Assembly (NCBI GenBank): GCA_000403335.2
Contig: KE159617.1
Span: 461,301-525,300 of the forward strand
From: Lachnospiraceae bacterium MD335
Lineage (GTDB): Bacteria > Bacillota > Clostridia > Lachnospirales > Lachnospiraceae
Reading direction: 5' to 3'
DNA length: 64,000 bases
The translations under genes were made by a program, and so were the position numbers. The notes below the pieces were generated by a model. It was not told the origin of the DNA, ran no database searches, and worked only from the letters and a program-made list of their open reading frames with translations. This document shows positions 1 through 64,000 of the stretch, piece after piece; position 1 is the stretch's first letter, and every line of letters starts with the position of its first letter.

Positions 1-398
1 AAGATTAAAAATAACTTTGTTTGACATGAGCAAAAGCTCCTTTCTGATAGGAATCCATTTCCAATCTGGCAGGTACACAACCTAGCGTGTTATACGGGTA
101 TAGCCTTCCGGCTCCCAACCAGCTAAAACATAAAACCCTGTCGAATGGACTAATTGACTTTCTGGCAGGTATCTGCTGATAATTCAGCATCCCAAGGAGT
201 GATACATTATTTGTCCTATCCTAAGAGATGATACCTTATGTTTTATCTGGTGTCCATCAGGAGCCGTCAGACATGATTATTATGGATAACATCTGATGAA
301 GGAAGAACCCCTTCTTCTGTTATCTGATTTATAGAAAGAAACATATTAACCAAGTAGTCTTGATTGACTACACCATTATTATACTAGGAGAAGTTGTA
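1..398. other. Upstream stretch without an assigned gene
   Basis: No open frame here has a ribosome binding site or a recognisable domain. A minus-strand frame at 5-190 is open but lacks both and is not called. Around 290-325 a short inverted repeat of the form GAAGGAAGAA..TTCTTC could be a weak terminator or leader hairpin for the small gene that starts at 399. The stretch probably belongs to the same accessory DNA as the small hypothetical genes that follow. Confidence 0.4.
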
Positions 399-545
399 AT
401 GTTATTAAAGAAAAAGTACAAGAAAAACATAAAAAAGGATGTTAAAAATACGGCTAAGGCAGTCAGAAAAATTGATTATGCGTTGGGTGCAGTGTTGGAT
501 ATTTTAACCAAACCTGTCGAAAAGGATATGGAAGACGATGCTTAA
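399..545 (+). CDS. Small lysine-rich hypothetical protein (48 aa)
   Basis: The ATG at 399 is preceded by AGGAG at 386-390 at good spacing. The longer reading from the TTG at 360 has no ribosome binding site. The product is very basic at its N-terminus (runs of Lys in the first 15 residues), then amphipathic, and ends with an acidic tail (EDDA). No signal peptide, membrane segment or known motif is visible. A terminator-like hairpin follows at 585. I do not recognise the family. Similar tiny basic proteins are common cargo of integrative elements, which fits the decayed accessory genes downstream, but this is inference. Confidence 0.45.
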   Translation: MLLKKKYKKNIKKDVKNTAKAVRKIDYALGAVLDILTKPVEKDMEDDA

Positions 546-584
546 AAAGCATTGTTTTAACGGATATAAGAGAGCTGTATTCCA

Positions 585-618
585 AACGCTTCCCAAAACG
601 GGAGGCGTTGTTTTGTCT
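585..618 (+). terminator. Rho-independent terminator
   Basis: AACGCTTCCC (585-594) and GGGAGGCGTT (600-609) pair around the loop AAAAC with a single G-T pair, followed by GTTTTGTCTT. It lies between the small gene ending at 545 and the one starting at 640. Its position argues against any reading of the second gene that starts at 538. Confidence 0.65.
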
Positions 619-639
619 TATTTTACGGGAGGAGAAAAG

Positions 640-807
640 ATGAATGATTCAAAAAAGAAACCCTGCAGCAAATGCCCCTATGCTTTGGGACTGGTACACA
701 CCGTTACAAATCCATGCCCGAAGTGTGAGCGAAACGGCTATCAGTCGTATGAATGGTTTCAAAAGCAGCTATCAGGAGACAGTTCAATTTCCCAAAAGGA
801 AAAATGA
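640..807 (+). CDS. Small CxxC-type putative zinc-binding protein (55 aa)
   Basis: The ATG at 640 follows GGGAGGAG at 628-635, an excellent ribosome binding site. The product has two cysteine pairs, C-S-K-C near residue 9 and C-P-K-C near residue 25, spaced like a small zinc ribbon or knuckle. The C-terminal half is hydrophilic and carries no further motif. An upstream in-frame start at 538 would run through the terminator hairpin at 585-618 and is rejected. The function is unknown; a structural zinc site is inferred from the paired cysteines only. Confidence 0.55.
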   Translation: MNDSKKKPCSKCPYALGLVHTVTNPCPKCERNGYQSYEWFQKQLSGDSSISQKEK

Positions 808-852
808 GGGAATGGAAGATATAGTTTGGCAGGATTGCAGGAGGAAAATGAT

Positions 853-2414
853 ATGAAAAGTATATCAGAAGAAAATGAAAGCAATGTATTTGAGGAATAT
901 CTTAAAGCGTATTTTTGTGAACACCCAGAGGATGCGGAGGGACATTTCCCTAAAATGCATTATATTGATGAAATCGGTTATTATGACAGGCAACATAAGG
1001 GATTAAGTGTTTTATTTAATTATAGCATATAAAGTGAAAGGTTATGTACTGCATACTTTAAAGTATATGACCATAATGATTATACTTTAGCAAAAAGGGC
1101 TGCCAGATTACATTTCAAAGACAGCGGCATGGAATACCACAGAAATCCGTATGAGAAACAGCAGTGGATTCTTAATTCAAAAGATATAAAAAGATCAGGG
1201 ATTTATTGGAAGATATTAACGATGATGACTATTATCTTTATCATGATAATAATATATACACGAACTGGAAGATTTTATGTTACCAATGGAATCATGAGAA
1301 TGGATTAATTCCTGCATCAGCATCAATTACAGATTACTATTCCGGTAAGTATGATAATGATGGAAGCCAGTTAAATAATGCATATGTCCCAAGCACACAG
1401 GAAATACCTGAAACATGGAATTATGAACCGCCAGAAGCATGCGCAGACTACAAAGAATGTAAAATTGTATTCAGAACCGGTGATATTGTGAATGTCACTA
1501 AACCCAATGCATGTTCAGACAGCCTCTGTGTAGTCAGGGAGACCGTGTTAATAGATATTGGTGTGGCAAAAAAATATGCATATGATGTAAGCCCTATAGA
1601 TTCGGATGATGAAGTTTATACATATGAAGAGCATGAGTTACAATTTCAGTATCATGATACTGTTTGGGAAGAGCATTTCACTGAAACCGTAGGGAACGGA
1701 TTACCGGAATGGAGAGGGGAATTGTATAATATTGCAATATTTTCCTATGATGATTACGACTATGTAAATTATGAAAAGTGGCGGGAATTAAGGGAAGCGG
1801 GTTGGGATTTAATTAAGATGCATAATGGTGACACAATTCCTCCTGCGTATATGGAGCATATCTTGGAATGGCATTCTGTATATGAGAGAATTGATATTGT
1901 GCTTGATTCAGCTGAAGATGTAAATGAGATAAAAAAAGGATTCAATATCAAATATCTGCCGGAGTCATTAAGAGAAAAAATATATAATAGCAATATGAGC
2001 GAAATAGATCCTGACTATAAAAAAGAGATTAACAACAAACAAAAATTCCGCTTTACGGATTCAGAATTAGCACTTGCATCTGAAATAGATAAACGGGATC
2101 TTTTTAATGGTGAATATAATGAACACTTTCCTGCACAAATGACTAATCTGCAGATTATGGAGGCAGTTAAACAGGCGTATCATACAGCCCGCAAAATCAG
2201 CCCGAGAAAATTACAGGCAGTATATGACAGAAGAAAGGGCAGGGATTTTGGGGAAAAATGCGGTGAAATGAGTTATCCGGTTAAAGGAAAAATTTTATAT
2301 GAAGGGAATGCTAAGAATGGCATGGTTGTTCAGTTCTGGTATAATTTTGACCCTGACCTGATAGAAGAGGCATATCCGGTCAGAATGAATAATGTTAAGA
2401 AAAATGACACCTAA
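853..2414 (+). pseudogene. Degenerate large hypothetical gene, split by a stop and a frameshift
   Basis: Three coding segments line up. The first runs from the ATG at 853 to an in-frame TAA at 1030-1032. The same frame then stays open with protein-like composition (residues such as RLCTAYFKVYDHNDY) up to about 1200. The sense then passes to another frame that is open from 1176 to 2414 and gives about 400 residues from a TTG at 1206. The long segment is rich in Tyr, Asp and Asn and carries a phrase of the form FRTGDIVNV near residue 90. A closely similar phrase, FQPGDVVN, occurs in the gene starting at 2498, so the two may be distant relatives. I do not recognise the family. An alternative is two separate genes, with the second starting at TTG 1206 without a convincing ribosome binding site; the continuity of sense across the stop favours decay. 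Confidence 0.55.
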
Positions 2415-2497
2415 TGATCAAGTGAAACAGTATCGGGGCATGTGCGCCGGCAGACGCGTGAGTCCCGGCATACAGATTTTTTGAAAGGAGCATGTCA

Positions 2498-2779
2498 ATG
2501 GATTGGTTTAAAGAAGGAGATATAATCTATTTTACCCAAGGCACGTATAGAGGGGCAATAGGAGTCATAAAGGGAATATGCAGTGATTATGACGGGATAG
2601 AATATTTTGTACTGATAGAAGGCGACGAGGATAATTGGAATAATTACCGCGTTGTGTACGATTATGATATTGGATATGTATATCATATTGAAATGGAGGA
2701 TGAAGCGTTGCCGGATAAACCGGCATTCCAGCCCGGTGATGTTGTCAACACGCCGTTTTTAATCCGTCTCAGAAGATGA
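2498..2779 (+). CDS. KOW-like hypothetical protein, 3' end replaced by IS sequence
   Basis: The ATG at 2498 sits 7-9 bases after AAAGGAG; the ATG at 2492 is too close to it. The first 40 residues read like a KOW-type beta-barrel (GD.I.F.QGTYRGAIGVIKGI). The rest is acidic and ends PGDVVN before crossing into sequence that belongs, on the other strand, to an IS1182-type transposase. The last 10 or so codons are therefore not native and the protein is probably truncated. The native length cannot be judged. The PGDVVN phrase resembles one in the broken gene upstream. The function is unknown. Confidence 0.5.
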   Translation: MDWFKEGDIIYFTQGTYRGAIGVIKGICSDYDGIEYFVLIEGDEDNWNNYRVVYDYDIGYVYHIEMEDEALPDKPAFQPGDVVNTPFLIRLRR

Positions 2780-2847
2780 TTCTCTGGAATCATAGAATCT
2801 ATGTCAAGGATTACCATCTGGATTTGTCCGCTTTGTTTTCCCATCAT
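2757..2847 (-). mobile_element. IS1182-family transposase, 5' fragment only
   Basis: On the minus strand, behind AGGAGGTC (near 2856-2863), two adjacent ATG codons at 2847 and 2844 open a frame whose first 28 residues include GQIQMVILDIDSMIPENHLL. This is the characteristic N-terminus of IS1182-type transposases (a short strand, then the SMIP.NHLLR helix). The frame loses similarity after LLRRIK, near 2760, where the plus-strand gene ending at 2779 begins. About 420 codons of transposase are missing, so only a scar remains. The A/T-rich region around 2863-2890 could be its old promoter. Confidence 0.65.
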
Positions 2848-2958
2848 AGAAAATGACCTCCTGCAATTGGTATAATAAGTATACCATACAGAAAGCCATT
2901 TTTCTTTAGTTTGTCAACAAGTCCAAAGTTTCACACTCTCGCCGGGTGGACGCTCACT

Positions 2959-3413
2959 TTATCCCCGGCATGACCTGCTGGGAGATTCCTCTCTATTTAC
3001 CCATTTTACATTTATCACTTCTGATTGCTGTAAACTAATTGCGGCAATATCGATATCCGCATGGAAAAGCCAAACATCATAGAAGTCTTGCGACTGTTCT
3101 CGTCGGGTTTGATAAATCAACTTTCCGCTTTTTGCGTCCAACTCTATTCCTAATTCTTATTTTACCTCTCGCAATGCACCATGCAGACTATCTTCACTTG
3201 CAAGAACAGAGCCACCTGTACACTCCCAAAAGAACGGATATATTTTATTAGGGTGTCGTTGAGATAGCAAATATTGTCCCTTGCTATTTACAATCCATGC
3301 GCTTATAACAAGATGGTATTCCCCTTTGGGAATGAGCGCACCTTTTAACAGTGTACAACCTGTTTTCTCCCGCTTTTCATTATATAAATCCCATAATTCA
3401 TTTATAGTTACAC
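2959..3413 (-). pseudogene. Nudix hydrolase pseudogene, nonsense codon in the catalytic box
   Basis: The GTG at 3413 overlaps the end of the upstream HAD gene by 6 bases and has AAGGAAG before it. The frame reads as a Nudix protein: a strand with YLLSQRHPNK, then WECTGGS and a helix ending in REVK. A TAA at 3157-3159 stands where the first catalytic Glu of REUxEE should be (REVK-stop-ELG), and the same frame continues for 65 more sensible codons. A single GAA-to-TAA change explains this. The C-terminus also ends abruptly after WVNREE, suggesting 3' truncation. Nudix proteins in thiamine operons are thought to clean up damaged or excess thiamine pyrophosphates. Here the function is presumably lost, unless a suppressor or a sequencing error is involved. 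Confidence 0.75.
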
Positions 3414-4064
3414 TTCCTTACATGGAAAAGGCGCCTCTTTGAAATTAAAAATATAACTATCTGCAATTTCTTCAATCTCTGTCTGATTATGAGCAGAGTA
3501 TTTATCATATATACCACAAGCAATCATATTTGCCATTTTTGCGCTTTTAATCGCTGGAAGCACATCATCAAACACAATGCAGCGTTCGGGAACAACACGC
3601 AATCTTTTTGCTGCAAGTTCAAACACGTCGGGACATTCCTTACCATGCCGCACTTCGTCGGTAGAGCAAAGAACATCAAATAAATGTAAAACAGAATTAT
3701 TTTTTAGACAAGGTATAAATAATTCTTTTGGAAGTCCTGTTGCAACAGCCAACTTTATGCCACGGGATTTTAACTGCAAAAGATAATCCATAGCATAGGA
3801 CTGAATTTTAACATTGTATGCGTATTCATACGCTGCCATAACATTCCATTCTTTAATAATATCATCTATTGTTTCGGGAAGTCCAAACAGTTCAATCGTG
3901 TACTGTGCGGCTTCTTCAAAGCTACGGGCGCAAATTTCTACTACATAATCAGCCGGAACAGGTAATCCCCGTTTTTGTAAAAACTCTATATCTATTTGCT
4001 CCCAAACATGCATAGAGTTTAGGAGTGTACCGTCTAGGTCAAAAATTGCTGCTTCAAAGGTCAT
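3408..4064 (-). CDS. HAD-family phosphatase in the thiamine operon
   Basis: This 218-residue protein has the full HAD motif set: DLDGT (residues 9-13, nucleophile and acid/base Asp), ATG near residue 110 (motif II), GKECPD near residue 141 (motif III Lys) and FDD near residue 165 (motif IV). A helical cap lies between motifs I and II, as in beta-phosphoglucomutase-type phosphatases. It overlaps thiE by 11 bases and is overlapped by the Nudix pseudogene, so it is translated with the TPP-riboswitch operon. The operon makes thiamine phosphate (ThiE), but its kinase (ThiN type) uses free thiamine. A thiamine-phosphate phosphatase is therefore needed, and this gene is the natural candidate. That assignment is inference; HAD enzymes often act on several phosphate esters. 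Confidence 0.8.
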
Positions 4065-4695
4065 GTTTCAATACCTCCTTGTAAAACATACTTTTCATTT
4101 CCGCAGCCGCTTTTTGTATATCGGGTTGAGCTATAATGGCGGAAACAACCGCCAATCCGTTAATTCCTGTATCGTGAAACTGTTTTATATTGCCTTTGTT
4201 GATACCGCCGATTGCTATAATAGGGAGATTAACAGCATGACGGATTTTTTTTAATTCTTCTATTGATACATAGTTTGCGTCTGTCTTTGTCCCGGTAGGG
4301 AACATGGCTCCAACGCCCAAATAGTCCGCTCCGTCGTTTGCTGCCTGTACTGCTTCTTTTACAGAAGCAGCGGAGACGCCAAGCAGCATATCCGTACCAA
4401 TCAAATCACGGGCAATAGCAGCAGGAATATCACTTTGCCCAATATGTACGCCGTCTGCATTAACCGCTATTGCAATATCAATACGGTCATTGATAATAAA
4501 AGGAACATGGTATTGCTCGGTTATTTTTTTAACTTCTACGGATTGTCTGTAAAAATCCAAAGATGATATATTTTTTTCCCGAAGCTGTATCATAGTGCAG
4601 CCCCCAAGTATAGCTTGTTCAACCGCTTCAATTAAGGTAGCGGTACTCATAAGGCTGCGGTCTGTTACAAGGTATAAAGTATAATCGTATTTCAT
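4054..4695 (-). CDS. thiE: Thiamine-phosphate synthase
   Basis: ThiE joins hydroxymethylpyrimidine diphosphate and thiazole phosphate to give thiamine phosphate in the cytoplasm. The 213-residue length is normal. Family signatures run in order through the TIM barrel: YLVTDR at the N-terminus, QLREK, INDR with an Asp-rich strand, [27 protein letters not shown] (phosphate loop) and AIGGI. It overlaps thiD by 4 bases upstream and the HAD gene by 11 bases downstream, so the operon is tightly coupled. No thiM or thiG is visible here, so the thiazole phosphate must come from elsewhere. Confidence 0.93.
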
Positions 4696-5513
4696 TTCGT
4701 GTTACCTGTTCTTTCTTCCGACAGCCCATATTTATAGAGATTATAAAAATGGTTTGTCGGACCACACCCATTTCCAATAGCAAGAGAATGTTCGATTGCC
4801 ATTGTGACATAAGCCTTAGCTTGTGCAACTGCGTCCTGTATACTCATTGCCTTGGCAAGATTAGAAGCGATTGCGGAAGAAAAAGTACAGCCTGTCCCGT
4901 GGGTATTTTTTGTGTCAATATGGGCAGTTTCAAAATGATAAACCCTATTTCCGTCAAATAGAATGTCAATAGCATTTCCTATATGATGACCGCCCTTGAC
5001 AACAACTGCTTTACAGCCCATAGCATATATTTTTTTGGCGGCAGCTTCCATGTTAGAAATAGTAGAAATTTGCATATCTGCAATTTTCTCCGCTTCTGGA
5101 ATATTTGGTGTCAGCACATCAGCAAGTGGGATAATTGTTTCAATCAGCGTATCAACCGCAGACGGTTTCATAAGTGGACAACCGTTTTTGGCGTACATAA
5201 CAGGGTCTACTACAACATTTTGAGGGCTGTATTCCAGTAATTTTTCTGCAACTGCTTTCATGCACTCCGGTGTTGAGAGCATACCAATTTTTACTGCGTC
5301 TACTTCAATATCTTCAAATACAGCGTCAATCTGTTTTCCAATCATGTCCGGGGTAACATCTTGAATATCAATGACCCGGCTTGTATTTTCGGCAACTACC
5401 GAAACAATAACACTCATTCCAAAAACGCCATGTGCAGAAAATGTTTTTAAGTCTGCTTGAACACCGGCTCCGCCGCTGCAATCAGACCCAGCGATAGATA
5501 ATACTTTTTTCAT
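4692..5513 (-). CDS. thiD: Hydroxymethylpyrimidine kinase / phosphomethylpyrimidine kinase
   Basis: ThiD phosphorylates hydroxymethylpyrimidine twice to give the diphosphate used by ThiE. The 273-residue ribokinase-fold protein starts with [20 protein letters not shown], the usual substrate-binding N-terminus. It carries [11 protein letters not shown] in the middle and the anion-hole and catalytic stretch [13 protein letters not shown] near residue 210. It overlaps thiN by 4 bases and thiE by 4 bases. Pyridoxal kinases share the fold, but the operon context and N-terminal motif favour ThiD. Confidence 0.92.
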
Positions 5514-6151
5514 AGTCTATATTTCTCCTTTTCTTTTCTCGGAAAGACAATAAGTAATGTGCCATTATCAACGGATATGCTGCTTTCTTTACCGATAAAC
5601 TCATTACTAACCCCAATAGGAAATGTGTTTGTCAAAACGGCTTTATCCAATTCATATTTTAATCCCTGTAAACAGACACCTTCTGCTTTCGGGGAATATG
5701 AAAAGACTGAAACATAGCCGGATTGTATGCTGTCAAAGGTGATTTTCTGATTTGTGATAGCCGTAATAATGCTTTCATTATCAACTAAAAATCCTTGCTT
5801 GCCATTTTCTGAAAGAAAGGACAACGCTTGCAGATTTGCAATCGTATGATCTATGCGCCCGCCAGTTCCGCAGTAAAGGTAAAAATTTGAATAGCCCGCA
5901 TTGATTCCCTCACGGATAGCAGCAAGCATATCTGTATCATTTTTTTCTGTACTCAAAGAAATTACGTTAGGGTGTTGTGGTATAGCGTTTAGTGTATCAA
6001 AGTCACCGATTACAAGGTCTGTATTTATTTCAGCCTGTTCCAAATAACGCAATCCTGCGTCAGCCGCAATTACAAAATCGTCAGTCGTAGGGATAAAATC
6101 TATTCTGCAATCCTCACCCGCGCCAACTATATAGCAAATACCATTCTTCAT
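5510..6151 (-). CDS. thiN: Thiamine pyrophosphokinase
   Basis: ThiN transfers pyrophosphate from ATP to free thiamine, giving thiamine diphosphate. The start chosen is the ATG at 6151 with GGAGG at 6159-6163; the longer reading from the TTG at 6181 covers that ribosome binding site. The product is 213 residues long. It has the TPK signatures AADAG, VIGDFDT, EKNDTDM (metal-binding Asp pair) and GTGGRIDHT, followed by a small beta-rich C-terminal thiamine-binding domain. This is the first intact gene behind the TPP riboswitch. Free thiamine as its substrate implies salvage or a phosphatase step, matching the HAD gene in the same operon. Confidence 0.9.
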   Translation of the reverse strand: MKNGICYIVGAGEDCRIDFIPTTDDFVIAADAGLRYLEQAEINTDLVIGDFDTLNAIPQHPNVISLSTEKNDTDMLAAIREGINAGYSNFYLYCGTGGRIDHTIANLQALSFLSENGKQGFLVDNESIITAITNQKITFDSIQSGYVSVFSYSPKAEGVCLQGLKYELDKAVLTNTFPIGVSNEFIGKESSISVDNGTLLIVFPRKEKEKYRL

Positions 6152-6177
6152 GTTCCTTTCCTCCGATATACCATATT

Positions 6178-6285
6178 TCAAATATTTTCGTTAGTAAAAG
6201 GCTTCCAAATTTCAGAAACTTTTTCAGCCGTAATAAACGTGAGAAATTGCTTTCCCCGGATCAATTCTTGTTTTTTTTCAACTTT
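6178..6285 (-). pseudogene. C-terminal remnant of a lost first operon gene
   Basis: Between the riboswitch terminator and thiN the minus strand holds a frame of about 35 codons. It reads like the tail of a protein (GKQFLTFITAEKVSEIWKPF) and ends in TGA at 6178-6180, just before the thiN ribosome binding site. No start codon with a ribosome binding site is present and the frame opens next to a run of eight A bases, a likely deletion junction. A larger riboswitch-controlled gene seems to have been mostly deleted. I do not recognise its family; it could equally be a chance frame. Confidence 0.35.
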
Positions 6286-6326
6286 TCATTTCCCTCGCAA
6301 ACACATACCAACAATATTCGATATGA

Positions 6327-6358
6327 CAAAAAAAGACACTCCCATACAGGAAATGTCC
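6327..6358 (-). terminator. Riboswitch expression-platform terminator
   Basis: Read on the minus strand, GACATTTCC and GGGAGTGTC pair over 9 bp (with two G-U pairs) around a TGTAT loop, followed by seven T. It lies 20-30 bases after the TPP aptamer, where a ligand-controlled terminator would be. Confidence 0.8.
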
Positions 6359-6379
6359 TAAACATACATACCGTATCAT

Positions 6380-6462
6380 TTAGCTCCCTGCGTTGGTATT
6401 AGCCAACAGGTTCAAAGGGTCAGGTTTTACCTTCTCAACTACATATAGTCCCCCTGCTGTTG
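6380..6462 (-). promoter_or_regulatory. TPP riboswitch (thi box)
   Basis: Minus-strand reading shows the conserved aptamer parts in order: CAGGGGG at the 5' side, GTTGAGAAGG, the pyrimidine-binding stretch ACCTGACCCTTTGAACCTG, and TAATACCAACGCAGGGAG closing helix P1. It starts a few bases after a consensus promoter and precedes an intrinsic terminator, so it is expected to switch thiN-thiD-thiE and the HAD gene off when thiamine diphosphate is plentiful. Confidence 0.95.
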
Positions 6463-6465
6463 CTA

Positions 6466-6494
6466 ATTATATTCGGAACATATTAAAAAGTCAA
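6466..6494 (-). promoter_or_regulatory. Promoter of the thiamine operon
   Basis: On the minus strand, TTGACT (6494-6489) and TATAAT (6471-6466) are separated by exactly 17 bases. The predicted start falls at about 6459, right at the 5' edge of the TPP aptamer. Confidence 0.88.
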
Positions 6495-6585
6495 TACTTA
6501 CTGGATTTGAGTTTCCCCATTTTTAAAGCCCTCATGTTGCGCAATCAGCCATCATAAAGAGTAAACAGAGAGAGTGAATGTATAA

Positions 6586-6907
6586 ATGATTAGCATAGAA
6601 GATTTCCAACAAATACGTTCAAGTGAACATTTAGTCGTTTTAGATACAAATGTATTATTGGAATTATATCGTCAGCCAGCTAATATCAGTTTGGATGTAA
6701 TAAATGCGTTGAAAAAAATTCAAAATAGAATCTATATACCAAGACAGGTTTATGATGAATACTTGAAACATTTTCATAAGATATGTGGTGATGAAAAAAA
6801 GATATAAAAATATAACCAGAGATTTGAAGGATTTTTTAAAAAATCTTCAAAAAGATATTACATCAAAAATTGGAGAAACAGCAGAAAAAGTTACAGCAGG
6901 AACTTAA
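6586..6907 (+). pseudogene. PIN-like domain gene, frameshifted and truncated
   Basis: From the ATG at 6586, 73 codons give the start of a PIN-like nuclease domain: VVLDTNVLLELYR carries the first acidic metal ligand, followed by a helix and IYIPRQVYDEYLKH. The frame ends at 6805 after a run of seven A bases (6794-6800). The next frame (through KRYKNITRDLKDFLKN) continues the same helical sequence to about 6870, where it runs into unrelated coiled-coil sequence. A slip in the A run plus a 3' deletion explain this. Intact proteins of this PIN_8-like class are several hundred residues long and are often defence- or toxin-associated. Confidence 0.6.
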
Positions 6908-7573
6908 CAAAGTGGTGCAGTCAAAGGAAGTTATAGAGCGCAATATACACGCCTATGATGAAGATGTGAAATGGCAGTTGGCAGAGCCAGGGGCGTTGAT
7001 GAGTGCAAAGAATTATCGGGATAAAAAGGCTTTACCGCTTGTGGAGAAATTGAAAGAGATTGTTAAAAATCTGACCATCAAATGCGTTCAGCTTGCGTAG
7101 CAGGGAAAGAAACTCACCGCAAAAGTGGAGGGGCAACACAAACAGATTAGCCGTTTGACACAAGGTTATGGAGCAGAGCGACACCATAGACCGATTGCAG
7201 GAAAAAGCGTCTGATTTGGAGCGTTTGGAGCGTCATATAGGCAGTGAACAGGTGCAGTCGATAGTGGATGGAAAAGAAAGTTAAGATACGGCTGTGCGCT
7301 AAAATCGTGGCAGATACAGACCTTTACGAAACGGACAAGGAAGTGCAAAATCTGATAGACTGGGTATGTCTTTCGGAGCAGATAAAGGAAAACAATAATA
7401 CAATCCGAAATCTGACCGGGGAATATAAGAAGATAGAGCCGAAATGCCGGGAGGGAGTGCGGGCGCGGTTAGAGCGCATGAAAGAACTCTGCAAAGAGCG
7501 CAATGATCTTTATGAGAAACAGAACGGTTTGAAAGGGCAGAAGTGTAAAATAGAGAACTCGTTAGAACGATAA
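6870..7573 (+). pseudogene. Broken coiled-coil gene, possibly from a mobilisation protein
   Basis: Successive frames all encode charged coiled-coil sequence. One runs 6870-7100 and ends in TAG, and the same frame stays open beyond it (KLTAKVEGQHKQISRLTQGY). Another covers about 7168-7284 (TIDRLQEKASDLERLERHIG), and a third covers 7268-7573. At least one nonsense and two frameshift changes separate them, so a single gene has decayed. Long coiled coils of this kind occur at the C-terminus of MobA/MobL-type relaxases on integrative elements, but no relaxase motif (HUH or catalytic Tyr) is visible, so that origin is only a guess. Confidence 0.4.
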
Positions 7574-7676
7574 TAAATGCGGGGTGCAGTGGTTGCTGCG
7601 CCCTATATTTTTGTGGTAAATGAGGAACGGAAGTGATATAATGAAATGAACAAATCGTACTTTGGAGGGGATTGTT

Positions 7677-7991
7677 ATGACAGAAACGATGGGTGTTGCG
7701 ATTGGAATAGGTGTATTTGCACTTGTTTGTATATATCTTGGTTGTTTGATGTGGAAAAAGGAAAAAATCACTTTGCTTCATAGTTATCATTATGACAAAG
7801 TGTCTCCAAGTGATAAAAAGGTTTTTTGTAAAATATCAGGTTGGGGTGTTATCTTTATTGGAATTGGTCTTTTGGTGACTGCTATAATAATCGGTATAAC
7901 AGATTCAGCATTAAGTTTTATCGCTTTTGCATTGGGATTTGTTGTGGGATTGGCGTTGCTGATTTATGCAGGAACAAAATATAACCGCTAA
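7677..7991 (+). CDS. DUF3784-like small membrane protein
   Basis: The ATG at 7677 follows GGAGGGG at 7664-7670; the TTG at 7662 overlaps the ribosome binding site. The 104-residue product has three hydrophobic helices, at about residues 5-25, 52-73 and 76-98, with a short charged loop after the first (MWKKEKITLLHSY) containing Y-D-K-V-S. This layout and the phrase KISGWGVIFIGIG match DUF3784-type proteins common in Clostridia. The function is unknown. It stands alone among decayed genes and may be element cargo. Confidence 0.65.
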   Translation: MTETMGVAIGIGVFALVCIYLGCLMWKKEKITLLHSYHYDKVSPSDKKVFCKISGWGVIFIGIGLLVTAIIIGITDSALSFIAFALGFVVGLALLIYAGTKYNR

Positions 7992-8206
7992 TAGAGAAGC
8001 AGCTTCTAGTTTGTTGATTAGAGTGATGGAGGACAACGAATTGATATTTTCCTTGTTAATGTTATTTATACAGGGTGCCAGCACCATGTAATAAGGTTGG
8101 ATAAGGAGAAAATTGGTATTTTGCTAATGGCTCTATTTTGGCTCATAAATTTTTCAAAACAGTAAAATATAGAGATAAACTAGATAATACAAAGAAAAAC
8201 ATTTAG

Positions 8207-8338
8207 ATTTCATTTCCGAGAGCTCGTGAGGGTGGACGTACTGTAGGTTTTGGCGTTATTACACAGCCAAATATTCAGCAGACAGCTGCGGAATTTAGTG
8301 CATTGATGTATCTGCAATTATTCATTGAACCATCTTGA
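8207..8338 (+). pseudogene. EF-Tu-like C-terminal scrap in a gene-poor stretch
   Basis: Between 7992 and 8416 no intact gene is present. A frame after a stop at 8204 reads REGGRTVGFGVI, the hallmark end of EF-Tu domain 3 (REGGRTVGxGVV), and continues for about 25 more codons to TGA at 8336. Nothing upstream resembles the rest of EF-Tu, so this is a fragment of an EF-Tu-like domain protein rather than tuf itself. No function is expected. Confidence 0.45.
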
Positions 8339-8367
8339 CAAAGCGCAGTTTGGCATAATAGTATAAT
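8335..8367 (+). promoter_or_regulatory. Candidate promoter of the GH3 gene
   Basis: A perfect TTGACA lies at 8335-8340 and a perfect TATAAT at 8362-8367, but 21 bases apart. A TAGTAT at 18 bases spacing is the alternative -10. The 5' leader to the chosen ATG at 8417 would be about 45 bases. Confidence 0.45.
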
Positions 8368-8416
8368 CGCAGACAGATATAGATTAATGCGGCAGCTGCG
8401 CGGAAAAGAGGTTTCG

Positions 8417-11206
8417 ATGAATAGGTACATGTTGGATATGGGGCGGTATCAGGCGCTTGCGAGGCAGGCGGCAGCGGAAAGCTGTGTGCTTTTAGAAAAC
8501 GAAAACAATGCACTTCCGCTAAAAAATGGAGAAAAAATTGCAGTGTACGGGCGCAGTGCGTTTCATTATTATAAAAGCGGACTTGGTTCGGGAGGACTTG
8601 TGAATACGGCGTATACTGTCGGAATTTTGGAAGCGCTCAAGGACAGCAGTGATGTTTTGGTTCATCAGGAGCTGCTGGATATTTATGAGGACTGGATTGC
8701 CCAAAACCCGTATGACGAGGGCGAAGGATGGGGAAAGGTGCCCTGGAGTCAGGAGGAGATGCCGGTTACGGATCGGATGCGGGAAATTGCAAAGGAAGCG
8801 GACGCATCACTGGTTTTTATCGGGAGAACGGCAGGGGAGGATCAGGACAACTTTGCTGAGGCAGGCAGTTATCTTTTAACGGAGCAAGAGAGCCGTATGC
8901 TGGAGGAAATCTGTAAGGCGTCGAAGCGGGCAATCGTTATTTTAAATGTAGGAAATATTATTGATATGAGCTGGGTTGCGGACTATCACCCGCAGGCGGT
9001 GTTGTGTGTGTGGCAGGGCGGACAGGAGGGCGGAAACGGAGTGCTCGACGTGCTGCTTGGAAAAGTGAATGCGTGCGGTAAGCTGACGGATACGATTGCA
9101 AAGAGCATTACAGATTATCCGTCTACTGCAAATTTCGGGAACGAAAGTAAGAATTACTATGTGGAGGATGTGTATGTAGGGTACCGCTATTTTGAGACAT
9201 TTGCGAAAGATTGTGTGTTGTATCCGTTTGGCTATGGTTTGTCCTATACGACGTTTTCTGTGCAATGTGAAGTGGCAGGGGTTACACAAAAGCACTGTAT
9301 GGTGCGTGGAAGTGTTAAAAATACGGGGGGCTGTGCGGGAAAGGAAACGGTACAAGTTTACATAAAGGTACCGCAGGGCAAGCTTGGCAATCCGGTACGG
9401 AAGCTGGCCGGCTTTTTTAAGACACGTATATTGAACCCGCAGGAGGAGCAGGCGTTTGAACTGGTAATTGATAAATATGATTTTGCGTCGTATGATGACA
9501 GCGGAGTGACGGGGCATCCGTTCTGTTATGTGCTGGAGGAAGGGACGTATCAGTTCTATGCGGGCACGGATGTTAGAAGCGCGGCGTTAATCGGTGCGTA
9601 TGAGCAGCCGTTTGCAGTTGTGGATCAGCTTACGCAGGCATGTGCGCCGACGGAAGCATTTCGGCGGATGAAACCTGTTATGCAATCTGGTACGGCAAGT
9701 GAAGCGGAGATTTTTGAAAATGAACCGGAGGCTGTTCCGCTGAGGGCGGCGTCCTATCATAGAATGAGCCGTGATAAAGGAACGGCAGAAATTGCATTTT
9801 CGGGAGATAAAGGATACCAATTGGTTGATGTTTTGGACCAAAAGGTTTCGTTAGATGAGTTTGTGGCGCAGATGACGGACGATGATTTGATTCATATTTT
9901 TCGCGGAGAGGGGATGTGCAGTCCGCGCGTGACGGCGGGTACAGCTGCGGCGTTTGGCGGAGTGACATGGCATTTGCAGGACTTGGGAATTCCCGCGGCA
10001 TGCTGCTCGGACGGTCCGTCGGGTATTCGTATGGACTGCGGGACGAAAGCGTTTTCGCTTCCAAACGGAACGGCTTTAGGATGCACGTTTAATACGGAAC
10101 TTGTTGAGGCGCTATTCGAACTATTGGGGCAGGAGCTGAGAATGAATAAAATCGATTCGCTGCTTGGTCCCGGAATAAACATACACCGCAATCCGCTGAA
10201 CGGGCGTAATTTTGAGTATCTGTCGGAGGATCCTTATCTGACAGGAAAGATTGCGGCGGCGCAGATACGGGCGATGGAGTCTAGTCAGATTGCAGGGACA
10301 ATTAAACATTTTTGTGCCAATAATCAGGAGAAGGGGCGCAGAACATCTGATGCTGTAGTCTCGGAGCGGGCATTGCGGGAAATTTATCTAAAAGGCTTTG
10401 AGATGGTGGTCAGGGACAAGAACGCGCGTTCTGTGATGACGACATACGGTGCGGTAAACGGAATTTGGACTGCCGGAAATTATGAGCTTTGCACGCAGAT
10501 ACTCAGGGAGGAATGGGGATTTGACGGCATTGTTATGAGTGACTGGTGGGCGGAGGCAAATTATGAGGGAGCGATGCCGGCGCGCACGGTAAAGGCGCCG
10601 ATGGCTGCGGCACAGAATGATTTGTATATGTGCGTTTGTGATGCGGCGCAAAATCCGGAAAATGATGATATGGAGCAGCAGCTTGCATCGGGCTATATTA
10701 CAAGGGGAGAACTTCAGAGAAATGCGAAAAATATATTGAGGTTTATCTTAAAAAGTCCTTCCATTCTTTGGGCGTCCGGCAGAATTACGCAGGAGGAGCA
10801 GGAGGCGGTATCAAAAGCGGCGGTGCAGCAGGACATGGTGACGGATATGGTTTACTATGCGGCAGACGAGGTGACGCAGGAGATTGTGATTGACGGTGCG
10901 GATTTGCATCCGAAGGCAGGTATGTCGGATGTGTTCGGTATTCAGGTGAACAAGCCCGGAACGTACAGCATTTCGTTCGTGTTAAAATCCGACTTGGGCA
11001 GACTGGCGCAGCTTCCGCTTTCCGTTTTTTATGATAATCAGCTGAAAATGACGGTCAGTGTTCAGGGAACGAACGGTGAGACGGTGACGCACCGAAGGGA
11101 GTTGGAATGTTTCTTTGGCAATAATCATTATATGAAATTTTATTACGGTGCAAATGGTTTGGAGATTGACAAGGTGATTTTCAAATTTGAGCGCGGATGT
11201 GAATAA
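8417..11206 (+). CDS. GH3 beta-glucosidase with permuted domain order
   Basis: This 929-residue glycoside hydrolase family 3 enzyme probably releases glucose or another sugar from beta-linked oligosaccharides. Domain order is reversed from the usual: the GH3 C-type alpha/beta sandwich comes first (about residues 10-270), then an FnIII-like domain (about 280-385), then the TIM barrel with the nucleophile (about 470-780). The motif KHFCANNQE supplies the substrate-binding Lys-His, and VMSDWW carries the catalytic Asp. The last 100 residues (about 830-929) form an extra beta-rich region that may bind carbohydrate. This order is known from Ruminococcus albus and Butyrivibrio beta-glucosidases. 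No signal peptide is seen, so it is intracellular. The start at 8417 has AGAGG upstream; the ATG at 8387 has no ribosome binding site. A strong terminator follows, so it is a single-gene unit. Confidence 0.9.
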   Translation: MNRYMLDMGRYQALARQAAAESCVLLENENNALPLKNGEKIAVYGRSAFHYYKSGLGSGGLVNTAYTVGILEALKDSSDVLVHQELLDIYEDWIAQNPYDEGEGWGKVPWSQEEMPVTDRMREIAKEADASLVFIGRTAGEDQDNFAEAGSYLLTEQESRMLEEICKASKRAIVILNVGNIIDMSWVADYHPQAVLCVWQGGQEGGNGVLDVLLGKVNACGKLTDTIAKSITDYPSTANFGNESKNYYVEDVYVGYRYFETFAKDCVLYPFGYGLSYTTFSVQCEVAGVTQKHCMVRGSVKNTGGCAGKETVQVYIKVPQGKLGNPVRKLAGFFKTRILNPQEEQAFELVIDKYDFASYDDSGVTGHPFCYVLEEGTYQFYAGTDVRSAALIGAYEQPFAVVDQLTQACAPTEAFRRMKPVMQSGTASEAEIFENEPEAVPLRAASYHRMSRDKGTAEIAFSGDKGYQLVDVLDQKVSLDEFVAQMTDDDLIHIFRGEGMCSPRVTAGTAAAFGGVTWHLQDLGIPAACCSDGPSGIRMDCGTKAFSLPNGTALGCTFNTELVEALFELLGQELRMNKIDSLLGPGINIHRNPLNGRNFEYLSEDPYLTGKIAAAQIRAMESSQIAGTIKHFCANNQEKGRRTSDAVVSERALREIYLKGFEMVVRDKNARSVMTTYGAVNGIWTAGNYELCTQILREEWGFDGIVMSDWWAEANYEGAMPARTVKAPMAAAQNDLYMCVCDAAQNPENDDMEQQLASGYITRGELQRNAKNILRFILKSPSILWASGRITQEEQEAVSKAAVQQDMVTDMVYYAADEVTQEIVIDGADLHPKAGMSDVFGIQVNKPGTYSISFVLKSDLGRLAQLPLSVFYDNQLKMTVSVQGTNGETVTHRRELECFFGNNHYMKFYYGANGLEIDKVIFKFERGCE

Positions 11207-11218
11207 TAGGAGTACCAT

Positions 11219-11256
11219 AATCGGGCAGAAGATGAGAAAAGTCTTCTGCCCGATTT
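11219..11256 (+). terminator. Strong terminator after the GH3 gene
   Basis: AATCGGGCAGAAGA pairs with TCTTCTGCCCGATT over 14 bases around a short loop. The T-rich tail is weak (TTGTGATT), but the stem is near perfect. Confidence 0.8.
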
Positions 11257-11352
11257 GTGATTGGGAAGGACATCAATGACGATTGACTCAGAGCATGTTT
11301 CTTAAAGATTTGTTAAAGAAAATGGGCAGAGACAAGAAAAGAAAAAAATAAA

Positions 11353-11361
11353 TGATATAAT
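11353..11361 (+). promoter_or_regulatory. Extended -10 promoter of the response regulator
   Basis: TGATATAAT provides a TGn extension and a consensus -10 (TATAAT at 11356-11361). No good -35 is present 17 bases upstream. It lies about 80 bases ahead of the gene start at 11440. Confidence 0.55.
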
Positions 11362-11439
11362 CAAATATGTTAAAAACTGACAGGAAAACAGAAAAAAAGC
11401 CCCTTAGAGAAATAGTTGTCAAAGGATGTGAAGATAAAA

Positions 11440-12171
11440 ATGAATATTGAGACGAACGGTGGCAATAACATCATCCGCATTCTTTTGATTGAGGATGATA
11501 ATGATTTGTCGATGGCTACGGCTATGGCTATGGGACTGGAACAGCGCGGTTACAGTGTTGATGCTGTATACACGGGAGCGGCAGCATTGGAGACGTTGGA
11601 ACATGAGCGTATTGACTTGATTCTTTTGGATGTGATGCTTCCTGATATAGAGGGTCATGAGCTGATCCTGCAAATGCGCAGTGACAGGGTTGGGTATATT
11701 GGTCCGATTATCTTTATGAGCTGTTTGGCAGATAGTTCCAATATCGTGGATGCGTTTCGAAACGGCGGAAATGATTATATCGTGAAACCTGCGAAGTTTG
11801 AAGCGCTGGTGGAGCGCATCGAGACAAATCTTGCGGAGCAGAGACAGGGAAAACCGATGGGGAAATTTTGGTATAAACGTTTTATGATTGATCATCCCAA
11901 AAGAGTGGTTTACAGAGCAGAGGACGGTATTGTGAAAGAAAAAATTCCGTTGTCACCGACGGAATATAGTCTGTTAAAGGAACTTACGGCACATGCGGGT
12001 GAGGTGATTTTATATAAGCAGCTTTATAAAAGGATTTGGAAATTGGATGATTTGGGAGATGTACGGACATTGATGGTGCATGTTTCCAATCTGAAAAGAA
12101 AGCTGCATTTAAACGGTACGGACGTTATCAGTGCAATCAGAGGCGTCGGATATTTGTTTCAGGATTTATAG
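11440..12171 (+). CDS. OmpR-family response regulator (orphan)
   Basis: A two-domain transcription regulator of 243 residues. The receiver domain has the acidic pair EDD near residue 19, the phospho-acceptor Asp in LLDVMLPD, a Ser in the switch position (FMSC) and the conserved Lys in VKPAK. The C-terminal winged-helix domain begins at about residue 140, with LSPTEYSLLKELTAHAGEV and a recognition helix ending in NLKRKLHL. The ATG at 11440 is preferred, with GGATGTG upstream; the in-frame GTG at 11428 is possible. No histidine kinase lies nearby. A STAS-domain gene follows 143 bases downstream on the same strand, which may mean shared regulation. Confidence 0.88.
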   Translation: MNIETNGGNNIIRILLIEDDNDLSMATAMAMGLEQRGYSVDAVYTGAAALETLEHERIDLILLDVMLPDIEGHELILQMRSDRVGYIGPIIFMSCLADSSNIVDAFRNGGNDYIVKPAKFEALVERIETNLAEQRQGKPMGKFWYKRFMIDHPKRVVYRAEDGIVKEKIPLSPTEYSLLKELTAHAGEVILYKQLYKRIWKLDDLGDVRTLMVHVSNLKRKLHLNGTDVISAIRGVGYLFQDL

Positions 12172-12314
12172 GAGTTTCATATTGAAAAATAAGCAGGTAA
12201 GTGTGCGGCATACGGGAGGCAGGTCAGATCTTTGGTCCATTCGCAGAGGGGCTGAAAGCCTTATAAAATAAGGGCGCAGGATTCGGGATATTATATTTAA
12301 ATGGAGGAATAAAC

Positions 12315-12638
12315 ATGAACGTGATTGTATTAGATTGCGGCAATTATATCAGGCTGCTGGTGGAGGGACGTGTGGATACCAACACAAGCGCAAAGTTTCA
12401 ACAGGAAGTTTTAAGTGCGTTTCAGAGAAAACGGGATGTGGTTGCGGATTTTTTAAATGTTTCCGCAATCTCCGGCGCGGGATTTCGTGCACTGTTAATC
12501 GGACAAAAGACAGCGGTATCAAAGGGCGGTACATTCAGACTGGCAAACGTGTTTGGTTTAACGAAAAACGTACAGGAGCTATCGGGGTTTAACAGGATTC
12601 TTCCCTTGGAACAGAAAGTAGATTGTGATTTGTTTTAA
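12315..12638 (+). CDS. STAS-domain protein (anti-sigma-factor antagonist-like)
   Basis: A 107-residue single STAS domain with the usual order: N-terminal strands (VIVLDCGNYIRLLVEGRVDTNT), then VVADFLNVSAISGAGFRALL, the loop and helix that in SpoIIAA or RsbV carries the phosphorylated Ser. Aligned on the conserved G-F/L, the Ser position appears to be Gly here (I-S-G-A-G-F), so phosphorylation at the usual site looks impossible. It has a good ribosome binding site (GGAGG before ATG 12315). No anti-sigma kinase or sigma factor gene is nearby. It may act constitutively or with the upstream response regulator; the role is unproven. Confidence 0.75.
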   Translation: MNVIVLDCGNYIRLLVEGRVDTNTSAKFQQEVLSAFQRKRDVVADFLNVSAISGAGFRALLIGQKTAVSKGGTFRLANVFGLTKNVQELSGFNRILPLEQKVDCDLF

Positions 12639-12771
12639 GAATGTCGGCAAGGTGTCAGGAACGGAGGAAACTATTGTCCAAATATTTGGAGCGGGAGGGA
12701 TGTCCTATGGAGGAGATACAGAGCAAATAAAAATAGCAAATTAACCAAAATATACACTTGCGATTTGGCAT

Positions 12772-12818
12772 AGGTTACGCGTTTAACCCATTGTAAATTC
12801 AACAAAACCTGTTAAAAT
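12772..12818 (+). promoter_or_regulatory. Promoter and possible operator of the LacI-MATE pair
   Basis: TTGTAA (12791-12796) and TAAAAT (12813-12818) lie 16 bases apart. Just upstream, GGTTA..TAACC arms flank a CG-containing centre (12773-12787), the kind of site LacI-type repressors bind. Autoregulation of the following gene is likely but unproven. Confidence 0.4.
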
Positions 12819-12848
12819 GATTAAAAACACACAGGGGAGGAAACCACA

Positions 12849-13853
12849 ATGGAACAAAACCGCGTACGCATTGTTGACATCGCCGAGGAGCTTGGACTCA
12901 GCACTGCAACCGTGTCAAACGTTATACACGGAAAGACCAAAAAACTTTCAAGGGAAACCGTAAAACGTGTGCAGGAACTTTTGGAAAAAAGGGAATATAT
13001 TCCAAGCATGGCGGGCATTTTGCTGTCACAAAACAATTCGCGCATCGTGGGTGTTGTCGTAAACAACCACGAAAAATATGAAGACAGGGTTCTTGAGGAC
13101 GCCTTCATCGCAGCGTCCCTAAACGCGCTTCTTTTCACATTAGAACAGACAGGATATTTTATGATGGTAAGAACCGCAACGCAGTGGAATGATATTATTC
13201 GTTTTGCGTCCATGTGGAATATGGAGGGGCTTGTGCTGATTGGATTTTGTGAGAGCGATTACAAGAGCCTGCGGGAAAATATGCATATTCCGTTTGTGGT
13301 GTATGACGGATATTTTGCCGAAAATAAAGGCATCTGCAATCTCATTATCGACAATTACGACGGCGGCGTGCAGGTGGGAAATTATTTGTATCAAAAAGGA
13401 CATAGAAAGGTTTTATGCATCTCCGATAATAATATCTGTACGGACAAGGAGCGTATGGACGGGTGCAGGGCGGGAATGAAACAGGCAGGCGCAGATTTTT
13501 TGGAGGTTCCGTATACGGCGGCACAGCGTCATGATTTTTATGTGAAAAACTTAACAATAATTATGCAATATACTGCCGTGTTTGCCGTTTCCGATACCTA
13601 CGCAATCGAACTGATGCATTTTTTGCAGGAGCGGGGAATACGGATTCCAAAGGACATTTCGATTGTCGGTTTTGATAATATGGGACTTTGCGAACGTGTC
13701 TATCCGCGCCTTACAACGGTCGGTCAGGATGCGGGTGAGCGCGCAAAAATGGCGGTTGCGGCGCTGCAAAAACTGAAGGCGGGAGAAGAAGTCAATGCGG
13801 TACAAACGCTGCCGGTTTCTTTAGTGGAGCGGGAAAGTGCGGCAGGTGTATGA
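12849..13853 (+). CDS. LacI-family transcription regulator
   Basis: A 334-residue regulator: an N-terminal LacI helix-turn-helix (IVDIAEELGLSTATVSNVIH), then a periplasmic-binding-protein-like effector domain with SIVGFDNMGLCERVYPRLTT near the C-terminus. The hinge region is KKLSRETVKRVQELLEKREY. Its stop overlaps the start of the MATE transporter by 4 bases, so the two are co-translated and the regulator most likely controls the transporter. The RBS AGGGGAGG precedes the ATG. The effector is not predictable; in this family it is usually a sugar, though coupling to a MATE pump is unusual. Confidence 0.85.
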   Translation: MEQNRVRIVDIAEELGLSTATVSNVIHGKTKKLSRETVKRVQELLEKREYIPSMAGILLSQNNSRIVGVVVNNHEKYEDRVLEDAFIAASLNALLFTLEQTGYFMMVRTATQWNDIIRFASMWNMEGLVLIGFCESDYKSLRENMHIPFVVYDGYFAENKGICNLIIDNYDGGVQVGNYLYQKGHRKVLCISDNNICTDKERMDGCRAGMKQAGADFLEVPYTAAQRHDFYVKNLTIIMQYTAVFAVSDTYAIELMHFLQERGIRIPKDISIVGFDNMGLCERVYPRLTTVGQDAGERAKMAVAALQKLKAGEEVNAVQTLPVSLVERESAAGV

Positions 13854-15202
13854 TGCAAAGGAAAACAGAAGAACAAGAATTTCAAAAAAGCCTGGTGCGT
13901 ATCGCACTGCCGGTTGCATTGCAGTCGCTGCTTCAATCCTCGTTTAGCATGGTTGACCAGGTTATGATCGGGCAGCTTGGAAGTGTGAGCATAGCGGGAA
14001 TTGGGATTGCCGGAAAATTTGCATGGATTTATTCCGTGGTGCTTGGCGCGGTGTCCGCTGCGGCGGGGATTATGCTGGCACAGTATATCGGACAGAACAA
14101 TGTGCGGTCGTTTGGCAGCAGCTTTCGCAGAAACTTAGTACTTTCGCTCGCGATAGCGGCAGGCTTTTGGCTTTTGTGTGCGGCAGCAGCGTTTCGGCTG
14201 ATGTCGTTTTACACAAAGGATGTGCAAACGTGTGAAACGGCTACGGTTTATTTGCGCATTTATGCGTGGTCTTTTATTCCGATGGCAGTCACGTCAATTG
14301 TATCCGTGCTTTTGCGCTGTACGGAACATGCATTTTTTCCCCTGATTGCGGGAATTTTTGGGGTGGCGCTCAACACTGGATTAAATTATGCTCTGATTTT
14401 TGGAAAGTGGGGATTCTCGCCGATGGGCGTGCGCGGAGCGGCGATTGCAAGCGTGATTGCACAAGTCGGCGTATGTGCGCTGATGATGGTGTTTCTCTTT
14501 GGCAGTCGGGTGAAAATCAATATGCGGTGTAACGATTGTGAAAAATTTGATAGACAGAGCGCACCGCAGTTTGTGAAAATCCTTATGCCTGTTTTGGTGT
14601 GTGAATTTCTGTGGAGTGCGGGCGAAAATGTGTATGCGGCTATTTACGGGAGAATTGGTACGGATGCATGTGCGGCAATGACGATGACGGGACCGGTTCA
14701 GGGAATTTTTATTGGCACACTGAGCGGGCTGGCGCAGGCGGCGGGGATTTTGACTGGTAAATCGCTTGGGAACGGGGATGATGACAAGGCGTATGCGGAC
14801 TCCAAAAGACTGATGCGGTATGGTCTTTTCGGCGCATTGCTGCTGTCGGTGCTGCTAATTTTAGCTGCTCCGGCTTATGTACGGATTTATAATGTGAGCG
14901 GGACGGTTCGCGCCATCTGTGTCAAAATCCTCGCGGTATTTGCAGCCTTAGCGCCTGTAAAAGTCTGCAATATGATACTTGGAGGCGGCATTATCCGCAG
15001 CGGCGGAAAAACGGATTATGTGATGTGGATTGACATCATAGGCACATGGTTGTTCGGCGTGCCGCTTGGACTGTTTGCGGCGTTTGTACTGCGGTTTTCC
15101 ATACCATATGTTTATATGCTGCTGTCATTTGAGGAGGTTGTGCGTCTTTTGATGTCTTTGGCGATTTTCAGAAAAAGGGGATGGATGAAGCGTCTTGAAT
15201 AA
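13850..15202 (+). CDS. MATE-family efflux transporter
   Basis: This 450-residue membrane protein has the twelve-helix MATE pattern in two homologous halves. Helix 1 has QSLLQSSFSMVDQVMIGQLG and the second half repeats it as CEFLWSAGENVYAAIYGRIG, the typical MATE repeat. Such pumps export cationic drugs or metabolites using Na+ or H+. It overlaps the LacI-type gene by 4 bases (ATGATG context at 13850). The C-terminus is short and basic. The substrate cannot be inferred. Confidence 0.88.
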   Translation: MMQRKTEEQEFQKSLVRIALPVALQSLLQSSFSMVDQVMIGQLGSVSIAGIGIAGKFAWIYSVVLGAVSAAAGIMLAQYIGQNNVRSFGSSFRRNLVLSLAIAAGFWLLCAAAAFRLMSFYTKDVQTCETATVYLRIYAWSFIPMAVTSIVSVLLRCTEHAFFPLIAGIFGVALNTGLNYALIFGKWGFSPMGVRGAAIASVIAQVGVCALMMVFLFGSRVKINMRCNDCEKFDRQSAPQFVKILMPVLVCEFLWSAGENVYAAIYGRIGTDACAAMTMTGPVQGIFIGTLSGLAQAAGILTGKSLGNGDDDKAYADSKRLMRYGLFGALLLSVLLILAAPAYVRIYNVSGTVRAICVKILAVFAALAPVKVCNMILGGGIIRSGGKTDYVMWIDIIGTWLFGVPLGLFAAFVLRFSIPYVYMLLSFEEVVRLLMSLAIFRKRGWMKRLE

Positions 15203-15307
15203 ATCCATGACATTTTGCACATTTTGTAGTATACTTAGGAACTGTAGAGAAAATATCGGTTCTTTGGGGCTCGAAAACGGATATGCAAAATGGAGGACAA
15301 ATATGGA

Positions 15308-16225
15308 ATGAAAAATGAAAACCGGAAAAAGCAGTTAATTGTGATTATCATACTTATTGTTTCCCTGATGCTGCTGAGCGTGTGCATTGCAATTTATGCG
15401 GCAGGCGATGACGAGCCGTTGTTTCTGCCGCCCGCATCGGAAGAAACACAGCCTTTTTTGGAGCAGGAGCCTGTTGAATCTGCGAATGAAAATATGACAC
15501 AAGTGTCAGAAACAGAGCGTGTCACAGAGTCGCAAACGCAGACACAGGAAGAGACAAAAAAGGAACCGCAAACGAAAGCGCAGGGTGAAACACAGTCACA
15601 CGAAGATATGACACAAGTGTCAGAAATAGAAAATACGGAAACATACTTTACGGCAAGTCCGATAACGGACGAACTGTATGAACGGATAAACGGCTGCTCT
15701 TATGTGGAGAACGACGATATTGCGTTGGAAGATTTGCGCTACCTCCGGGTGCTGCACATCGGCTTTGACGGTGAGGCGCATGTGGGCGAACTGATTGTCA
15801 ATGAAGCGATAGCGGATGATATTCTTGAGATTATGCAGCAGCTTTACGAGAACCAATACCCGATTGAGCGTATGACGCTTGTGGATGAGTACGGCGGGGA
15901 CGACGAGCTGTCCATGCAGGCAAACAATACGTCCTGCCTTAATTACCGCACGGTGGAAGGCTCTGATAATCTGTCAAAACACAGTTACGGATTGGCAATT
16001 GACATTAATCCGTTTTACAATCCATGTGTGCGCACTTATGCCGACGGGAGCACCAAAAGTTTTCCGGAGGGGAGCGGCGAATACGCCGACCGAAGTAAGG
16101 ACTTTCCATATAAAATCGATAAAGATGATTTGTGCTACCGGCTTTTTACGGAGCACGGGTTCCGGTGGGGCGGCGCTTGGAACAGTTTAAAGGATTATCA
16201 GCATTTTGACAAAGCAGTCAATTAG
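15308..16225 (+). CDS. M15-family D,D-carboxypeptidase-like peptidase, membrane anchored
   Basis: A 305-residue protein with one N-terminal membrane anchor (about residues 10-33, LIVIIILIVSLMLLSVCIAI). A low-complexity linker rich in Gln, Glu and Thr follows (about 40-120), then an M15 metallopeptidase domain. The zinc ligands are visible in SKHSYGLAIDINPF (His, Asp) and in the C-terminal WGGAW..DYQHFD (His). It should cut D-Ala or L-Ala-D-Glu bonds of peptidoglycan outside the membrane. The start at 15308 has GGAGG at 15292-15296; the in-frame ATG at 15290 lacks a ribosome binding site. The phrase MTQVSE occurs twice in the linker, a sign of internal duplication. Confidence 0.85.
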   Translation: MKNENRKKQLIVIIILIVSLMLLSVCIAIYAAGDDEPLFLPPASEETQPFLEQEPVESANENMTQVSETERVTESQTQTQEETKKEPQTKAQGETQSHEDMTQVSEIENTETYFTASPITDELYERINGCSYVENDDIALEDLRYLRVLHIGFDGEAHVGELIVNEAIADDILEIMQQLYENQYPIERMTLVDEYGGDDELSMQANNTSCLNYRTVEGSDNLSKHSYGLAIDINPFYNPCVRTYADGSTKSFPEGSGEYADRSKDFPYKIDKDDLCYRLFTEHGFRWGGAWNSLKDYQHFDKAVN

Positions 16226-16250
16226 CGGAAAAAAGAAAGGTTGTGAGACA

Positions 16251-16775
16251 ATGAGTAACACGAAGAATGTTCTAGTGGTAGTGGATATGCAGAAAGACTT
16301 TATCGACGGTGCGCTTGGCACAAAGGAGGCAGTACAGATTGTTGACAACGTTGCCGAACTGATAAAAAGCTTTGACGGCGAGGTTGTTTTTACAAGGGAC
16401 ACGCATTTTGACAATTATTTGGAAACGCAGGAGGGGAAGAAGCTTCCCGTACCGCACTGCATCAAGGGAACGGACGGATGGGAGCTGGATAAAAAGCTTG
16501 AGGCATTGCGCCTTGACGGCATGAAGGTGTTTGAGAAGGTGACCTTTGGCTCAATGGAGCTTGCCGCGTATTTACAGTCGATTGAAACGCTTGAGCATGT
16601 GACGCTAATCGGGTTGTGTACCGACATTTGCGTCATTTCCAATGCGCTTTTAATCAAAGCTGCCCTCCCTGAAGCCGAAATCAGCGTTGTGGAGCGGTGT
16701 TGCGCGGGTGTAACGCCCGAAAGTCATCAGAATGCGCTTGCGGCGATGAAAATGTGTCACATAGACGTCAGGTAG
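16251..16775 (+). CDS. Cysteine hydrolase of the nicotinamidase/isochorismatase family
   Basis: This 174-residue single-domain enzyme has the triad of the family: Asp in VVDMQKDF, a Lys after a His-Cys pair (HCIKGTDGWEL) and the nucleophile Cys in GLCTDICV. The region TRDTHFDNY matches the metal-binding DxHxxxY of nicotinamidases. It likely hydrolyses nicotinamide or a related amide in NAD salvage. The ATG at 16251 follows AAAGAAAGG. It lies 25 bases after the peptidase gene and ends in a strong terminator. Confidence 0.85.
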   Translation: MSNTKNVLVVVDMQKDFIDGALGTKEAVQIVDNVAELIKSFDGEVVFTRDTHFDNYLETQEGKKLPVPHCIKGTDGWELDKKLEALRLDGMKVFEKVTFGSMELAAYLQSIETLEHVTLIGLCTDICVISNALLIKAALPEAEISVVERCCAGVTPESHQNALAAMKMCHIDVR

Positions 16776-16810
16776 TTGCAGCCTGAACGAATTACCGGTC
16801 GTCAGACGCA

Positions 16811-16845
16811 AGACGCCCTCCGGAAACGGGACGGGCGTCTTTTTA
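16811..16845 (+). terminator. Terminator after the cysteine hydrolase gene
   Basis: AGACGCCC pairs with GGGCGTCT (16811-16840), with further internal pairing of CCGG and ACGGG, followed by TTTTT. A classic intrinsic terminator. Confidence 0.88.
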
Positions 16846-16851
16846 TGCACA

Positions 16852-16931
16852 GACCCGTGCAGAGGAAATAAGCCGCTAAAGCGGCGCACGGGTCGCGCGG
16901 CGAGTAGTGGGGAAGGTCGTTCCCCTACTCG
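16852..16931. repeat. Cluster of perfect intergenic hairpins
   Basis: Within the gene-free stretch 16776-17077 two structures follow the terminator. GACCCGTGC (16852) and GCACGGGTC (16894) enclose a second stem GCCGC-TAAA-GCGGC. Then CGAGTAGTGGGGAA (16901-16914) faces TTCCCCTACTCG (16920-16931). The rest, to 17060, is A/T-rich and may hold the promoter of the DUF2975 gene. A similar cluster with a TAAA-loop stem lies at 24836-24954. Confidence 0.75.
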
Positions 16932-17077
16932 GTTATGCTTGTGTATGTAAAAACAAGTATCAATAAAAATTTATCGAAATTCAATAAAAAAGTATTGAAA
17001 TTCAATATTAAAGATGATATGATAGGAAAAAGCCATAAAGAAATAACAGGAAAATGCTTCCGGAATGGAGGAATGAT

Positions 17078-17533
17078 ATGAAAAAGGAAACGGTGGCAGT
17101 AATTACAAAATATCTGCTCGACATCATGTTTTTTGCAGGAATTATCGTGACGCTCACACTCCCGTGGCTGGTGAAAGTAGTAACGGCGTATTTTCACTTT
17201 GAGGATTTTGAAGGCAGGTATGTGGAAATCGTGAGTATATACTTTGTGCTTGGTATTCTTGCGGTGCTGATCTTGGGAGAGCTGCGGAAAATGTTCCGCA
17301 CCGTGTTAAAAAATGACTGTTTTGTACGGGAAAATGTAGTCAGTCTTCAACGCATGGGCACATACAGTTTTGTGATTGCTGCGGTCTGTCTGCTGCGTGC
17401 AGTTTTGTATACGACTGCCGCGATGCTTGTACTTGTGCTCGTCTTTGTAATCGCGGGGCTGTTCAGCAAAGTGCTTGCGTTTGTTTTTGATAAAGCAGTA
17501 GATTACAAGCTTGAGAATGATTTAACAATCTGA
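17078..17533 (+). CDS. DUF2975 family membrane protein
   Basis: A 151-residue protein with four hydrophobic helices (about residues 13-35, 52-72, 96-117 and 119-142) and a cytoplasmic loop containing LKNDCFVRENV. This is the DUF2975 pattern, as in B. subtilis YoaS. GGAGG at 17067-17071 precedes ATG 17078. A small XRE-type regulator follows 45 bases downstream, the standard partner of this family (YoaS-YozG). The function is unknown; such pairs are thought to sense membrane or developmental cues, but that is speculation. Confidence 0.85.
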   Translation: MKKETVAVITKYLLDIMFFAGIIVTLTLPWLVKVVTAYFHFEDFEGRYVEIVSIYFVLGILAVLILGELRKMFRTVLKNDCFVRENVVSLQRMGTYSFVIAAVCLLRAVLYTTAAMLVLVLVFVIAGLFSKVLAFVFDKAVDYKLENDLTI

Positions 17534-17578
17534 CCGGTTAGGCAGTGTGCAGGTTATGAAGGGAGCATGATTACAAAC

Positions 17579-17836
17579 ATGGCAATTATGATAAATCTTG
17601 ATGTGATGATGGCAAAACGCAAGGTCGGGCTTACAGAGCTTGCGGGTGATGTGGATATTACCCTTGCGAATCTTTCCATCTTAAAAAACAATAAGGCAAA
17701 AGCAGTGCGGCTTGCGACGCTTGACGCCATATGCAAAGCATTAAACTGTCAGCCGGGCGATATTTTAGAGTATGTACCCGACGAGATAACGAACGAAAAC
17801 AGCATGAATGAAGGGGGAGAAGAGAATGGACAATAA
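17579..17836 (+). CDS. Cro/CI (XRE)-type regulator, YozG-like
   Basis: An 85-residue helix-turn-helix protein with the order MMAKRKVGLTELA, then TLANLSILKN (recognition helix) and LDAICKALNCQPGDILEY, typical of the small regulators paired with DUF2975. The start is placed at ATG 17579, where the family N-terminus (MAIMINLD) begins; the ATG at 17567 is too near the GGGAG. It overlaps the next gene by 11 bases, so DUF2975, regulator and the large membrane protein form one operon. It probably regulates this operon. Confidence 0.85.
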   Translation: MAIMINLDVMMAKRKVGLTELAGDVDITLANLSILKNNKAKAVRLATLDAICKALNCQPGDILEYVPDEITNENSMNEGGEENGQ

Positions 17837-19481
17837 TATGGTAAAGGAAGGGTGGCAGTATGAACGGACTGCCCAAGATGAACCGCAAATAAACAATCTC
17901 GCCGAAATCGAAAAGCTTGGGAAAAAGGCAAAGCGGCTGCGGCATTTGGGAATTGGGAGCATCCTCTATGCGCTGATTTACACCTTCTGTCTGTATCGGA
18001 ATGCGTCGGGCATCACATACCCTTTTTTCGTAGGCGCAACCCTCTTGTATTTTGGTTATTATACGAGAGAGTACACAGAGAGTTGCTCAAGAGAACACAG
18101 CCTTTGGGTTAAAGCGTCATGGTACAGACGTTTTTTGGCGGCTGCTGCGCTGATTTTAGGCGCGCTGAATTGTATGACGGATTCGGGGGCGCTGATTTTT
18201 TTCAATAAGGTACTGTTACTTTTGGTACTTGGCGTGTTGGCTTTGCAGACATGGCATGACGTGTCGGGGTGGAGTATTGCCGCGCATTTAAAAGGGCTGT
18301 TTCATCTTGCGATTGGAATTATCAGTCAGATTTTTACGCCCTTTTATGACTGGGGAGCATCCAAAAAGCTAAGACGGCAGCGCGGGGAGCCGGATGCCAA
18401 AAACAACAGCGAAGAGAAAAAACGTATTCTTGTGTGCGTGTCTATCGGTCTCGTTATCGGACTTCCGCTGGTCTGTATTTTGTTGATGCTTCTTGGCAGC
18501 GCGGATGTTGTTTTTTACAATTTAGTCTGTGACCTGCTGTCGTTTCAGATTGACGTTGACTTTGCAGATTTCCTTTATCATACCGTATCTGCGGCATTTA
18601 TGGCGTTTGTGGTGTTTATTGGCGCTTATGGCGTATTTTGCTATTGCAATGATCCGGCGGACATGAAAGCCGTTGACGAGATGGCGGTACGCAGGGAGAA
18701 AGGGTTTGACACTTATATAGCCGTGACAATCAGCACGCTGGTCTGTGTGATTTATCTTGTCTTTTCATGCGTTCAGATTTTGGGACTTTTTATGGGACGG
18801 CTGAAACTGCCGGAGGGGTACACGTATGCCGAATATGCAAGGAGCGGTTTTTTCCAGCTTGTGTTTGTATGCCTGATTAATGTGGTGCTTGTGCTGTGCA
18901 TGCTCGCGTACTTTGAGACGGGCAGGGCATTAAGGGCGGTACTCTGCGTTATCTGCGGATGTACTTATATTATGGAAGTTTCCGGGCTGTTTCGCCTGCT
19001 GATGTATATTGAAATGTATCATCTTACCTTTACGAGAGTGCTTGCGCTGTGGGGGCTTGCGGTGATTGCAATTGTGATGGGAGGCGTGACATACTGTATT
19101 TTTTGTCCGAAGTTCAGGCTGTTTCAATATGCGCTGGTGGCAGTGAGCATTTGCTGGATGCTTTTTTCTGCGGCGCATCCTGATTACTGGATTGCGAAAT
19201 ACAATATTGCAATGAGCGCAACCTGCGAAAATGTCGATACGTATTATATTAAGAACAGGCTGTCAATGGACGCGGCGCCGGCATTGGTGGAGGCGGAATT
19301 TAACTTTATTGGCGAGTATGGCGAAATGAACGGAAAATACAAGGAGTGGAGAATAAAGGATTATCAGGAAGAAACAAAGGGGCTGCTTGGCTTTCGTCAC
19401 TTTAATTTTTCAAAGGCGTACGCATGTTCACATGACATTGACGGGCTTAATCAGGGAGAAAAGGCGGTGAAAAATCCATAG
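17826..19481 (+). CDS. DUF4153/DUF4173-like multi-spanning membrane protein
   Basis: This 551-residue protein has an acidic cytoplasmic N-terminus, about twelve hydrophobic helices from residue 40 to 460, and a soluble C-terminal tail of about 80 residues. The phrase LPEGYTYAEYARSGFFQLV matches the conserved core of DUF4153/DUF4173 proteins. ATG 17826 follows GGGGGAG. It overlaps the regulator gene upstream and directly abuts the DUF2752 gene downstream (stop TAG, then ATG). The biochemical role is unknown; the family often sits beside HTH regulators in Clostridia. Confidence 0.8.
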   Translation: MDNNMVKEGWQYERTAQDEPQINNLAEIEKLGKKAKRLRHLGIGSILYALIYTFCLYRNASGITYPFFVGATLLYFGYYTREYTESCSREHSLWVKASWYRRFLAAAALILGALNCMTDSGALIFFNKVLLLLVLGVLALQTWHDVSGWSIAAHLKGLFHLAIGIISQIFTPFYDWGASKKLRRQRGEPDAKNNSEEKKRILVCVSIGLVIGLPLVCILLMLLGSADVVFYNLVCDLLSFQIDVDFADFLYHTVSAAFMAFVVFIGAYGVFCYCNDPADMKAVDEMAVRREKGFDTYIAVTISTLVCVIYLVFSCVQILGLFMGRLKLPEGYTYAEYARSGFFQLVFVCLINVVLVLCMLAYFETGRALRAVLCVICGCTYIMEVSGLFRLLMYIEMYHLTFTRVLALWGLAVIAIVMGGVTYCIFCPKFRLFQYALVAVSICWMLFSAAHPDYWIAKYNIAMSATCENVDTYYIKNRLSMDAAPALVEAEFNFIGEYGEMNGKYKEWRIKDYQEETKGLLGFRHFNFSKAYACSHDIDGLNQGEKAVKNP

Positions 19482-19907
19482 ATGGGAAAACGGTTGATAA
19501 ACGATTTAAAAGCTTTTTATCCGGCGATCATTGCGTTTGCCATTTATAATATTATTGTACGAAAGATGTTCCACGCGTATTGTCCGTTTTTGATTTTGAC
19601 AGGATTTCCATGTGCCGGATGCGGCATGACGCGGGCGGTCTTTTATATTCTCACAGGACGGATTAGGCGGGGAATGGCTCTGAATCCGGCGGCGCCGATG
19701 TGGATTGTTTTTCTGCTGTGGTTTTTTGCGGAACGCTATCTGCGCGGACGCACGCCAAAGTATGTTAAGGCAGTGCTTGCAATGGTTACGGTGATTACAT
19801 TTGGGATTTATCTTTACCGAATGATTCATTTCTTCCCGGGCAGTCCGCCGCTGGTGTTTTACCGGAATAATCTGATTTCGCGCATGCTGCGGAGGATGAA
19901 CGGATAA
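19482..19907 (+). CDS. DUF2752 membrane protein
   Basis: A 141-residue protein with the DUF2752 signature: CPFLILTGFPCAGCGMTRA near residues 35-53 (three Cys), then AL.NPAA, and three hydrophobic helices. It starts on the base after the stop of the preceding gene, so translation is coupled. The cysteines sit next to the first helix and may bind metal or form a disulfide. The family occurs widely beside DUF4153-like and Q/N-rich two-helix membrane proteins, as here. The role is unknown. Confidence 0.85.
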   Translation: MGKRLINDLKAFYPAIIAFAIYNIIVRKMFHAYCPFLILTGFPCAGCGMTRAVFYILTGRIRRGMALNPAAPMWIVFLLWFFAERYLRGRTPKYVKAVLAMVTVITFGIYLYRMIHFFPGSPPLVFYRNNLISRMLRRMNG

Positions 19908-19920
19908 ATGGAGAAAAAAG

Positions 19921-19946
19921 GTTGCTGGAACGGAGTGAACAGTAAC
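19921..19946. repeat. Dispersed imperfect palindrome, copy 1
   Basis: The 26-base unit begins GTTGCTGGAACG and ends GTGAACAGTAAC, so its ends pair. Near-identical copies lie at 25250-25276 and, with an inserted stem, 43672-43707. It lies between the DUF2752 gene and the next gene's promoter. Confidence 0.75.
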
Positions 19947-19984
19947 GAAAAAAGGCGGGATAATGCGCAAAATATCAATATTTG

Positions 19985-20014
19985 TTGCCAAAATGCTTTG
20001 CTCTGTGGTATCAT
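19985..20014 (+). promoter_or_regulatory. Promoter of the Q/N-rich membrane protein gene
   Basis: TTGCCA (19985-19990) and TATCAT (20009-20014) are 18 bases apart, about 50 bases ahead of the ATG at 20064. Confidence 0.5.
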
Positions 20015-20063
20015 AATAAACAGGAGTGAATTTTACTCAACATTATGCGGAGGAGATAGTAAA

Positions 20064-20501
20064 ATGGACAACAATAATTTGTACGGTCAGGGAAACCAAA
20101 ATGCGGAACAGGGACCGCAGCAGCCCTATCAGCAGCAGGTTCCCAATCAGCCGATTCCGAATCCGGGTTTTGACAATAACAATCAGCAGCAGTCCTATAA
20201 TCAGTATTACCAGCCCTATCAGCAGACACAGCAGTCCTATAACCAGTCTTATCAGGCAAACACCGATTTGGAAGAGCCGGTCAGCTTTGGCGACTGGATG
20301 CTTTCAACGCTTTTAATGTCGATACCGTGTGTCAATATTATCATGATGTTTGTGTGGGCGTTTGGCAGCGGCGTTAAGAAGAGTAAATCAAATTACTTTA
20401 AGGCGATGCTCGTATGGATGCTGATATGGGTCGTGCTTTGGTTTATCCTGATGATCGGGATTGGCGGCATGATGGCGGCAATTTCAGAGTCTTATTATTA
20501 A
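20064..20501 (+). CDS. Q/N/Y-rich protein with two membrane helices
   Basis: 145 residues: the first 65 or so are low-complexity Gln, Asn, Pro and Tyr (repeats such as QQSYNQ and YQQ), followed by FGDWMLSTLLMSIPCVNIIMMFVWAFG and a second helix near residues 110-138. Between the helices, KKSKSNYFKA carries positive charges. ATG 20064 has GGAGGAG upstream. The plan resembles small two-helix membrane proteins with disordered N-termini, often found near DUF2752 genes. The disordered tail suggests protein-protein contacts. No known function. Confidence 0.75.
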   Translation: MDNNNLYGQGNQNAEQGPQQPYQQQVPNQPIPNPGFDNNNQQQSYNQYYQPYQQTQQSYNQSYQANTDLEEPVSFGDWMLSTLLMSIPCVNIIMMFVWAFGSGVKKSKSNYFKAMLVWMLIWVVLWFILMIGIGGMMAAISESYY

Positions 20502-20537
20502 ATTCAGTGTAGAAAAGAATACCTGGAAAGCAGAAAA

Positions 20538-20569
20538 AACGGGCTGACATCTCAAATTGTCAGCCCGTT
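20538..20569 (+). terminator. Bidirectional terminator between convergent genes
   Basis: AACGGGCTGACA pairs perfectly with TGTCAGCCCGTT around an eight-base loop; T-rich on the plus side and A-rich (AGAAAA) on the minus side. It separates the Q/N-rich gene from uxaC. Confidence 0.88.
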
Positions 20570-20596
20570 TTGGGGTTCTATACATGTAATTCAATT

Positions 20597-22012
20597 TTAT
20601 ACCGTCTTCAAATCAAATCCAAAATACTTCACCGCATTGTTATAAGAAATACCCTTCACAATCTCTTCAAGGATTTCCATATCCGCCGGGAACTCGCCGT
20701 TCTCTACCCAACCGCCAATCAGGTTGCACATAATCCTTCTGAAGTACTCATGTCTTGTATAAGAAAGGAAGCTTCTCGAGTCGGTCAGCATTCCCACAAA
20801 TCCGGAAAGATTTCCAAGGTTTGCAAGAGAAATCATCTGATCCTCCATACCGGTCTTGTGATCATTGAACCACCACGCGCTGCCCTGCTGGATTTTCGCG
20901 CAAGCCGTAGAATCCTGGAAACAGCCAAGAATGGTGCCAATCGCCTGATTATCGTTCGGATTTAAGCTGTAGATAATCGTCTTAGGCAGTTCGTCCGTTT
21001 TGATTAAAGCATTGAGGAAATCCGCAAGCTCCGCAGACGGCGCATAGTTGTTGATGCAGTCATATCCTGTGTCAGGACCAAGCTGGTCATAGCGCAGTGT
21101 GTTGTTGTCGCGCTTGCAGCCATAGTGAAGCTGCATTACCCAGTTTAATCTGTGATACTGCTTGCCGACAAAGAGCATGAATGCTGTCTTAAACTGCAAT
21201 TCCTCCTCGCGCGTTACGGCAGCGCCGCTCTTTCTCTTTGCAAAAATTGCCTCGATTTCCTCGTCCGTAGCAGGGTGATACATCACGTACTCCAACGCAT
21301 GGTCGGAAACAGAGCAGCCCATTGATGCAAAGAAGTCCAAACGTTTGTTCAGCGCGTCTTTCAAATCCGCAAAGGTATTGATTGCAACGCCGCTTACATC
21401 CGCCAGCTTTGCAAGATAGTCAAAGTAGTCCGGCTTTTCAATATTCATCGCCTTGTCAGGACGCCATGCCGGAAGTACCTGCACGTCAAACGTATCATCC
21501 TCCGCAATCTGCTTATGATATTCCAGGGAATCAATCGGGTCGTCCGTCGTACAGATTAAGGTAACATTTGAGCTCTTGATTAATCCGCGTACGCTCATGG
21601 AGCTTTCCTGAAGCTTTGCGTTGCAGAGATTCCAAACCTCCTCTGCGGTGTTTTTGTTGAGTGCGCCAGTGTAACCAAAGTAACGCTGCAGCTCAAGGTG
21701 TGTCCAATGATAAAGCGGGTTGCCGATTGCCTTTCCAACGCACTCAGCCCACTTGAAGAATTTCTCCTTGTCGGACGCGTCGCCTGTCATGTACTTCTCC
21801 TCAACGCCGCACGAGCGCATAAAACGCCACTTATAATGGTCGCCGCCGAGCCATACCTGCGTAATATTATCAAATTTGCGGTCGTTTGCAATCTCTGCCG
21901 GATTGATGTGGCAGTGGTAGTCGAGAATGGGGGTCGTCTCCGCAAATTTGTGGTAAAGGTCAGACGCGGTTTGGGTCTGAAGGATGAAATCCTGATCCAT
22001 AAAAGCTTTCAT
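20597..22012 (-). CDS. uxaC: Glucuronate (uronate) isomerase
   Basis: UxaC converts D-glucuronate to D-fructuronate and D-galacturonate to D-tagaturonate, the entry step of uronate catabolism. It has 471 residues, full length for the family. Conserved parts include ILDYHCHINPAEIAND (metal-binding His pair), HWTHLELQRYFGY, TDDPIDSLEYH and LNPNDNQAIGTILGCFQD. It lies 35 bases downstream of a LacI-type gene on the same strand, likely one operon, and 1.9 kb from kduI on the other strand. Partner genes of the pathway (uxuA, uxuB, kdgK) are not in this window. Confidence 0.95.
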   Translation of the reverse strand: MKAFMDQDFILQTQTASDLYHKFAETTPILDYHCHINPAEIANDRKFDNITQVWLGGDHYKWRFMRSCGVEEKYMTGDASDKEKFFKWAECVGKAIGNPLYHWTHLELQRYFGYTGALNKNTAEEVWNLCNAKLQESSMSVRGLIKSSNVTLICTTDDPIDSLEYHKQIAEDDTFDVQVLPAWRPDKAMNIEKPDYFDYLAKLADVSGVAINTFADLKDALNKRLDFFASMGCSVSDHALEYVMYHPATDEEIEAIFAKRKSGAAVTREEELQFKTAFMLFVGKQYHRLNWVMQLHYGCKRDNNTLRYDQLGPDTGYDCINNYAPSAELADFLNALIKTDELPKTIIYSLNPNDNQAIGTILGCFQDSTACAKIQQGSAWWFNDHKTGMEDQMISLANLGNLSGFVGMLTDSRSFLSYTRHEYFRRIMCNLIGGWVENGEFPADMEILEEIVKGISYNNAVKYFGFDLKTV

Positions 22013-22047
22013 GTTGTTTCCTCCTGTTTGTTTTGATTTAAATTTAT

Positions 22048-23052
22048 TTAAAGAGTTGTACCTCTTTTAATCAGTTCGCCTGAAAAAATCACTTTTTGAG
22101 GCATTTCACGGTTATCGAGAATGCCAATCAGCGTGCTGACAATATGATGGCAGAGCGTTTCCAAACGGTTGTCGACACTGGTCAGCTCCGGATCGCAGCA
22201 GGTGCTTAAAATAGAATTGTTATATCCGATAATGGACAAATCCTTTGGAATATCCAGCCCCTTTTTGTGCGCGAATTTCGCGGCGCCAATCGCAAGATAA
22301 TCGTTTGAAGCGATGATTCCCTGATAATGGATGCTGCGGTCAAGCTCCGCAAGAAAGTCCGCAATTGCCAATAGATTGTAATTCCTTCCGGGAAAATACG
22401 GCATATATTCCATGCGCAGGGGAATCCCTTTTTGTGTCAGTGCACTCTGATAACCCGAGAGTTTCCGCAGTGCGGAGTAGGATTTGGAATTGTAGAGATA
22501 AAGAATGTCCTCTACACCAGTTTCCAATAGGTACGTAGTTGCCTGCATGGTTGCCTTAAAGTCGTCGCACATGCCGCAGTAGACGTTCTCGCAGTCAAAA
22601 TCCGCATTGAGCAACAGCACGGGGATTTCCTTCGCCGCCTCGCGGATATAGTCGTTATCGCTGTCCTGTCCGGACACGAAATGAGAGCCGACAAGAATAA
22701 CACTGTCCACCTTTTTGTTCACCAAAAGGTTCAGGTATTTCTGCTTGTCGGAAAGCTCGTAGCCCGTGCAGCAAAGGATACAGTTGTAGTTGTTTGCCCG
22801 AAGCTCCTGCTCCACATGGTATACGGCATTTGCAAGATACAGATCGGAAGAATCGGCACACAGAATGCCGATGGTATTCATCGAGTTTAAGCCAAGTCCT
22901 CTTGCGAACGCGTTCGGTGTGTAATCACATGCCTCAATAACGGCAAGGACCTTTTGGCGCGTCTGTGCGCTGACATTGTCCGAGCCATTCAACACGCGCG
23001 ACACGGTCGCAATCGATACGCCGGCTTTCTCGGAAACATCGTATATGGTCAT
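22048..23052 (-). CDS. LacI-family repressor of the uronate genes
   Basis: 334 residues from ATG 23052, which has AGGAGG nine bases upstream; longer readings upstream run through the operator region. The N-terminal helix-turn-helix is TIYDVSEKAGVSIATVSRVL, followed by the hinge and the sugar-binding-like core, with SIIGYNNSILSTCCDPELTS near the C-terminus. It is the first gene of the uxaC operon. Two palindromes of the form TGTAAGCGCTnTCA lie upstream (23112 and 23249), good candidates for its own operators. The effector is probably a uronate or pathway intermediate; inference from context. Confidence 0.88.
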   Translation of the reverse strand: MTIYDVSEKAGVSIATVSRVLNGSDNVSAQTRQKVLAVIEACDYTPNAFARGLGLNSMNTIGILCADSSDLYLANAVYHVEQELRANNYNCILCCTGYELSDKQKYLNLLVNKKVDSVILVGSHFVSGQDSDNDYIREAAKEIPVLLLNADFDCENVYCGMCDDFKATMQATTYLLETGVEDILYLYNSKSYSALRKLSGYQSALTQKGIPLRMEYMPYFPGRNYNLLAIADFLAELDRSIHYQGIIASNDYLAIGAAKFAHKKGLDIPKDLSIIGYNNSILSTCCDPELTSVDNRLETLCHHIVSTLIGILDNREMPQKVIFSGELIKRGTTL

Positions 23053-23111
23053 AAGTCTGTTCCTCCTGACAGGCGTATGAGCGCGCTGCATATAGTCGTA
23101 TGAAAAAACAG

Positions 23112-23125
23112 TGTAAGCGCTATCA
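23112..23125. promoter_or_regulatory. LacI-type operator 1
   Basis: TGTAAGCGCTATCA is a near-perfect palindrome around a central GC, matching the class of LacI/GalR operators. It lies 60 bases upstream of the repressor start. Confidence 0.7.
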
Positions 23126-23248
23126 TAACAGCCCGCAATGATGCAGGTATCGCATGATGTAAGTTTACTATGAAAATATATGAAAATCAAGTGGAAATAT
23201 TGACTATTTGCAAAGAATGAAGTAAAATAATAAAAGTGTAAGCGGTGT

Positions 23249-23262
23249 GTAAGCGCTTTCAT
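23249..23262. promoter_or_regulatory. LacI-type operator 2
   Basis: TGTAAGCGCTTTCA differs from operator 1 by one base. The centres are 137 bases apart, a distance compatible with repression by looping. A half-site TGTAAGCGG directly precedes it. Confidence 0.7.
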
Positions 23263-23311
23263 GGATACTGCGTTTTCGGAATTGTGTACCTGCTCTGAAA
23301 ATGAGTATATA

Positions 23312-23377
23312 TGCATTGCAGGCTGCATTGCAGGCTGCATGCAAATAAGTCAAATGGTTTTAAGCAGCCATTTGACT
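23312..23377. repeat. Tandem 12-mer and adjacent perfect hairpin
   Basis: TGCATTGCAGGC is present twice in tandem (23312-23335) and starts a third time (TGCATGCA). Just after, AGTCAAATGG (23348-23357) and CCATTTGACT (23368-23377) form a perfect 10-bp stem with a 10-base loop. The hairpin precedes the small PH-like gene on the plus strand. Confidence 0.6.
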
Positions 23378-23411
23378 CGTTGCTCGCGGGAATAAAGAGG
23401 TGCGTTCAGAG

Positions 23412-23804
23412 ATGATATATCAGATAGTCATATTCTATATTCCGATGCTGTTCCTTTTTATATTTGTCGGTTATATGATTTATAAAAGGAGTCAATATAG
23501 GAATAAAGCGAATGCAGGGGCATTTTTCTTTGAGGATAACAATCTCGTTTTAAATACGGGGATACCCTATGCTGTTGCGTTTGATCAGATCGACCGGGTG
23601 GAATTACATTACAATTCATGGGAGCTGGAGCATCAGCTTTCATATAGCTTAAGTGTAAAGGTATTCCAAAAAAACGGGAAGTCAAAGCTGGTATTTTATA
23701 AAGGCTATAGAACAGCTAAGCTTGCACTGCCTTCTGATATGGAAGCAGCTTTGAAAGAAAAAGGGCTTCACTGTATCATGGTTGACAGTAACAAAAAACG
23801 TTGA
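23412..23804 (+). CDS. Small membrane protein with a PH-like domain
   Basis: 130 residues: one N-terminal hydrophobic helix (about 2-22, MIYQIVIFYIPMLFLFIFVG), a basic stretch (YKRSQYRNK), then a beta-rich domain (FFFEDNNLVL, GIPYAVAFDQIDRVEL) that reads like a bacterial PH or YcxB-type barrel. The start is ATG 23412 with GAGGTG upstream; the GTG at 23400 is the alternative. It lies between divergent uronate genes but nothing ties it to that pathway. The function is unknown. Confidence 0.65.
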   Translation: MIYQIVIFYIPMLFLFIFVGYMIYKRSQYRNKANAGAFFFEDNNLVLNTGIPYAVAFDQIDRVELHYNSWELEHQLSYSLSVKVFQKNGKSKLVFYKGYRTAKLALPSDMEAALKEKGLHCIMVDSNKKR

Positions 23805-23901
23805 CTTTTGGCTGATAAATCGGGTGATGTCAATATAGGGAACAATTTTCCCAAAAAGAAGTATAACTATAAAAAGTAAAAGTAAAGGAAGGTAAAAAAC
23901 T

Positions 23902-24762
23902 ATGGAACTTCGTACTGCTGCATCTCCAAAGGATGTAAAAAATTACACGACACAGCGATTAAGAGAAGAATTTTTGATTGACGATTTATTCAAGGCTGAC
24001 GAGATTAAGCTTGTCTACAGCCATATCGACCGCATTATCACCGGATCGGCAGTGCCTGTAAAGCCGTTGAAGCTTACGGCAGGCGACGAGCTGCGCGCAG
24101 AGTATTTCTGCCAAAGACGTGAGCTTGGCGTAATTAACATCGGTCCCGCCGGAACCATTACAATCGACGGCAAAAAGTACGAGGTTGGTCACAAAGAGGG
24201 CATGTATATCGGAATGGGTTCTAAGGAAATCGTGTTTGAATCGGTTGACCCGGGGAACCCTGCAAGATTTTATTTAAACAGCGCACCCGCACACAAGGAG
24301 TACCCGACAAAGCTGATTAAGCCGCAGGGCGACGCTTCGGAGGACGTAGTGATTATCAAGGAAGAGAACAAGGTGGAACTTGGCTGTTTGGAGGACGCAA
24401 ACCACAGGGTTATCAACAAGTATATCCTTCCGGGACAAGTGGAAAGCTGTCAGCTTGTTATGGGAATGACGGCGCTCAAGCCGGGCAGTGTATGGAACAC
24501 CATGCCGTGCCACACACATGACAGACGTATGGAGGTTTATCTTTATTTTGATATGCCCGAGGATGCGTTTGTGATGCATTATATGGGCGAGCCGACAGAG
24601 ACAAGACATATCGTAATGCGCAATGAGCAGGCAGTGATTTCTCCGAGCTGGTCCATTCATTCGGGCAGCGGCAGCCGCGCGTATACCTTTATTTGGGGCA
24701 TGGTAGGCGAAAACCAGGATTTTGACGATATGGACGGCGTTGCGATGCAGGATTTGATGTAG
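23902..24762 (+). CDS. kduI: 5-dehydro-4-deoxy-D-glucuronate isomerase
   Basis: KduI interconverts 5-keto-4-deoxyuronate and 2,5-diketo-3-deoxygluconate in the breakdown of pectin and glycosaminoglycan uronates. The 286-residue cupin protein has the metal-binding cluster [15 protein letters not shown] (two His and a Glu) and a third His in [21 protein letters not shown] and [14 protein letters not shown]-type stretches are also typical. A promoter was not clearly identified; GGAAGG precedes ATG 23902. A terminator follows, so it is a single gene. It lies near uxaC, pointing to a uronate-utilisation locus. Confidence 0.94.
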
Positions 24763-24791
24763 ACACGGAAAAGTTAAGGAATAAAGGCACG

Positions 24792-24834
24792 GAAAGCACT
24801 TGCGGACGGACACAAAGCAGCCGCAGGTGCTTTC
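24792..24834 (+). terminator. Terminator after kduI
   Basis: GAAAGCACTTGCGG pairs with CCGCAGGTGCTTTC (one mismatch) around a 15-base loop and runs into TTTCTCACTTT. Confidence 0.75.
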
Positions 24835-24835
24835 T

Positions 24836-24954
24836 CACTTTATAGGAAATTACGTCCTATAAAGTGAAAACCCCTCCGGGGGATGCGCACTCCGCGCTAA
24901 GGAATATGGTTGCTAAAGCAACCGCGCTCCGGCGCGAGAGTCCGGCGAGCCGGA
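24836..24954. repeat. Mosaic of five perfect hairpins
   Basis: CACTTTATAGGA and TCCTATAAAGTG (24836-24866) form a perfect 12-bp stem. Then come CCCC..GGGG (24871-24882), GGTTGC-TAAA-GCAACC (24908-24923), GCGC-TCCG-GCGC (24924-24935) and TCCGG-CGAG-CCGGA (24941-24954), the last followed by TTCTTTTTAG and thus terminator-like. There is no coding frame. The TAAA-loop stem resembles the one at 16872-16885, suggesting a family of mobile or recombining hairpin modules. Confidence 0.75.
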
Positions 24955-24984
24955 TTCTTTTTAGTTTTATAGGAGACGATGCTG

Positions 24985-25248
24985 ATGAAAAAAAGGGAAC
25001 GCATAGCGCAAATTAAGCTCTCAGACGCACAAAAAGAGAAGCTAAATGCCGAAATTAAGGCGTTTTATCTTGACGAGCGGGGCGAGGAAATCGGAATGAT
25101 TGAGCAGATGCAGCTTTTGGAGCTGTTCGAGCACAAACTGGCGCCGATTGTCTACAACAGGGCGCTGGACGATGCCAAACGGTGGTTTGCGCAGATGATG
25201 GATAATTTGGATTCGGATTATTATACGTTGTATAAAAATGAAGCGTGA
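24985..25248 (+). CDS. DUF2164 family protein
   Basis: 87 residues, helical and charged: IKLSDAQKEKLNAEIKAFYLDERGEEIGMIEQMQLLELFEHKLAPIVYN in outline matches DUF2164 (short cytoplasmic proteins with a conserved FxxxERxEEIG-type core). ATG 24985 lies nine bases after AGGAG; the ATG at 24979 is too close. A terminator follows at 25287. The function is unknown. It is flanked by hairpin repeats on both sides and stands alone. Confidence 0.8.
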   Translation: MKKRERIAQIKLSDAQKEKLNAEIKAFYLDERGEEIGMIEQMQLLELFEHKLAPIVYNRALDDAKRWFAQMMDNLDSDYYTLYKNEA

Positions 25249-25249
25249 T

Positions 25250-25276
25250 GTTGCTGGAACGCAAGTGAATAGTAAC
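25250..25276. repeat. Dispersed imperfect palindrome, copy 2
   Basis: GTTGCTGGAACGCAAGTGAA followed by TAGTAAC; 23 of 26 aligned bases match copy 1 at 19921 (one base longer). It starts two bases after the DUF2164 stop codon. Confidence 0.75.
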
Positions 25277-25286
25277 AGACGGATAG

Positions 25287-25311
25287 GACACCGGACAGCA
25301 CGGTGTCTTTT
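25287..25311 (+). terminator. Terminator after the DUF2164 gene
   Basis: GACACCG and CGGTGTC pair around GACAGCA, followed by TTTTC. Confidence 0.75.
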
Positions 25312-25342
25312 CATTTATATCAATTTAAAATTACATAAATTG

Positions 25343-25371
25343 TTGCAAAAATTTGAAAAATAGTGTAAAAT
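25343..25371 (+). promoter_or_regulatory. Promoter of the debranching enzyme gene
   Basis: TTGCAA (25343-25348) and TAAAAT (25366-25371) with 17-base spacing, in A/T-rich DNA 66 bases ahead of the start codon. Confidence 0.75.
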
Positions 25372-25437
25372 TATGTCATAAGGGTTAATATGTCACTGTA
25401 TTTGGATATACTGATATGGAGAGAGGGGGAGGACAGA

Positions 25438-27549
25438 ATGAATGAAACGCATGTAATGATGAATAAAAGATATTATGAACCCACAGATATTATAAACGGA
25501 TTTGAGGTAAGACCGGGAAAGTTTTTGAGAAACGGTGCGACCTGTGTGCAGGGGGGAATTAATTTTACGATTCACTCAAATGGCGCAACGTCATGTACAT
25601 TATGTCTTTTTCACAGAAATGAGGAGGAACCGTACGCAGTGATACCGTTCCCCGAATCGTACTGTCTCGGGAACACATATTCAATGGTAGTGTTCGGGTT
25701 AGACCCGAAAGACCTTGAATACGCCTACCAGTTTGACGGTGAGTACGATGTTAAAAAGGGACTGTTGTTTGACAAGTCCAATTATATTTTGGACCCGTAT
25801 GCAAAAGCGGTAGCAGGACAGGGCATATGGGGCGATAGAAAAGATGCAGATAAGCGCGTTTATAAGGCACGTGTGGTTGACAGCGGATATGACTGGGGCA
25901 ACTTCAAAAACACATGCCTTGAGCCCAAGGACATGATTATCTACGAAATGCATGTGCGTGGTTTTACGAACGACGAGTCGTCAGGCGTCAAACACAGAGG
26001 AACGTTTGAGGGTATACGGGAAAAAATTCCATACCTGCTTGAGCTTGGGGTCAACGCCGTGGAGCTGATGCCGATTTTTGAGTTTGACGAGCTGGAGGAC
26101 GTGCGTGAAATTGACGGTGAGAAGCTCTTAAACTATTGGGGCTATAATACGGTCTGCTTTTTTGCGCCGAACACGGCATATGCGTCAAAGCATGAATATA
26201 ATAAAGAGGGAAACGAGCTTCGGGAGTTGATTCATGAGCTGAACAGAAACGGCATCGAAGTAATCCTTGACGTAGTATTTAACCATACGGCGGAAGGAAA
26301 TGAGATGGGACCCTGCTTCTCGTTTAAGGGAATTGACAATAATATTTACTATATGCTGACACCTGACGGGAAATATTATAACTTCAGCGGCTGCGGAAAT
26401 GTTTTAAACTGTAATCATCCCATTGTGCAGCAGTTTATTATGGAATGCCTGCGTTACTGGGTGGTATCGTACAGGGTTGACGGGTTCCGTTTTGACCTTG
26501 CGTCCATTCTCGGGCGAAACGAGGACGGCTCGCCGATGAGCAAGCCGCCGCTTCTGCAGAGCCTTGCGTTTGATCCGGTGCTTGGAAAGGTGAAATTGAT
26601 TGCGGAGGCATGGGATGCGGGCGGACTGTATCAGGTCGGCAGTTTTCCGTCGTGGAACCGCTGGGCTGAGTGGAACGGCAGATACCGCGATGACATGCGC
26701 TGCTTCTTAAAGGGCGATTACGGCATGGCACAGGCGGCAATCAACCGCATTACGGGTTCCCTTGATTTATACGGAAAGGAAAACCGCGGAGAGAACGCCA
26801 CGGTAAATTTCATCAACTGTCATGACGGTTTCACGCTCTATGACATGTATGCATATAATAATAAACATAATGAGAAAAACGGCTGGAACAATACGGACGG
26901 TGCAAATGATAACAACAGCTGGAACTGCGGCGTGGAGGGGGAAACGAACGATCCCGAAGTGCTTGCGCTGCGCAACAGGCTGCGCAAAAACGCCTTTGCG
27001 ATTTTGATGTGCAGCAGAGGATCGGCAATGTTCCTTGCAGGCGACGAGTTCTGCAATACGCAGTTTGGCAATAATAATGCGTATTGTCAGGACAATATTA
27101 TTTCTTGGCTTGACTGGAACCGGAAAGAAGAGTACGACGAAATGTTTGAATTCTGTAAATTTATGATTCATCTTCGCCGTGCGCATCCGATTTTGCGTGG
27201 AAGATCAGGTCCCAGCGGCTGCGGTTTCCCGGAAGTGTCCATTCATAATAAGACTGCATGGAACAGTCAGTGCGATCCCGACACGCGCACGATTGGCATT
27301 ATGTTTGCCGGACGTACCGAGGGAAACATTGAGGATGATATTATTTATATTGGTGTGAACGCGTTTTGGGAAAGCGAGGAGGTGCAGCTTCCGAAGCTTC
27401 CGTTAGGAAGAAAATGGCGTATTCTTGTAAACACGGAGTTTACACATACAAAGAATGTGGATTATCATGCGCTTACAAACTTTACGGCGGCGGATACGGT
27501 CAGGATGTGTCCGAGGTCGGTAATTGCGGCAATTGTCGTAAAGCGATAG
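25438..27549 (+). CDS. Glycogen debranching enzyme (GH13, isoamylase/GlgX-like)
   Basis: 703 residues. An N-terminal early-set beta domain (about 20-130) is followed by the GH13 TIM barrel: DVVFNHTAEG (region I), FRFDLAS (nucleophile Asp), IAEAWDAGG (acid/base Glu) and FINCHDGF (transition-state Asp), then a C-terminal beta domain. It cuts alpha-1,6 branches of glycogen or starch dextrins in the cytoplasm. ATG 25438 follows GGGGGAGG; an upstream in-frame ATG at 25390 lies directly after the -10 region and is rejected. A terminator and tandem LacI operators follow, then a LacI regulator and glycogen phosphorylase, so this is the head of the glycogen/maltodextrin locus. Whether the limit is glycogen trimming (GlgX) or general debranching is not certain, so no symbol is given. 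Confidence 0.9.
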   Translation: MNETHVMMNKRYYEPTDIINGFEVRPGKFLRNGATCVQGGINFTIHSNGATSCTLCLFHRNEEEPYAVIPFPESYCLGNTYSMVVFGLDPKDLEYAYQFDGEYDVKKGLLFDKSNYILDPYAKAVAGQGIWGDRKDADKRVYKARVVDSGYDWGNFKNTCLEPKDMIIYEMHVRGFTNDESSGVKHRGTFEGIREKIPYLLELGVNAVELMPIFEFDELEDVREIDGEKLLNYWGYNTVCFFAPNTAYASKHEYNKEGNELRELIHELNRNGIEVILDVVFNHTAEGNEMGPCFSFKGIDNNIYYMLTPDGKYYNFSGCGNVLNCNHPIVQQFIMECLRYWVVSYRVDGFRFDLASILGRNEDGSPMSKPPLLQSLAFDPVLGKVKLIAEAWDAGGLYQVGSFPSWNRWAEWNGRYRDDMRCFLKGDYGMAQAAINRITGSLDLYGKENRGENATVNFINCHDGFTLYDMYAYNNKHNEKNGWNNTDGANDNNSWNCGVEGETNDPEVLALRNRLRKNAFAILMCSRGSAMFLAGDEFCNTQFGNNNAYCQDNIISWLDWNRKEEYDEMFEFCKFMIHLRRAHPILRGRSGPSGCGFPEVSIHNKTAWNSQCDPDTRTIGIMFAGRTEGNIEDDIIYIGVNAFWESEEVQLPKLPLGRKWRILVNTEFTHTKNVDYHALTNFTAADTVRMCPRSVIAAIVVKR

Positions 27550-27583
27550 CAGATAACGAACCGGAAAAATTTCCTATAAATTT

Positions 27584-27616
27584 AAAAATAACGGTAGACA
27601 AACCGTTATTTTTATT
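27584..27616 (+). terminator. Terminator after the debranching enzyme gene
   Basis: AAAAATAACGGT and ACCGTTATTTTT form a perfect 12-bp stem around AGACAA, ending in TTTTTATT. Confidence 0.85.
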
Positions 27617-27626
27617 GTAACATATA

Positions 27627-27651
27627 GAAAACGTTTTCTGAAAACGTTTTC
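27627..27651. promoter_or_regulatory. Tandem LacI-type operators
   Basis: Two perfect 12-bp palindromes GAAAACGTTTTC lie one base apart (27627-27638 and 27640-27651), centres 13 bp apart. They stand 58 bases before the GTG of the next LacI gene and probably serve autoregulation, perhaps also control of the phosphorylase. Confidence 0.8.
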
Positions 27652-27709
27652 TATAAATGCAAGGCAGAACAAAATATTAACACCGTAAAAACAGGAGGCA
27701 GAGGATTAC

Positions 27710-28711
27710 GTGGTTTCAATAAGAGATGTGGCAAAAGAGGCAGGCGTTGCCATTTCCACGGTTTCAAAGGTGCTCAACAATTATCCGAATGTGCGGGATG
27801 AGACAAAGGCGCGGGTTAACAGGGCGATAGAACATTTGGGTTTTGTGCCGAATTCCATTGCATCGGCGCTTTCCTCGAAACGTTCGGGCCGTGTGGCGCT
27901 GGTGCTTGACGTGGACAGAAATGCGCAGGCGGTAGATGAGATCCCGATGCAGTATATGATTGGCGCAATCAGTCGTGCCAAGGAGCTTGGTATGGATATT
28001 ATCACGGTGTTTACTGCAATGCTTGGAGAGATGGACACTGAGGAGATGACGCGCTATTTTCAGTCGCAGAGTGTTGAGGGACTGATTGTCTGCGGTCTTT
28101 CCGAGGAGGATGAGGCGCTTGGGCGTCTGATAAAAAGCGGTAAATTTAAATCCGTTTTAATCAATGCGCCCGATGTTGATGAGAACACGTCAAGTATTCA
28201 TATCAATAACCGCAGGGCACAATATGAGGTCGCAAAAAAGTTTCTGATGGAAAGCACCGCATTTTGCAGGGAAAAAAGGATATTATATATATCAGGGAAA
28301 AAAGAGGGATATGTTTCATGCGAGCGTCTGAAGGGAATGCAGGAGCTTGCAGAGGAACTTTCCCTGACGCTTTTGGTGCGCATGGGACATTTTAGTGAAT
28401 TGGAGGCAAGGAAGCTTACGATGCAGTATGCGGCATATAAGGATGCAATTATCTGCGCATCGGATTTAATGGCGATTGGAGCAATGAAAGCGTTGATTGA
28501 TATGGACATTTACCGTCCGGTATGCGGTTTTGACGGCATCAACCTGATGGGATACGCGGGTAAGCAGATGCACACGGTCGGACAGGATTTCAAAAAAACC
28601 GCGGCGTGTGCCGTCGAGGAAGCCGCAAGGCTGATTGGCGGAGAAACGGGACGCGAGATTGTACTTGCGCACAAGCTGATGCGGATTAAATATTTGGATG
28701 TTATTTCATAG
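27710..28711 (+). CDS. LacI-family regulator of glycogen/maltodextrin genes
   Basis: 333 residues from GTG 27710, with GAGG and AGGAGG just upstream. The helix-turn-helix is SIRDVAKEAGVAISTVSKVL; the hinge reads NYPNVRDETKARVNRAIEHLG, followed by a type I binding-protein core. The effector domain is less typical at its C-terminus (CGFDGINLMGYAGKQMHTVGQ). It lies between debranching enzyme and phosphorylase, with tandem CG-centred operators upstream, so it most likely represses these genes. The CG-centred operator type (AACGTT) fits MalR- and CcpA-like members of the family. The effector is unknown. Confidence 0.88.
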   Translation: MVSIRDVAKEAGVAISTVSKVLNNYPNVRDETKARVNRAIEHLGFVPNSIASALSSKRSGRVALVLDVDRNAQAVDEIPMQYMIGAISRAKELGMDIITVFTAMLGEMDTEEMTRYFQSQSVEGLIVCGLSEEDEALGRLIKSGKFKSVLINAPDVDENTSSIHINNRRAQYEVAKKFLMESTAFCREKRILYISGKKEGYVSCERLKGMQELAEELSLTLLVRMGHFSELEARKLTMQYAAYKDAIICASDLMAIGAMKALIDMDIYRPVCGFDGINLMGYAGKQMHTVGQDFKKTAACAVEEAARLIGGETGREIVLAHKLMRIKYLDVIS

Positions 28712-28773
28712 CATATAAAGAATGATAAAATTAAAAACCAATTAAATTTCTTATAAAGAAAAGGAGTAAAACA

Positions 28774-31041
28774 ATGAGCGTGAAAACAAATTTGGAAGCA
28801 ATGACACAGAAAATGTACGGAAAGGCAATCAAGGAGCTAAGCGATAAGGATCTCTATTTTGCCATTCTGAACATGACCAAGGAGATGATGAATGGAAAGG
28901 GCGTTATCAAAGGCACAAAAAAGGTTTATTACATTTCGGCGGAGTTTTTAATCGGAAAGCTTTTGTCAAACAATCTGATTAATCTCGGCATCTATGAGGA
29001 ACTTGCGGACGCTCTGAAAGAAGAAGGAAAAGACCTTAGCCTTATTGAGGAGATTGAACCGGAACCTTCTCTTGGGAACGGAGGACTCGGACGTTTGGCG
29101 GCATGCTTTTTGGACTCTATTGCAAGTTTGGGACTTCCGGGGGACGGCATCGGCTTAAACTATCATTTCGGTCTGTTTAAGCAGGTATTTCAGGACAGAC
29201 AGCAGACCGCTGAAAAGAACGACTGGATCGAGAAGCAGTCATGGCTGACAAAGACAGACATTTCGTTCCCTGTTTATTTTGGTGACAAAAAGGTTGTGTC
29301 AAGGCTGTATGATATTGATGTAATCGGATATGAGCAGGGTATGAACAAGCTTCATTTGTTTGATATTGAGACGGTTGACGAGAGCATTGTAAAAGAAGGC
29401 ATTGACTTTGACAAAGAAGATATTGACAAGAATTTAACACTGTTCCTGTATCCCGATGACTCTGACGAGGCGGGGCAGCAGCTTCGTATTTACCAGCAGT
29501 ATTTCATGGTATGCAACGGCGCGCAGCTTATTTTAAAGGAAATGAAAGAGAACGGCTACGACCTTCACAAGTTAAATCAACATGCGGTGATTCAGATTAA
29601 TGATACGCATCCCACAATGGTGATTCCGGAGTTAATCCGTATTTTAACGGAGGATGAGGGCTTTAGCATGGACGAGGCGATTGAGGTGGTCAGCAAGACA
29701 TGTGCATACACCAACCACACAATCCTTGCGGAGGCGCTTGAGAAGTGGCCTGTGAAGTATCTTGAAAAGGTGGTTCCGCAGCTGATGCCGATTATCAGAG
29801 AGCTTGACAAGCGTGTTGCCGCGAAGTATACTGAAGAGAACGTGCAGATTATTGACAAGGATGAAAGAGTGCATATGGCGCACATCGACATTCATTACGG
29901 CTTCTCGGTAAACGGCGTTGCGGCAATTCACACGGAGATACTAAAGGATACGGAGCTTAATCATTTTTATAAGATTTATCCGGGGAAGTTTAACAACAAG
30001 ACAAACGGTATTACGTTCAGAAGATGGCTGCTTTCATGCAATAAAGAGCTTGCGGCGTGCATTTCAAAGACAATCGGAGATGGCTATAAGAAGGATGCGG
30101 CGCAGCTTGAAAAATTGTTGCAGCACAAGGATGATGAGGCGCTTTTAAGAGAGATAAAATCCATTAAAAAGGCAAAAAAGGCGGAGCTTGCAGCCTATAT
30201 CAAGGAGCATGAGGGTGTGGACATTAACCCGAATTCGATATTTGATATACAGATTAAGCGGCTTCATGAGTATAAGCGCCAGCAGATGAATGCGCTTTAC
30301 ATCATTCATAAATATCTTGAAATTAAGGGCGGCAAAAAGCCTTCTGCGCCGATTACGTTTATATTTGGCGCAAAAGCGGCGCCGGCGTATATTATCGCAC
30401 AGGATATTATTCATCTGCTTTTGTGCTTACAGGAGCTTGTGAACAACGATTCCGACGTGAAGGACTACATGAAAGTGGTTATGGTGGAGAACTATAATGT
30501 AAGCTATGCGGAGCGGCTTATTCCGGCATGCGATATTTCGGAGCAGATTTCACTTGCATCAAAGGAGGCAAGCGGTACCGGAAACATGAAGTTTATGTTG
30601 AACGGTGCGGTGACGCTTGGCACGAGCGACGGTGCGAATGTAGAAATTCATGAACTGGTTGGCGATGAGAATATTTATGTGTTTGGTGAAAAGTCGGAGA
30701 CGGTGATTGCGCACTATGAGAAAGCGGATTATGTGGCAAAGGATTTTTATAAGAAGAGCAGCGTAATCAGAGAAGCGGTTGATTTTATCACAAGTAAAGA
30801 AATCTTAAAGGTTGGAAGTCAGAAACGTCTTGTGCGTCTGCAAAAAGAGTTGATTAACAAGGACTGGTTTATGACATTGCTTGACCTTGAAGATTATATT
30901 GCCACAAAGGACAGAATGTTTGCGGATTATAAGGACGAAGAGAAATGGAAGCGCATGATGCTGGTGAATATTGCAAAAGCAGGCTTCTTCTCATCTGACA
31001 GAACAATTGCCGAGTACAACCGCGATATTTGGAAACTGTAA
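28774..31041 (+). CDS. Glycogen/maltodextrin phosphorylase (GT35)
   Basis: 755 residues, within the usual range for bacterial phosphorylases. It releases glucose 1-phosphate from alpha-1,4-glucan ends using phosphate. Signature parts are [56 protein letters not shown] and [14 protein letters not shown], which holds the Lys that binds pyridoxal phosphate. AAAGGAG precedes ATG 28774. It lies downstream of the LacI gene, 62 bases apart and probably in one unit, and is followed by UDP-glucose dehydrogenase. Choice between glgP and malP cannot be made from sequence alone. Confidence 0.95.
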
Positions 31042-31105
31042 GAAGAATTTCTCGGGCGGCAAAATATGCCGCCTGGCATATTTAGCGAAAGGACAATGAT
31101 TGGAA

Positions 31106-32272
31106 ATGAAAATAGCAGTAGCAGGAATCGGGTATGTGGGGCTTTCGAATGCGATCCTTCTTGCGCAGCACAATGAGGTGACTGCCGTGGACGTATTTCA
31201 GGAAAAGGCGGATATGATTAACAACCGGAAATCCCCGATTGTCGATTCGGAAATAGAAGAGTATCTTGCAACAAAGGAATTGCATCTGAGGGCAACAATA
31301 AACGGCGAAGAGGCATACAAGGATGCGGAATATATTATTATTGCGACACCGACCAACTATGATCCGGATAAAAATTTTTTCGATACCAGCTCCATTGAGA
31401 ACGTCATTGAATTGGTGAAGGATGTGAATCCGGGTGCGGTTATGGTTATTAAATCCACGGTTCCTGTAGGCTATACAAAGAGTATTCAAAAAAAATACGG
31501 CATGGATAATATTATTTTCTCTCCGGAGTTTTTGCGTGAGGGCAAAGCGCTTTACGACAATCTGTATCCGTCACGGATTATTGTGGGAGAGCGCTCGCAG
31601 CGTGCGGAGGTCTTTGCAAATCTGCTCAAAGAGGGGGCGATTAAGAAGGACATACCGACGCTCTTTACGGATGCGACGGAGGCGGAGTCAATAAAACTTT
31701 TTTCCAACACATACCTTGCGCTTCGCGTGGCGTACTTTAACGAGCTTGACACCTATGCGGAGGTAAGAGGACTTGACACAAAGCAGATTATTGAGGGCGT
31801 AGGGCTTGACCCGCGAATCGGTACGCACTACAATAACCCTTCCTTTGGCTACGGCGGCTACTGTCTGCCCAAGGATACAAAACAGCTTCGTGCAAATTTT
31901 CAGAATGTGCCGAACAATATTATTTCTGCCATTGTCGATGCAAACAGAACGAGAAAAGACCACGTTGCCGACATGATTTTAGCAAAACATCCACAGATAG
32001 TCGGCGTGTACAGACTGACGATGAAGACAAACTCCGATAATTTCAGGCAGTCGTCCATTCAGGGCATTATGAAGCGCATCAAGGCAAAGGGGATTGAGGT
32101 TGTCGTTTACGAACCGTCCCTAAAGGAGGAGCACTTTTTCCGTTCTAAGGTGATACATGATTTGGATGCGTTTAAGAAAATGTCGGATGTTATCATTGCA
32201 AACCGCATGACTGATGAGCTTGCGGACGTGGAAGAGAAAATTTATACAAGAGATATTTATGGAAGAGACTGA
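31106..32272 (+). CDS. ugd: UDP-glucose 6-dehydrogenase
   Basis: 388 residues. Ugd oxidises UDP-glucose to UDP-glucuronate with two NAD+. An N-terminal Rossmann domain ([19 protein letters not shown]) and a central helical domain hold [19 protein letters not shown] and the catalytic Cys in [10 protein letters not shown]; the C-terminal Rossmann-like domain ends VYEPSL and DVIIANR. ATG 31106 is preferred over the TTG at 31100. It lies 64 bases after glycogen phosphorylase on the same strand, an unusual neighbour. It may link glucose 1-phosphate from glycogen to UDP-glucuronate for polysaccharide synthesis, but this is inference. Confidence 0.92.
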
Positions 32273-32330
32273 TTTGACAATTTGTGCAGTGCCTTATTGT
32301 AATTGACGAATAAGGTACTGCATGTCAAAT
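32272..32330 (+). terminator. Large hairpin after ugd
   Basis: ATTTGACA and TGTCAAAT close a stem that continues as TGCAGTGCCTTATT with AATAAGGTACTGCA. It lacks a clear T tract, so termination is probable rather than certain. Confidence 0.6.
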
Positions 32331-32409
32331 TCGTCTCGTTTATTTTGTACAAAAAGTAATGGAAATATTTGCCAATTATTACAAAAAATATCTTGTTACG
32401 TTTTTTCTA

Positions 32410-32438
32410 TTGCATTTTTTTCGTTAAAATGCTATTAT
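32410..32438 (+). promoter_or_regulatory. Promoter of the maltodextrin transport genes
   Basis: TTGCAT (32410-32415) and TATTAT (32433-32438) are 17 bases apart. The predicted start, near 32445, lies just upstream of four operator-like sites. Confidence 0.75.
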
Positions 32439-32450
32439 ACAGTTGTCACT

Positions 32451-32499
32451 TGGAAACGTTACCGATAACGTTACTGGAAACGATGCCGAAAACGTTTCG
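32451..32499. promoter_or_regulatory. Four LacI-type operators at 12-bp spacing
   Basis: CG centres fall at 32457, 32469, 32481 and 32493, exactly 12 bp apart. The cores read AACGTT, AACGTT, AACGAT and AACGTT; the best site is CGAAAACGTTTCG. They begin just after the predicted transcription start, so a bound repressor would block initiation or early elongation. The last site is 60 bases ahead of the start codon of the binding-protein gene. Confidence 0.8.
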
Positions 32500-32560
32500 G
32501 AATAATATTTCCGCAAAAAGCAATAATAAGAAGAATAGTAAAGGAAAGAGGTATTGGATT

Positions 32561-33994
32561 ATGAAAAAGAAATTATTATGTACCGTTTTAAGTGCGACAA
32601 TGGTAGCAGCCATGCTTGCAGGCTGCGGCAGCAGCGATAGCGGAAACAATACGGATACACAGCAGCCTGCCCAGTCACAGGAACAGCAGCCTGCCCAGTC
32701 ACAGGAACAGCAGCCTGCGGCAGATGATACACAGCAGTCTGCGGCAGACACACAGACACCTGCGTCCGGCGAGGGAAAGGTTTATTATCTGAACTTCAAG
32801 CCTGAGCAGGGAGCGGCTTGGGAAGCGCTTGCAGCAAAATATACAGAAGAAACCGGCGTTCCTGTTTCTGTACAGACAGCGACTTCAGGAACATATGAGT
32901 CAACCTTGAAATCCGAGATTGCAAAGACAGAGGCTCCTACACTGTTTCAGGTAAACGGACCGGTTGGACTTGCAACATGGAAGGATTACTGTTATGACCT
33001 TTCCGGTTCTGATGTTTACGGACAGTTAAAGAGCGACGACTTTGCATTAAAAGAGGGCGATGAGGTTAAGGGTATCGCGTATGTTGTAGAGACATACGGA
33101 CTGATTTACAATGCGGACATTTTAAATGATTATTTCACAAAGGATTATGCGGTTGTGACAAGCGTTGAGGAAATCAATTCGTTCGACCAGTTAAAGGCTG
33201 TTGCGGACAGCATTCAGGCAAACGCTGACGACCTTGGCGTAAAGGGTGCGTTCACGTCGGCAGGTATGGACTCAAGCTCTGACTGGAGATTTAAGACACA
33301 CCTTGCAAACCTTCCGATTTACTATGAGTATGAAGCGGATGGCATCGGCTCAACGGATGCAATCAAAGGAACTTACTTAGATAATTACAAGAACATTTGG
33401 GATTTATATATCACAGACTCTGTCTGTGCACCGACACTGCTTTCAAGCAAGACCGGTGAGGATGCGACGGCAGACTTCGCACTCGGTGATGCGGTATTTT
33501 ATCAGAACGGTACATGGGCTTACAATGATTTGGTAGACGCAGGCATGGACGGTGACTCACTTGGAATGCTTCCGATTTATATCGGCGCTCCCGGCGAGGA
33601 AAATCAGGGACTCTGCACAGGCAGCGAGAATTACTGGTGTGTAAACAAGAATGCTTCTCCGGAGGATATTCAGGCAACGCTTGACTTTATGAACTGGGTT
33701 GTAACATCAGAGACAGGCTGCAAGGCACTGACAGAGGAAATGGGATTTGTATGTCCGTTTACGGCATTTGACAGCTATCCGGCGAGCAATCCGCTTGTAA
33801 ATATTGCGAATGACTATGTTTCAAACGGAAAGACTTCCGTAGCATGGACTTTCACGACAATGCCTTCTGAGAACTGGAAGAACAATGTCGGCAGCGCACT
33901 CTTAGAGTATGCGCAGGGCACAGGTCAGTGGGATGCAGTTGTAACGGCATTCGTTGACGGATGGGCCGAGGAGTATGCGGCAGTAAACAACTAA
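32561..33994 (+). CDS. Maltodextrin-type ABC transporter binding lipoprotein
   Basis: 477 residues. The signal peptide ends in the lipobox LAGC (cleavage near residue 20), so it is a lipid-anchored extracellular protein. A low-complexity linker (Gln, Pro, Ala, Ser) follows to about residue 65, then a family 1 solute-binding fold with GKVYYLNFKPEQGAAW, AYVVETYGLIYN and ENYWCVNKNASPED. ATG 32561 has AGGAAAGAGG upstream, and operators and a promoter precede it. Two permeases follow after a terminator-like hairpin. Substrate (maltose, maltodextrins) is inferred from the locus: debranching enzyme, phosphorylase and MalQ-type enzyme are neighbours. Confidence 0.9.
   Translation: MKKKLLCTVLSATMVAAMLAGCGSSDSGNNTDTQQPAQSQEQQPAQSQEQQPAADDTQQSAADTQTPASGEGKVYYLNFKPEQGAAWEALAAKYTEETGVPVSVQTATSGTYESTLKSEIAKTEAPTLFQVNGPVGLATWKDYCYDLSGSDVYGQLKSDDFALKEGDEVKGIAYVVETYGLIYNADILNDYFTKDYAVVTSVEEINSFDQLKAVADSIQANADDLGVKGAFTSAGMDSSSDWRFKTHLANLPIYYEYEADGIGSTDAIKGTYLDNYKNIWDLYITDSVCAPTLLSSKTGEDATADFALGDAVFYQNGTWAYNDLVDAGMDGDSLGMLPIYIGAPGEENQGLCTGSENYWCVNKNASPEDIQATLDFMNWVVTSETGCKALTEEMGFVCPFTAFDSYPASNPLVNIANDYVSNGKTSVAWTFTTMPSENWKNNVGSALLEYAQGTGQWDAVVTAFVDGWAEEYAAVNN
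32663..32718 (+). repeat. Tandem 24-bp repeat in the lipoprotein linker
   Basis: Two identical 24-base copies (32663-32686 and 32687-32710) encode QPAQSQEQ each, and a third copy starts (CAGCCTGC). The repeat keeps the reading frame, so gain or loss of units would only change linker length. Confidence 0.9.
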
Positions 33995-34016
33995 ATAATT
34001 AACAGAATGGCAAAGA

Positions 34017-34053
34017 CAGGTGCATCGTGCAGTAACGACTGCACCTGTTTTTT
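34017..34053 (+). terminator. Terminator between binding protein and permeases
   Basis: CAGGTGCA and TGCACCTG pair, with an inner GCAGT-ACTGC stem, followed by TTTTTT. Partial read-through would give more binding protein than permease, a common arrangement. Confidence 0.85.
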
Positions 34054-34145
34054 ACAAAAACCATAGTTGCGGACAAAAGATATTGGTAGCTATGAAGGTA
34101 CTGAATAGTTACAGAATTAGAAAATGGAAAGAAAGGTGAACGATT

Positions 34146-34988
34146 ATGGAAAAAGCAATTAAACGATATTTCCCAATATTCGCACTGCCTACCCTTGCGG
34201 CATTTACAATTGGATTTATCCTTCCGTTTTTATTAGGCGTGTATTTATCCTTCTGTGAATTTACCACAGTAACTGATTCCAAATTTGTCGGATTCAAAAA
34301 TTATATCAGAATTTGGGGCGATTCCACCTTTACGCACTCTCTTTGGTATACGGCGCTGTTTACGATTGTGTCGGTGCTGTTCATTAATATTATTGCCTTT
34401 GCAGTGGCAATGCTTCTGACAAAAGGAATTAAGGGAACGAATGTTTTTAGAACGGTATTTTTTATGCCGAACTTAATCGGCGGTATTATTTTAGGTTACA
34501 TTTGGCAGCTTATCCTGAACGGTCTTTTGGCAAATCTTGAGCGTACATTGACCTACAATTCCGCTTACGGCTTTTGGGGACTGGTAATCCTGATGTGCTG
34601 GCAGCAGGTCGGATACATGATGATTATTTATATTGCGGGTATTCAGAACATTCCCGGCGATTTGATTGAAGCGGCAAAGATTGACGGTGCAAACAACAGG
34701 CAGCTGTTAAGACACGTAACGCTTCCGATGGTAATGCCGTCCATCACAATCTGCTCGTTCTTAACCTTAACCAATTCCTTCAAGCTCTTTGACCAAAACC
34801 TTGCACTGACTGCAGGTGAGCCGTCGAACAAGTCGGAGATGCTCGCCCTCAACATTTTCAACACGTTCTATGGCAGAAACGGCTGGGAGGGCGTTGGTCA
34901 GGCGAAGGCGGTCATATTCTTTATTCTTGTGGCAGTTATCGCGATTGTTCAGCTTCGCGCAACGAGAGATAAGGAGGTGCAGGCATAA
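34146..34988 (+). CDS. Sugar ABC transporter permease (MalF-like)
   Basis: 280 residues with six predicted membrane helices, the first near 13-35. The cytoplasmic EAA loop reads EAAKIDGANNRQLLRHVTLP, the contact site for the ATPase. The phrase IWQLILNGL and the overall length fit MalF/UgpA-type permeases without the long periplasmic loop seen in enteric MalF. AAAGGTG lies upstream. Stop and next start overlap (TAATG at 34986-34990), so the two permeases are made in equal amounts. No ATPase gene follows; a shared MsmK-type subunit elsewhere is expected. Confidence 0.92.
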   Translation: MEKAIKRYFPIFALPTLAAFTIGFILPFLLGVYLSFCEFTTVTDSKFVGFKNYIRIWGDSTFTHSLWYTALFTIVSVLFINIIAFAVAMLLTKGIKGTNVFRTVFFMPNLIGGIILGYIWQLILNGLLANLERTLTYNSAYGFWGLVILMCWQQVGYMMIIYIAGIQNIPGDLIEAAKIDGANNRQLLRHVTLPMVMPSITICSFLTLTNSFKLFDQNLALTAGEPSNKSEMLALNIFNTFYGRNGWEGVGQAKAVIFFILVAVIAIVQLRATRDKEVQA

Positions 34989-35830
34989 TGTCAGACGTAA
35001 GAAAAGCAAAACACGGCGGACTTTTAACGGCGATTTTTTCTGTGGTATCGTTCATTTATATCATGCCGATTATCATTGTGCTGTATAATTCATTTAAAAA
35101 GAAAATTTTTATCAGCAACCGTCCGTTCTCACTGCCTGACGCAAAATCGTTTGTCGGACTGGAGAATTATATCAGCGGTATTGAGAAAATCGAGCTTCCC
35201 AAGGCGTTTGGTTATTCACTCTTTATCACGGTCTGCTCCGTGTTTGTGATTATCCTCTGCACTTCCATGTGCGCATGGTACATCACAAGAGTAAAAAATA
35301 AATTTACGTCAGGAATGTATATGCTCTTTGCATTTTCCATGATTGTACCGTTCCAAATGGTGATGTTTACGTTGTCGAAAATTGCAGATATGTTGCATTT
35401 GGGCAATCCGGTTGGTATAATTATTGTATACCTCGGCTTTGGTGCAGGACTTGCGGTGTTCATGTTCTGCGGCTTTGTAAAGTCGATACCGCTCGAAATC
35501 GAGGAGGCGGCGATGATTGACGGCTGTACGCCCATTCAGACGTACTTTAAGATTGTATTTCCCGTAATGAAACCGACGGCAATTTCGGTTGCGATTTTGG
35601 AGGCAATGTGGGTTTGGAACGACTATCTTCTGCCGTATCTTGTACTTGATATTAAGAAATATAAGACAATTCCAATTGCGATACAGTATTTGAAAGGCGG
35701 ATACGGCGCAATTGATATGGGCGCCATGATGGCGATGATTGTGATTGCGATTATTCCGATTATTATTTTCTATATTTCATGCCAAAAATACATTATTGAG
35801 GGTGTTGTCGCAGGAGCGGTAAAAGGCTAA
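34988..35830 (+). CDS. Sugar ABC transporter permease (MalG-like)
   Basis: 280 residues with six helices. Its EAA loop is EEAAMIDGCTPIQTYFKIVF, and the stretch FIYIMPIIIVLYNSF marks the first helix. Together with the preceding permease it forms the membrane channel for maltodextrin-type sugars. The start overlaps the previous stop by one base. It is followed after 25 bases by the MalQ-type gene, so transport and intracellular processing share one transcript. Confidence 0.92.
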   Translation: MSDVRKAKHGGLLTAIFSVVSFIYIMPIIIVLYNSFKKKIFISNRPFSLPDAKSFVGLENYISGIEKIELPKAFGYSLFITVCSVFVIILCTSMCAWYITRVKNKFTSGMYMLFAFSMIVPFQMVMFTLSKIADMLHLGNPVGIIIVYLGFGAGLAVFMFCGFVKSIPLEIEEAAMIDGCTPIQTYFKIVFPVMKPTAISVAILEAMWVWNDYLLPYLVLDIKKYKTIPIAIQYLKGGYGAIDMGAMMAMIVIAIIPIIIFYISCQKYIIEGVVAGAVKG

Positions 35831-35855
35831 AAACGAAGAGAAGGGAACATGCAAA

Positions 35856-37340
35856 ATGAGAAGATGTGGCGTATTGATGCCGATATCGAGTATTCCGACC
35901 CGGTTTGGCATAGGAGGCTTTTCAAAGGAAGCATATGATTTTGTGGACTTTTTGGCAGCGTCCGGACAGTCGCTTTGGCAAATTCTTCCCCTTGGTCCTA
36001 CGGGATACGGGGATTCTCCTTATCAATCCTTTTCGACCTTTGCGGGCAATCCGTACTATATTTGTCTTGACAGGCTGATTGATGACGGACTGCTCACCGA
36101 AAAGGAGTGCTTGGAGGCGGATTTCGGTGACGATGCGGGAAAAGTCGATTACGAAAAGATTTACAATACAAGATTTGCATTACTGCGAAAAGCGTTTGAC
36201 CGGTCAAATATTGGTGATAGCGGGGACTATCGCAGGTTTGTTGAGGAAAACAGCCAGTGGCTGAAGGATTATGCGATGTATATGGCAGTTAAGGACTCGC
36301 TTGACGGTATTTCGTGGATTGAATGGGACGAGGGACTTCGCCTGAGAAAGCCTGAGGTTATGGCGGAATATGAGGAGAAGCTTGCCGATGAAATCGCGTT
36401 TTACTGCTATCAGCAGTTTCTGTTTTCCGCACAGTGGCTTGCACTGAAAACATACGCGAACAAAAAAGGAATTGAAATTATCGGTGACATTCCGATTTAC
36501 GTGGCATTTGACAGTGCCGATACGTGGGCAAATCCGGAGCTTTTCCAGCTTGATGAAGAAAATTATCCGGTGGCGGTGGCAGGCTGCCCGCCGGATGCGT
36601 TTTCGGCGACAGGACAGCTTTGGGGTAATCCGCTTTATCGTTGGGAATACCATGAGGAGACGGGCTTTGCGTGGTGGATACGCAGGCTGGCACATTGCTT
36701 CAAATTGTATGATGTGGTGCGTATCGACCATTTCCGCGGGTTTGACGAATACTGGTCCATTCCGTACGGCGACGCTACCGCACAGAATGGCGTGTGGAAA
36801 AAAGGTCCTGGATACAAACTGTTTGAGACGGTGAAAAAAGCGCTTGGTAACCGTGCGGTTATTGCGGAGGATTTGGGATTTTTGACGCCGGGTGTGTTAA
36901 AGCTTGTGAAAAAGACGGGATATCCGGGTATGAAGGTTTTGCAGTTTGCATTTGATTCGCGGGAGGAGAGCGACTATCTTCCTTATAATTATCCGAAAAA
37001 CTGTGTGGTCTATACGGGAACGCACGACAATGACACCGTAAACGGCTGGATTACTGCGATGAGCAGAAAAGACCTGGCGTTTGCGAAGAAGTATTTGGGC
37101 GTGAAACGAAACGCTGGGGTCTGTGACAGCCTAATCCGTGCAGCGCTTGGATGCGTTGCCGATACAGCGGTTATTCCCATACAGGACTATTTGGAGCTTG
37201 GCGGTGAGGCGCGGATTAATACACCGTCCACACTTGGCGGAAACTGGGAGTGGAGAATGGAGAGCGGCGCGTGCACACAGGAGCTTTCAAAGCATATGCT
37301 TGAGCTTGCACGGCTTTACGGAAGGGCGAAAAGGTACTAG
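35856..37340 (+). CDS. malQ: 4-alpha-glucanotransferase (GH77)
   Basis: 494 residues. MalQ rearranges alpha-1,4-glucans, building longer dextrins from maltose units for phosphorylase. The GH77 motifs are all present: QILPLGPTGYGDSPYQSFS near the start, VRIDHFRGFDEYW (nucleophile Asp), VIAEDLGFLT (acid/base Glu) and YTGTHDNDTVNGW. It is transcribed with the two permeases 25 bases upstream. The 3' end of the coding region lies in a tandem 20-base repeat, so the stop codon sits in the first copy. Family and function are clear. Confidence 0.95.
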   Translation: MRRCGVLMPISSIPTRFGIGGFSKEAYDFVDFLAASGQSLWQILPLGPTGYGDSPYQSFSTFAGNPYYICLDRLIDDGLLTEKECLEADFGDDAGKVDYEKIYNTRFALLRKAFDRSNIGDSGDYRRFVEENSQWLKDYAMYMAVKDSLDGISWIEWDEGLRLRKPEVMAEYEEKLADEIAFYCYQQFLFSAQWLALKTYANKKGIEIIGDIPIYVAFDSADTWANPELFQLDEENYPVAVAGCPPDAFSATGQLWGNPLYRWEYHEETGFAWWIRRLAHCFKLYDVVRIDHFRGFDEYWSIPYGDATAQNGVWKKGPGYKLFETVKKALGNRAVIAEDLGFLTPGVLKLVKKTGYPGMKVLQFAFDSREESDYLPYNYPKNCVVYTGTHDNDTVNGWITAMSRKDLAFAKKYLGVKRNAGVCDSLIRAALGCVADTAVIPIQDYLELGGEARINTPSTLGGNWEWRMESGACTQELSKHMLELARLYGRAKRY

Positions 37341-37363
37341 CCCGGGCAAAAAGGTATTAGCCC
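37324..37363. repeat. Tandem 20-base repeat across the malQ stop codon
   Basis: Two adjacent 20-base copies, 37324-37343 and 37344-37363, match at 18 positions (GGGCRAAAAGGTAYTAGCCC). The malQ TAG at 37338-37340 is in the first copy; the second copy has the same in-register TAG. A simple duplication by slippage or unequal exchange. Confidence 0.8.
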
Positions 37364-37399
37364 TCGGACGAAAAGACATTATAGGAATGGAGTGGTAAA

Positions 37400-38437
37400 G
37401 TGTTTGAGCCAACAATTAAGGATATCGCCAAAATATGCGGAGTAGGTGTCAGTACGGTATCGAGGGCGATTAACAATCACCCTGATATTAATCCGGACAC
37501 CAAAGCAAAAATACTGGATGCCATCAAGGAGTATGGTTATGTTCCAAACGACAGTGCGAGAAACCTGAAGCGTTCGGATGCAAGGGCGATTGCAGTGCTG
37601 GTTAAAGGTATTGCAAACCCGTTCTTTACCAATATGATTGCCATTATTGAGCAGGAATGCAAGAAAAAAGGTTATGCGATGGAGCTCTCACACATTGAAT
37701 TTGATGAAGATGAGGTTGATGTCGCACAAAAAGTAGTGAAAGAAAAGCGGCTTCGTGGTATAATATTTCTCGGAGGATATTTTTCGCGCTCCGAGGAGAA
37801 GCTGAAAAAGCTGAACGTTCCGTTTGTATTCAGTACGGCGGGCGGAATTCCGGAGAATATATCGAAGGACTCGTACTCCAACATCGGAGTCGATGACCGT
37901 ATGGAAAGCGAACGGATGGTAGATTATCTGATTGATCTCGGGCACAAGAGGATTGCAATTATTGCGGCGGAGACGTATGAGGAATGTATCGGCAGGCTGC
38001 GTCTTGAGGGGTATTATGACGCACTGAAAAAGCACGGCATTGCGTCTGACGCGAAGCTGATTTTTGAAACGGACGAGGAAATCAACCACTTTTCAATGGA
38101 GAACGGTTATATCACGACAAGGCGTCTGATTGAGAGCGGCGAAAAATTCAGTGCGGTTTATGCGGTGTCGGACACACTTGCAATCGGCGCATGCAGGGCG
38201 CTTCAGGAGGCGGGCTTTCGCATTCCCGAAGATGTCTCGGTAGCAGGCTATGACGGCATCGACATCGGAAGCTACATAACTCCCCGTCTTACCACAATGC
38301 GTCAGCCAGTGGAGGAGATGGCTAAGGCGACAGTCAAACTGCTGTTTGCCATTATATCAGGAAAGAAAGGGCATCAGCATATGGTGTACGAGGCAAAGCT
38401 GATGGAGAGGGAATCGACTGGGGGGATTGCAAATTGA
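37400..38437 (+). CDS. LacI-family regulator (MalR-like)
   Basis: 345 residues from GTG 37400 with GGAG upstream. The helix-turn-helix is TIKDIAKICGVGVSTVSRAI; hinge NHPDINPDTKAKILDAIKEYG. The core domain has VLVKGIANPFFTNMIAIIEQ and DVSVAGYDGIDIGSYITPRLTT, both typical of GalR/LacI repressors. It lies downstream of malQ and its stop overlaps the start of a TPR lipoprotein. With the other LacI gene at 27710 it is one of two candidates for the CG-centred operators ahead of the transporter. Which one binds is not decided by sequence. Confidence 0.9.
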   Translation: MFEPTIKDIAKICGVGVSTVSRAINNHPDINPDTKAKILDAIKEYGYVPNDSARNLKRSDARAIAVLVKGIANPFFTNMIAIIEQECKKKGYAMELSHIEFDEDEVDVAQKVVKEKRLRGIIFLGGYFSRSEEKLKKLNVPFVFSTAGGIPENISKDSYSNIGVDDRMESERMVDYLIDLGHKRIAIIAAETYEECIGRLRLEGYYDALKKHGIASDAKLIFETDEEINHFSMENGYITTRRLIESGEKFSAVYAVSDTLAIGACRALQEAGFRIPEDVSVAGYDGIDIGSYITPRLTTMRQPVEEMAKATVKLLFAIISGKKGHQHMVYEAKLMERESTGGIAN

Positions 38438-39498
38438 TGAGAAAGCCGAACAATATATGGATGATAAAGATAAGCATACTTGCCGCAATAGCGGCAGTAT
38501 GCCTTTTTGGCTGTGGGAGGAAATCCACAAATACCAATTTGGAGCAGGGAATGGAATTGGTTGCGCAGTACGATTTTCAGGGTGCGCTTGCGTGTTTTGA
38601 TTTGGCAAGACTAAACAAAGAGGATTTGCAGCTTACAAGCAGAGGCGAGGGACTTGCCTATATGGGGCTTGGGGACTATGCGAGTGCACAGAGCGCGTTT
38701 TTGGAGTCGATTCAGAATGCCGGAAATACGGTTACAGCGCTTGAATACGACACAAACTATTATCTTGCGGCGGCGTATATGAAGCAGGGAAAATATGATG
38801 ATGCTGAGAACGTATATTCGGCAATTATTGCGTTGAAGCGTAAAGAACTGGACGCATATTATCTGCGCGCGTGCGTTATGCTGAAGAAAAATAATTACGA
38901 GGCGGCGGTTAGCGATTTTGAGAAGGCGTTTTCGCTTGCGCCGGACAATTTGGAGCTGGTGACGGACGCTTATGTGGAAATGCAGGCGGCAGGCTTTGGC
39001 GAGGAGGGGAAGACGTATCTTTCCGACTTTATGGAGCAGAAAGGCAAGAAGCTGTCCGACGGCGAGAAGGGCATGATTTATTACTATCTTGAGGATTACC
39101 AAAATGCGCGGACGTATCTTGACGGCTTTTTGAACGGAAATGATTCAGGGAAATCCTTGCTTTTGGGGCAGACGTATGAAATGCTTGGCGATATGAATTA
39201 TGCGACGACGGTATATCAGACGTATTTGAGCGGCAATGAGCCGGATGCCGCGATTTACAATAATCTGGGGATGTGTTTGGTGAAGCAGGAGAAGTACAGC
39301 GAGGCGCTTGAGGCGTTAGAGGCGGGAATTGCTGTCGGAGAGTCCGCATATTCGCAGGAGTTAAAATACAATCGGATTATCGTAAATGAATATTTAGGAA
39401 ACTTTTCGCAGGCAAAAAAACTGATGGAAGAATACCTTCAAATCTATCCGGACGATGCGAAAGCAAAGCGGGAATACGAATTTTTGCAGACGCGCTAA
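38437..39498 (+). CDS. TPR-repeat lipoprotein
   Basis: 353 residues. The ATG at 38437 overlaps the stop of the LacI gene (TGATG), so the two are translationally coupled. The signal peptide ends in the lipobox LFGC (Cys near residue 25). The mature part has about six tetratricopeptide repeats (for example YMGLGDYASAQSAFLESI, then AAYMKQGKYDDAENVY, and near the end NNLGMCLVKQEKYSEALEAL). It is an extracytoplasmic scaffold, probably for protein contacts. The link to sugar regulation is only positional. Confidence 0.82.
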   Translation: MRKPNNIWMIKISILAAIAAVCLFGCGRKSTNTNLEQGMELVAQYDFQGALACFDLARLNKEDLQLTSRGEGLAYMGLGDYASAQSAFLESIQNAGNTVTALEYDTNYYLAAAYMKQGKYDDAENVYSAIIALKRKELDAYYLRACVMLKKNNYEAAVSDFEKAFSLAPDNLELVTDAYVEMQAAGFGEEGKTYLSDFMEQKGKKLSDGEKGMIYYYLEDYQNARTYLDGFLNGNDSGKSLLLGQTYEMLGDMNYATTVYQTYLSGNEPDAAIYNNLGMCLVKQEKYSEALEALEAGIAVGESAYSQELKYNRIIVNEYLGNFSQAKKLMEEYLQIYPDDAKAKREYEFLQTR

Positions 39499-39574
39499 AA
39501 CTGACAAAGTTGTCATAAAAACACAAGATATTGTATTAACATAAAAACAACACGTGGTATTTGGTAGTGTTCGA

Positions 39575-39603
39575 TTGACTTGCAACTTTCAATCTGATAT
39601 GAT
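39575..39603 (+). promoter_or_regulatory. Promoter of nrdD
   Basis: TTGACT (39575-39580) and TATGAT (39598-39603) with 17-base spacing, 46 bases ahead of the start codon. AACAC..GTGTT flanks lie upstream (39549-39571), but they do not fit the NrdR box well. Confidence 0.75.
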
Positions 39604-39648
39604 TTATTCATATGGCGGTTTGCCATAGGAAGGAGCAGGTTGAGGTAG

Positions 39649-42072
39649 ATGTTTGAAGTGATTAAGCGTGATGGCAGTGAAACGGAGTTTGGGCTTGGAA
39701 AAATCAGCGCTGCCATTATCAAGGCATTTGAAGCTACGCAGGTACAGTATAATCGGGATATTGTAGATTTGCTGACACTTCGCGTGACTGCGGACATTCA
39801 AAATAAGGTAAAAGCGGAAATGGTTCACGTCGAGGACATACAGGACAGCGTGGAAAAGGTTTTGGAGCAGGCAGGATATGCCGAAACGGCGAAAGCCTTT
39901 ATTCTGTACCGGAAACAGCGCGAGAAAATGCGCAATATGAAATCGACCATTCTTGACTACAAGGAAGTTGTGAACAGCTATGTAAAGGTTGAGGATTGGC
40001 GTGTGAAGGAAAATTCGACGGTTACGTATTCTGTCGGGGGCTTAATTTTATCGAATTCAGGCGCCGTTACGGCAAATTACTGGCTTTCGGAGATTTATGA
40101 CGAGGAGATTGCACAGGCGCACAGAAATGCGGATATTCATATTCACGATTTGTCGATGCTAACGGGTTACTGTGCGGGCTGGTCGCTCAAACAGTTGATT
40201 CAGGAAGGTTTGGGCGGTATTTCGGGAAAGATTACTTCCGCACCGGCAAGACACTTGTCCGTGCTCTGCAACCAAATGGTGAACTTTCTTGGAATTATGC
40301 AGAACGAGTGGGCGGGCGCACAGGCGTTCTCTTCTTTTGACACGTATCTTGCTCCGTTTGTAAAGGTGGATAATCTTTCTTATGCTGAAGTGAAAAAGTG
40401 CATTGAGGCGTTTATCTATGGCGTAAACACGCCGAGCCGCTGGGGGACGCAGGCGCCCTTCAGCAATATCACGCTGGACTGGACGGTTCCAAACGATTTG
40501 GCACAGCTTCCCGCGATTGTGGGCGGTGAGGAGATGGATTTCTGCTACAAGGACTGCAAGCGGGAAATGGATATGATAAACAAGGCGTTTATTGAAACGA
40601 TGATTGAGGGGGATTCCAATGGCAGAGGGTTCCAGTATCCGATACCGACGTATTCAATAACGCGTGATTTTGACTGGTCGGATACGGAAAACAACCGGCT
40701 GTTATTTGAAATGACGGCAAAGTACGGGACACCGTATTTTTCAAACTATATTAACTCGGACATGGAGCCTTCCGATGTGCGCAGTATGTGCTGCCGCCTG
40801 CGTCTCGACCTGCGGGAGCTTCGCAAAAAAACGGGTGGTTTCTTTGGCTCAGGTGAGAGCACGGGAAGTGTTGGTGTTGTCACAATTAATATGCCGCGGA
40901 TTGCATATTTGGCAAAGGATAAAAATGATTTTTACAGGCGTCTTGACCGTATGATGGACATCAGCGCGCGTTCACTCAAGGTAAAGCGCGGTGTGATTTC
41001 AAGGCTTTTGGAAGAGGGACTGTATCCGTATACAAAGCGGTATTTGGGCAGCTTTGACAATCATTTTTCTACAATCGGATTAATCGGCATGAATGAGGCG
41101 GGACTAAATGCCAGGTGGCTTGGGAAGGACTTATCGCATAAGGAAACGCAGGACTTTACAAAAGAGGTCTTAAATCATATGCGGGAGCGGCTTTCCGATT
41201 ATCAGGAGCTTTACGGGGACTTGTATAATCTTGAGGCGACGCCTGCGGAGAGCACGACGTACCGGCTTGCAAAGCATGACAAGGAACAGTATCCTGATAT
41301 TATCACGGCGGGACATACGGGGGATACGCCTTACTATACCAATTCCTCGCATCTGCCGGTTGACTATACGACGGATATTTTTGATGCGCTTGACGTGCAG
41401 GATGAGTTACAGACGCTCTATACATCGGGAACCGTGTTTCATGCCTTTTTGGGTGAAAAGCTTCCGGATTGGAAAGCGGCGGCGCAGCTTGTCAGGACGA
41501 TTGCCGAGAACTACAAGCTGCCGTATTACACGATGTCTCCTACGTATTCGATTTGCCGCGAACACGGTTATCTGAGCGGGGAACAGAAGCGCTGTCCGAA
41601 ATGCGGAAGTGTTACGGAGATTTACAGCCGCATTACGGGCTATTACCGTCCGGTGCAGAACTGGAATGACGGAAAGCTTCAGGAATATGGAAACCGTACG
41701 GAATACAAAATGGACAATATGGTTTACGCGGCGCATGAGAAGGCGGAAAAGAACAAGCCTGCGGCAAAGAAAGCGACCATGCGCGAAACGGCAGCGGCGG
41801 AGCGCGCGGGTACAGGCGTTGGCAAGCGCAGCGACAGAAATAAGACGATGCTGTTCACGACAAAGACCTGTCCGAATTGCAGGCTTGCAAAGGAGTATTT
41901 GAAGGACGTGGATTATACAATTGTCGACGCGGAGGACAATTACGACCTCGCGGTGCAGTATGGCGTTATGCAGGCGCCGACACTGGTCATCGTGTCAGGA
42001 CAGTCACAGCAGAAGTATGTAAATGCATCAAATATCAGGCGTTATGCAGAGTTTTTACAGACGCGGATATAG
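39649..42072 (+). CDS. nrdD: Anaerobic ribonucleoside-triphosphate reductase with C-terminal thioredoxin-like domain
   Basis: 807 residues, about 100 longer than plain NrdD. An N-terminal ATP-cone starts it (VIKRDGSETEFGLGKISAAI), followed by the glycyl-radical barrel. The zinc site and glycyl loop read CPKCGSVTEIYSRITGYYRP, with the radical Gly in RITGYY. After a Lys/Ala-rich linker (about 700-725), the last 75 residues form a glutaredoxin/thioredoxin-like domain: MLFTTKTCPNCRLAKEYL with a CPNC active site and APTLVIVSG (cis-Pro). The fused domain may deliver electrons to the reductase. No nrdG activase gene follows; pyrF does. The fused form occurs in several Firmicutes. Confidence 0.94.
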   Translation: MFEVIKRDGSETEFGLGKISAAIIKAFEATQVQYNRDIVDLLTLRVTADIQNKVKAEMVHVEDIQDSVEKVLEQAGYAETAKAFILYRKQREKMRNMKSTILDYKEVVNSYVKVEDWRVKENSTVTYSVGGLILSNSGAVTANYWLSEIYDEEIAQAHRNADIHIHDLSMLTGYCAGWSLKQLIQEGLGGISGKITSAPARHLSVLCNQMVNFLGIMQNEWAGAQAFSSFDTYLAPFVKVDNLSYAEVKKCIEAFIYGVNTPSRWGTQAPFSNITLDWTVPNDLAQLPAIVGGEEMDFCYKDCKREMDMINKAFIETMIEGDSNGRGFQYPIPTYSITRDFDWSDTENNRLLFEMTAKYGTPYFSNYINSDMEPSDVRSMCCRLRLDLRELRKKTGGFFGSGESTGSVGVVTINMPRIAYLAKDKNDFYRRLDRMMDISARSLKVKRGVISRLLEEGLYPYTKRYLGSFDNHFSTIGLIGMNEAGLNARWLGKDLSHKETQDFTKEVLNHMRERLSDYQELYGDLYNLEATPAESTTYRLAKHDKEQYPDIITAGHTGDTPYYTNSSHLPVDYTTDIFDALDVQDELQTLYTSGTVFHAFLGEKLPDWKAAAQLVRTIAENYKLPYYTMSPTYSICREHGYLSGEQKRCPKCGSVTEIYSRITGYYRPVQNWNDGKLQEYGNRTEYKMDNMVYAAHEKAEKNKPAAKKATMRETAAAERAGTGVGKRSDRNKTMLFTTKTCPNCRLAKEYLKDVDYTIVDAEDNYDLAVQYGVMQAPTLVIVSGQSQQKYVNASNIRRYAEFLQTRI

Positions 42073-42122
42073 GGTTCAATATAAGAACATGCGATATTAA
42101 AAGGAGAGTAGAGGAAAAGACG

Positions 42123-43052
42123 ATGATAGACCAGTTGATAAAATTGATTGTTAGTACGGGGGCGCCGATTGTTGTGGGTCTTGACCCGATGATGAAGTTT
42201 ATACCGGAGCATATCAAAAAAGCGGCGTTTGAAGAAAAAGGCGAGACGCTTGAGGGAGCAGCGGAAGCAGTTTGGCTTTTTAATAAGGAAATAATTGATA
42301 ACATTTACGACTTGATTCCGGCAGTGAAGCCGCAGATTGCGATGTATGAGCAGTTTGGGCTTCCGGGACTTGCGGCGTTTCAAAGGACAGTCAATTATTG
42401 TAAGGAAAAAGGGCTGATTGTCATTGGTGATATTAAGCGCGGTGATATTGGTTCGACATCGGCGGCGTATGCGGCGGCGCATTTGGGGAAGGTACAGGTC
42501 GGGGCGAATCTGTATGCGGGATTTGGTGAGGATTTTGTGACGGTCAATCCGTATTTTGGCATAGATGGCGTGCAGCCGTTTATTGATGTCTGTAAGGAAG
42601 AGAAGAAGGGACTGTTTCTTTTGGTCAAGACCTCTAATCCAAGCAGCGGTGAGTTTCAGGACAGGCTGATTGACGGCAGACCGCTTTATGAGCACGTCGG
42701 CGAAAAGGTAGCGGCGTGGGGGGAACAGATGATGGGCACGGAAGGCTACAGCTATGTCGGAGCGGTTGTGGGTGCGACATATCCTGAACAGGGTAAGGTT
42801 TTGCGTAAACTGATGCCGCATTCGTTTATTCTCGTGCCGGGCTACGGTGCACAGGGTGCGTCGGGGAAAGATTTGGTGCACTTTTTTGACGAGCAGGGAT
42901 TGGGTGCGATTGTCAACTCTTCAAGGGGAATTATCGCGGCTTATCAAAATGAAAAATATAAAAATTTTGGAGCGGAGAATTTCGCGGATGCCTCAAGACA
43001 GGCAGTGATTGATATGCGGGAGGATATTGACTCGGCGCTTGGGAAGAGATAA
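42123..43052 (+). CDS. pyrF: Orotidine 5'-phosphate decarboxylase
   Basis: 309 residues, the long (type 2) PyrF form. It makes UMP from OMP in pyrimidine synthesis. Conserved features are PIVVGLDPMMKFIP, AVKPQIAMYEQFG, VIGDIKRGDIGSTSAAYA (catalytic Lys-Asp cluster) and ILVPGYGAQGA (phosphate loop). The ATG at 42123 has GAGG upstream, and the gene starts 50 bases after nrdD on the same strand, so co-transcription of the two nucleotide genes is likely. A strong terminator shared with the convergent toxin gene follows. Confidence 0.94.
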   Translation: MIDQLIKLIVSTGAPIVVGLDPMMKFIPEHIKKAAFEEKGETLEGAAEAVWLFNKEIIDNIYDLIPAVKPQIAMYEQFGLPGLAAFQRTVNYCKEKGLIVIGDIKRGDIGSTSAAYAAAHLGKVQVGANLYAGFGEDFVTVNPYFGIDGVQPFIDVCKEEKKGLFLLVKTSNPSSGEFQDRLIDGRPLYEHVGEKVAAWGEQMMGTEGYSYVGAVVGATYPEQGKVLRKLMPHSFILVPGYGAQGASGKDLVHFFDEQGLGAIVNSSRGIIAAYQNEKYKNFGAENFADASRQAVIDMREDIDSALGKR

Positions 43053-43074
43053 GAAATCGGTTTTGGATTGAAAG

Positions 43075-43106
43075 AAATGGCGTGCGAAAAATGCACGCCA
43101 TTTTAA
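43075..43106 (+). terminator. Bidirectional terminator, pyrF and hicA
   Basis: AAATGGCGTGC pairs perfectly with GCACGCCATTT around GAAAAAT, with TTTAAAA after. It overlaps the last codons of the minus-strand hicA. Confidence 0.85.
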
Positions 43107-43297
43107 AATTTGTAGTTAATTCCGCTCTGCTTTAGAATTGCATTTGCGGTATGCCGTGATTTAATTTTGGTATCAACGGTTATATGACAGTTTGTAATCG
43201 GGCTATACCAAATATCATGATCCCCTTTTCCGTGCCGTGCAAACATACAACCGTTTTGGGATAGGATTTTGCGTACTTTTTTCTCGTATTCAGCCAT
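43103..43297 (-). CDS. hicA: HicA-type toxin (mRNA interferase family)
   Basis: 64 residues with the HicA double-stranded-RNA-binding-like fold: KVRKILSQNGCMFARHGKGDHDIWYSP (catalytic His in the G.GDH context) and ITVDTKIKSRHTANAILKQSG. HicA toxins cut mRNA and are held by their antitoxin. The ATG at 43297 overlaps the stop of the antitoxin gene by one base. The pair is on the minus strand, between convergent pyrF and divergent secA. HicA pairs are common in genomes and often mobile. Activity is not shown by sequence alone. Confidence 0.85.
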   Translation of the reverse strand: MAEYEKKVRKILSQNGCMFARHGKGDHDIWYSPITNCHITVDTKIKSRHTANAILKQSGINYKF

Positions 43298-43515
43298 TAC
43301 AAAACAACCTTTTCATGTCGTTCTGACTTAAAGGTCAGGGAAAAGGGCTGAGCTTCGGAAGCATTCAACGCGAGCAGCTCCGGTACGGCAAAACGGGTGC
43401 GTTCTAACAGTGCATCAAAGGAACCGGATTCCAGTACAAGCCCGGGAATATCATTGCTTGTTGCAATCCATACACTGGCTTCTTCGTCCCAAGTAAACGT
43501 AATCACATAGTCCAT
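43297..43515 (-). CDS. hicB: HicB-like antitoxin (DUF1902)
   Basis: 72 residues with the HicB partial RNase H-like fold: ITFTWDEEASVWIATSNDIPGLVLESGSFD in outline, matching DUF1902. No DNA-binding tail is visible (HicB proteins often end in a helix-turn-helix or ribbon-helix-helix), so autoregulation may need another factor. It comes first in the pair, which is the usual order when the antitoxin is made in excess. The ATG at 43515 has GAGGAGG just upstream. The function as antitoxin follows from the pairing. Confidence 0.82.
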   Translation of the reverse strand: MDYVITFTWDEEASVWIATSNDIPGLVLESGSFDALLERTRFAVPELLALNASEAQPFSLTFKSERHEKVVL

Positions 43516-43628
43516 AATATCCTCCTCGTGGTGTTAACTTTCACAGATATAGAAAGTATAGTATCACTTTTCACGGATCAGGAATGTGCATTTACTGCGC
43601 ATTCCGTGAGAACATGGCTCAGGCGTGA

Positions 43629-43707
43629 GGGGCGATTTTTGCGAAGCAAAATTTTCATATCGCCCCGAATTGTTACTATGAGCGGCTCCCAAGCCGTGAA
43701 TAGTAAC
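43629..43707. repeat. Nested hairpins with dispersed palindrome copy 3
   Basis: GGGGCGAT (43629) and ATCGCCCC (43666) enclose TTTTGC-GAA-GCAAAA. Then GTTACTAT (43672) and ATAGTAAC (43707) enclose CGGCT..AGCCG. The second unit shares GTGAATAGTAAC with the copies at 19921 and 25250 but has an extra internal stem. The element sits between hicB and the secA promoter. Confidence 0.75.
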
Positions 43708-43747
43708 AGTATAGCACAAACTTCACGCTTTGTTAATCGAAAATTCA

Positions 43748-43776
43748 TTGAATTTATAATTTGAATCTGTTACAAT
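43748..43776 (+). promoter_or_regulatory. Promoter of secA
   Basis: TTGAAT (43748-43753) and TACAAT (43771-43776) at 17-base spacing. The transcript would start near 43783, giving a leader of about 140 bases. Confidence 0.78.
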
Positions 43777-43790
43777 ACATATTGGTGTGA

Positions 43791-43875
43791 AAACATTAAG
43801 AAACTCTAAGCCTGCAAAATACGCAGACTAAGAGTTTCTAAATGTTTGGAAAAATGCCAAAAGAACGGCATTTTT
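43791..43875 (+). promoter_or_regulatory. Structured secA leader with a terminator
   Basis: Two hairpins follow the promoter. Arms 43791-43815 and 43823-43847 pair over about 25 bases with 3 mismatches (AGAAACTCT and AGAGTTTCT at the core). Then AAAAATGCC and GGCATTTTT (43850-43875) form a terminator-type stem followed by CATTCATTTTT. The second hairpin lies inside the secA leader, so premature termination could regulate secA. No leader peptide or known riboswitch is recognised. Confidence 0.6.
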
Positions 43876-43922
43876 CATTCATTTTTGGTAAGAATATAGA
43901 TTTAGGAATGATTGGAGCAAAC

Positions 43923-46487
43923 ATGAGTATTATAGAAAAAGTATTTGGTACGCACAGTGACCGTGAGCTTAGAAGAATTGAGCCGATCGTAAAAAAAATT
44001 GAGAGCTATCGCGAAGCGATGGGCAGGCTTACGGACGACGAGCTGAGGGCAAAGACCGCGGAATTTAAAAAGCGTGTTTCGGAAGGGACAAGCCTTGATG
44101 AGATTCTGCCGGAGGCATATGCCGTTGTGCGTGAGGGCGCAAAGCGCGTGCTTAATCAGGAACATTACAGGGTACAGCTGATTGGCGGTATTATTCTGCA
44201 TCAGGGGCGTATTGCCGAGATGAGAACCGGTGAAGGTAAGACACAGACCGCGCTTCTTCCTGCGTATCTCAACGCATTGGAAGGAAAAGGCGTACATGTT
44301 GTCACGGTAAACGACTATCTTGCAAAGCGAGATGCCGAGTGGATGGGACAGGTACATGAATTTTTGGGTCTGAAAGTCGGAGTGGTTTTAAATGACATGA
44401 AGCCGGAGGAGCGGCGCGAGGCGTACGGATGCGATATTACTTATGTCACGAACAATGAGCTCGGCTTTGACTATCTGCGTGACAATATGGTTATCTATAA
44501 AGAGCAGCTTGTGTTAAGAGATTTGCACTATGCAATCATCGACGAGGTGGACTCCGTTTTAATTGACGAGGCGAGAACCCCGCTGATTATATCGGGACAG
44601 AGCAGCAAGTCCACAAAGCTTTATGAGGTCTGCGATATTTTGGCAAGACAGATGAAGCGCGGTGAGGACGTTCCGGAAATGACAAAAATGGATTTTGTCA
44701 TGGGTGTTGAGCAGGAGGAAACAGGAGACTTTATCGTAAATGAGAAGGATAAAGTCGTGAACCTGACGGCGGCAGGCGTGGACAGGGTGGAAAAATTCTT
44801 TCAGATTGAAAACCTTGCCGATCCCGAAAACCTTGAAATCCAGCACAATATTATTCTTGCTTTGCGGGCGCATAATCTGATGTTCCGCGATCAGGACTAC
44901 GTTGTAAAGGACGACCAGGTGTTGATTGTCGACGAGTTTACGGGACGTATTATGCCGGGACGCCGCTATTCTGACGGACTGCATCAGGCGATTGAGGCGA
45001 AGGAGCACGTGAAGGTAAAACGCGAGAGCAAGACGCTTGCGACAATCACGTTTCAGAATTTCTTCAATAAATTTGACAAGAAGTGCGGCATGACTGGTAC
45101 GGCGCTGACGGAAGAACATGAGTTCCGTGATATTTACGGAATGGACGTTGTGGCGGTTCCGACAAACCGTCCGGTTGCGCGTGTGGACCGTCAGGACAGT
45201 GTATATAAGACAAGGAAGGAAAAGCTGCACGCGATTGTGGACGCGGTGGAGGCGGCGCACGCGACGGGGCAGCCGGTGCTTGTCGGTACGATTACGATTG
45301 ACGCGAGTGAGGAGCTGAGCAAGCTTCTGACACGGCGCGGCATTCAGCACAAGGTTTTGAATGCGAAATTCCATGAGCTTGAGGCGGAAATCGTGGCGGA
45401 CGCCGGACAGCACGGCGCGGTTACGATTGCGACCAACATGGCTGGACGTGGTACGGATATTAAGCTTGACGAGGAAGCGCGCGCAGCGGGCGGACTGATG
45501 ATTATCGGTACGGAGCGGCACGAGTCAAGACGTATTGATAATCAGCTGCGCGGTCGTTCCGGACGACAGGGCGATCCCGGTACGTCGAGATTTTATATTT
45601 CGCTGGAAGACGATTTGATGCGTCTGTTTGGTTCGGAGCGTCTGATTAGCATGTTTAATACACTGGGTATTCCTGAAGGTCAGGAGATTGAGCACAAAAT
45701 GCTCACGAGTGCGATTGAGAACGCACAGAAAAAGATTGAGAGCAACAACTTTGGCATCAGAAAGAACCTGCTCGAGTATGATCAGGTTATGAATGAGCAA
45801 AGAGAGATTATTTACGAGGAGCGCCGCCGCGTGTTAAACGGCGAGAGTATGCGCGACTTTATCTATAAGATGATTACGGATATTGTGGAGAGTGCGGTCG
45901 ATACGGCAATCAACGACGATTTGGAGCCGGAAGAGTGGGATTTGAAGGAATTGAACACACTGTTGCTTCCGATTATTCCGTTGCAGCCCGTCAGGCTCGA
46001 CCGGATTTCCAAGAAGACGAAAAACGGCATGAAGCACCAGCTCAAGGAGGAAGCGGTTAAGCTCTATGAGAGCAAGGAAGCGGAGTTCCCTGAGCCGGAA
46101 AATATCCGTGAGATAGAGCGCGTGATTTTGTTGAAAGTCATTGACCGCAAGTGGATGGACCACCTTGACGATATGGATCAGCTGCGTCAGGGCGTCGGAC
46201 TGCAGGCATATGGACAAAAGAACCCGCTTGTAGAGTACAAAATGAGCGGTTACGATATGTTTGACGCGATGATTGCGAGCATGAAACAGGATACGGTGCG
46301 TCTGCTGCTGCATGTGAAGGTAGAGCAGAAGGTAGAGCGCGAGGAGGTTGCCAAGGTTACGGGCACCAACAAGGACGATACGCTCCAAAAAGGCACGGTC
46401 AAGAAAGAGGCAAGGATTTATCCGAATGATCCGTGTCCGTGCGGAAGCGGCAAGAAGTACAAGATGTGCTGCGGCAGAAATTCGTAG
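43923..46487 (+). CDS. secA: Protein translocase ATPase SecA
   Basis: 854 residues. SecA drives export of preproteins through SecYEG. The motor domain shows Walker A in [11 protein letters not shown], the DEAD-type DEVDSVLID, and AGRGTDIKL further on. C-terminal features are [10 protein letters not shown] and the zinc-binding tail [17 protein letters not shown]. The start at 43923 has GGAG upstream and matches the family N-terminus ([20 protein letters not shown]); a longer reading from 43842 would pass through the terminator hairpin. It is preceded by its own promoter and leader and followed by prfB 73 bases later. Confidence 0.96.
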
Positions 46488-46560
46488 CGTAATTTCGTTA
46501 TTTTAACAGAATAAATGGAATTAAAATTCAGTGCAAAGGCATAAAAGGTGGTGATACGCA

Positions 46561-47683
46561 ATGGTAGAACTCGACCAAATGAAACAGGAGTTACAGACGT
46601 ACGAAAGTCCATTAGCGGAAGTGAGGGATTCACTTTGACCTCGCTGGTAAGGAAAAGCGAATAGAAGAGCTTGAGCGCGAGATGGAGGCGCCCGGTTTTT
46701 GGGACGATCCCGACCGCTCCAACAAGCTGATGAAAGAGCTGAAACAGCTTAAAGACACGGTTGACGAGTGCAACGGTCTGAAAACACAGTATGAGGATAT
46801 TGAGACGCTGATTGAGATGGGATATGAGGCACAGGACGCCGAAATGATACCGGAAATCAGGGAGGAGCTTGACCGGTTTGTCGAAACGTTTGAGGCGCTC
46901 CGGATTGGCACGCTTTTATCAGAAGAATACGACAAGTGCAACGCTATTTTGAAGCTAAACGCAGGCGCGGGCGGTACGGAGAGCTGCGACTGGGCGGGAA
47001 TGCTTTACCGTATGTATACGCGGTGGGCGGAGCGCAAGGGCTTTTCAATTGATGTGCTGGATTTCCTCGACGGAGATGAGGCGGGCATCAAATCAATTAC
47101 GTTTCAGGTGAACGGGGAAAATGCATACGGATATTTGAAGTCGGAAAAGGGTGTGCACAGGCTTGTGCGGATTTCTCCTTTTAACGCGCAGGGAAAACGG
47201 CAGACCTCCTTTGTGTCGCTTGACGTTATGCCGGACATTGAGGAGGATTTGGACGTTGAAATTAACGAGGATGATCTGCGCATTGATACGTATCGAAGCA
47301 GCGGTGCGGGCGGTCAGCATATTAATAAAACGTCTTCCGCAATCCGCATTACGCATATTCCGACGGGAACTGTTGTTCAGTGTCAAAATGAGCGTTCGCA
47401 GTTTCAAAATAAGGACAAGGCAATGCAGATGCTGAAGGCAAAGCTCTTTTTGCTCAAGCAGGAGGCAAATGCCGAAAAGCTCTCCGATATTCGCGGAGAG
47501 ATTAAGGACATCGGCTGGGGAAATCAAATCCGCTCGTATGTCATGCAGCCGTACACAATGGTAAAGGACCACAGAACCAATTTTGAGTCGGGGAACGTGG
47601 ACGCTGTTATGGACGGCGGGCTGGACGGCTTTATTAATGCATTTTTGAAGTGGAGAAGCAGCGGCGCCGTACAGAAGGGATAG
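46561..47683 (+). CDS. prfB: Peptide chain release factor 2, programmed +1 frameshift
   Basis: RF2 reads UGA and UAA stop codons and releases the peptide. The gene is in two frames: 25 codons from ATG 46561 to UGA at 46636-46638, then a +1 shift to GAC (46637-46639) and 348 more codons, 373 residues in all. The shifted frame has the stop-codon motif SPF (ISPFNAQGKRQTSF) and the catalytic GGQ (SGAGGQHINKTSSAIRI). The shift site CTT-TGA-C with an upstream purine-rich AGGG is the conserved autoregulatory signal of bacterial prfB. Reading only the second frame would miss the true N-terminus. It follows secA, as in many Firmicutes. Confidence 0.96.
46624..46639 (+). promoter_or_regulatory. prfB programmed frameshift site
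   Basis: AGGG (46624-46627) acts as an internal ribosome-binding-like site 5 bases before CTT (46633), followed by TGA-C. RF2 shortage slows termination at this UGA and favours slippage from CUU to UUU, restoring RF2 supply. The stretch AGGGAT is weaker than the AGGGGG of E. coli. Confidence 0.9.
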
Positions 47684-47689
47684 ACCGTT

Positions 47690-48532
47690 ATGAAAAGAAT
47701 ATGTAAGCAGTGCGGCAAGGAGTTTGAACTGTCGGAAAGTGAAATTGGGTTTTATAAGGGCAGGGGTTTAGAGCTGCCAAAACGCTGCAAGGCATGCAGG
47801 GAGCAGAATAAGGAACAGGGCAAGGGGCAAAAACAGCAGCAGACGCAGTGTCCTGTTTCCAATCATATAGGGAACGACAAGGACAGCCGTGACCATAAAA
47901 ACGGAACGGATAAGAGCCGTTATATCATATCGGCGGCAGCAGTGCTGTTCATTGTGTTTGCATTTCTGATAAAAGGCATTTTTGCGGTCCCGGCGGAAGA
48001 GCCGACGCTGACGGAAGATGTCGCTTCGCCCAATGTACAGGCTAGGCAGGAAACGCAGGCGCAGCTTCCTGGTGAGCTCCCCAAGGAAGCGCCAACAACG
48101 CAGTCTCAAGGAAATGAGGAGCAACAGGAAGTACAGCAGAGTATCTTGCCGACGGCTGTGACACCGCAGGAGACAGAGGCGGCAGCGGAAGGAACGACGC
48201 ATCCGCCTGCAGCGGTACAGGAAGTACAGGAGATACAGGAACCTGTCGCTGATTTGGAGCCTGCGGCAACAGGATACGTTTTCCGAAAGCCGGAGTATCT
48301 TACGGAGCATTTCCAAAAGCATGGAGCAGAGTTTCCGTATGCCACGCAGGAGGAATATCTGCTCGGCGCAAACAATGTCATTCAAAACCCGAACGCGCTT
48401 CATAAGCTTGAGGCGGAGGACGGGGACGACGTTTATTATGTTGAGAGCACAAGGGAATTTGTTGTCGTTTCTACAGATGGCTATATTCGAACGTATTTTT
48501 TGACCGACCTTGATTATTATAATAGACAGTAA
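47690..48532 (+). CDS. Zinc-ribbon, single-pass membrane protein
   Basis: 280 residues. The N-terminus is a zinc ribbon (CKQCGKEFELSESEIGFY and then KRCKACREQNK; four Cys). A hydrophobic helix follows at about 80-100 (IISAAAVLFIVFAFLIKGIF), then a disordered Gln/Glu/Pro-rich stretch (about 105-185) and a compact extracytoplasmic C-terminal domain (FRKPEYLTEHFQKHGAEF to YYVESTREFVVV). It starts 7 bases after prfB. The function is unknown: the layout suggests a cytoplasmic sensor part linked to an outside domain, and related proteins are common in Lachnospiraceae. Confidence 0.7.
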   Translation: MKRICKQCGKEFELSESEIGFYKGRGLELPKRCKACREQNKEQGKGQKQQQTQCPVSNHIGNDKDSRDHKNGTDKSRYIISAAAVLFIVFAFLIKGIFAVPAEEPTLTEDVASPNVQARQETQAQLPGELPKEAPTTQSQGNEEQQEVQQSILPTAVTPQETEAAAEGTTHPPAAVQEVQEIQEPVADLEPAATGYVFRKPEYLTEHFQKHGAEFPYATQEEYLLGANNVIQNPNALHKLEAEDGDDVYYVESTREFVVVSTDGYIRTYFLTDLDYYNRQ

Positions 48533-48561
48533 GAAAGTAGAGAAATAAGAAAATTCAATAT

Positions 48562-48620
48562 AAAATCCGGATACTTATCGAAGCAGATAGAGAAATCGAT
48601 AGTAAGTATCCGGATTTTTG
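48562..48620 (+). terminator. Bidirectional terminator between convergent genes
   Basis: AAAATCCGGATACTTA and TAAGTATCCGGATTTT pair over 16 bases around a structured loop that contains TATCGA..TCGATA. T-rich on the plus side and A-rich on the minus side. Confidence 0.9.
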
Positions 48621-48647
48621 TAATCTTGTTAGCAGTTCGGATTTCTT

Positions 48648-49634
48648 TTAAAGCAAAGAAGCCCGAAGCTCCTCGCCGCTTTTTGCGCTAAGATATGCGG
48701 GCGCAATGTCAAAAACGGTCTTGCAGCCGCTTTGCCCCTCGCTTGCAAGACGGTGCGCCGCCCTTGCGTAGGCAATCAACACGCTTGAGGTAAATTCGGG
48801 GTTGGAGTCGAGCTTCAGGCTGTATTCAATCAAATGCTTATGCTCGCGCTCCCAGCCGGTTACACCGCTTCGCAGCACAAATCCGCCGTGCGGGATGCCG
48901 CTATGGTTTGTAAGCAGCTCCTCTTCGCTGATAAAATGAACGGTTGTGTCATAATCCGCAAAATAATTCGGCATTGTCTTGATTTCCTGCTCGATTTTTG
49001 CGGCATCGGCGCCTTCCTCCAAGACAACAAAGCATTCTCGCGTATGCTTTTCGCGTGTCGAAAGCTCTGGATTGCTGCCGGCGCGAACTGCCTCAAGTGC
49101 GCTGTCAACGGGAATGGTATACTGCTTGGCATTTTTAACACCCGCAATGCGGCGCAGTGCGTCCGAATGTCCCTGACTGACGCCCTTGCCCCAAAAAGTA
49201 TAATCCTTGCCGTCCGGTAAAATCGCGTTTGCGTAAAGGCGGTTCAAAGAGAACATGCCGGGGTCCCAGCCGACAGAGATAATGCCGATATGACCGTTTT
49301 CTTTCGCTGCGGCATCGACATTTGCAAAATGCTCCGGAATGCGCGCGTGGGTGTCAAAACTGTCAATCACGTTAAAATATTTGACATATTCCGGCGTTTG
49401 CTGCGGCAAATCGGTTGCGCTGCCGCCGCACAGTATCATAACGTCAATCTTGTCTTTCCAATCTGCCGCGTCATTGATACGGCAAACCTGTGCGCTTTTG
49501 GTAAGAACGGAAACATCGGCAGGATTGCGCCTTGTGAATACGGCGGCAAGCTCCATATCGTCGTTTTGGCGCACGGCGCACTCCACGCCGCGTCCAAGGT
49601 TTCCGTAACCTAAAATTCCGATTCGTGTTTTCAT
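48648..49634 (-). CDS. ddh: meso-Diaminopimelate dehydrogenase
   Basis: 328 residues. Ddh makes meso-diaminopimelate from tetrahydrodipicolinate in a single step with NADPH and ammonia, feeding lysine and cell wall synthesis. An N-terminal Rossmann fold (RIGILGYGNLGRGVECAV) is followed by CGGSATDLPQQTPEY, the substrate-binding NVIDSFDTHARIPEH and SVGWDPGMFSLNR. The enzyme occurs in limited lineages, including gut Lachnospiraceae. A single gene on the minus strand; ATG 49634 has AGGAG upstream. Confidence 0.94.
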   Translation of the reverse strand: MKTRIGILGYGNLGRGVECAVRQNDDMELAAVFTRRNPADVSVLTKSAQVCRINDAADWKDKIDVMILCGGSATDLPQQTPEYVKYFNVIDSFDTHARIPEHFANVDAAAKENGHIGIISVGWDPGMFSLNRLYANAILPDGKDYTFWGKGVSQGHSDALRRIAGVKNAKQYTIPVDSALEAVRAGSNPELSTREKHTRECFVVLEEGADAAKIEQEIKTMPNYFADYDTTVHFISEEELLTNHSGIPHGGFVLRSGVTGWEREHKHLIEYSLKLDSNPEFTSSVLIAYARAAHRLASEGQSGCKTVFDIAPAYLSAKSGEELRASLL

Positions 49635-49665
49635 AACTGTATTTCTCCTTTTTTATTCTTTTAAA

Positions 49666-50460
49666 TTAGCAATAAGAACTGTTGTTCATGTTTTTGTTTT
49701 TTACTGCCATAATATCAAGATAAAAGTTTGTGTTTGTCATATGCATGTAAGGCATAACCCATATCAGCGTCAGACCGCATGTAAAGACACTGAGCAGCAG
49801 GGCGGGCAGAAAACTGATTTGTAAAAGCACATATCGAAGTTTATTTCCGCGCATCACCTCAATGCTTTTTTTCAGAACCTTCATTGCATCCCATTCGGGG
49901 AAGTCAAGTATGATATAGTAGGCAGGAACAAAAACCAGCTGCAATAAGAATGATACAAGGACACAGGCAAGCATCAGCAGATAATAAGCGCCCATAACAC
50001 TGTAAAATACATTGTAAAATTGCATCATTTCATTGAGTGTGGTTGTTTCCGTAATCTCGGGAACAGCGAGTGCGGGCGAGTTTAAAATACGGATGCTCAT
50101 GACGTCGCAGGGGATCATGCAGACGGTGTTGATAAACGTAAATAAAAGTCCGACCTTTAATGCGACCTGAAGATTGTTGCGGAAACCGTCAAACAAATCG
50201 CCTATTTGTGCGGGCATATTGCACGCCGATTTCATATAAATCAGGGTAGCGCCCACCTGCAGAACGGAGAGCAGCGTCTGTAGGATAATACTGATTACAA
50301 AGTTCACAAGATAGTTGTTGGATAACAGAAAGCTGGAACAGAAAAAAGATATAAGAAGGGGAATCAGCATTGTTCCGATTAACAGGCCAAAACGCCCGCC
50401 CATCTGCGTCCGCGCAAGATATTTCAGCTCCGCGTTGCTTTTATAGTGTGTTTGTTCCAT
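49666..50460 (-). CDS. DUF975 membrane protein
   Basis: 264 residues with about six membrane helices starting near residue 27 (LLIGTMLIPLLISFF). The C-terminal half carries the DUF975 signature EWDAMKVLKKSIEVMRGNKL, followed by FTCGLTLIWVMPYMHMTNTNFY. ATG 50460 is preferred: AAGGAG precedes it at 13 bases, whereas ATG 50472 is only one base from it. Function unknown. It is 31 bases from ddh but probably a separate gene, and may be co-transcribed with it. Confidence 0.85.
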   Translation of the reverse strand: MEQTHYKSNAELKYLARTQMGGRFGLLIGTMLIPLLISFFCSSFLLSNNYLVNFVISIILQTLLSVLQVGATLIYMKSACNMPAQIGDLFDGFRNNLQVALKVGLLFTFINTVCMIPCDVMSIRILNSPALAVPEITETTTLNEMMQFYNVFYSVMGAYYLLMLACVLVSFLLQLVFVPAYYIILDFPEWDAMKVLKKSIEVMRGNKLRYVLLQISFLPALLLSVFTCGLTLIWVMPYMHMTNTNFYLDIMAVKNKNMNNSSYC

Positions 50461-50643
50461 AGTAATACACATGCTCCTTTCTTAGTCTGCAAATTTCTGA
50501 CAGTGAAAAGCGTATGCTTTTTGGTGTATGCAGCTTAAGCACAATATTTGCAATTGCACAGCCTGTGTGTGCCGTGCATTGTAGTACATTCTACCACGTT
50601 ATCGGAAATAAAACAATGAAATGAAAATAAAAAAGCTTTGCCA

Positions 50644-50739
50644 AAATGTTTTCTAAAACATTTCTTATGGGGTTAGCAGTGAATCCTAAGTTCTGTTTGA
50701 ACAGTAACTCTTGAACAGACCGTAAAAATATCATATAAT
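50644..50739 (+). promoter_or_regulatory. Palindrome and promoter ahead of tex
   Basis: The stretch 50461-50777 has no gene. It holds a 20-base inverted repeat AAATGTTTT-CT-AAAACATTT (50644-50663), possibly an operator or a weak terminator, and then TTGAAC (50711-50716) and TATAAT (50734-50739) at 17-base spacing, a near-consensus promoter for tex. Confidence 0.75.
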
Positions 50740-50777
50740 CATATCATATAACAATTAAAAGTAGAAGGATGAGAGAA

Positions 50778-53150
50778 ATGGACATTATTTTAAAACTAAA
50801 AGAAGAATTAGGCATTGAAAAGTGGCAGGCGGAGGCGGCGGTGAAGCTGATTGACGAGGGGAACACCATTCCTTTTATATCAAGATACCGCAAAGAGGTC
50901 ACAGGTTCTTTGAATGACGAGGTATTAAGAAACTTAAATGAGCGGCTGGGTTATCTTAGAAACCTTGAGGAGAAAAAGGAACAGGTGCTTGGAAGTATAG
51001 AGGAACAGGGTAAGCTTACTGACGAGCTGCGGGAAAAAATCCTTGCCGCGGAAACAATGGTAGCGGTTGACGATTTGTATCTTCCGTATCGGCCAAAGCG
51101 CAAAACAAGGGCAAGCGTGGCAAAGGAGAAAGGTCTTGACGGACTTGCGCAGATTATTCTCGCCCAGGAAACGCAGCAGCCTCTGATTGCGGAGGCAGAG
51201 CCTTATGTAAATGAAGAAAAGGGAGTTAAAAACGTTAAGGAAGCATTGCAGGGCGCAATGGACATTATTGCGGAGCAGATTTCGGACAATGCCGAATTTA
51301 GAACATATATTCGAGAAACAACCTTTGAGGAAGGAAAACTTATCAGTCAGGCAAAAGATGAGAAAGCGCAGAGCGTATATGAAATGTACTACGATTTTGA
51401 GGAGCCTGTAAGCAAAGTGGCAGGGCACAGAGTGCTTGCGGTTAACCGCGGCGAGAATGAGAAAATTCTTACGGTGAAGGTCGAAGCCCCGGTGGAGCGC
51501 ATTCTCCGCTTCCTTGAAACGAAGGTAATTACTGCCGATAATGAGAACACGGCGCCCGCATTGCAGGAGACCGTCAAGGACAGCTATGAGCGTCTGATTG
51601 CGCCTGCAATTGAGCGTGACATCCGAAACGAGCTGACGGAAAAGGCGGAGAATGGCGCAATTTCCGTATTCGGAAAGAATTTGGAGCAGCTTTTAATGCA
51701 GCCGCCAATTGCGGGCAAGGTTGTTCTAGGCTGGGATCCTGCTTTTAGGACAGGCTGTAAGCTTGCCGTTGTGGATGCTACAGGAAAAGTGCTTGATACA
51801 AAGGTGATATACCCGACAGCACCCCAAAATAAGGTCGAGGAGGCAAAAAAGGACCTGAAAAAGCTTATCAGCAAGTATAACGTCAGTCTCATATCCGTAG
51901 GAAACGGCACGGCGTCAAGGGAGTCGGAGCAGGTAATCGTGGAGTTAATTAAAGAGTTGGACACCCCGGTACAGTATGTGATTGTAAATGAGGCGGGCGC
52001 ATCGGTTTACTCGGCAAGCAAGCTCGCAACGGAGGAGTTCCCCAATTTTGACGTAGGACAGCGAAGTGCGGCATCCATTGCAAGGCGCTTACAGGACCCG
52101 CTTGCGGAACTTGTCAAAATTGATCCGAAGTCGATCGGCGTGGGGCAGTATCAGCATGACATGAACCAAAAGAAGCTGAGCGAGGCGTTAAACGGCGTGG
52201 TGGAGGATTCCGTAAATAAAGTCGGCGTGGATTTGAACACAGCGTCCGCGTCGCTGTTGGAATATATATCGGGCATTAATAAAACGATTGCGAAAAATAT
52301 TGTGGACTACCGCGAGACAAACGGTCGTTTTACCAACCGCAAACAGCTTTTGAAGGTGGCAAAGCTTGGTCCCAAGGCGTACGAGCAGTGCGCGGGCTTT
52401 ATGCGGATTGCGGACGGCGACAATCCCCTTGATGCGACGAGCGTGCATCCGGAGTCTTATGCGGCGGCAATGCAGCTTTTGGACAAGCTTGGTATTTCGA
52501 TGGAGGAGCTGAAGGAGATTCAGAAGAAGGCGGCGCTTTCAAAGCACACAAAGGCGAAGCCCGCAAAGCAGGAAAAGAATAAAAACAGCCGGAACAAAAA
52601 ACAGTCCATTGTGATCCGAAACACAAACACTGCGATGGGGAAGGCGCTTGCGGCGGCAATCGGACAAATGGAAACAAATACGGATAATACACAAAAAAAT
52701 GACACAAGTGTCATAAATGAGCCGGAATCTGCATCAGTCGCTGGAGGCAGTTTAGAGAAGCGCGTGAAAGATAAAGCGAAAATGGCGCAGGAGCTTGGCA
52801 TCGGTGAAATTACGCTGACCGATATTTTAAAGGAGCTTGAAAAGCCCGCAAGAGATCCGCGTGAGGACATGCCGAAGCCGATTTTGCGAAGTGATGTCTT
52901 GGATATGAAAGACTTAAAGCCCGGCATGATTTTGAAGGGTACTGTCAGAAATGTCATTGATTTTGGGGTGTTTGTGGACATCGGCGTGCATCAGGACGGT
53001 TTGGTGCATATTTCCCAGATTACCGAAAAATATATTAAGCATCCGCTGGAAGCGGTGAGCGTCGGCGACATTGTGGATGTCAAGGTACTGGATGTGGATT
53101 TGGCAAAGAAACGTATATCGCTTACGATGCGGCTCGCAGATGCGAAATAG
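50778..53150 (+). CDS. tex: Transcription accessory protein Tex
   Basis: 790 residues. Tex is a nucleic-acid-binding protein that interacts with the transcription machinery. Domain order: helical N-terminal part (ILKLKEELGIEKWQAEAAVK), YqgF-like RNase H fold (VVLGWDPAFRTGCKLAVVD), helix-hairpin-helix pair (VDLNTASASLLEYISGINK and KLGPKAYEQCAGFMRI) and a C-terminal S1 domain (GTVRNVIDFGVFVDIGVHQD). Between the HhH and S1 parts there is an unusual low-complexity Lys/Asn-rich insert of about 90 residues (near 590-680). ATG 50778 lies nine bases after AGAAGG; the ATG at 50769 overlaps it. Confidence 0.95.
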   Translation: MDIILKLKEELGIEKWQAEAAVKLIDEGNTIPFISRYRKEVTGSLNDEVLRNLNERLGYLRNLEEKKEQVLGSIEEQGKLTDELREKILAAETMVAVDDLYLPYRPKRKTRASVAKEKGLDGLAQIILAQETQQPLIAEAEPYVNEEKGVKNVKEALQGAMDIIAEQISDNAEFRTYIRETTFEEGKLISQAKDEKAQSVYEMYYDFEEPVSKVAGHRVLAVNRGENEKILTVKVEAPVERILRFLETKVITADNENTAPALQETVKDSYERLIAPAIERDIRNELTEKAENGAISVFGKNLEQLLMQPPIAGKVVLGWDPAFRTGCKLAVVDATGKVLDTKVIYPTAPQNKVEEAKKDLKKLISKYNVSLISVGNGTASRESEQVIVELIKELDTPVQYVIVNEAGASVYSASKLATEEFPNFDVGQRSAASIARRLQDPLAELVKIDPKSIGVGQYQHDMNQKKLSEALNGVVEDSVNKVGVDLNTASASLLEYISGINKTIAKNIVDYRETNGRFTNRKQLLKVAKLGPKAYEQCAGFMRIADGDNPLDATSVHPESYAAAMQLLDKLGISMEELKEIQKKAALSKHTKAKPAKQEKNKNSRNKKQSIVIRNTNTAMGKALAAAIGQMETNTDNTQKNDTSVINEPESASVAGGSLEKRVKDKAKMAQELGIGEITLTDILKELEKPARDPREDMPKPILRSDVLDMKDLKPGMILKGTVRNVIDFGVFVDIGVHQDGLVHISQITEKYIKHPLEAVSVGDIVDVKVLDVDLAKKRISLTMRLADAK

Positions 53151-53174
53151 TGTAAAAGGGACAGGATAATGTTA

Positions 53175-53224
53175 AATAACAGGTCTTTTATGATTAGATA
53201 TAAATCATAGAAGACCTGTTATTC
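53175..53224 (+). terminator. Bidirectional terminator after tex
   Basis: AATAACAGGTCTT and AAGACCTGTTATT form a long stem whose loop holds TATGATT..AATCATA, so the hairpin extends further. It also lies 3 bases from the end of the convergent methyltransferase gene. Confidence 0.9.
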
Positions 53225-53226
53225 TG

Positions 53227-54126
53227 TTAATGCGAATTTCCAATCCATCTGCCGCTCGCGCCGCAAGGCAGAACCAATCCGTTTGACGATACCGGAAGTC
53301 CGATTTCGGACGATTCCACTACGCCGCCAAATTTCGGAACAAGCGCCGTCTCCATCATATAGCTTAACACGGCGGGCTGTAAGCCGGTCGTGTAGGAATT
53401 AATAAGGAAAAATAACGGGTTTTCGTTCAGTATTTCAGTGGTAAGCATAAGAAACGGAAAAATCGCATCCTCTATTTTCCATATTTCGCCCTTCGGACCT
53501 CTGCCGTAGGAAGGCGGATCCATAATAATCGCATCATACCGGCTCCCCCGGCGGATTTCCCGTTCTACGAATTTCATGCAGTCATCGACAAGCCAACGGA
53601 TCGGAGCCTCGCCCAAGCCTGATGCCGCAGCGTTCTCCTTTGCCCATGCGACCATTCCCTTGGAAGCATCTACATGCGTGACGGATGCGCCCGCGGCGGC
53701 AGCGCTTAGAGTTGCTCCGCCCGTATAGGCAAACAGGTTCAGAACCTTAATGCTGCGTTTCGGATTGTTTTTAAGCGCTCCCTTTATAATAGAAGAAAAC
53801 CAATCCCAGTTGACCGCCTGCTCCGGAAACAGACCGGTATGTTTAAAGCTGAAAGGCTTAAGATGAAATGTCAGCCCCGCTTTAGAATTTCCCTCATATC
53901 GGATGCTCCATTCTTCGGGAAGGTTAAAAAATTCCCATTCCCCGCCCCCTTTTGCACTTCTGTGATAATGTCCGTTTGGCTTGCGCCAGCCGACGGCGTT
54001 TTTCGGTGTGCCCCATATTACCTGCGGGTCGGGACGCACAAGAATATAGTCTCCCCACCGCTCAAGCTTTTCGCCTGAGGAGGTATCAATTACTTCATAG
54101 TCGTTCCAATTTTCAGCAATCCACAT
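53227..54126 (-). CDS. Class I SAM-dependent RNA methyltransferase (RlmI/RlmK-like)
   Basis: 299 residues from ATG 54126 with AAGGG upstream; longer starts at 54165 lack a ribosome binding site. Motif I reads LNLFAYTGGATLSAAAAGA (SAM binding), the acidic loop THVDASKGMV, and motif IV DPPSYGRGPKG. The C-terminal part is typical of COG1092 rRNA methyltransferases that modify cytosine in 23S rRNA. No PUA domain is obvious at the N-terminus. A single gene, convergent with tex. Exact target base is not inferable. Confidence 0.82.
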   Translation of the reverse strand: MWIAENWNDYEVIDTSSGEKLERWGDYILVRPDPQVIWGTPKNAVGWRKPNGHYHRSAKGGGEWEFFNLPEEWSIRYEGNSKAGLTFHLKPFSFKHTGLFPEQAVNWDWFSSIIKGALKNNPKRSIKVLNLFAYTGGATLSAAAAGASVTHVDASKGMVAWAKENAAASGLGEAPIRWLVDDCMKFVEREIRRGSRYDAIIMDPPSYGRGPKGEIWKIEDAIFPFLMLTTEILNENPLFFLINSYTTGLQPAVLSYMMETALVPKFGGVVESSEIGLPVSSNGLVLPCGASGRWIGNSH

Positions 54127-54316
54127 AAACAACGTATCCCTTCTATATCTAATATGTAACATCAAAAATTTTGTTGACGGTTCGTTTATAGTATACTATA
54201 ATTGCTTCACAATTACAGCATGTTTCCGAAAAAAACAAAAAAGCGCTCAAAATTGCCGAAAACAGTTTGGATATGTGCTTGTACGTAAAAAAAAACAATA
54301 AAAATAAAAAAAATGC

Positions 54317-54345
54317 TTGCAAAAGCGTATTTCCTACGATATACT
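54317..54345 (+). promoter_or_regulatory. Promoter of the S10-spc ribosomal operon
   Basis: TTGCAA (54317-54322) and TATACT (54340-54345), 17 bases apart, after a very A-rich stretch that may act as an UP element. The transcript starts near 54352 and has a leader of about 255 bases. Confidence 0.85.
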
Positions 54346-54351
54346 ACTAAT

Positions 54352-54606
54352 TGCTGTGACATGATAGCGATGAAACGTGAGGTTGCTGCCAATATGAAAA
54401 TAACGGCAGGTTTTCCGCGGAGCGAATGTCAAGTTAGGAAACTGGCGACAAGTCACTGTACCAAATAATTAAACGATGTGTAGATTGCAGCAGAAGGAAA
54501 GGGCAGGTATGCTCTGATGAAATTGGCATGACACACACGGGAGAGTGTACAGTCACCGCTTGTCGTACTTATGAATAAAAAGTGCGAAAAGGAGGCGACT
54601 TTTTTT
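54352..54606 (+). promoter_or_regulatory. Structured S10 operon leader
   Basis: This gene-free leader (the whole gap is 54127-54606) has several paired elements: CTGCC..GGCAG (54388-54413 region), and a long-range pair of GCGACAAG with CTTGTCG (54445-54452 and 54559-54565) continued by ACTGTAC and GTACAGT (54455-54461 and 54547-54553). The enclosed 85 bases contain smaller hairpins. It ends in GGAGG at 54591-54595 before rpsJ. A conserved leader that senses a free ribosomal protein is likely; which protein is unknown. Confidence 0.6.
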
Positions 54607-54924
54607 ATGGCAAGTCAGGTAATGAGAATTACATTAAAAGCTTATGATCATCAGTTGGTTGATGCATCTGCCAAAAAAATTATCGAAACAGTAAAGAAGA
54701 ACGGATCACAGGTGAGCGGACCGGTGCCTCTTCCTACAAAGAAAGAGGTAGTAACTATTTTGAGGGCGGTTCACAAGTATAAGGATTCGAGAGAGCAGTT
54801 CGAACAGAGAACGCATAAGAGACTGATCGATATCATCGCGCCGACACCCAAGACAATGGATGCATTGCAGAGATTGGAGATGCCGGCTGGTGTTTATATT
54901 GATATCAAAATGAAGAACAAGTAA
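54607..54924 (+). CDS. rpsJ: 30S ribosomal protein S10
   Basis: 105 residues. ATG 54607 follows GGAGG by 11 bases; the longer reading from 54571 includes the leader and is rejected. The core [21 protein letters not shown] and the loop [12 protein letters not shown] are conserved S10 sequence. First gene of the operon. S10 also joins NusB in antitermination. Confidence 0.97.
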
Positions 54925-54999
54925 GCCTTCTACTAGTATGAGCGTGAATAAAAATTAAGAAAAAAAGCGCTCCGCTGTAGAACAAACGGAGGTAAGGAA

Positions 55000-55683
55000 A
55001 TGAAGAAAGCTATCTTAGCTACAAAAGTCGGAATGACTCAAATCTTCAACGAAGACGGTTCGTTAATTCCCGTAACCGTGCTTCAGGCTGGACCTTGTGT
55101 GGTAACACAGGTCAAGACAATGGAAAACGACGGCTACAAAGCAGTTCAGGTTGGTTTTGTAGACAAGAAGGACAGAATTGTCAACAGAGACAAGGGCGGA
55201 AAGAAAGAAATCATCCACAGACACGGCGTAAATAAGGCGCTCAAGGGTCACTTTGACAAAGCAGGCGTTTCTTCCAAGAGATTTATAAGAGAGTTTAAGT
55301 TTGAGAATGCAGAGGAATATGCATTGGGAAGCGAAATTAAGGCTGACATCTTTGCAGCCGGCGATAAAGTAGATGCTTCTGCGATTTCTAAGGGAAAAGG
55401 TTTTCAGGGTGCAATTAAGAGACACGGACAGCACAGAGGACCGATGGCACATGGTTCTAAGTTCCACCGTCATCAGGGTTCAAACGGTGCATGTTCTTCA
55501 CCGAGCCGCGTATTTAAAGGCAAGGGAATGCCCGGACATATGGGTTGCGTAAAGGTGACCGTTCAGAACCTTGAAGTTGTAAGAGTAGATGCAGAGAAGA
55601 ACCTGCTTTTGGTAAAGGGTTCCGTACCCGGACCGAAGAAAGCATTGGTAACACTCAAAGAAACTACGAGAGTAGATGCGTAA
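55000..55683 (+). CDS. rplC: 50S ribosomal protein L3
   Basis: 227 residues, starting [16 protein letters not shown]. The central loop that reaches the peptidyl transferase centre carries the conserved [20 protein letters not shown], and the C-terminus ends with [17 protein letters not shown] precedes ATG 55000. It lies 75 bases after rpsJ. Confidence 0.97.
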
Positions 55684-55726
55684 AAAGTGGTTCGCAGAGT
55701 GAGCGGACGAAAGGAGGACCATACAG

Positions 55727-56347
55727 ATGGCAAAAGTATCTGTTTATAATATGGAAGGCAAGGAAGTTGATACAATCGACTTAAGCGACGCTGTCTTCGG
55801 TGTAGAAGTAAATGAACACTTGGTACACATGGCAGTGGTTCAGCAACTTGCAAATAAGCGTCAGGGTACTCAGAAAGCAAAGACACGTTCAGAAGTATCC
55901 GGCGGCGGAAGAAAACCTTGGAGACAAAAGGGAACCGGTCATGCAAGACAGGGTTCTACAAGAGCTCCGCAGTGGAAGGGCGGCGGTGTGGTATTCGCTC
56001 CCGTGCCAAGAGACTATTCGTTCAAGATGAATAAGAAAGAAAAGAGAGCTGCATTAAAGTCAGCGCTCACAAGCAGGGTTCAGGAGAACAAGCTTATTGT
56101 GCTTGATGAACTCAGGTTCGATGAGATTAAGACAAAGAATTTCAAGGCTGTGATAGACAATTTAAACGTGGCAAAGGCATACGTTGTCATCAATGAAAAC
56201 GATGAGAAGGTTGTTCTCTCAGCAAGAAATCTTCCGAATGTACAGACGGCATTGACGCATACAATCAATGTTTATGACATTATGAAGGGCGGTACGGTAA
56301 TCCTCACAAAGGATGCTGCAAAGACGATTGAGGAGGTGTACGCATAA
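55727..56347 (+). CDS. rplD: 50S ribosomal protein L4
   Basis: 206 residues. [20 protein letters not shown] at the start and the extended loop with [19 protein letters not shown] that lines the exit tunnel are typical. In many bacteria L4 represses its own operon. It overlaps rplW by one base (TAATG at 56345-56349). Confidence 0.97.
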
Positions 56348-56646
56348 TGGCAGATATTAAGTATTATGACGTAATCCTTAAACCGGTGATTACGGAGAAG
56401 AGCATGGCAGGCATGGGCGACAAGAAGTATACATTTTTGGTTCATACGCAGGCAAATAAGTCTCAGATTAAAGAAGCGGTTGAGAAGATGTTTGAAGGCA
56501 CAAAGGTTGCCAAAGTAAACACCATGAACCTTGACGGCAAGAAAAAGAGACGCGGAATGGTTGTCGGAAAGACGGCAAAGACGAAAAAGGCAATCGTACA
56601 GCTTACAGAGGACAGTAAGGATATTGAACTCTTTACCGGATTGTAA
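56347..56646 (+). CDS. rplW: 50S ribosomal protein L23
   Basis: 99 residues. [19 protein letters not shown] at the N-terminus and [17 protein letters not shown] are conserved. L23 sits at the exit tunnel and binds trigger factor and SRP. Start overlaps the rplD stop by one base, so translation is coupled. Confidence 0.97.
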
Positions 56647-56719
56647 AAGAAAGTAAGCCGTAACAGAAACTATACACAATCAAAAGTGTGATAATAAATT
56701 TAGAAAAGGAGAAACAATC

Positions 56720-57562
56720 ATGGGAATTAAGACATATAACCCATATACACCTTCGAGAAGAAATATGACCGGTTCTGATTTTTCTGAGATTACAAAGAAG
56801 ACTCCCGAAAAGTCTCTTTGCGTATCAAAGAAAAAGCATGCAGGTCGTAACAATCAGGGTAAAATTACTGTAAGACACCAGGGCGGTGGAAACAGACAGA
56901 AATACAGAATCATTGATTTTAAGAGAAATAAAGACGGCATCGCTGCAAAGGTTATCGGTATTGAGTATGATCCGAACCGTTCGGCAAACATTGCGTTAAT
57001 CTGCTATGAGGACGGTCAGAAGGCATATATCCTTGCTCCGGAAGGACTGACAGACGGAATGAAGGTTATGAACGGACCTGAGGCAGAAATCAGAGTCGGT
57101 AACTGCTTGCCGCTTTCTGAAATTCCTGTCGGTACAATGGTACACAATATTGAGCTGCATCCCGGCAAGGGCGGACAGCTTGTACGTTCCGCAGGTAACA
57201 GTGCACAGCTTATGGCGAAGGAAGGAAGGTATGCAACGCTTCGTCTTCCTTCCGGCGAAATGAGAATGGTTCCTATCGTCTGCAGAGCATCAATCGGTGT
57301 TGTAGGCAACGGCGACCACAACCTTATCAAAATCGGTAAAGCGGGACGGAAACGCCACATGGGTATCAGACCTACAGTCCGCGGTTCTGTTATGAACCCG
57401 AATGACCATCCGCACGGTGGTGGTGAAGGTAAGACAGGAATCGGAAGACCCGGTCCATGTACACCTTGGGGCAAGCCTGCTCTTGGTTTGAAGACAAGAA
57501 AGAGCAAGAAGGCGTCTAACAAGCTTATTGTGAGAAGAAGAGACGGAAGAGCGATTAAGTAA
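56720..57562 (+). CDS. rplB: 50S ribosomal protein L2
   Basis: 280 residues, the usual length. Conserved stretches include [20 protein letters not shown] near the start and [20 protein letters not shown] with [19 protein letters not shown], part of the peptidyl transferase region. AAAAGGAG precedes ATG 56720. Confidence 0.97.
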
Positions 57563-57618
57563 TGAAATCGCCTTCCCCTTAAAACAGTTTATCGATTATA
57601 ACAAGGAGGAATTACCTA

Positions 57619-57900
57619 ATGGCAAGGTCATTAAAGAAAGGTCCTTTCGCGGATGCAAGCCTTTTAAAGAAGGTTGATGCAATGAACGCGTCAGGAAGTA
57701 AATCAGTAATTAAGACATGGTCACGTCGTTCTACAATTTTCCCCTCATTCGTAGGTCACACGATTGCAGTTCACGACGGGAGAAAGCATGTGCCTGTATA
57801 TGTAACAGAAGATATGGTTGGACATAAGCTTGGTGAATTCGTTGCAACCAGAACTTACAGAGGACATGGTAAGGACGAAAAGAAATCAAAGGTGAGATAA
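57619..57900 (+). CDS. rpsS: 30S ribosomal protein S19
   Basis: 93 residues with the full S19 signature: [40 protein letters not shown] and [25 protein letters not shown] precedes ATG 57619. Confidence 0.97.
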
Positions 57901-57921
57901 TAGTTGAGAGGAGGTTCAACC

Positions 57922-58317
57922 GTGGCTAAGGAAAAATATAGCAGAACAAGTTATAAAAGAAAGAGAAATGCAGAAAACAGAGAAACCAGACCGTCAGCAA
58001 AGCTCTCTTATGCCAGAGTTTCGGTTCAGAAAGCTTGCTTCGTATTAGATGCCATCAGAGGCAAGGATGTACAGAGTGCTTTGGCGCTTTTGACATACAG
58101 TCCGAGATATGCTTCCAGCATCGTTAAGAAGCTTTTGGAGTCAGCAATCGCAAATGCTGAGAATAATAATGGTATGAATGCCGAGAACCTTTATATTGCG
58201 GAGTGCTATGCAAATAAAGGACCGACAATGAAGCGCGTAAGACCAAGAGCGCAGGGCAGAGCTTACAGAATCGAAAAGAGAATGAGCCACATTACAATTG
58301 TGCTCGATGAGAGATAG
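57922..58317 (+). CDS. rplV: 50S ribosomal protein L22
   Basis: 131 residues from the GTG at 57922, which lies 8 bases after GAGGAGG; the frame from TTG 57904 includes the ribosome binding site. Conserved parts are [20 protein letters not shown], the tunnel loop [14 protein letters not shown] and SHITIVLDE. The start codon choice follows the ribosome binding site. Confidence 0.95.
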
Positions 58318-58327
58318 GAGGAAGAAA

Positions 58328-58984
58328 ATGGGACAGAAAGTTAATCCTCATGGACTGAGAGTCGGCATTATTAAAGATTGGGATTCAAAATGGTATGCTG
58401 AGGCTGATTTCGCTGACTGCTTAGTGGAAGATTATAATATCAGAAAGTTTTTAAAGAAGAAGTTATTCAATGCGGGTATTTCAAAAATTGAAATCGAGAG
58501 AGCATCTGACAGAGTTAAGGTGATTGTGTTTACCGCAAAGCCCGGTGTTGTCATCGGTAAGGGCGGAGCTGAAATCGAAGTAACCAAGAAAGAGCTTCAG
58601 AAGCTTACCGGCAAGAATGTACTTGTTGACATTAAGGAGATTAAGAGACCTGACAGAGATGCACAGCTTGTTGCTGAGAATATTGCACAGCAGCTTGAGA
58701 ACCGTGTATCATTCAGACGTGCGATGAAGTCTTGCATGGGCAGAACCATGAAGGCAGGCGCTATGGGTATCAAGACAGCCGTTTCAGGACGTCTTGGCGG
58801 AGCGGATATGGCACGTACGGAATTTTACAGTGAGGGTACTATTCCTCTTCAGACATTGAGAGCAGATATTGACTATGGCTTCGCAGAGGCGGATACAACC
58901 TACGGCAAGCTTGGCGTAAAGGTATGGATCTACAAAGGCGAGGTACTTCCTACAAAGGGAAATAAGGAAGGGAGCGATAAATAA
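58328..58984 (+). CDS. rpsC: 30S ribosomal protein S3
   Basis: 218 residues from ATG 58328 ([20 protein letters not shown]), with AGGAGG upstream. The KH domain is [20 protein letters not shown]. Longer readings from 58298 overlap rplV. Its stop overlaps the rplP start by one base. Confidence 0.97.
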
Positions 58985-59421
58985 TGTTAATGCCAAAAAG
59001 AGTAAAGCATCGTAAACAGTTCCGCGGTACAATGAGAGGTAAGGCTCAGAGAGGTAATACAATTACTTACGGTGAGTACGGTATCGTGGCAACAGAACCA
59101 TGCTGGATTAAATCAAATCAGATAGAGGCAGCCCGTATTGCCATGACACGTCACATTAAGCGTGGCGGTAAAGTTTGGATTAAGATTTTCCCGGATAAGC
59201 CTGTAACGGCAAAGCCGGCTGAAACGCGAATGGGTTCCGGTAAGGGAACACTGGAATACTGGGTAGCAGTTGTAAAGCCCGGTCGTGTAATGTTTGAAAT
59301 CAGCGGAGTAGCTGAGGATGTGGCAAAAGAAGCGTTACGTCTTGCAACACACAAGCTTCCTTGTAAATGTAAGATCGTTTCTAAAGCAGATTTGGAAGGC
59401 GGTGCAGTAAATGAAAACTAA
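58984..59421 (+). CDS. rplP: 50S ribosomal protein L16
   Basis: 145 residues, [20 protein letters not shown] at the start and the conserved [20 protein letters not shown] in the core. L16 helps position tRNA at the A site. It overlaps rpsC by one base and rpmC by 11 bases. Confidence 0.97.
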
Positions 59422-59620
59422 GAAATATGTTGAGGATTTAAGAACCAAATCATCCGCAGAGTTATCACAGGAATTAGTAGCTGCAAAGAAAGAACTGTTC
59501 AATTTAAGATTTCAGAATGCAACGAATCAGTTAGACAATACGGCAAGAATTAAAGAGGTAAGAAAAAATATCGCCCGAATTCAGACTGTAATGACTGCAA
59601 AGCTGAAAAGCGTAGAGTAG
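59411..59620 (+). CDS. rpmC: 50S ribosomal protein L29
   Basis: 69 residues, two helices. [20 protein letters not shown] and [13 protein letters not shown] are typical L29. Its start lies within the last codons of rplP (11-base overlap), and AAGGCGGTG serves as ribosome binding site. Confidence 0.95.
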
Positions 59621-59633
59621 GAGGGAAATGGTC

Positions 59634-59888
59634 GTGGAAAGAAATTTAAGAAAAACACGTACAGGCAAAGTTGTGAGCAACAAAATGCAGAAAACGATCG
59701 TAGTTGCTGTAGAAGATCATGTTAAGCATCCTCTTTACGGAAAAATCGTTAAGAGAACTTATAAATTAAAGGCGCATGACGAGAAGAATGAGTGCAGCAT
59801 TGGCGACACAGTAAAAGTAATGGAGACAAGACCTTTATCAAAAGATAAGAGATGGAGACTTGTTGAGATTGTTGAGAAAGTAAAATAG
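59634..59888 (+). CDS. rpsQ: 30S ribosomal protein S17
   Basis: 84 residues. GTG 59634 is chosen because it is 8 bases after AGGAGGG; ATG 59628 is only 2 bases from it. The sequence [20 protein letters not shown] and [20 protein letters not shown] is typical S17. Confidence 0.93.
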
Positions 59889-59931
59889 ATTTTAAAAATC
59901 GCGTGCGCGCGGTTTTGGAAGGAGAATTAGC

Positions 59932-60300
59932 ATGATACAACAGGAAAGCAGACTGAAGGTCGCTGATAATACCGGTGCAAAAGAATTGCTGTGCATCAGG
60001 GTTATGGGCGGTTCCACAAGAAGATATGCAGGCATCGGCGATATCATCGTAGCCAGTGTTAAAGATGCAACACCAGGCGGCGTTGTAAAAAAAGGCGATG
60101 TCGTGAAAGCAGTTGTTGTACGTACCGTAAAGGGCGCCCGTCGTAAGGACGGTTCTTATATTAAATTTGATGAAAATGCTGCTGTTATCATAAAGGATGA
60201 TAAGACTCCGAGAGGAACACGTATTTTTGGACCAGTGGCAAGAGAGCTTCGTGAGAAACAGTTTATGAAGATTGTTTCCTTAGCTCCTGAAGTATTATAA
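59932..60300 (+). CDS. rplN: 50S ribosomal protein L14
   Basis: 122 residues. [20 protein letters not shown] and the [20 protein letters not shown] loop are conserved. GGAAGGAG precedes ATG 59932. It opens the spc part of the operon with a 43-base gap after rpsQ and no visible terminator. Confidence 0.97.
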
Positions 60301-60312
60301 GGAGGTGCCGGA

Positions 60313-60618
60313 ATGTTAAAGATTAAAAAGGGCGATACCGTAAAGGTAATTACCGGTAAGGACAAAGATAAAGAAGGTAAGGTTTTGTCTGTTGATAAAA
60401 AGAAGGCTAAGGTTTTGGTAGAGGGAATCAACATGGTTACAAAACATGCGAAACCTTCAGCCGCTAATCAGAATGGCGGTATTATCCAAAAAGAAGCTCC
60501 GATTGATATTTCAAACGTAATGTATCTTCACAAAGGCAAGGCTACAAGAGTCGGCATTAAGATGGATGGAGACAAGAAAGTACGTTTCGCAAAGACAACA
60601 GGCGAGGTTATTGATTAA
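60313..60618 (+). CDS. rplX: 50S ribosomal protein L24
   Basis: 101 residues with the KOW motif: [20 protein letters not shown]. The loop [12 protein letters not shown] is also conserved. AAGGAGGTG precedes the ATG at 60313. L24 starts assembly of the large subunit. Confidence 0.97.
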
Positions 60619-60642
60619 TTCTATGAAAGGAGGTCTAAACCG

Positions 60643-61182
60643 GTGAGTAGACTAAAGGATATATACAAAAGCGAAATCATGGATGCCATGATTAAGAAGT
60701 TCGGATATAAGAACAGTATGGAAGTTCCCAAACTTGATAAGATTGTTATCAATATAGGCGTCGGTGAGGCAAAGGAGAATGCCAAGGCTTTGGAGTCGGC
60801 TGTAAAGGATCTTGAGATCATTGCAGGTCAGAAAGTCGTTACGACAAAGGCGAAGAAGGCTGTCGCTAACTTCAAAATTCGTGAGGGTATGGCGATTGGC
60901 TGTAAGGTAACGCTTCGCGGCGAGAAGATGTATGAGTTTCTTGACCGTCTCGTAAACCTTGCACTTCCCCGAGTACGTGACTTCAGAGGCGTAAACCCGA
61001 ATGGATTTGACGGCAGAGGTAACTATGCACTTGGTATCAAGGAGCAGATTATCTTCCCTGAAATCGAGTACGACAAGGTTGACAAGGTAAGAGGTATGGA
61101 TATTATATTTGTAACAACCGCTAAGACGGATGAAGAAGCACGTGAGCTGTTAAGACAGTTCAACATGCCTTTCGCGAAATAA
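60643..61182 (+). CDS. rplE: 50S ribosomal protein L5
   Basis: 179 residues from GTG 60643, with AAAGGAGG 11-18 bases upstream. Conserved stretches are [40 protein letters not shown] and [20 protein letters not shown]. Binds 5S rRNA. Confidence 0.97.
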
Positions 61183-61199
61183 TAAGGAGGTAAATTCTC

Positions 61200-61385
61200 A
61201 TGGCTAAAACAGCAATGAAAATCAAACAGCAGCGTAAACCGAAGTTTTCGACACAGCAGTATAGCCGCTGTAGGATCTGTGGCCGTCCGCATGCTTACTT
61301 AAGAAAATATGGAATTTGCAGAATCTGCTTCCGTGAGTTGGCATACAAGGGACAGATCCCCGGCGTGAAAAAAGCAAGCTGGTAA
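61200..61385 (+). CDS. rpsZ: 30S ribosomal protein S14, zinc-binding type
   Basis: 61 residues. Two CxxC pairs ([20 protein letters not shown]) bind zinc, marking the C+ type S14 common in Gram-positives. AAGGAGG precedes ATG 61200. A zinc-free S14 paralogue, if any, is not in this window. Confidence 0.97.
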
Positions 61386-61412
61386 AACGAAAAGAATAAG
61401 GAGGAAACTGAA

Positions 61413-61814
61413 ATGACAATGAGTGATCCGATTGCAGATATGCTTACAAGAATTCGTAACGCGAACACTGCAAAGCATGATACAGTAGATGTTCCTTCAT
61501 CAAAGATGAAGCTTGCTATCGCACAGATTCTGTTAGATGAAGGTTATATTAGAGCTTTCGATGTTGTTGAGGACGGTACATTCAAAACGATCCACATCAC
61601 ATTAAAGTATGGTGCAGATAAAAACGAGAGAATTATTACAGGCTTGAAGAGAATTTCAAAGCCAGGTCTTCGTATCTATGCCGGCAAGGATGAGCTGCCA
61701 AAGGTTCTTGGCGGACTTGGTATTGCGATTATTTCTACAAATCAGGGTGTTATCACTGATAAAGAAGCAAGAAAGCTTGAAGTAGGCGGCGAAGTATTAG
61801 CATTTGTATGGTAG
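61413..61814 (+). CDS. rpsH: 30S ribosomal protein S8
   Basis: 133 residues: [20 protein letters not shown] at the start (after MT) and [20 protein letters not shown] at the end are conserved. AAGGAGG precedes ATG 61413; the ATG at 61419 is an alternative start. The following gap to rplF is unusually long (152 bases) and holds hairpin DNA. Confidence 0.96.
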
Positions 61815-61816
61815 CA

Positions 61817-61919
61817 ATAAAATCAAGCACGAGCGCAGCGAAGTATTTGATTTTATGCGACAGACAGCGAGAAAACAAGGAGCAGCGCAGCTGCGGCGAA
61901 TGCATTGCATTCGGTTTTC
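61817..61919. repeat. Palindrome-rich insert between rpsH and rplF
   Basis: ATAAAATCAA (61817) and TTGATTTTAT (61856) form a perfect 10-bp stem. GAAAAC (61871-61876) and GTTTTC (61914-61919) enclose GCAGC-GCA-GCTGC and CGAATGCA-T-TGCATTCG. Other intergenic gaps of the operon are 10-75 bases, so this looks like an inserted element. No coding frame is convincing. Confidence 0.7.
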
Positions 61920-61966
61920 GAGCGGAAGCAGAATTGGAATAGTAAATTATTATAGGAGGTACGGGC

Positions 61967-62509
61967 ATGTCACGTATAGGAAGAATGCCAATCGCGATTC
62001 CCGCAGGCGTTACTGTGGAAGTTGCAGAAAATAACAAAGTGACTGTAAAAGGTCCTAAGGGAACACTTGAAAGAGTGCTTCCGGCTGAGATGGAAATCAA
62101 GGTTGAAAATGGAGAGATAACGGTTACAAGACCGAATGACTTAAAGAAAATGAAGTCTTTACATGGTCTTACAAGAACACTGATTAACAACATGGTTGTT
62201 GGTGTAACGGCAGGCTATGAGAAGAAGCTTGAAGTAAACGGTGTCGGCTACAGAGCGGCAAAAGCAGGAAATAAATTGACATTATCTTTGGGATATTCGC
62301 ACCCTGTTGAGATGATTGATCCGGAAGGTGTTGAGACCGTACTTGAGGGTACAAACATTATCATCGTAAAGGGTATTGATAAAGAAAAAGTTGGACAATT
62401 CGCGGCTGAAATCAGAGACAAGAGAAGACCGGAGCCTTATAAGGGCAAGGGTATTAAGTATGCTGATGAGACAATCAGACGTAAAGTTGGTAAGACTGGT
62501 AAAAAGTAA
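61967..62509 (+). CDS. rplF: 50S ribosomal protein L6
   Basis: 180 residues: [20 protein letters not shown] at the start, [20 protein letters not shown] in the middle and [20 protein letters not shown] near the end. TAGGAGG precedes ATG 61967. It stands after the palindromic insert. Confidence 0.97.
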
Positions 62510-62527
62510 ATAAGGAGGGCGTAAGAA

Positions 62528-62896
62528 ATGGTTAGCAAGAGATCAAGAGCAGAATTGCGTGCGAAAAAGCACATGAGAATACGTAACCGTTTAAGCGGTA
62601 CATCTGAAAGACCACGTTTAGCGGTATTCAGAAGCAATAATCATATGTATGCTCAAATTATTGACGATACAGTTGGAAATACGTTAGTTGCAGCTTCTAC
62701 GGTAGAAAAGGAAGTAAAGGCTGAGCTGGAGCATACCAATAACGTTGATGCAGCAGCATATTTAGGTAAAATCATTGCAAAGAGAGCAATGGATAAGGGT
62801 ATTACAGAAGTGGTTTTTGACAGAGGCGGCTTTTTATACCACGGAAAAATCAAAGCTTTAGCTGAGGCGGCAAGAGAAGCCGGCTTGGTATTCTAG
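62528..62896 (+). CDS. rplR: 50S ribosomal protein L18
   Basis: 122 residues: [20 protein letters not shown] and the end [20 protein letters not shown] are conserved. AAGGAGG precedes ATG 62528. Binds 5S rRNA together with L5. Confidence 0.97.
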
Positions 62897-62912
62897 GAAG
62901 GGAGAAAATCAC

Positions 62913-63422
62913 ATGAAACGTACAATCATTGATGCTAGTCAGATGGAATTAACAGATAAGGTTGTTACCATTAAGCGTGTAACCAAAACTGTTAAAGGTG
63001 GACGTAACATGCGTTTTACCGCTTTGGTCGTTGTAGGTGACGGAAACGGTCACGTAGGCGCCGGACTTGGTAAAGCCGTAGAAATCCCTGAAGCGATTCG
63101 TAAGGGAAAGGAAGACGCAATCAAGAACCTTGTAAACATTGCACTTGATGAGAATAAGTCAATTACACATGATTTCATTGGAAATTATGGTTCTTCCAGC
63201 GTATTATTAAAGAGAGCTCCCGAAGGTACAGGTATCATCGCAGGCGGTCCTGCGCGTATCGTGTGCGAGCTTGCAGGTATTAAGAACATCCGTACGAAGT
63301 CTTTGGGCTCTAACAATAAGCAGAACGTCGTACTTTCTACCATAGCAGGTCTTTCGCAGTTAAAGACACCGGAACAGGTAGCTGCAAACCGTGGGAAATC
63401 TATCGACGAGATCATGGCTTAA
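62913..63422 (+). CDS. rpsE: 30S ribosomal protein S5
   Basis: 169 residues: [20 protein letters not shown] and [20 protein letters not shown] belong to the dsRNA-binding and decoding regions. GGAAGGGAG precedes ATG 62913. It lies 16 bases after rplR. Confidence 0.97.
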
Positions 63423-63436
63423 GGAGGTAGATTAAG

Positions 63437-63619
63437 ATGGCAAAAACATTAAAAGTTACTTTGGTGAAATCGACAATCGGTGCAGTTCCCAAGAACAAAG
63501 CGACTGTTGAGGCAATGGGACTTACAAAGCTTCACAAGACAGTAGAGCTTCCTGATAATGATGCAACGAGAGGCATGATTCGGAAAGTAAATCATTTAGT
63601 TAAAGTTGAAGAAGCATAA
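63437..63619 (+). CDS. rpmD: 50S ribosomal protein L30
   Basis: 60 residues: LKVTLVKSTIGAVPKNKATV and GLTKLHKTVELPDNDATRGM are conserved. AAGGAGG precedes ATG 63437. Smallest gene of the run, between rpsE and rplO. Confidence 0.96.
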   Translation: MAKTLKVTLVKSTIGAVPKNKATVEAMGLTKLHKTVELPDNDATRGMIRKVNHLVKVEEA

Positions 63620-63638
63620 ATAAAGGAGGTGTCAAAAA

Positions 63639-64000
63639 ATGAGTTTAGAATTATCGAATTTAAGACCTGCTGAGGGCTCTAAACATAGTGATAATTTTAG
63701 AAGAGGCCGCGGACATGGCTCAGGAAACGGTAAGACAGCCGGCAAGGGTCATAAGGGACAGAAGGCTCGTTCAGGAGCTCCGAGACCGGGCTTTGAAGGT
63801 GGACAGATGCCTTTATACAGACGTATTCCTAAGAGAGGTTTCCATAACAGAAACACAAAGGAAATCGTTGCGATTAACCTTGAGGTATTGGAAAGATTTG
63901 AAGCTGGTGCTACTGTTTCAGTAGATACTTTAATTGAAACCGGAATCGTTAAAAATCCCAGAGATGGAGTAAAGATTTTAGGCAGAGGAGAATTAACTAA
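63639..64000 (+). CDS. rplO: 50S ribosomal protein L15, partial (3' end outside the window)
   Basis: The first 120 codons are present: [20 protein letters not shown], the Gly/Lys-rich [20 protein letters not shown] and [20 protein letters not shown] are diagnostic. AAAGGAGG precedes ATG 63639. The gene is cut at the window edge; a secY gene is expected to follow. Confidence 0.96.

Follow-up and report, generated by a model that had tools for sequence, protein, structure and literature searches.

The promoter of a starch-sugar uptake operon in this Lachnospiraceae genome raises the question of which protein reads four palindromes that follow one another at an exact 12-bp step, and how such proteins would be arranged on the DNA. 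This layout is kept in many related genera and could show how LacI-type repressors can sit so close together. The window (the whole 64-kb stretch of DNA that was analysed) contains the operon in the order SBP-malF-malG-malQ-lacI downstream of the array. All features given here are on the forward strand. The first operon gene encodes a malE-like solute-binding protein of an ABC sugar transporter (SBP; 32561-33994; SBP_bac_8) and is followed by genes for malF-like (34146-34988) and malG-like (34988-35830) ABC permeases, for the 4-alpha-glucanotransferase malQ (35856-37340; NF011080 and TIGR00217 above cut-off) and for a MalR-like LacI-family repressor, here called LacI-2 (37400-38437). A second LacI-family protein, LacI-1 (27710-28711), is encoded between glgX and glgP.

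The CG centres at 32457, 32469, 32481 and 32493 lie exactly 12 bp apart, as the initial annotation had claimed. Inspection of the sequence places them in four imperfect GGNAAC-GTTNCC palindromes (the hyphen marks the centre) that abut without a gap from 32452 to 32499. Site 1 (32452-32463, GGAAAC-GTTACC, CG 32457) is the strongest, with two good half-sites, and is followed by site 2 (32464-32475, GATAAC-GTTACT, CG 32469), site 3 (32476-32487, GGAAAC-GATGCC, CG 32481) and site 4 (32488-32499, GAAAAC-GTTTCG, CG 32493). Their centres are 104, 92, 80 and 68 bp upstream of the ATG of the SBP gene (32561). A degenerate, AT-centred fifth unit may continue the 12-bp phase (32500-32511), which is uncertain and recognized by a lenient rule only. 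All four sites and the alignment of relatives show the even palindrome with a central CG that is given for 1173 of 1303 LacI-family transcription factors in the accessible part of PMC4052901. The predicted operon promoter has the position that the initial annotation had assigned to it, with a -35 TTGCAT at 32410-32415, a 17-bp spacer and an extended -10 TGCTATTAT at 32430-32438, and transcription is expected to start near 32445, upstream of the array. This promoter was read from the sequence; with only 3/6 matches in TTGCAT, it was not listed by a mechanical promoter scan.

A run of four CGs at step 12 occurs once in the 64-kb window. Periodicity of CGs alone is weak evidence, since bare runs of at least four CGs occur in the window at other steps as well (e.g., four at step 21 and four at step 24). 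When palindrome quality was also required (at least 7/10 positions), runs at 12 bp reached at most 2 sites in 300 first-order Markov copies of the 64-kb window, versus 4 observed. Exact matches to the two-unit pattern AACGNTNCCGANANCGNT were found in the whole genome only at the array; at up to one mismatch there were 12 matches, of which these two were exact, and the reversed-pattern control gave 8. Single sites GGNAACGNTNCC were not enriched genome-wide (33 matches versus 51 for the control), and thus only the array stands out.

The array is best read as a MalR-type operator array, and the candidate protein from its own operon has the features of an ordinary LacI-family protein. LacI-2 contains a LacI helix-turn-helix and a ligand domain and matches the CcpA, PurR and LacI structures by sequence. 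The match to full-length LacI ends at residue 329 of 360, so that the portion beyond it, the LacI tetramer tail, is unmatched in LacI-2. Residues of the DNA-binding and hinge regions (T19 V20 S21 R22 A23 N25 and S52 A53 R54 L56 K57) do not vary among 18 aligned LacI-2 proteins. Every match of LacI-2 to curated NCBIfam models was below cut-off (best 220.9 versus 382), and MalR is therefore a name by context: the genes behind the array encode a putative maltodextrin transporter and a 4-alpha-glucanotransferase, the kind of genes that MalR controls. LacI-1 has probable operators of its own, a pair of perfect GAAAACGTTTTC palindromes upstream of lacI-1 (27627-27651, CG 27632 and 27645, 13 bp apart). 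The pair was kept in 30/30 same-genus loci, with a distance of 14 bp in 25 and of 13 bp, as in GntR-type sites, in 5 of the 30. In the half-site matrix analysis a pair at 13-14 bp was present in 5/13 LacI-1 rows and absent in 8/13. With these palindromes of its own for LacI-1, the two LacI proteins of one locus would use different palindromes and steps.

Which of the two proteins the array belongs to was followed in relatives. A search with the SBP gene found it in 47/60 relatives at a loose cut-off and in 136/397 family genomes at E 1e-60. The 75 loci analysed were the window, 60 regions of the family-genome set and 14 of the 60-relative set, and 6 regions with short flanks were skipped. A LacI-2 ortholog was defined by at least 45% identity and an array by at least two sites at 12 bp (the strict rule); the site score was written after the first alignments of relatives were seen, with spacing not part of the score. 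Arrays were present in 36/38 loci with a LacI-2 ortholog, in 2/9 with a more distant LacI and in 3/22 without a LacI match (36/38 versus 3/22, Fisher p 1.4e-10 by a kinship-blind statistic). A third batch of 20 loci included 12 chosen as known array carriers and was hence dropped, together with the window, in a recount that gave 19/21, 2/9 and 2/20 (p 1.7e-7). The linkage of a cognate LacI protein to the site that characterizes LacI-family operators was found here, and judged by this co-occurrence the array is very probably the operator of LacI-2.

Some loci depart from this rule. Two with LacI-2 failed the strict array rule (L073 and L082) and three had arrays without a LacI-2 match in reach (L101, L117 and L146). 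In genome G008, two units were seen (in L013) and LacI-2 was not found, in a genome that is 66% complete and on a contig of 5.6 kb. A natural loss, on the other hand, speaks for the link: genome G024, of the same genus as the window, kept SBP, malF, malG and malQ at 81-96% identity and had no LacI-2 match in a genome that is 85% complete, with the operon end present on the contig; its array has decayed, with a changed flank and one centre lost. Related 12-bp phasing was seen beside more distant LacI proteins in L084, L087, L096 and L097, as well as in L145 and L146, which are from other families.

A second set was anchored on LacI-2. The LacI-2 alignment against named genomes gave 574 relatives, of which the best 80 were used; these have mostly Lachnospiraceae titles and include Eisenbergiella tayi, Butyrivibrio, Blautia and [Clostridium] symbiosum. 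This set shares some genomes with the SBP-anchored set and the two are not independent. Among the best 80 of 574, 45 loci hold the SBP gene and its upstream stretch, with an array in 40/45, and an array was found in 10/35 of the others. The gene behind the array is the SBP gene for 41 of the 50 arrays from these best 80, malQ for 7 and another gene for 2; 25 loci lacked both the SBP gene and a strict array. The 5/45 SBP loci that failed the strict rule were L148, L179, L189, L206 and L224; L206 has an SBP of only 22% identity, and L179, L189 and L224, like L082, retained the 12-bp phase with a CA centre. In L148/L016 (G031:C40:1-843), the SBP gene is broken into oppositely oriented pieces at the contig end, which is probably an assembly fault. 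A three-unit pattern was found in at least 26 of 299 family genomes, a lower bound because the pattern missed the window's own array (second junction CTGG). Its matches in these genomes lie before SBP (20), malQ (2), another LacI gene (1) or no recognised gene (3). In two LacI-2-anchored loci, 3-4 sites with a 12-bp step form an array that is located about 7 kb upstream of LacI-2 and not before the usual transporter gene (L212:2851-2907 and L217:2836-2880), with malF/malG homologs of 32-34% identity 3-4 kb further on; these arrays are possibly further targets.

The step between the sites hardly varies. Adjacent spacings of up to 20 bp in the 38 LacI-2 loci were 12 bp in 68/73 cases, 6 bp in three and 19 and 20 bp in one each; 11 bp was found in 0/73, as was 13 bp, the approximate distance between centres in GntR-type sites. 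Outside the window's own genus (26 loci, 24 genera) the counts were 41 for 12 bp, three for 6 bp and one each for 19 and 20 bp. Pair distances in the LacI-2-anchored set (best 80 of 574) were 12 (101), 24 (56), 36 (22), 13 (3), 14 (3) and 11 bp (0). The number of sites is variable: the 70 distinct arrays (35 per set) have two (16), three (28), four (20) or five sites (6), and the lenient rule gave 1 unit in one of the 38 LacI-2 loci, 2 in six, 3 in 17, 4 in 10 and 5 in four. The initial annotation had proposed alignment of the leader in related species as a check and had named a loss of periodicity there as refuting its reading; the periodicity is retained, with the 12-bp step and the position kept and 2-5 sites. 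In 43/58 loci with a site, 26-29 bp separate the beginning of the best -10-like stretch from the first CG (27 bp in 22 and 29 bp in 12). The array thus starts at a roughly constant distance from the promoter, whereas its end is variable.

The arrays also have a direction. Where sites abut, a perfectly symmetric junction would read CCGG, and the junctions in the 70 distinct arrays were CCGA in 115/156, CCGG in 21 and TCGG in 2. Counted per array, 63 had CCGA, 0 had TCGG and 7 had neither. In a half-site matrix trained on the last right halves, left halves scored 10.3 at site 1 but no more than 6.7, 6.5 and 5.2 at sites 2, 3 and 4, and right halves other than the last scored 11.0, 9.6, 9.4 and 8.1. 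Going by these scores, site 1 outranks the others, and the upstream site is the favoured one at each junction. The junction A weakens the left half-site downstream of it and fits the outer preference of the site upstream. The polarity could also come from shared descent or from avoidance of CCGG, and as the arrays share descent, polarity and spacing do not count as independent events.

Closely spaced LacI-family sites as such have been described before. The initial annotation had held that there is no standard LacI arrangement with four such sites, which was too strong: the accessible part of Ravcheev (2014; PMC4052901) gives overlapping sites about 13 bp apart for 110 operons and, for 5 operons, four sites next to one another. 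It is argued there that these sites are no artefact; interaction between dimers at a distance of about 13 bp is stated to be impossible, and the binding mode is left open. Such sites, e.g., those of E. coli GntR at gntKU, resemble the array in that they are CG-centred, closer than the usual operator length, conserved and unexplained in their binding mode; the array differs by its step of 12, its 2-5 sites instead of the usual pair, its promoter-fixed start and its polar internal half-sites. Upstream of gntK in E. coli K-12 (L147:7594-7731), GTTACCGATAAC is followed 13 bp on by GTTACCCGTAAC, with the two centres counted by hand; these are the array's junction-register half-sites with one extra base. 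MalR of Bacillus, Streptococcus, Lactobacillus and Caldicellulosiruptor is likewise a LacI-family repressor of maltodextrin uptake and use with a CG-centred palindrome, but the accessible part of PMC8579813 describes a common palindromic motif for these regulons and no 12-bp multi-site array. LacI/GalR palindromes of C. phytofermentans lie at or after the transcription start, with three copies in the cphy2742 5' UTR, but belong to a pectin regulon and have a cre-like motif (PMC5171806, accessible part). A literature search, with most subscription literature outside it, found no 12-bp LacI array and no MalR operators in Lachnospiraceae. Pairs of LacI-family sites at a distance of about 13 bp are thus already known; the array is of the same kind but takes a new form, with a stricter step of 12 bp, more sites, polarity and a promoter-fixed start.

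For the function of the array we propose that LacI-2, encoded at the operon end, would bind the leader DNA from just after the transcription start and block the promoter, presumably until it is released by a maltodextrin-type sugar. The chances are about even that several LacI-2 dimers then lie side by side and occupy the array cooperatively. In rigid B-DNA a 12-bp step corresponds to 41 A and 51 degrees (with assumed radii; this does not decide whether dimers clash), which bears out the offset of about 50 degrees between neighbouring dimers in the initial annotation. Dimers on abutting 12-bp sites would thus stand 41 A and about 51 degrees apart. Binding may nucleate at the strong, promoter-proximal site 1 and proceed by downstream addition onto sites with a weak upstream half, and occupancy of the array would give a steeper and more specific switch than one operator. 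A bolder picture, less likely than not, is that of a LacI-family repressor that acts as a short directional filament, which would nucleate on a full-strength operator just after the start and grow in the downstream direction, advancing 12 bp and about 51 degrees per step, while the number of sites would tune the steepness.

A precedent for close-packed dimers is CodY, of which, according to the accessible part of PMC10415144, two dimers bind overlapping sites cooperatively with a 60-degree, 30-A step, and affinity drops to the single-site level when 1-2 bp are inserted. CodY resembles the proposed arrangement in that its dimers occupy overlapping sites cooperatively, at a small and constant step and about 60 degrees apart, extendable to three sites, but it is an unrelated protein with an unrelated motif, a 9-bp step and shape readout, and shows that the principle works, not that the array belongs with it (PMC10415144, same part). 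Since CodY dimers bind overlapping sites cooperatively with a fixed step, cooperative side-by-side LacI-2 dimers, nucleated at site 1, are favoured over mutual exclusion.

Mutual exclusion, which is possible and clearly the less probable of the two, involves the same repressor. Neighbours would exclude each other, at most alternate sites (1 and 3 or 2 and 4) would be filled, and overlapping registers would raise occupancy by statistics and rebinding, giving graded control. With 12-bp steps, half-sites of neighbours come to lie in major-groove stretches next to each other, the accessible part of PMC4052901 places the overlap in the zone of specific contacts and denies any interaction of such dimers, and the more similar pairs in the window are sites 1 and 3 and sites 2 and 4. 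A purely statistical benefit needs no exact step, yet 11 and 13 bp are missing from the 73 spacings, and the site numbers (16/28/20/6 arrays with 2/3/4/5 sites, n = 70) show no preference for parity. The initial annotation had considered competitive or staggered binding with graded control, but a coupling of neighbours would explain the constant spacing no less well. A natural series of 2, 3, 4 and 5 sites with one invariant step and a linked regulator, a close relative without the regulator and without an intact array, and a second LacI of the same locus at 13-14 bp occur together, which makes the coexistence of close-packed dimers directly testable.

It is improbable that the exact step merely results from a unit of 12 or 24 bp having been duplicated in tandem, with the spacing itself unselected. 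Sites 1-2 and 3-4 of the window do resemble a duplicated 24-bp unit, such a duplication can copy spacing, and the number of units varies from 2 to 5. Against this, leader length and the distance between -10 and array drift among relatives while the step is constant across 24 other genera, and centres have decayed from CG to CA, AG or AT in some loci while the phase stays.

Very unlikely, too, is that the sites belong to CcpA, as cre, or to LacI-1 instead of LacI-2. Sites 1 and 3 are one position off the cre consensus, and LacI-1 is encoded in the same locus and has palindromes that are also CG-centred. The arrays follow LacI-2, and the genome shows no enrichment of single sites of the kind expected for cre (33 versus 51, for a scored pattern that is not the cre consensus itself). 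The initial annotation had named both LacI proteins as candidate binders; LacI-2 was retained, as arrays follow its gene, and LacI-1 was discarded because it has its own GAAAACGTTTTC palindromes with their own spacing of 13-14 bp in 30/30 same-genus loci. In addition, genome G004 (76% complete) has no LacI-1 match yet a four-unit array.

There is also little to recommend another register, in which GntR-type palindromes GTTACC-GATAAC, centred on the junction CG, would be read, perhaps by another regulator or together with the first register. The first junction CG is present in 38/38 LacI-2 loci, above the second centre (0.95), and the E. coli gntK leader has GTTACCGATAAC and then GTTACCCGTAAC 13 bp on. 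In this register, however, the well-conserved left half TTGGAAAC at the array start would be an orphan, L096 and L112 have GGAAACGTTTCC sites, and the junction CG arises anyway when GGNAAC-GTTNCC sites abut.

Lastly, that the repeat acts in RNA, by leader hairpins CGUUA-CCGA-UAACG or by a terminator-like hairpin at 32486-32500, is extremely unlikely and was rejected: although the polar array would be transcribed, a short hairpin is possible in each unit, one inner pair was slightly enriched (0.44 versus 0.37 shuffled, p 0.026) and there was one terminator-like match, covariation of the informative outer pair was not above that of shuffles (0.58 versus 0.60), the leader folds with ordinary energy, like its shuffles (z -0.86), 32300-32700 has no Rfam match, and 1.0 terminator-like sites are expected by chance. 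A test for DNA dyads, in which most positions are nearly fixed, gave 0.516 versus 0.565 shuffled at offset 1 and 0.363 versus 0.296 at offset 3. The terminator-like hairpin, CCGAAAACGTTTCGG (32486-32500), is formed by site 4 and followed by a T-rich stretch, and the same letters are present in L133 and L134.
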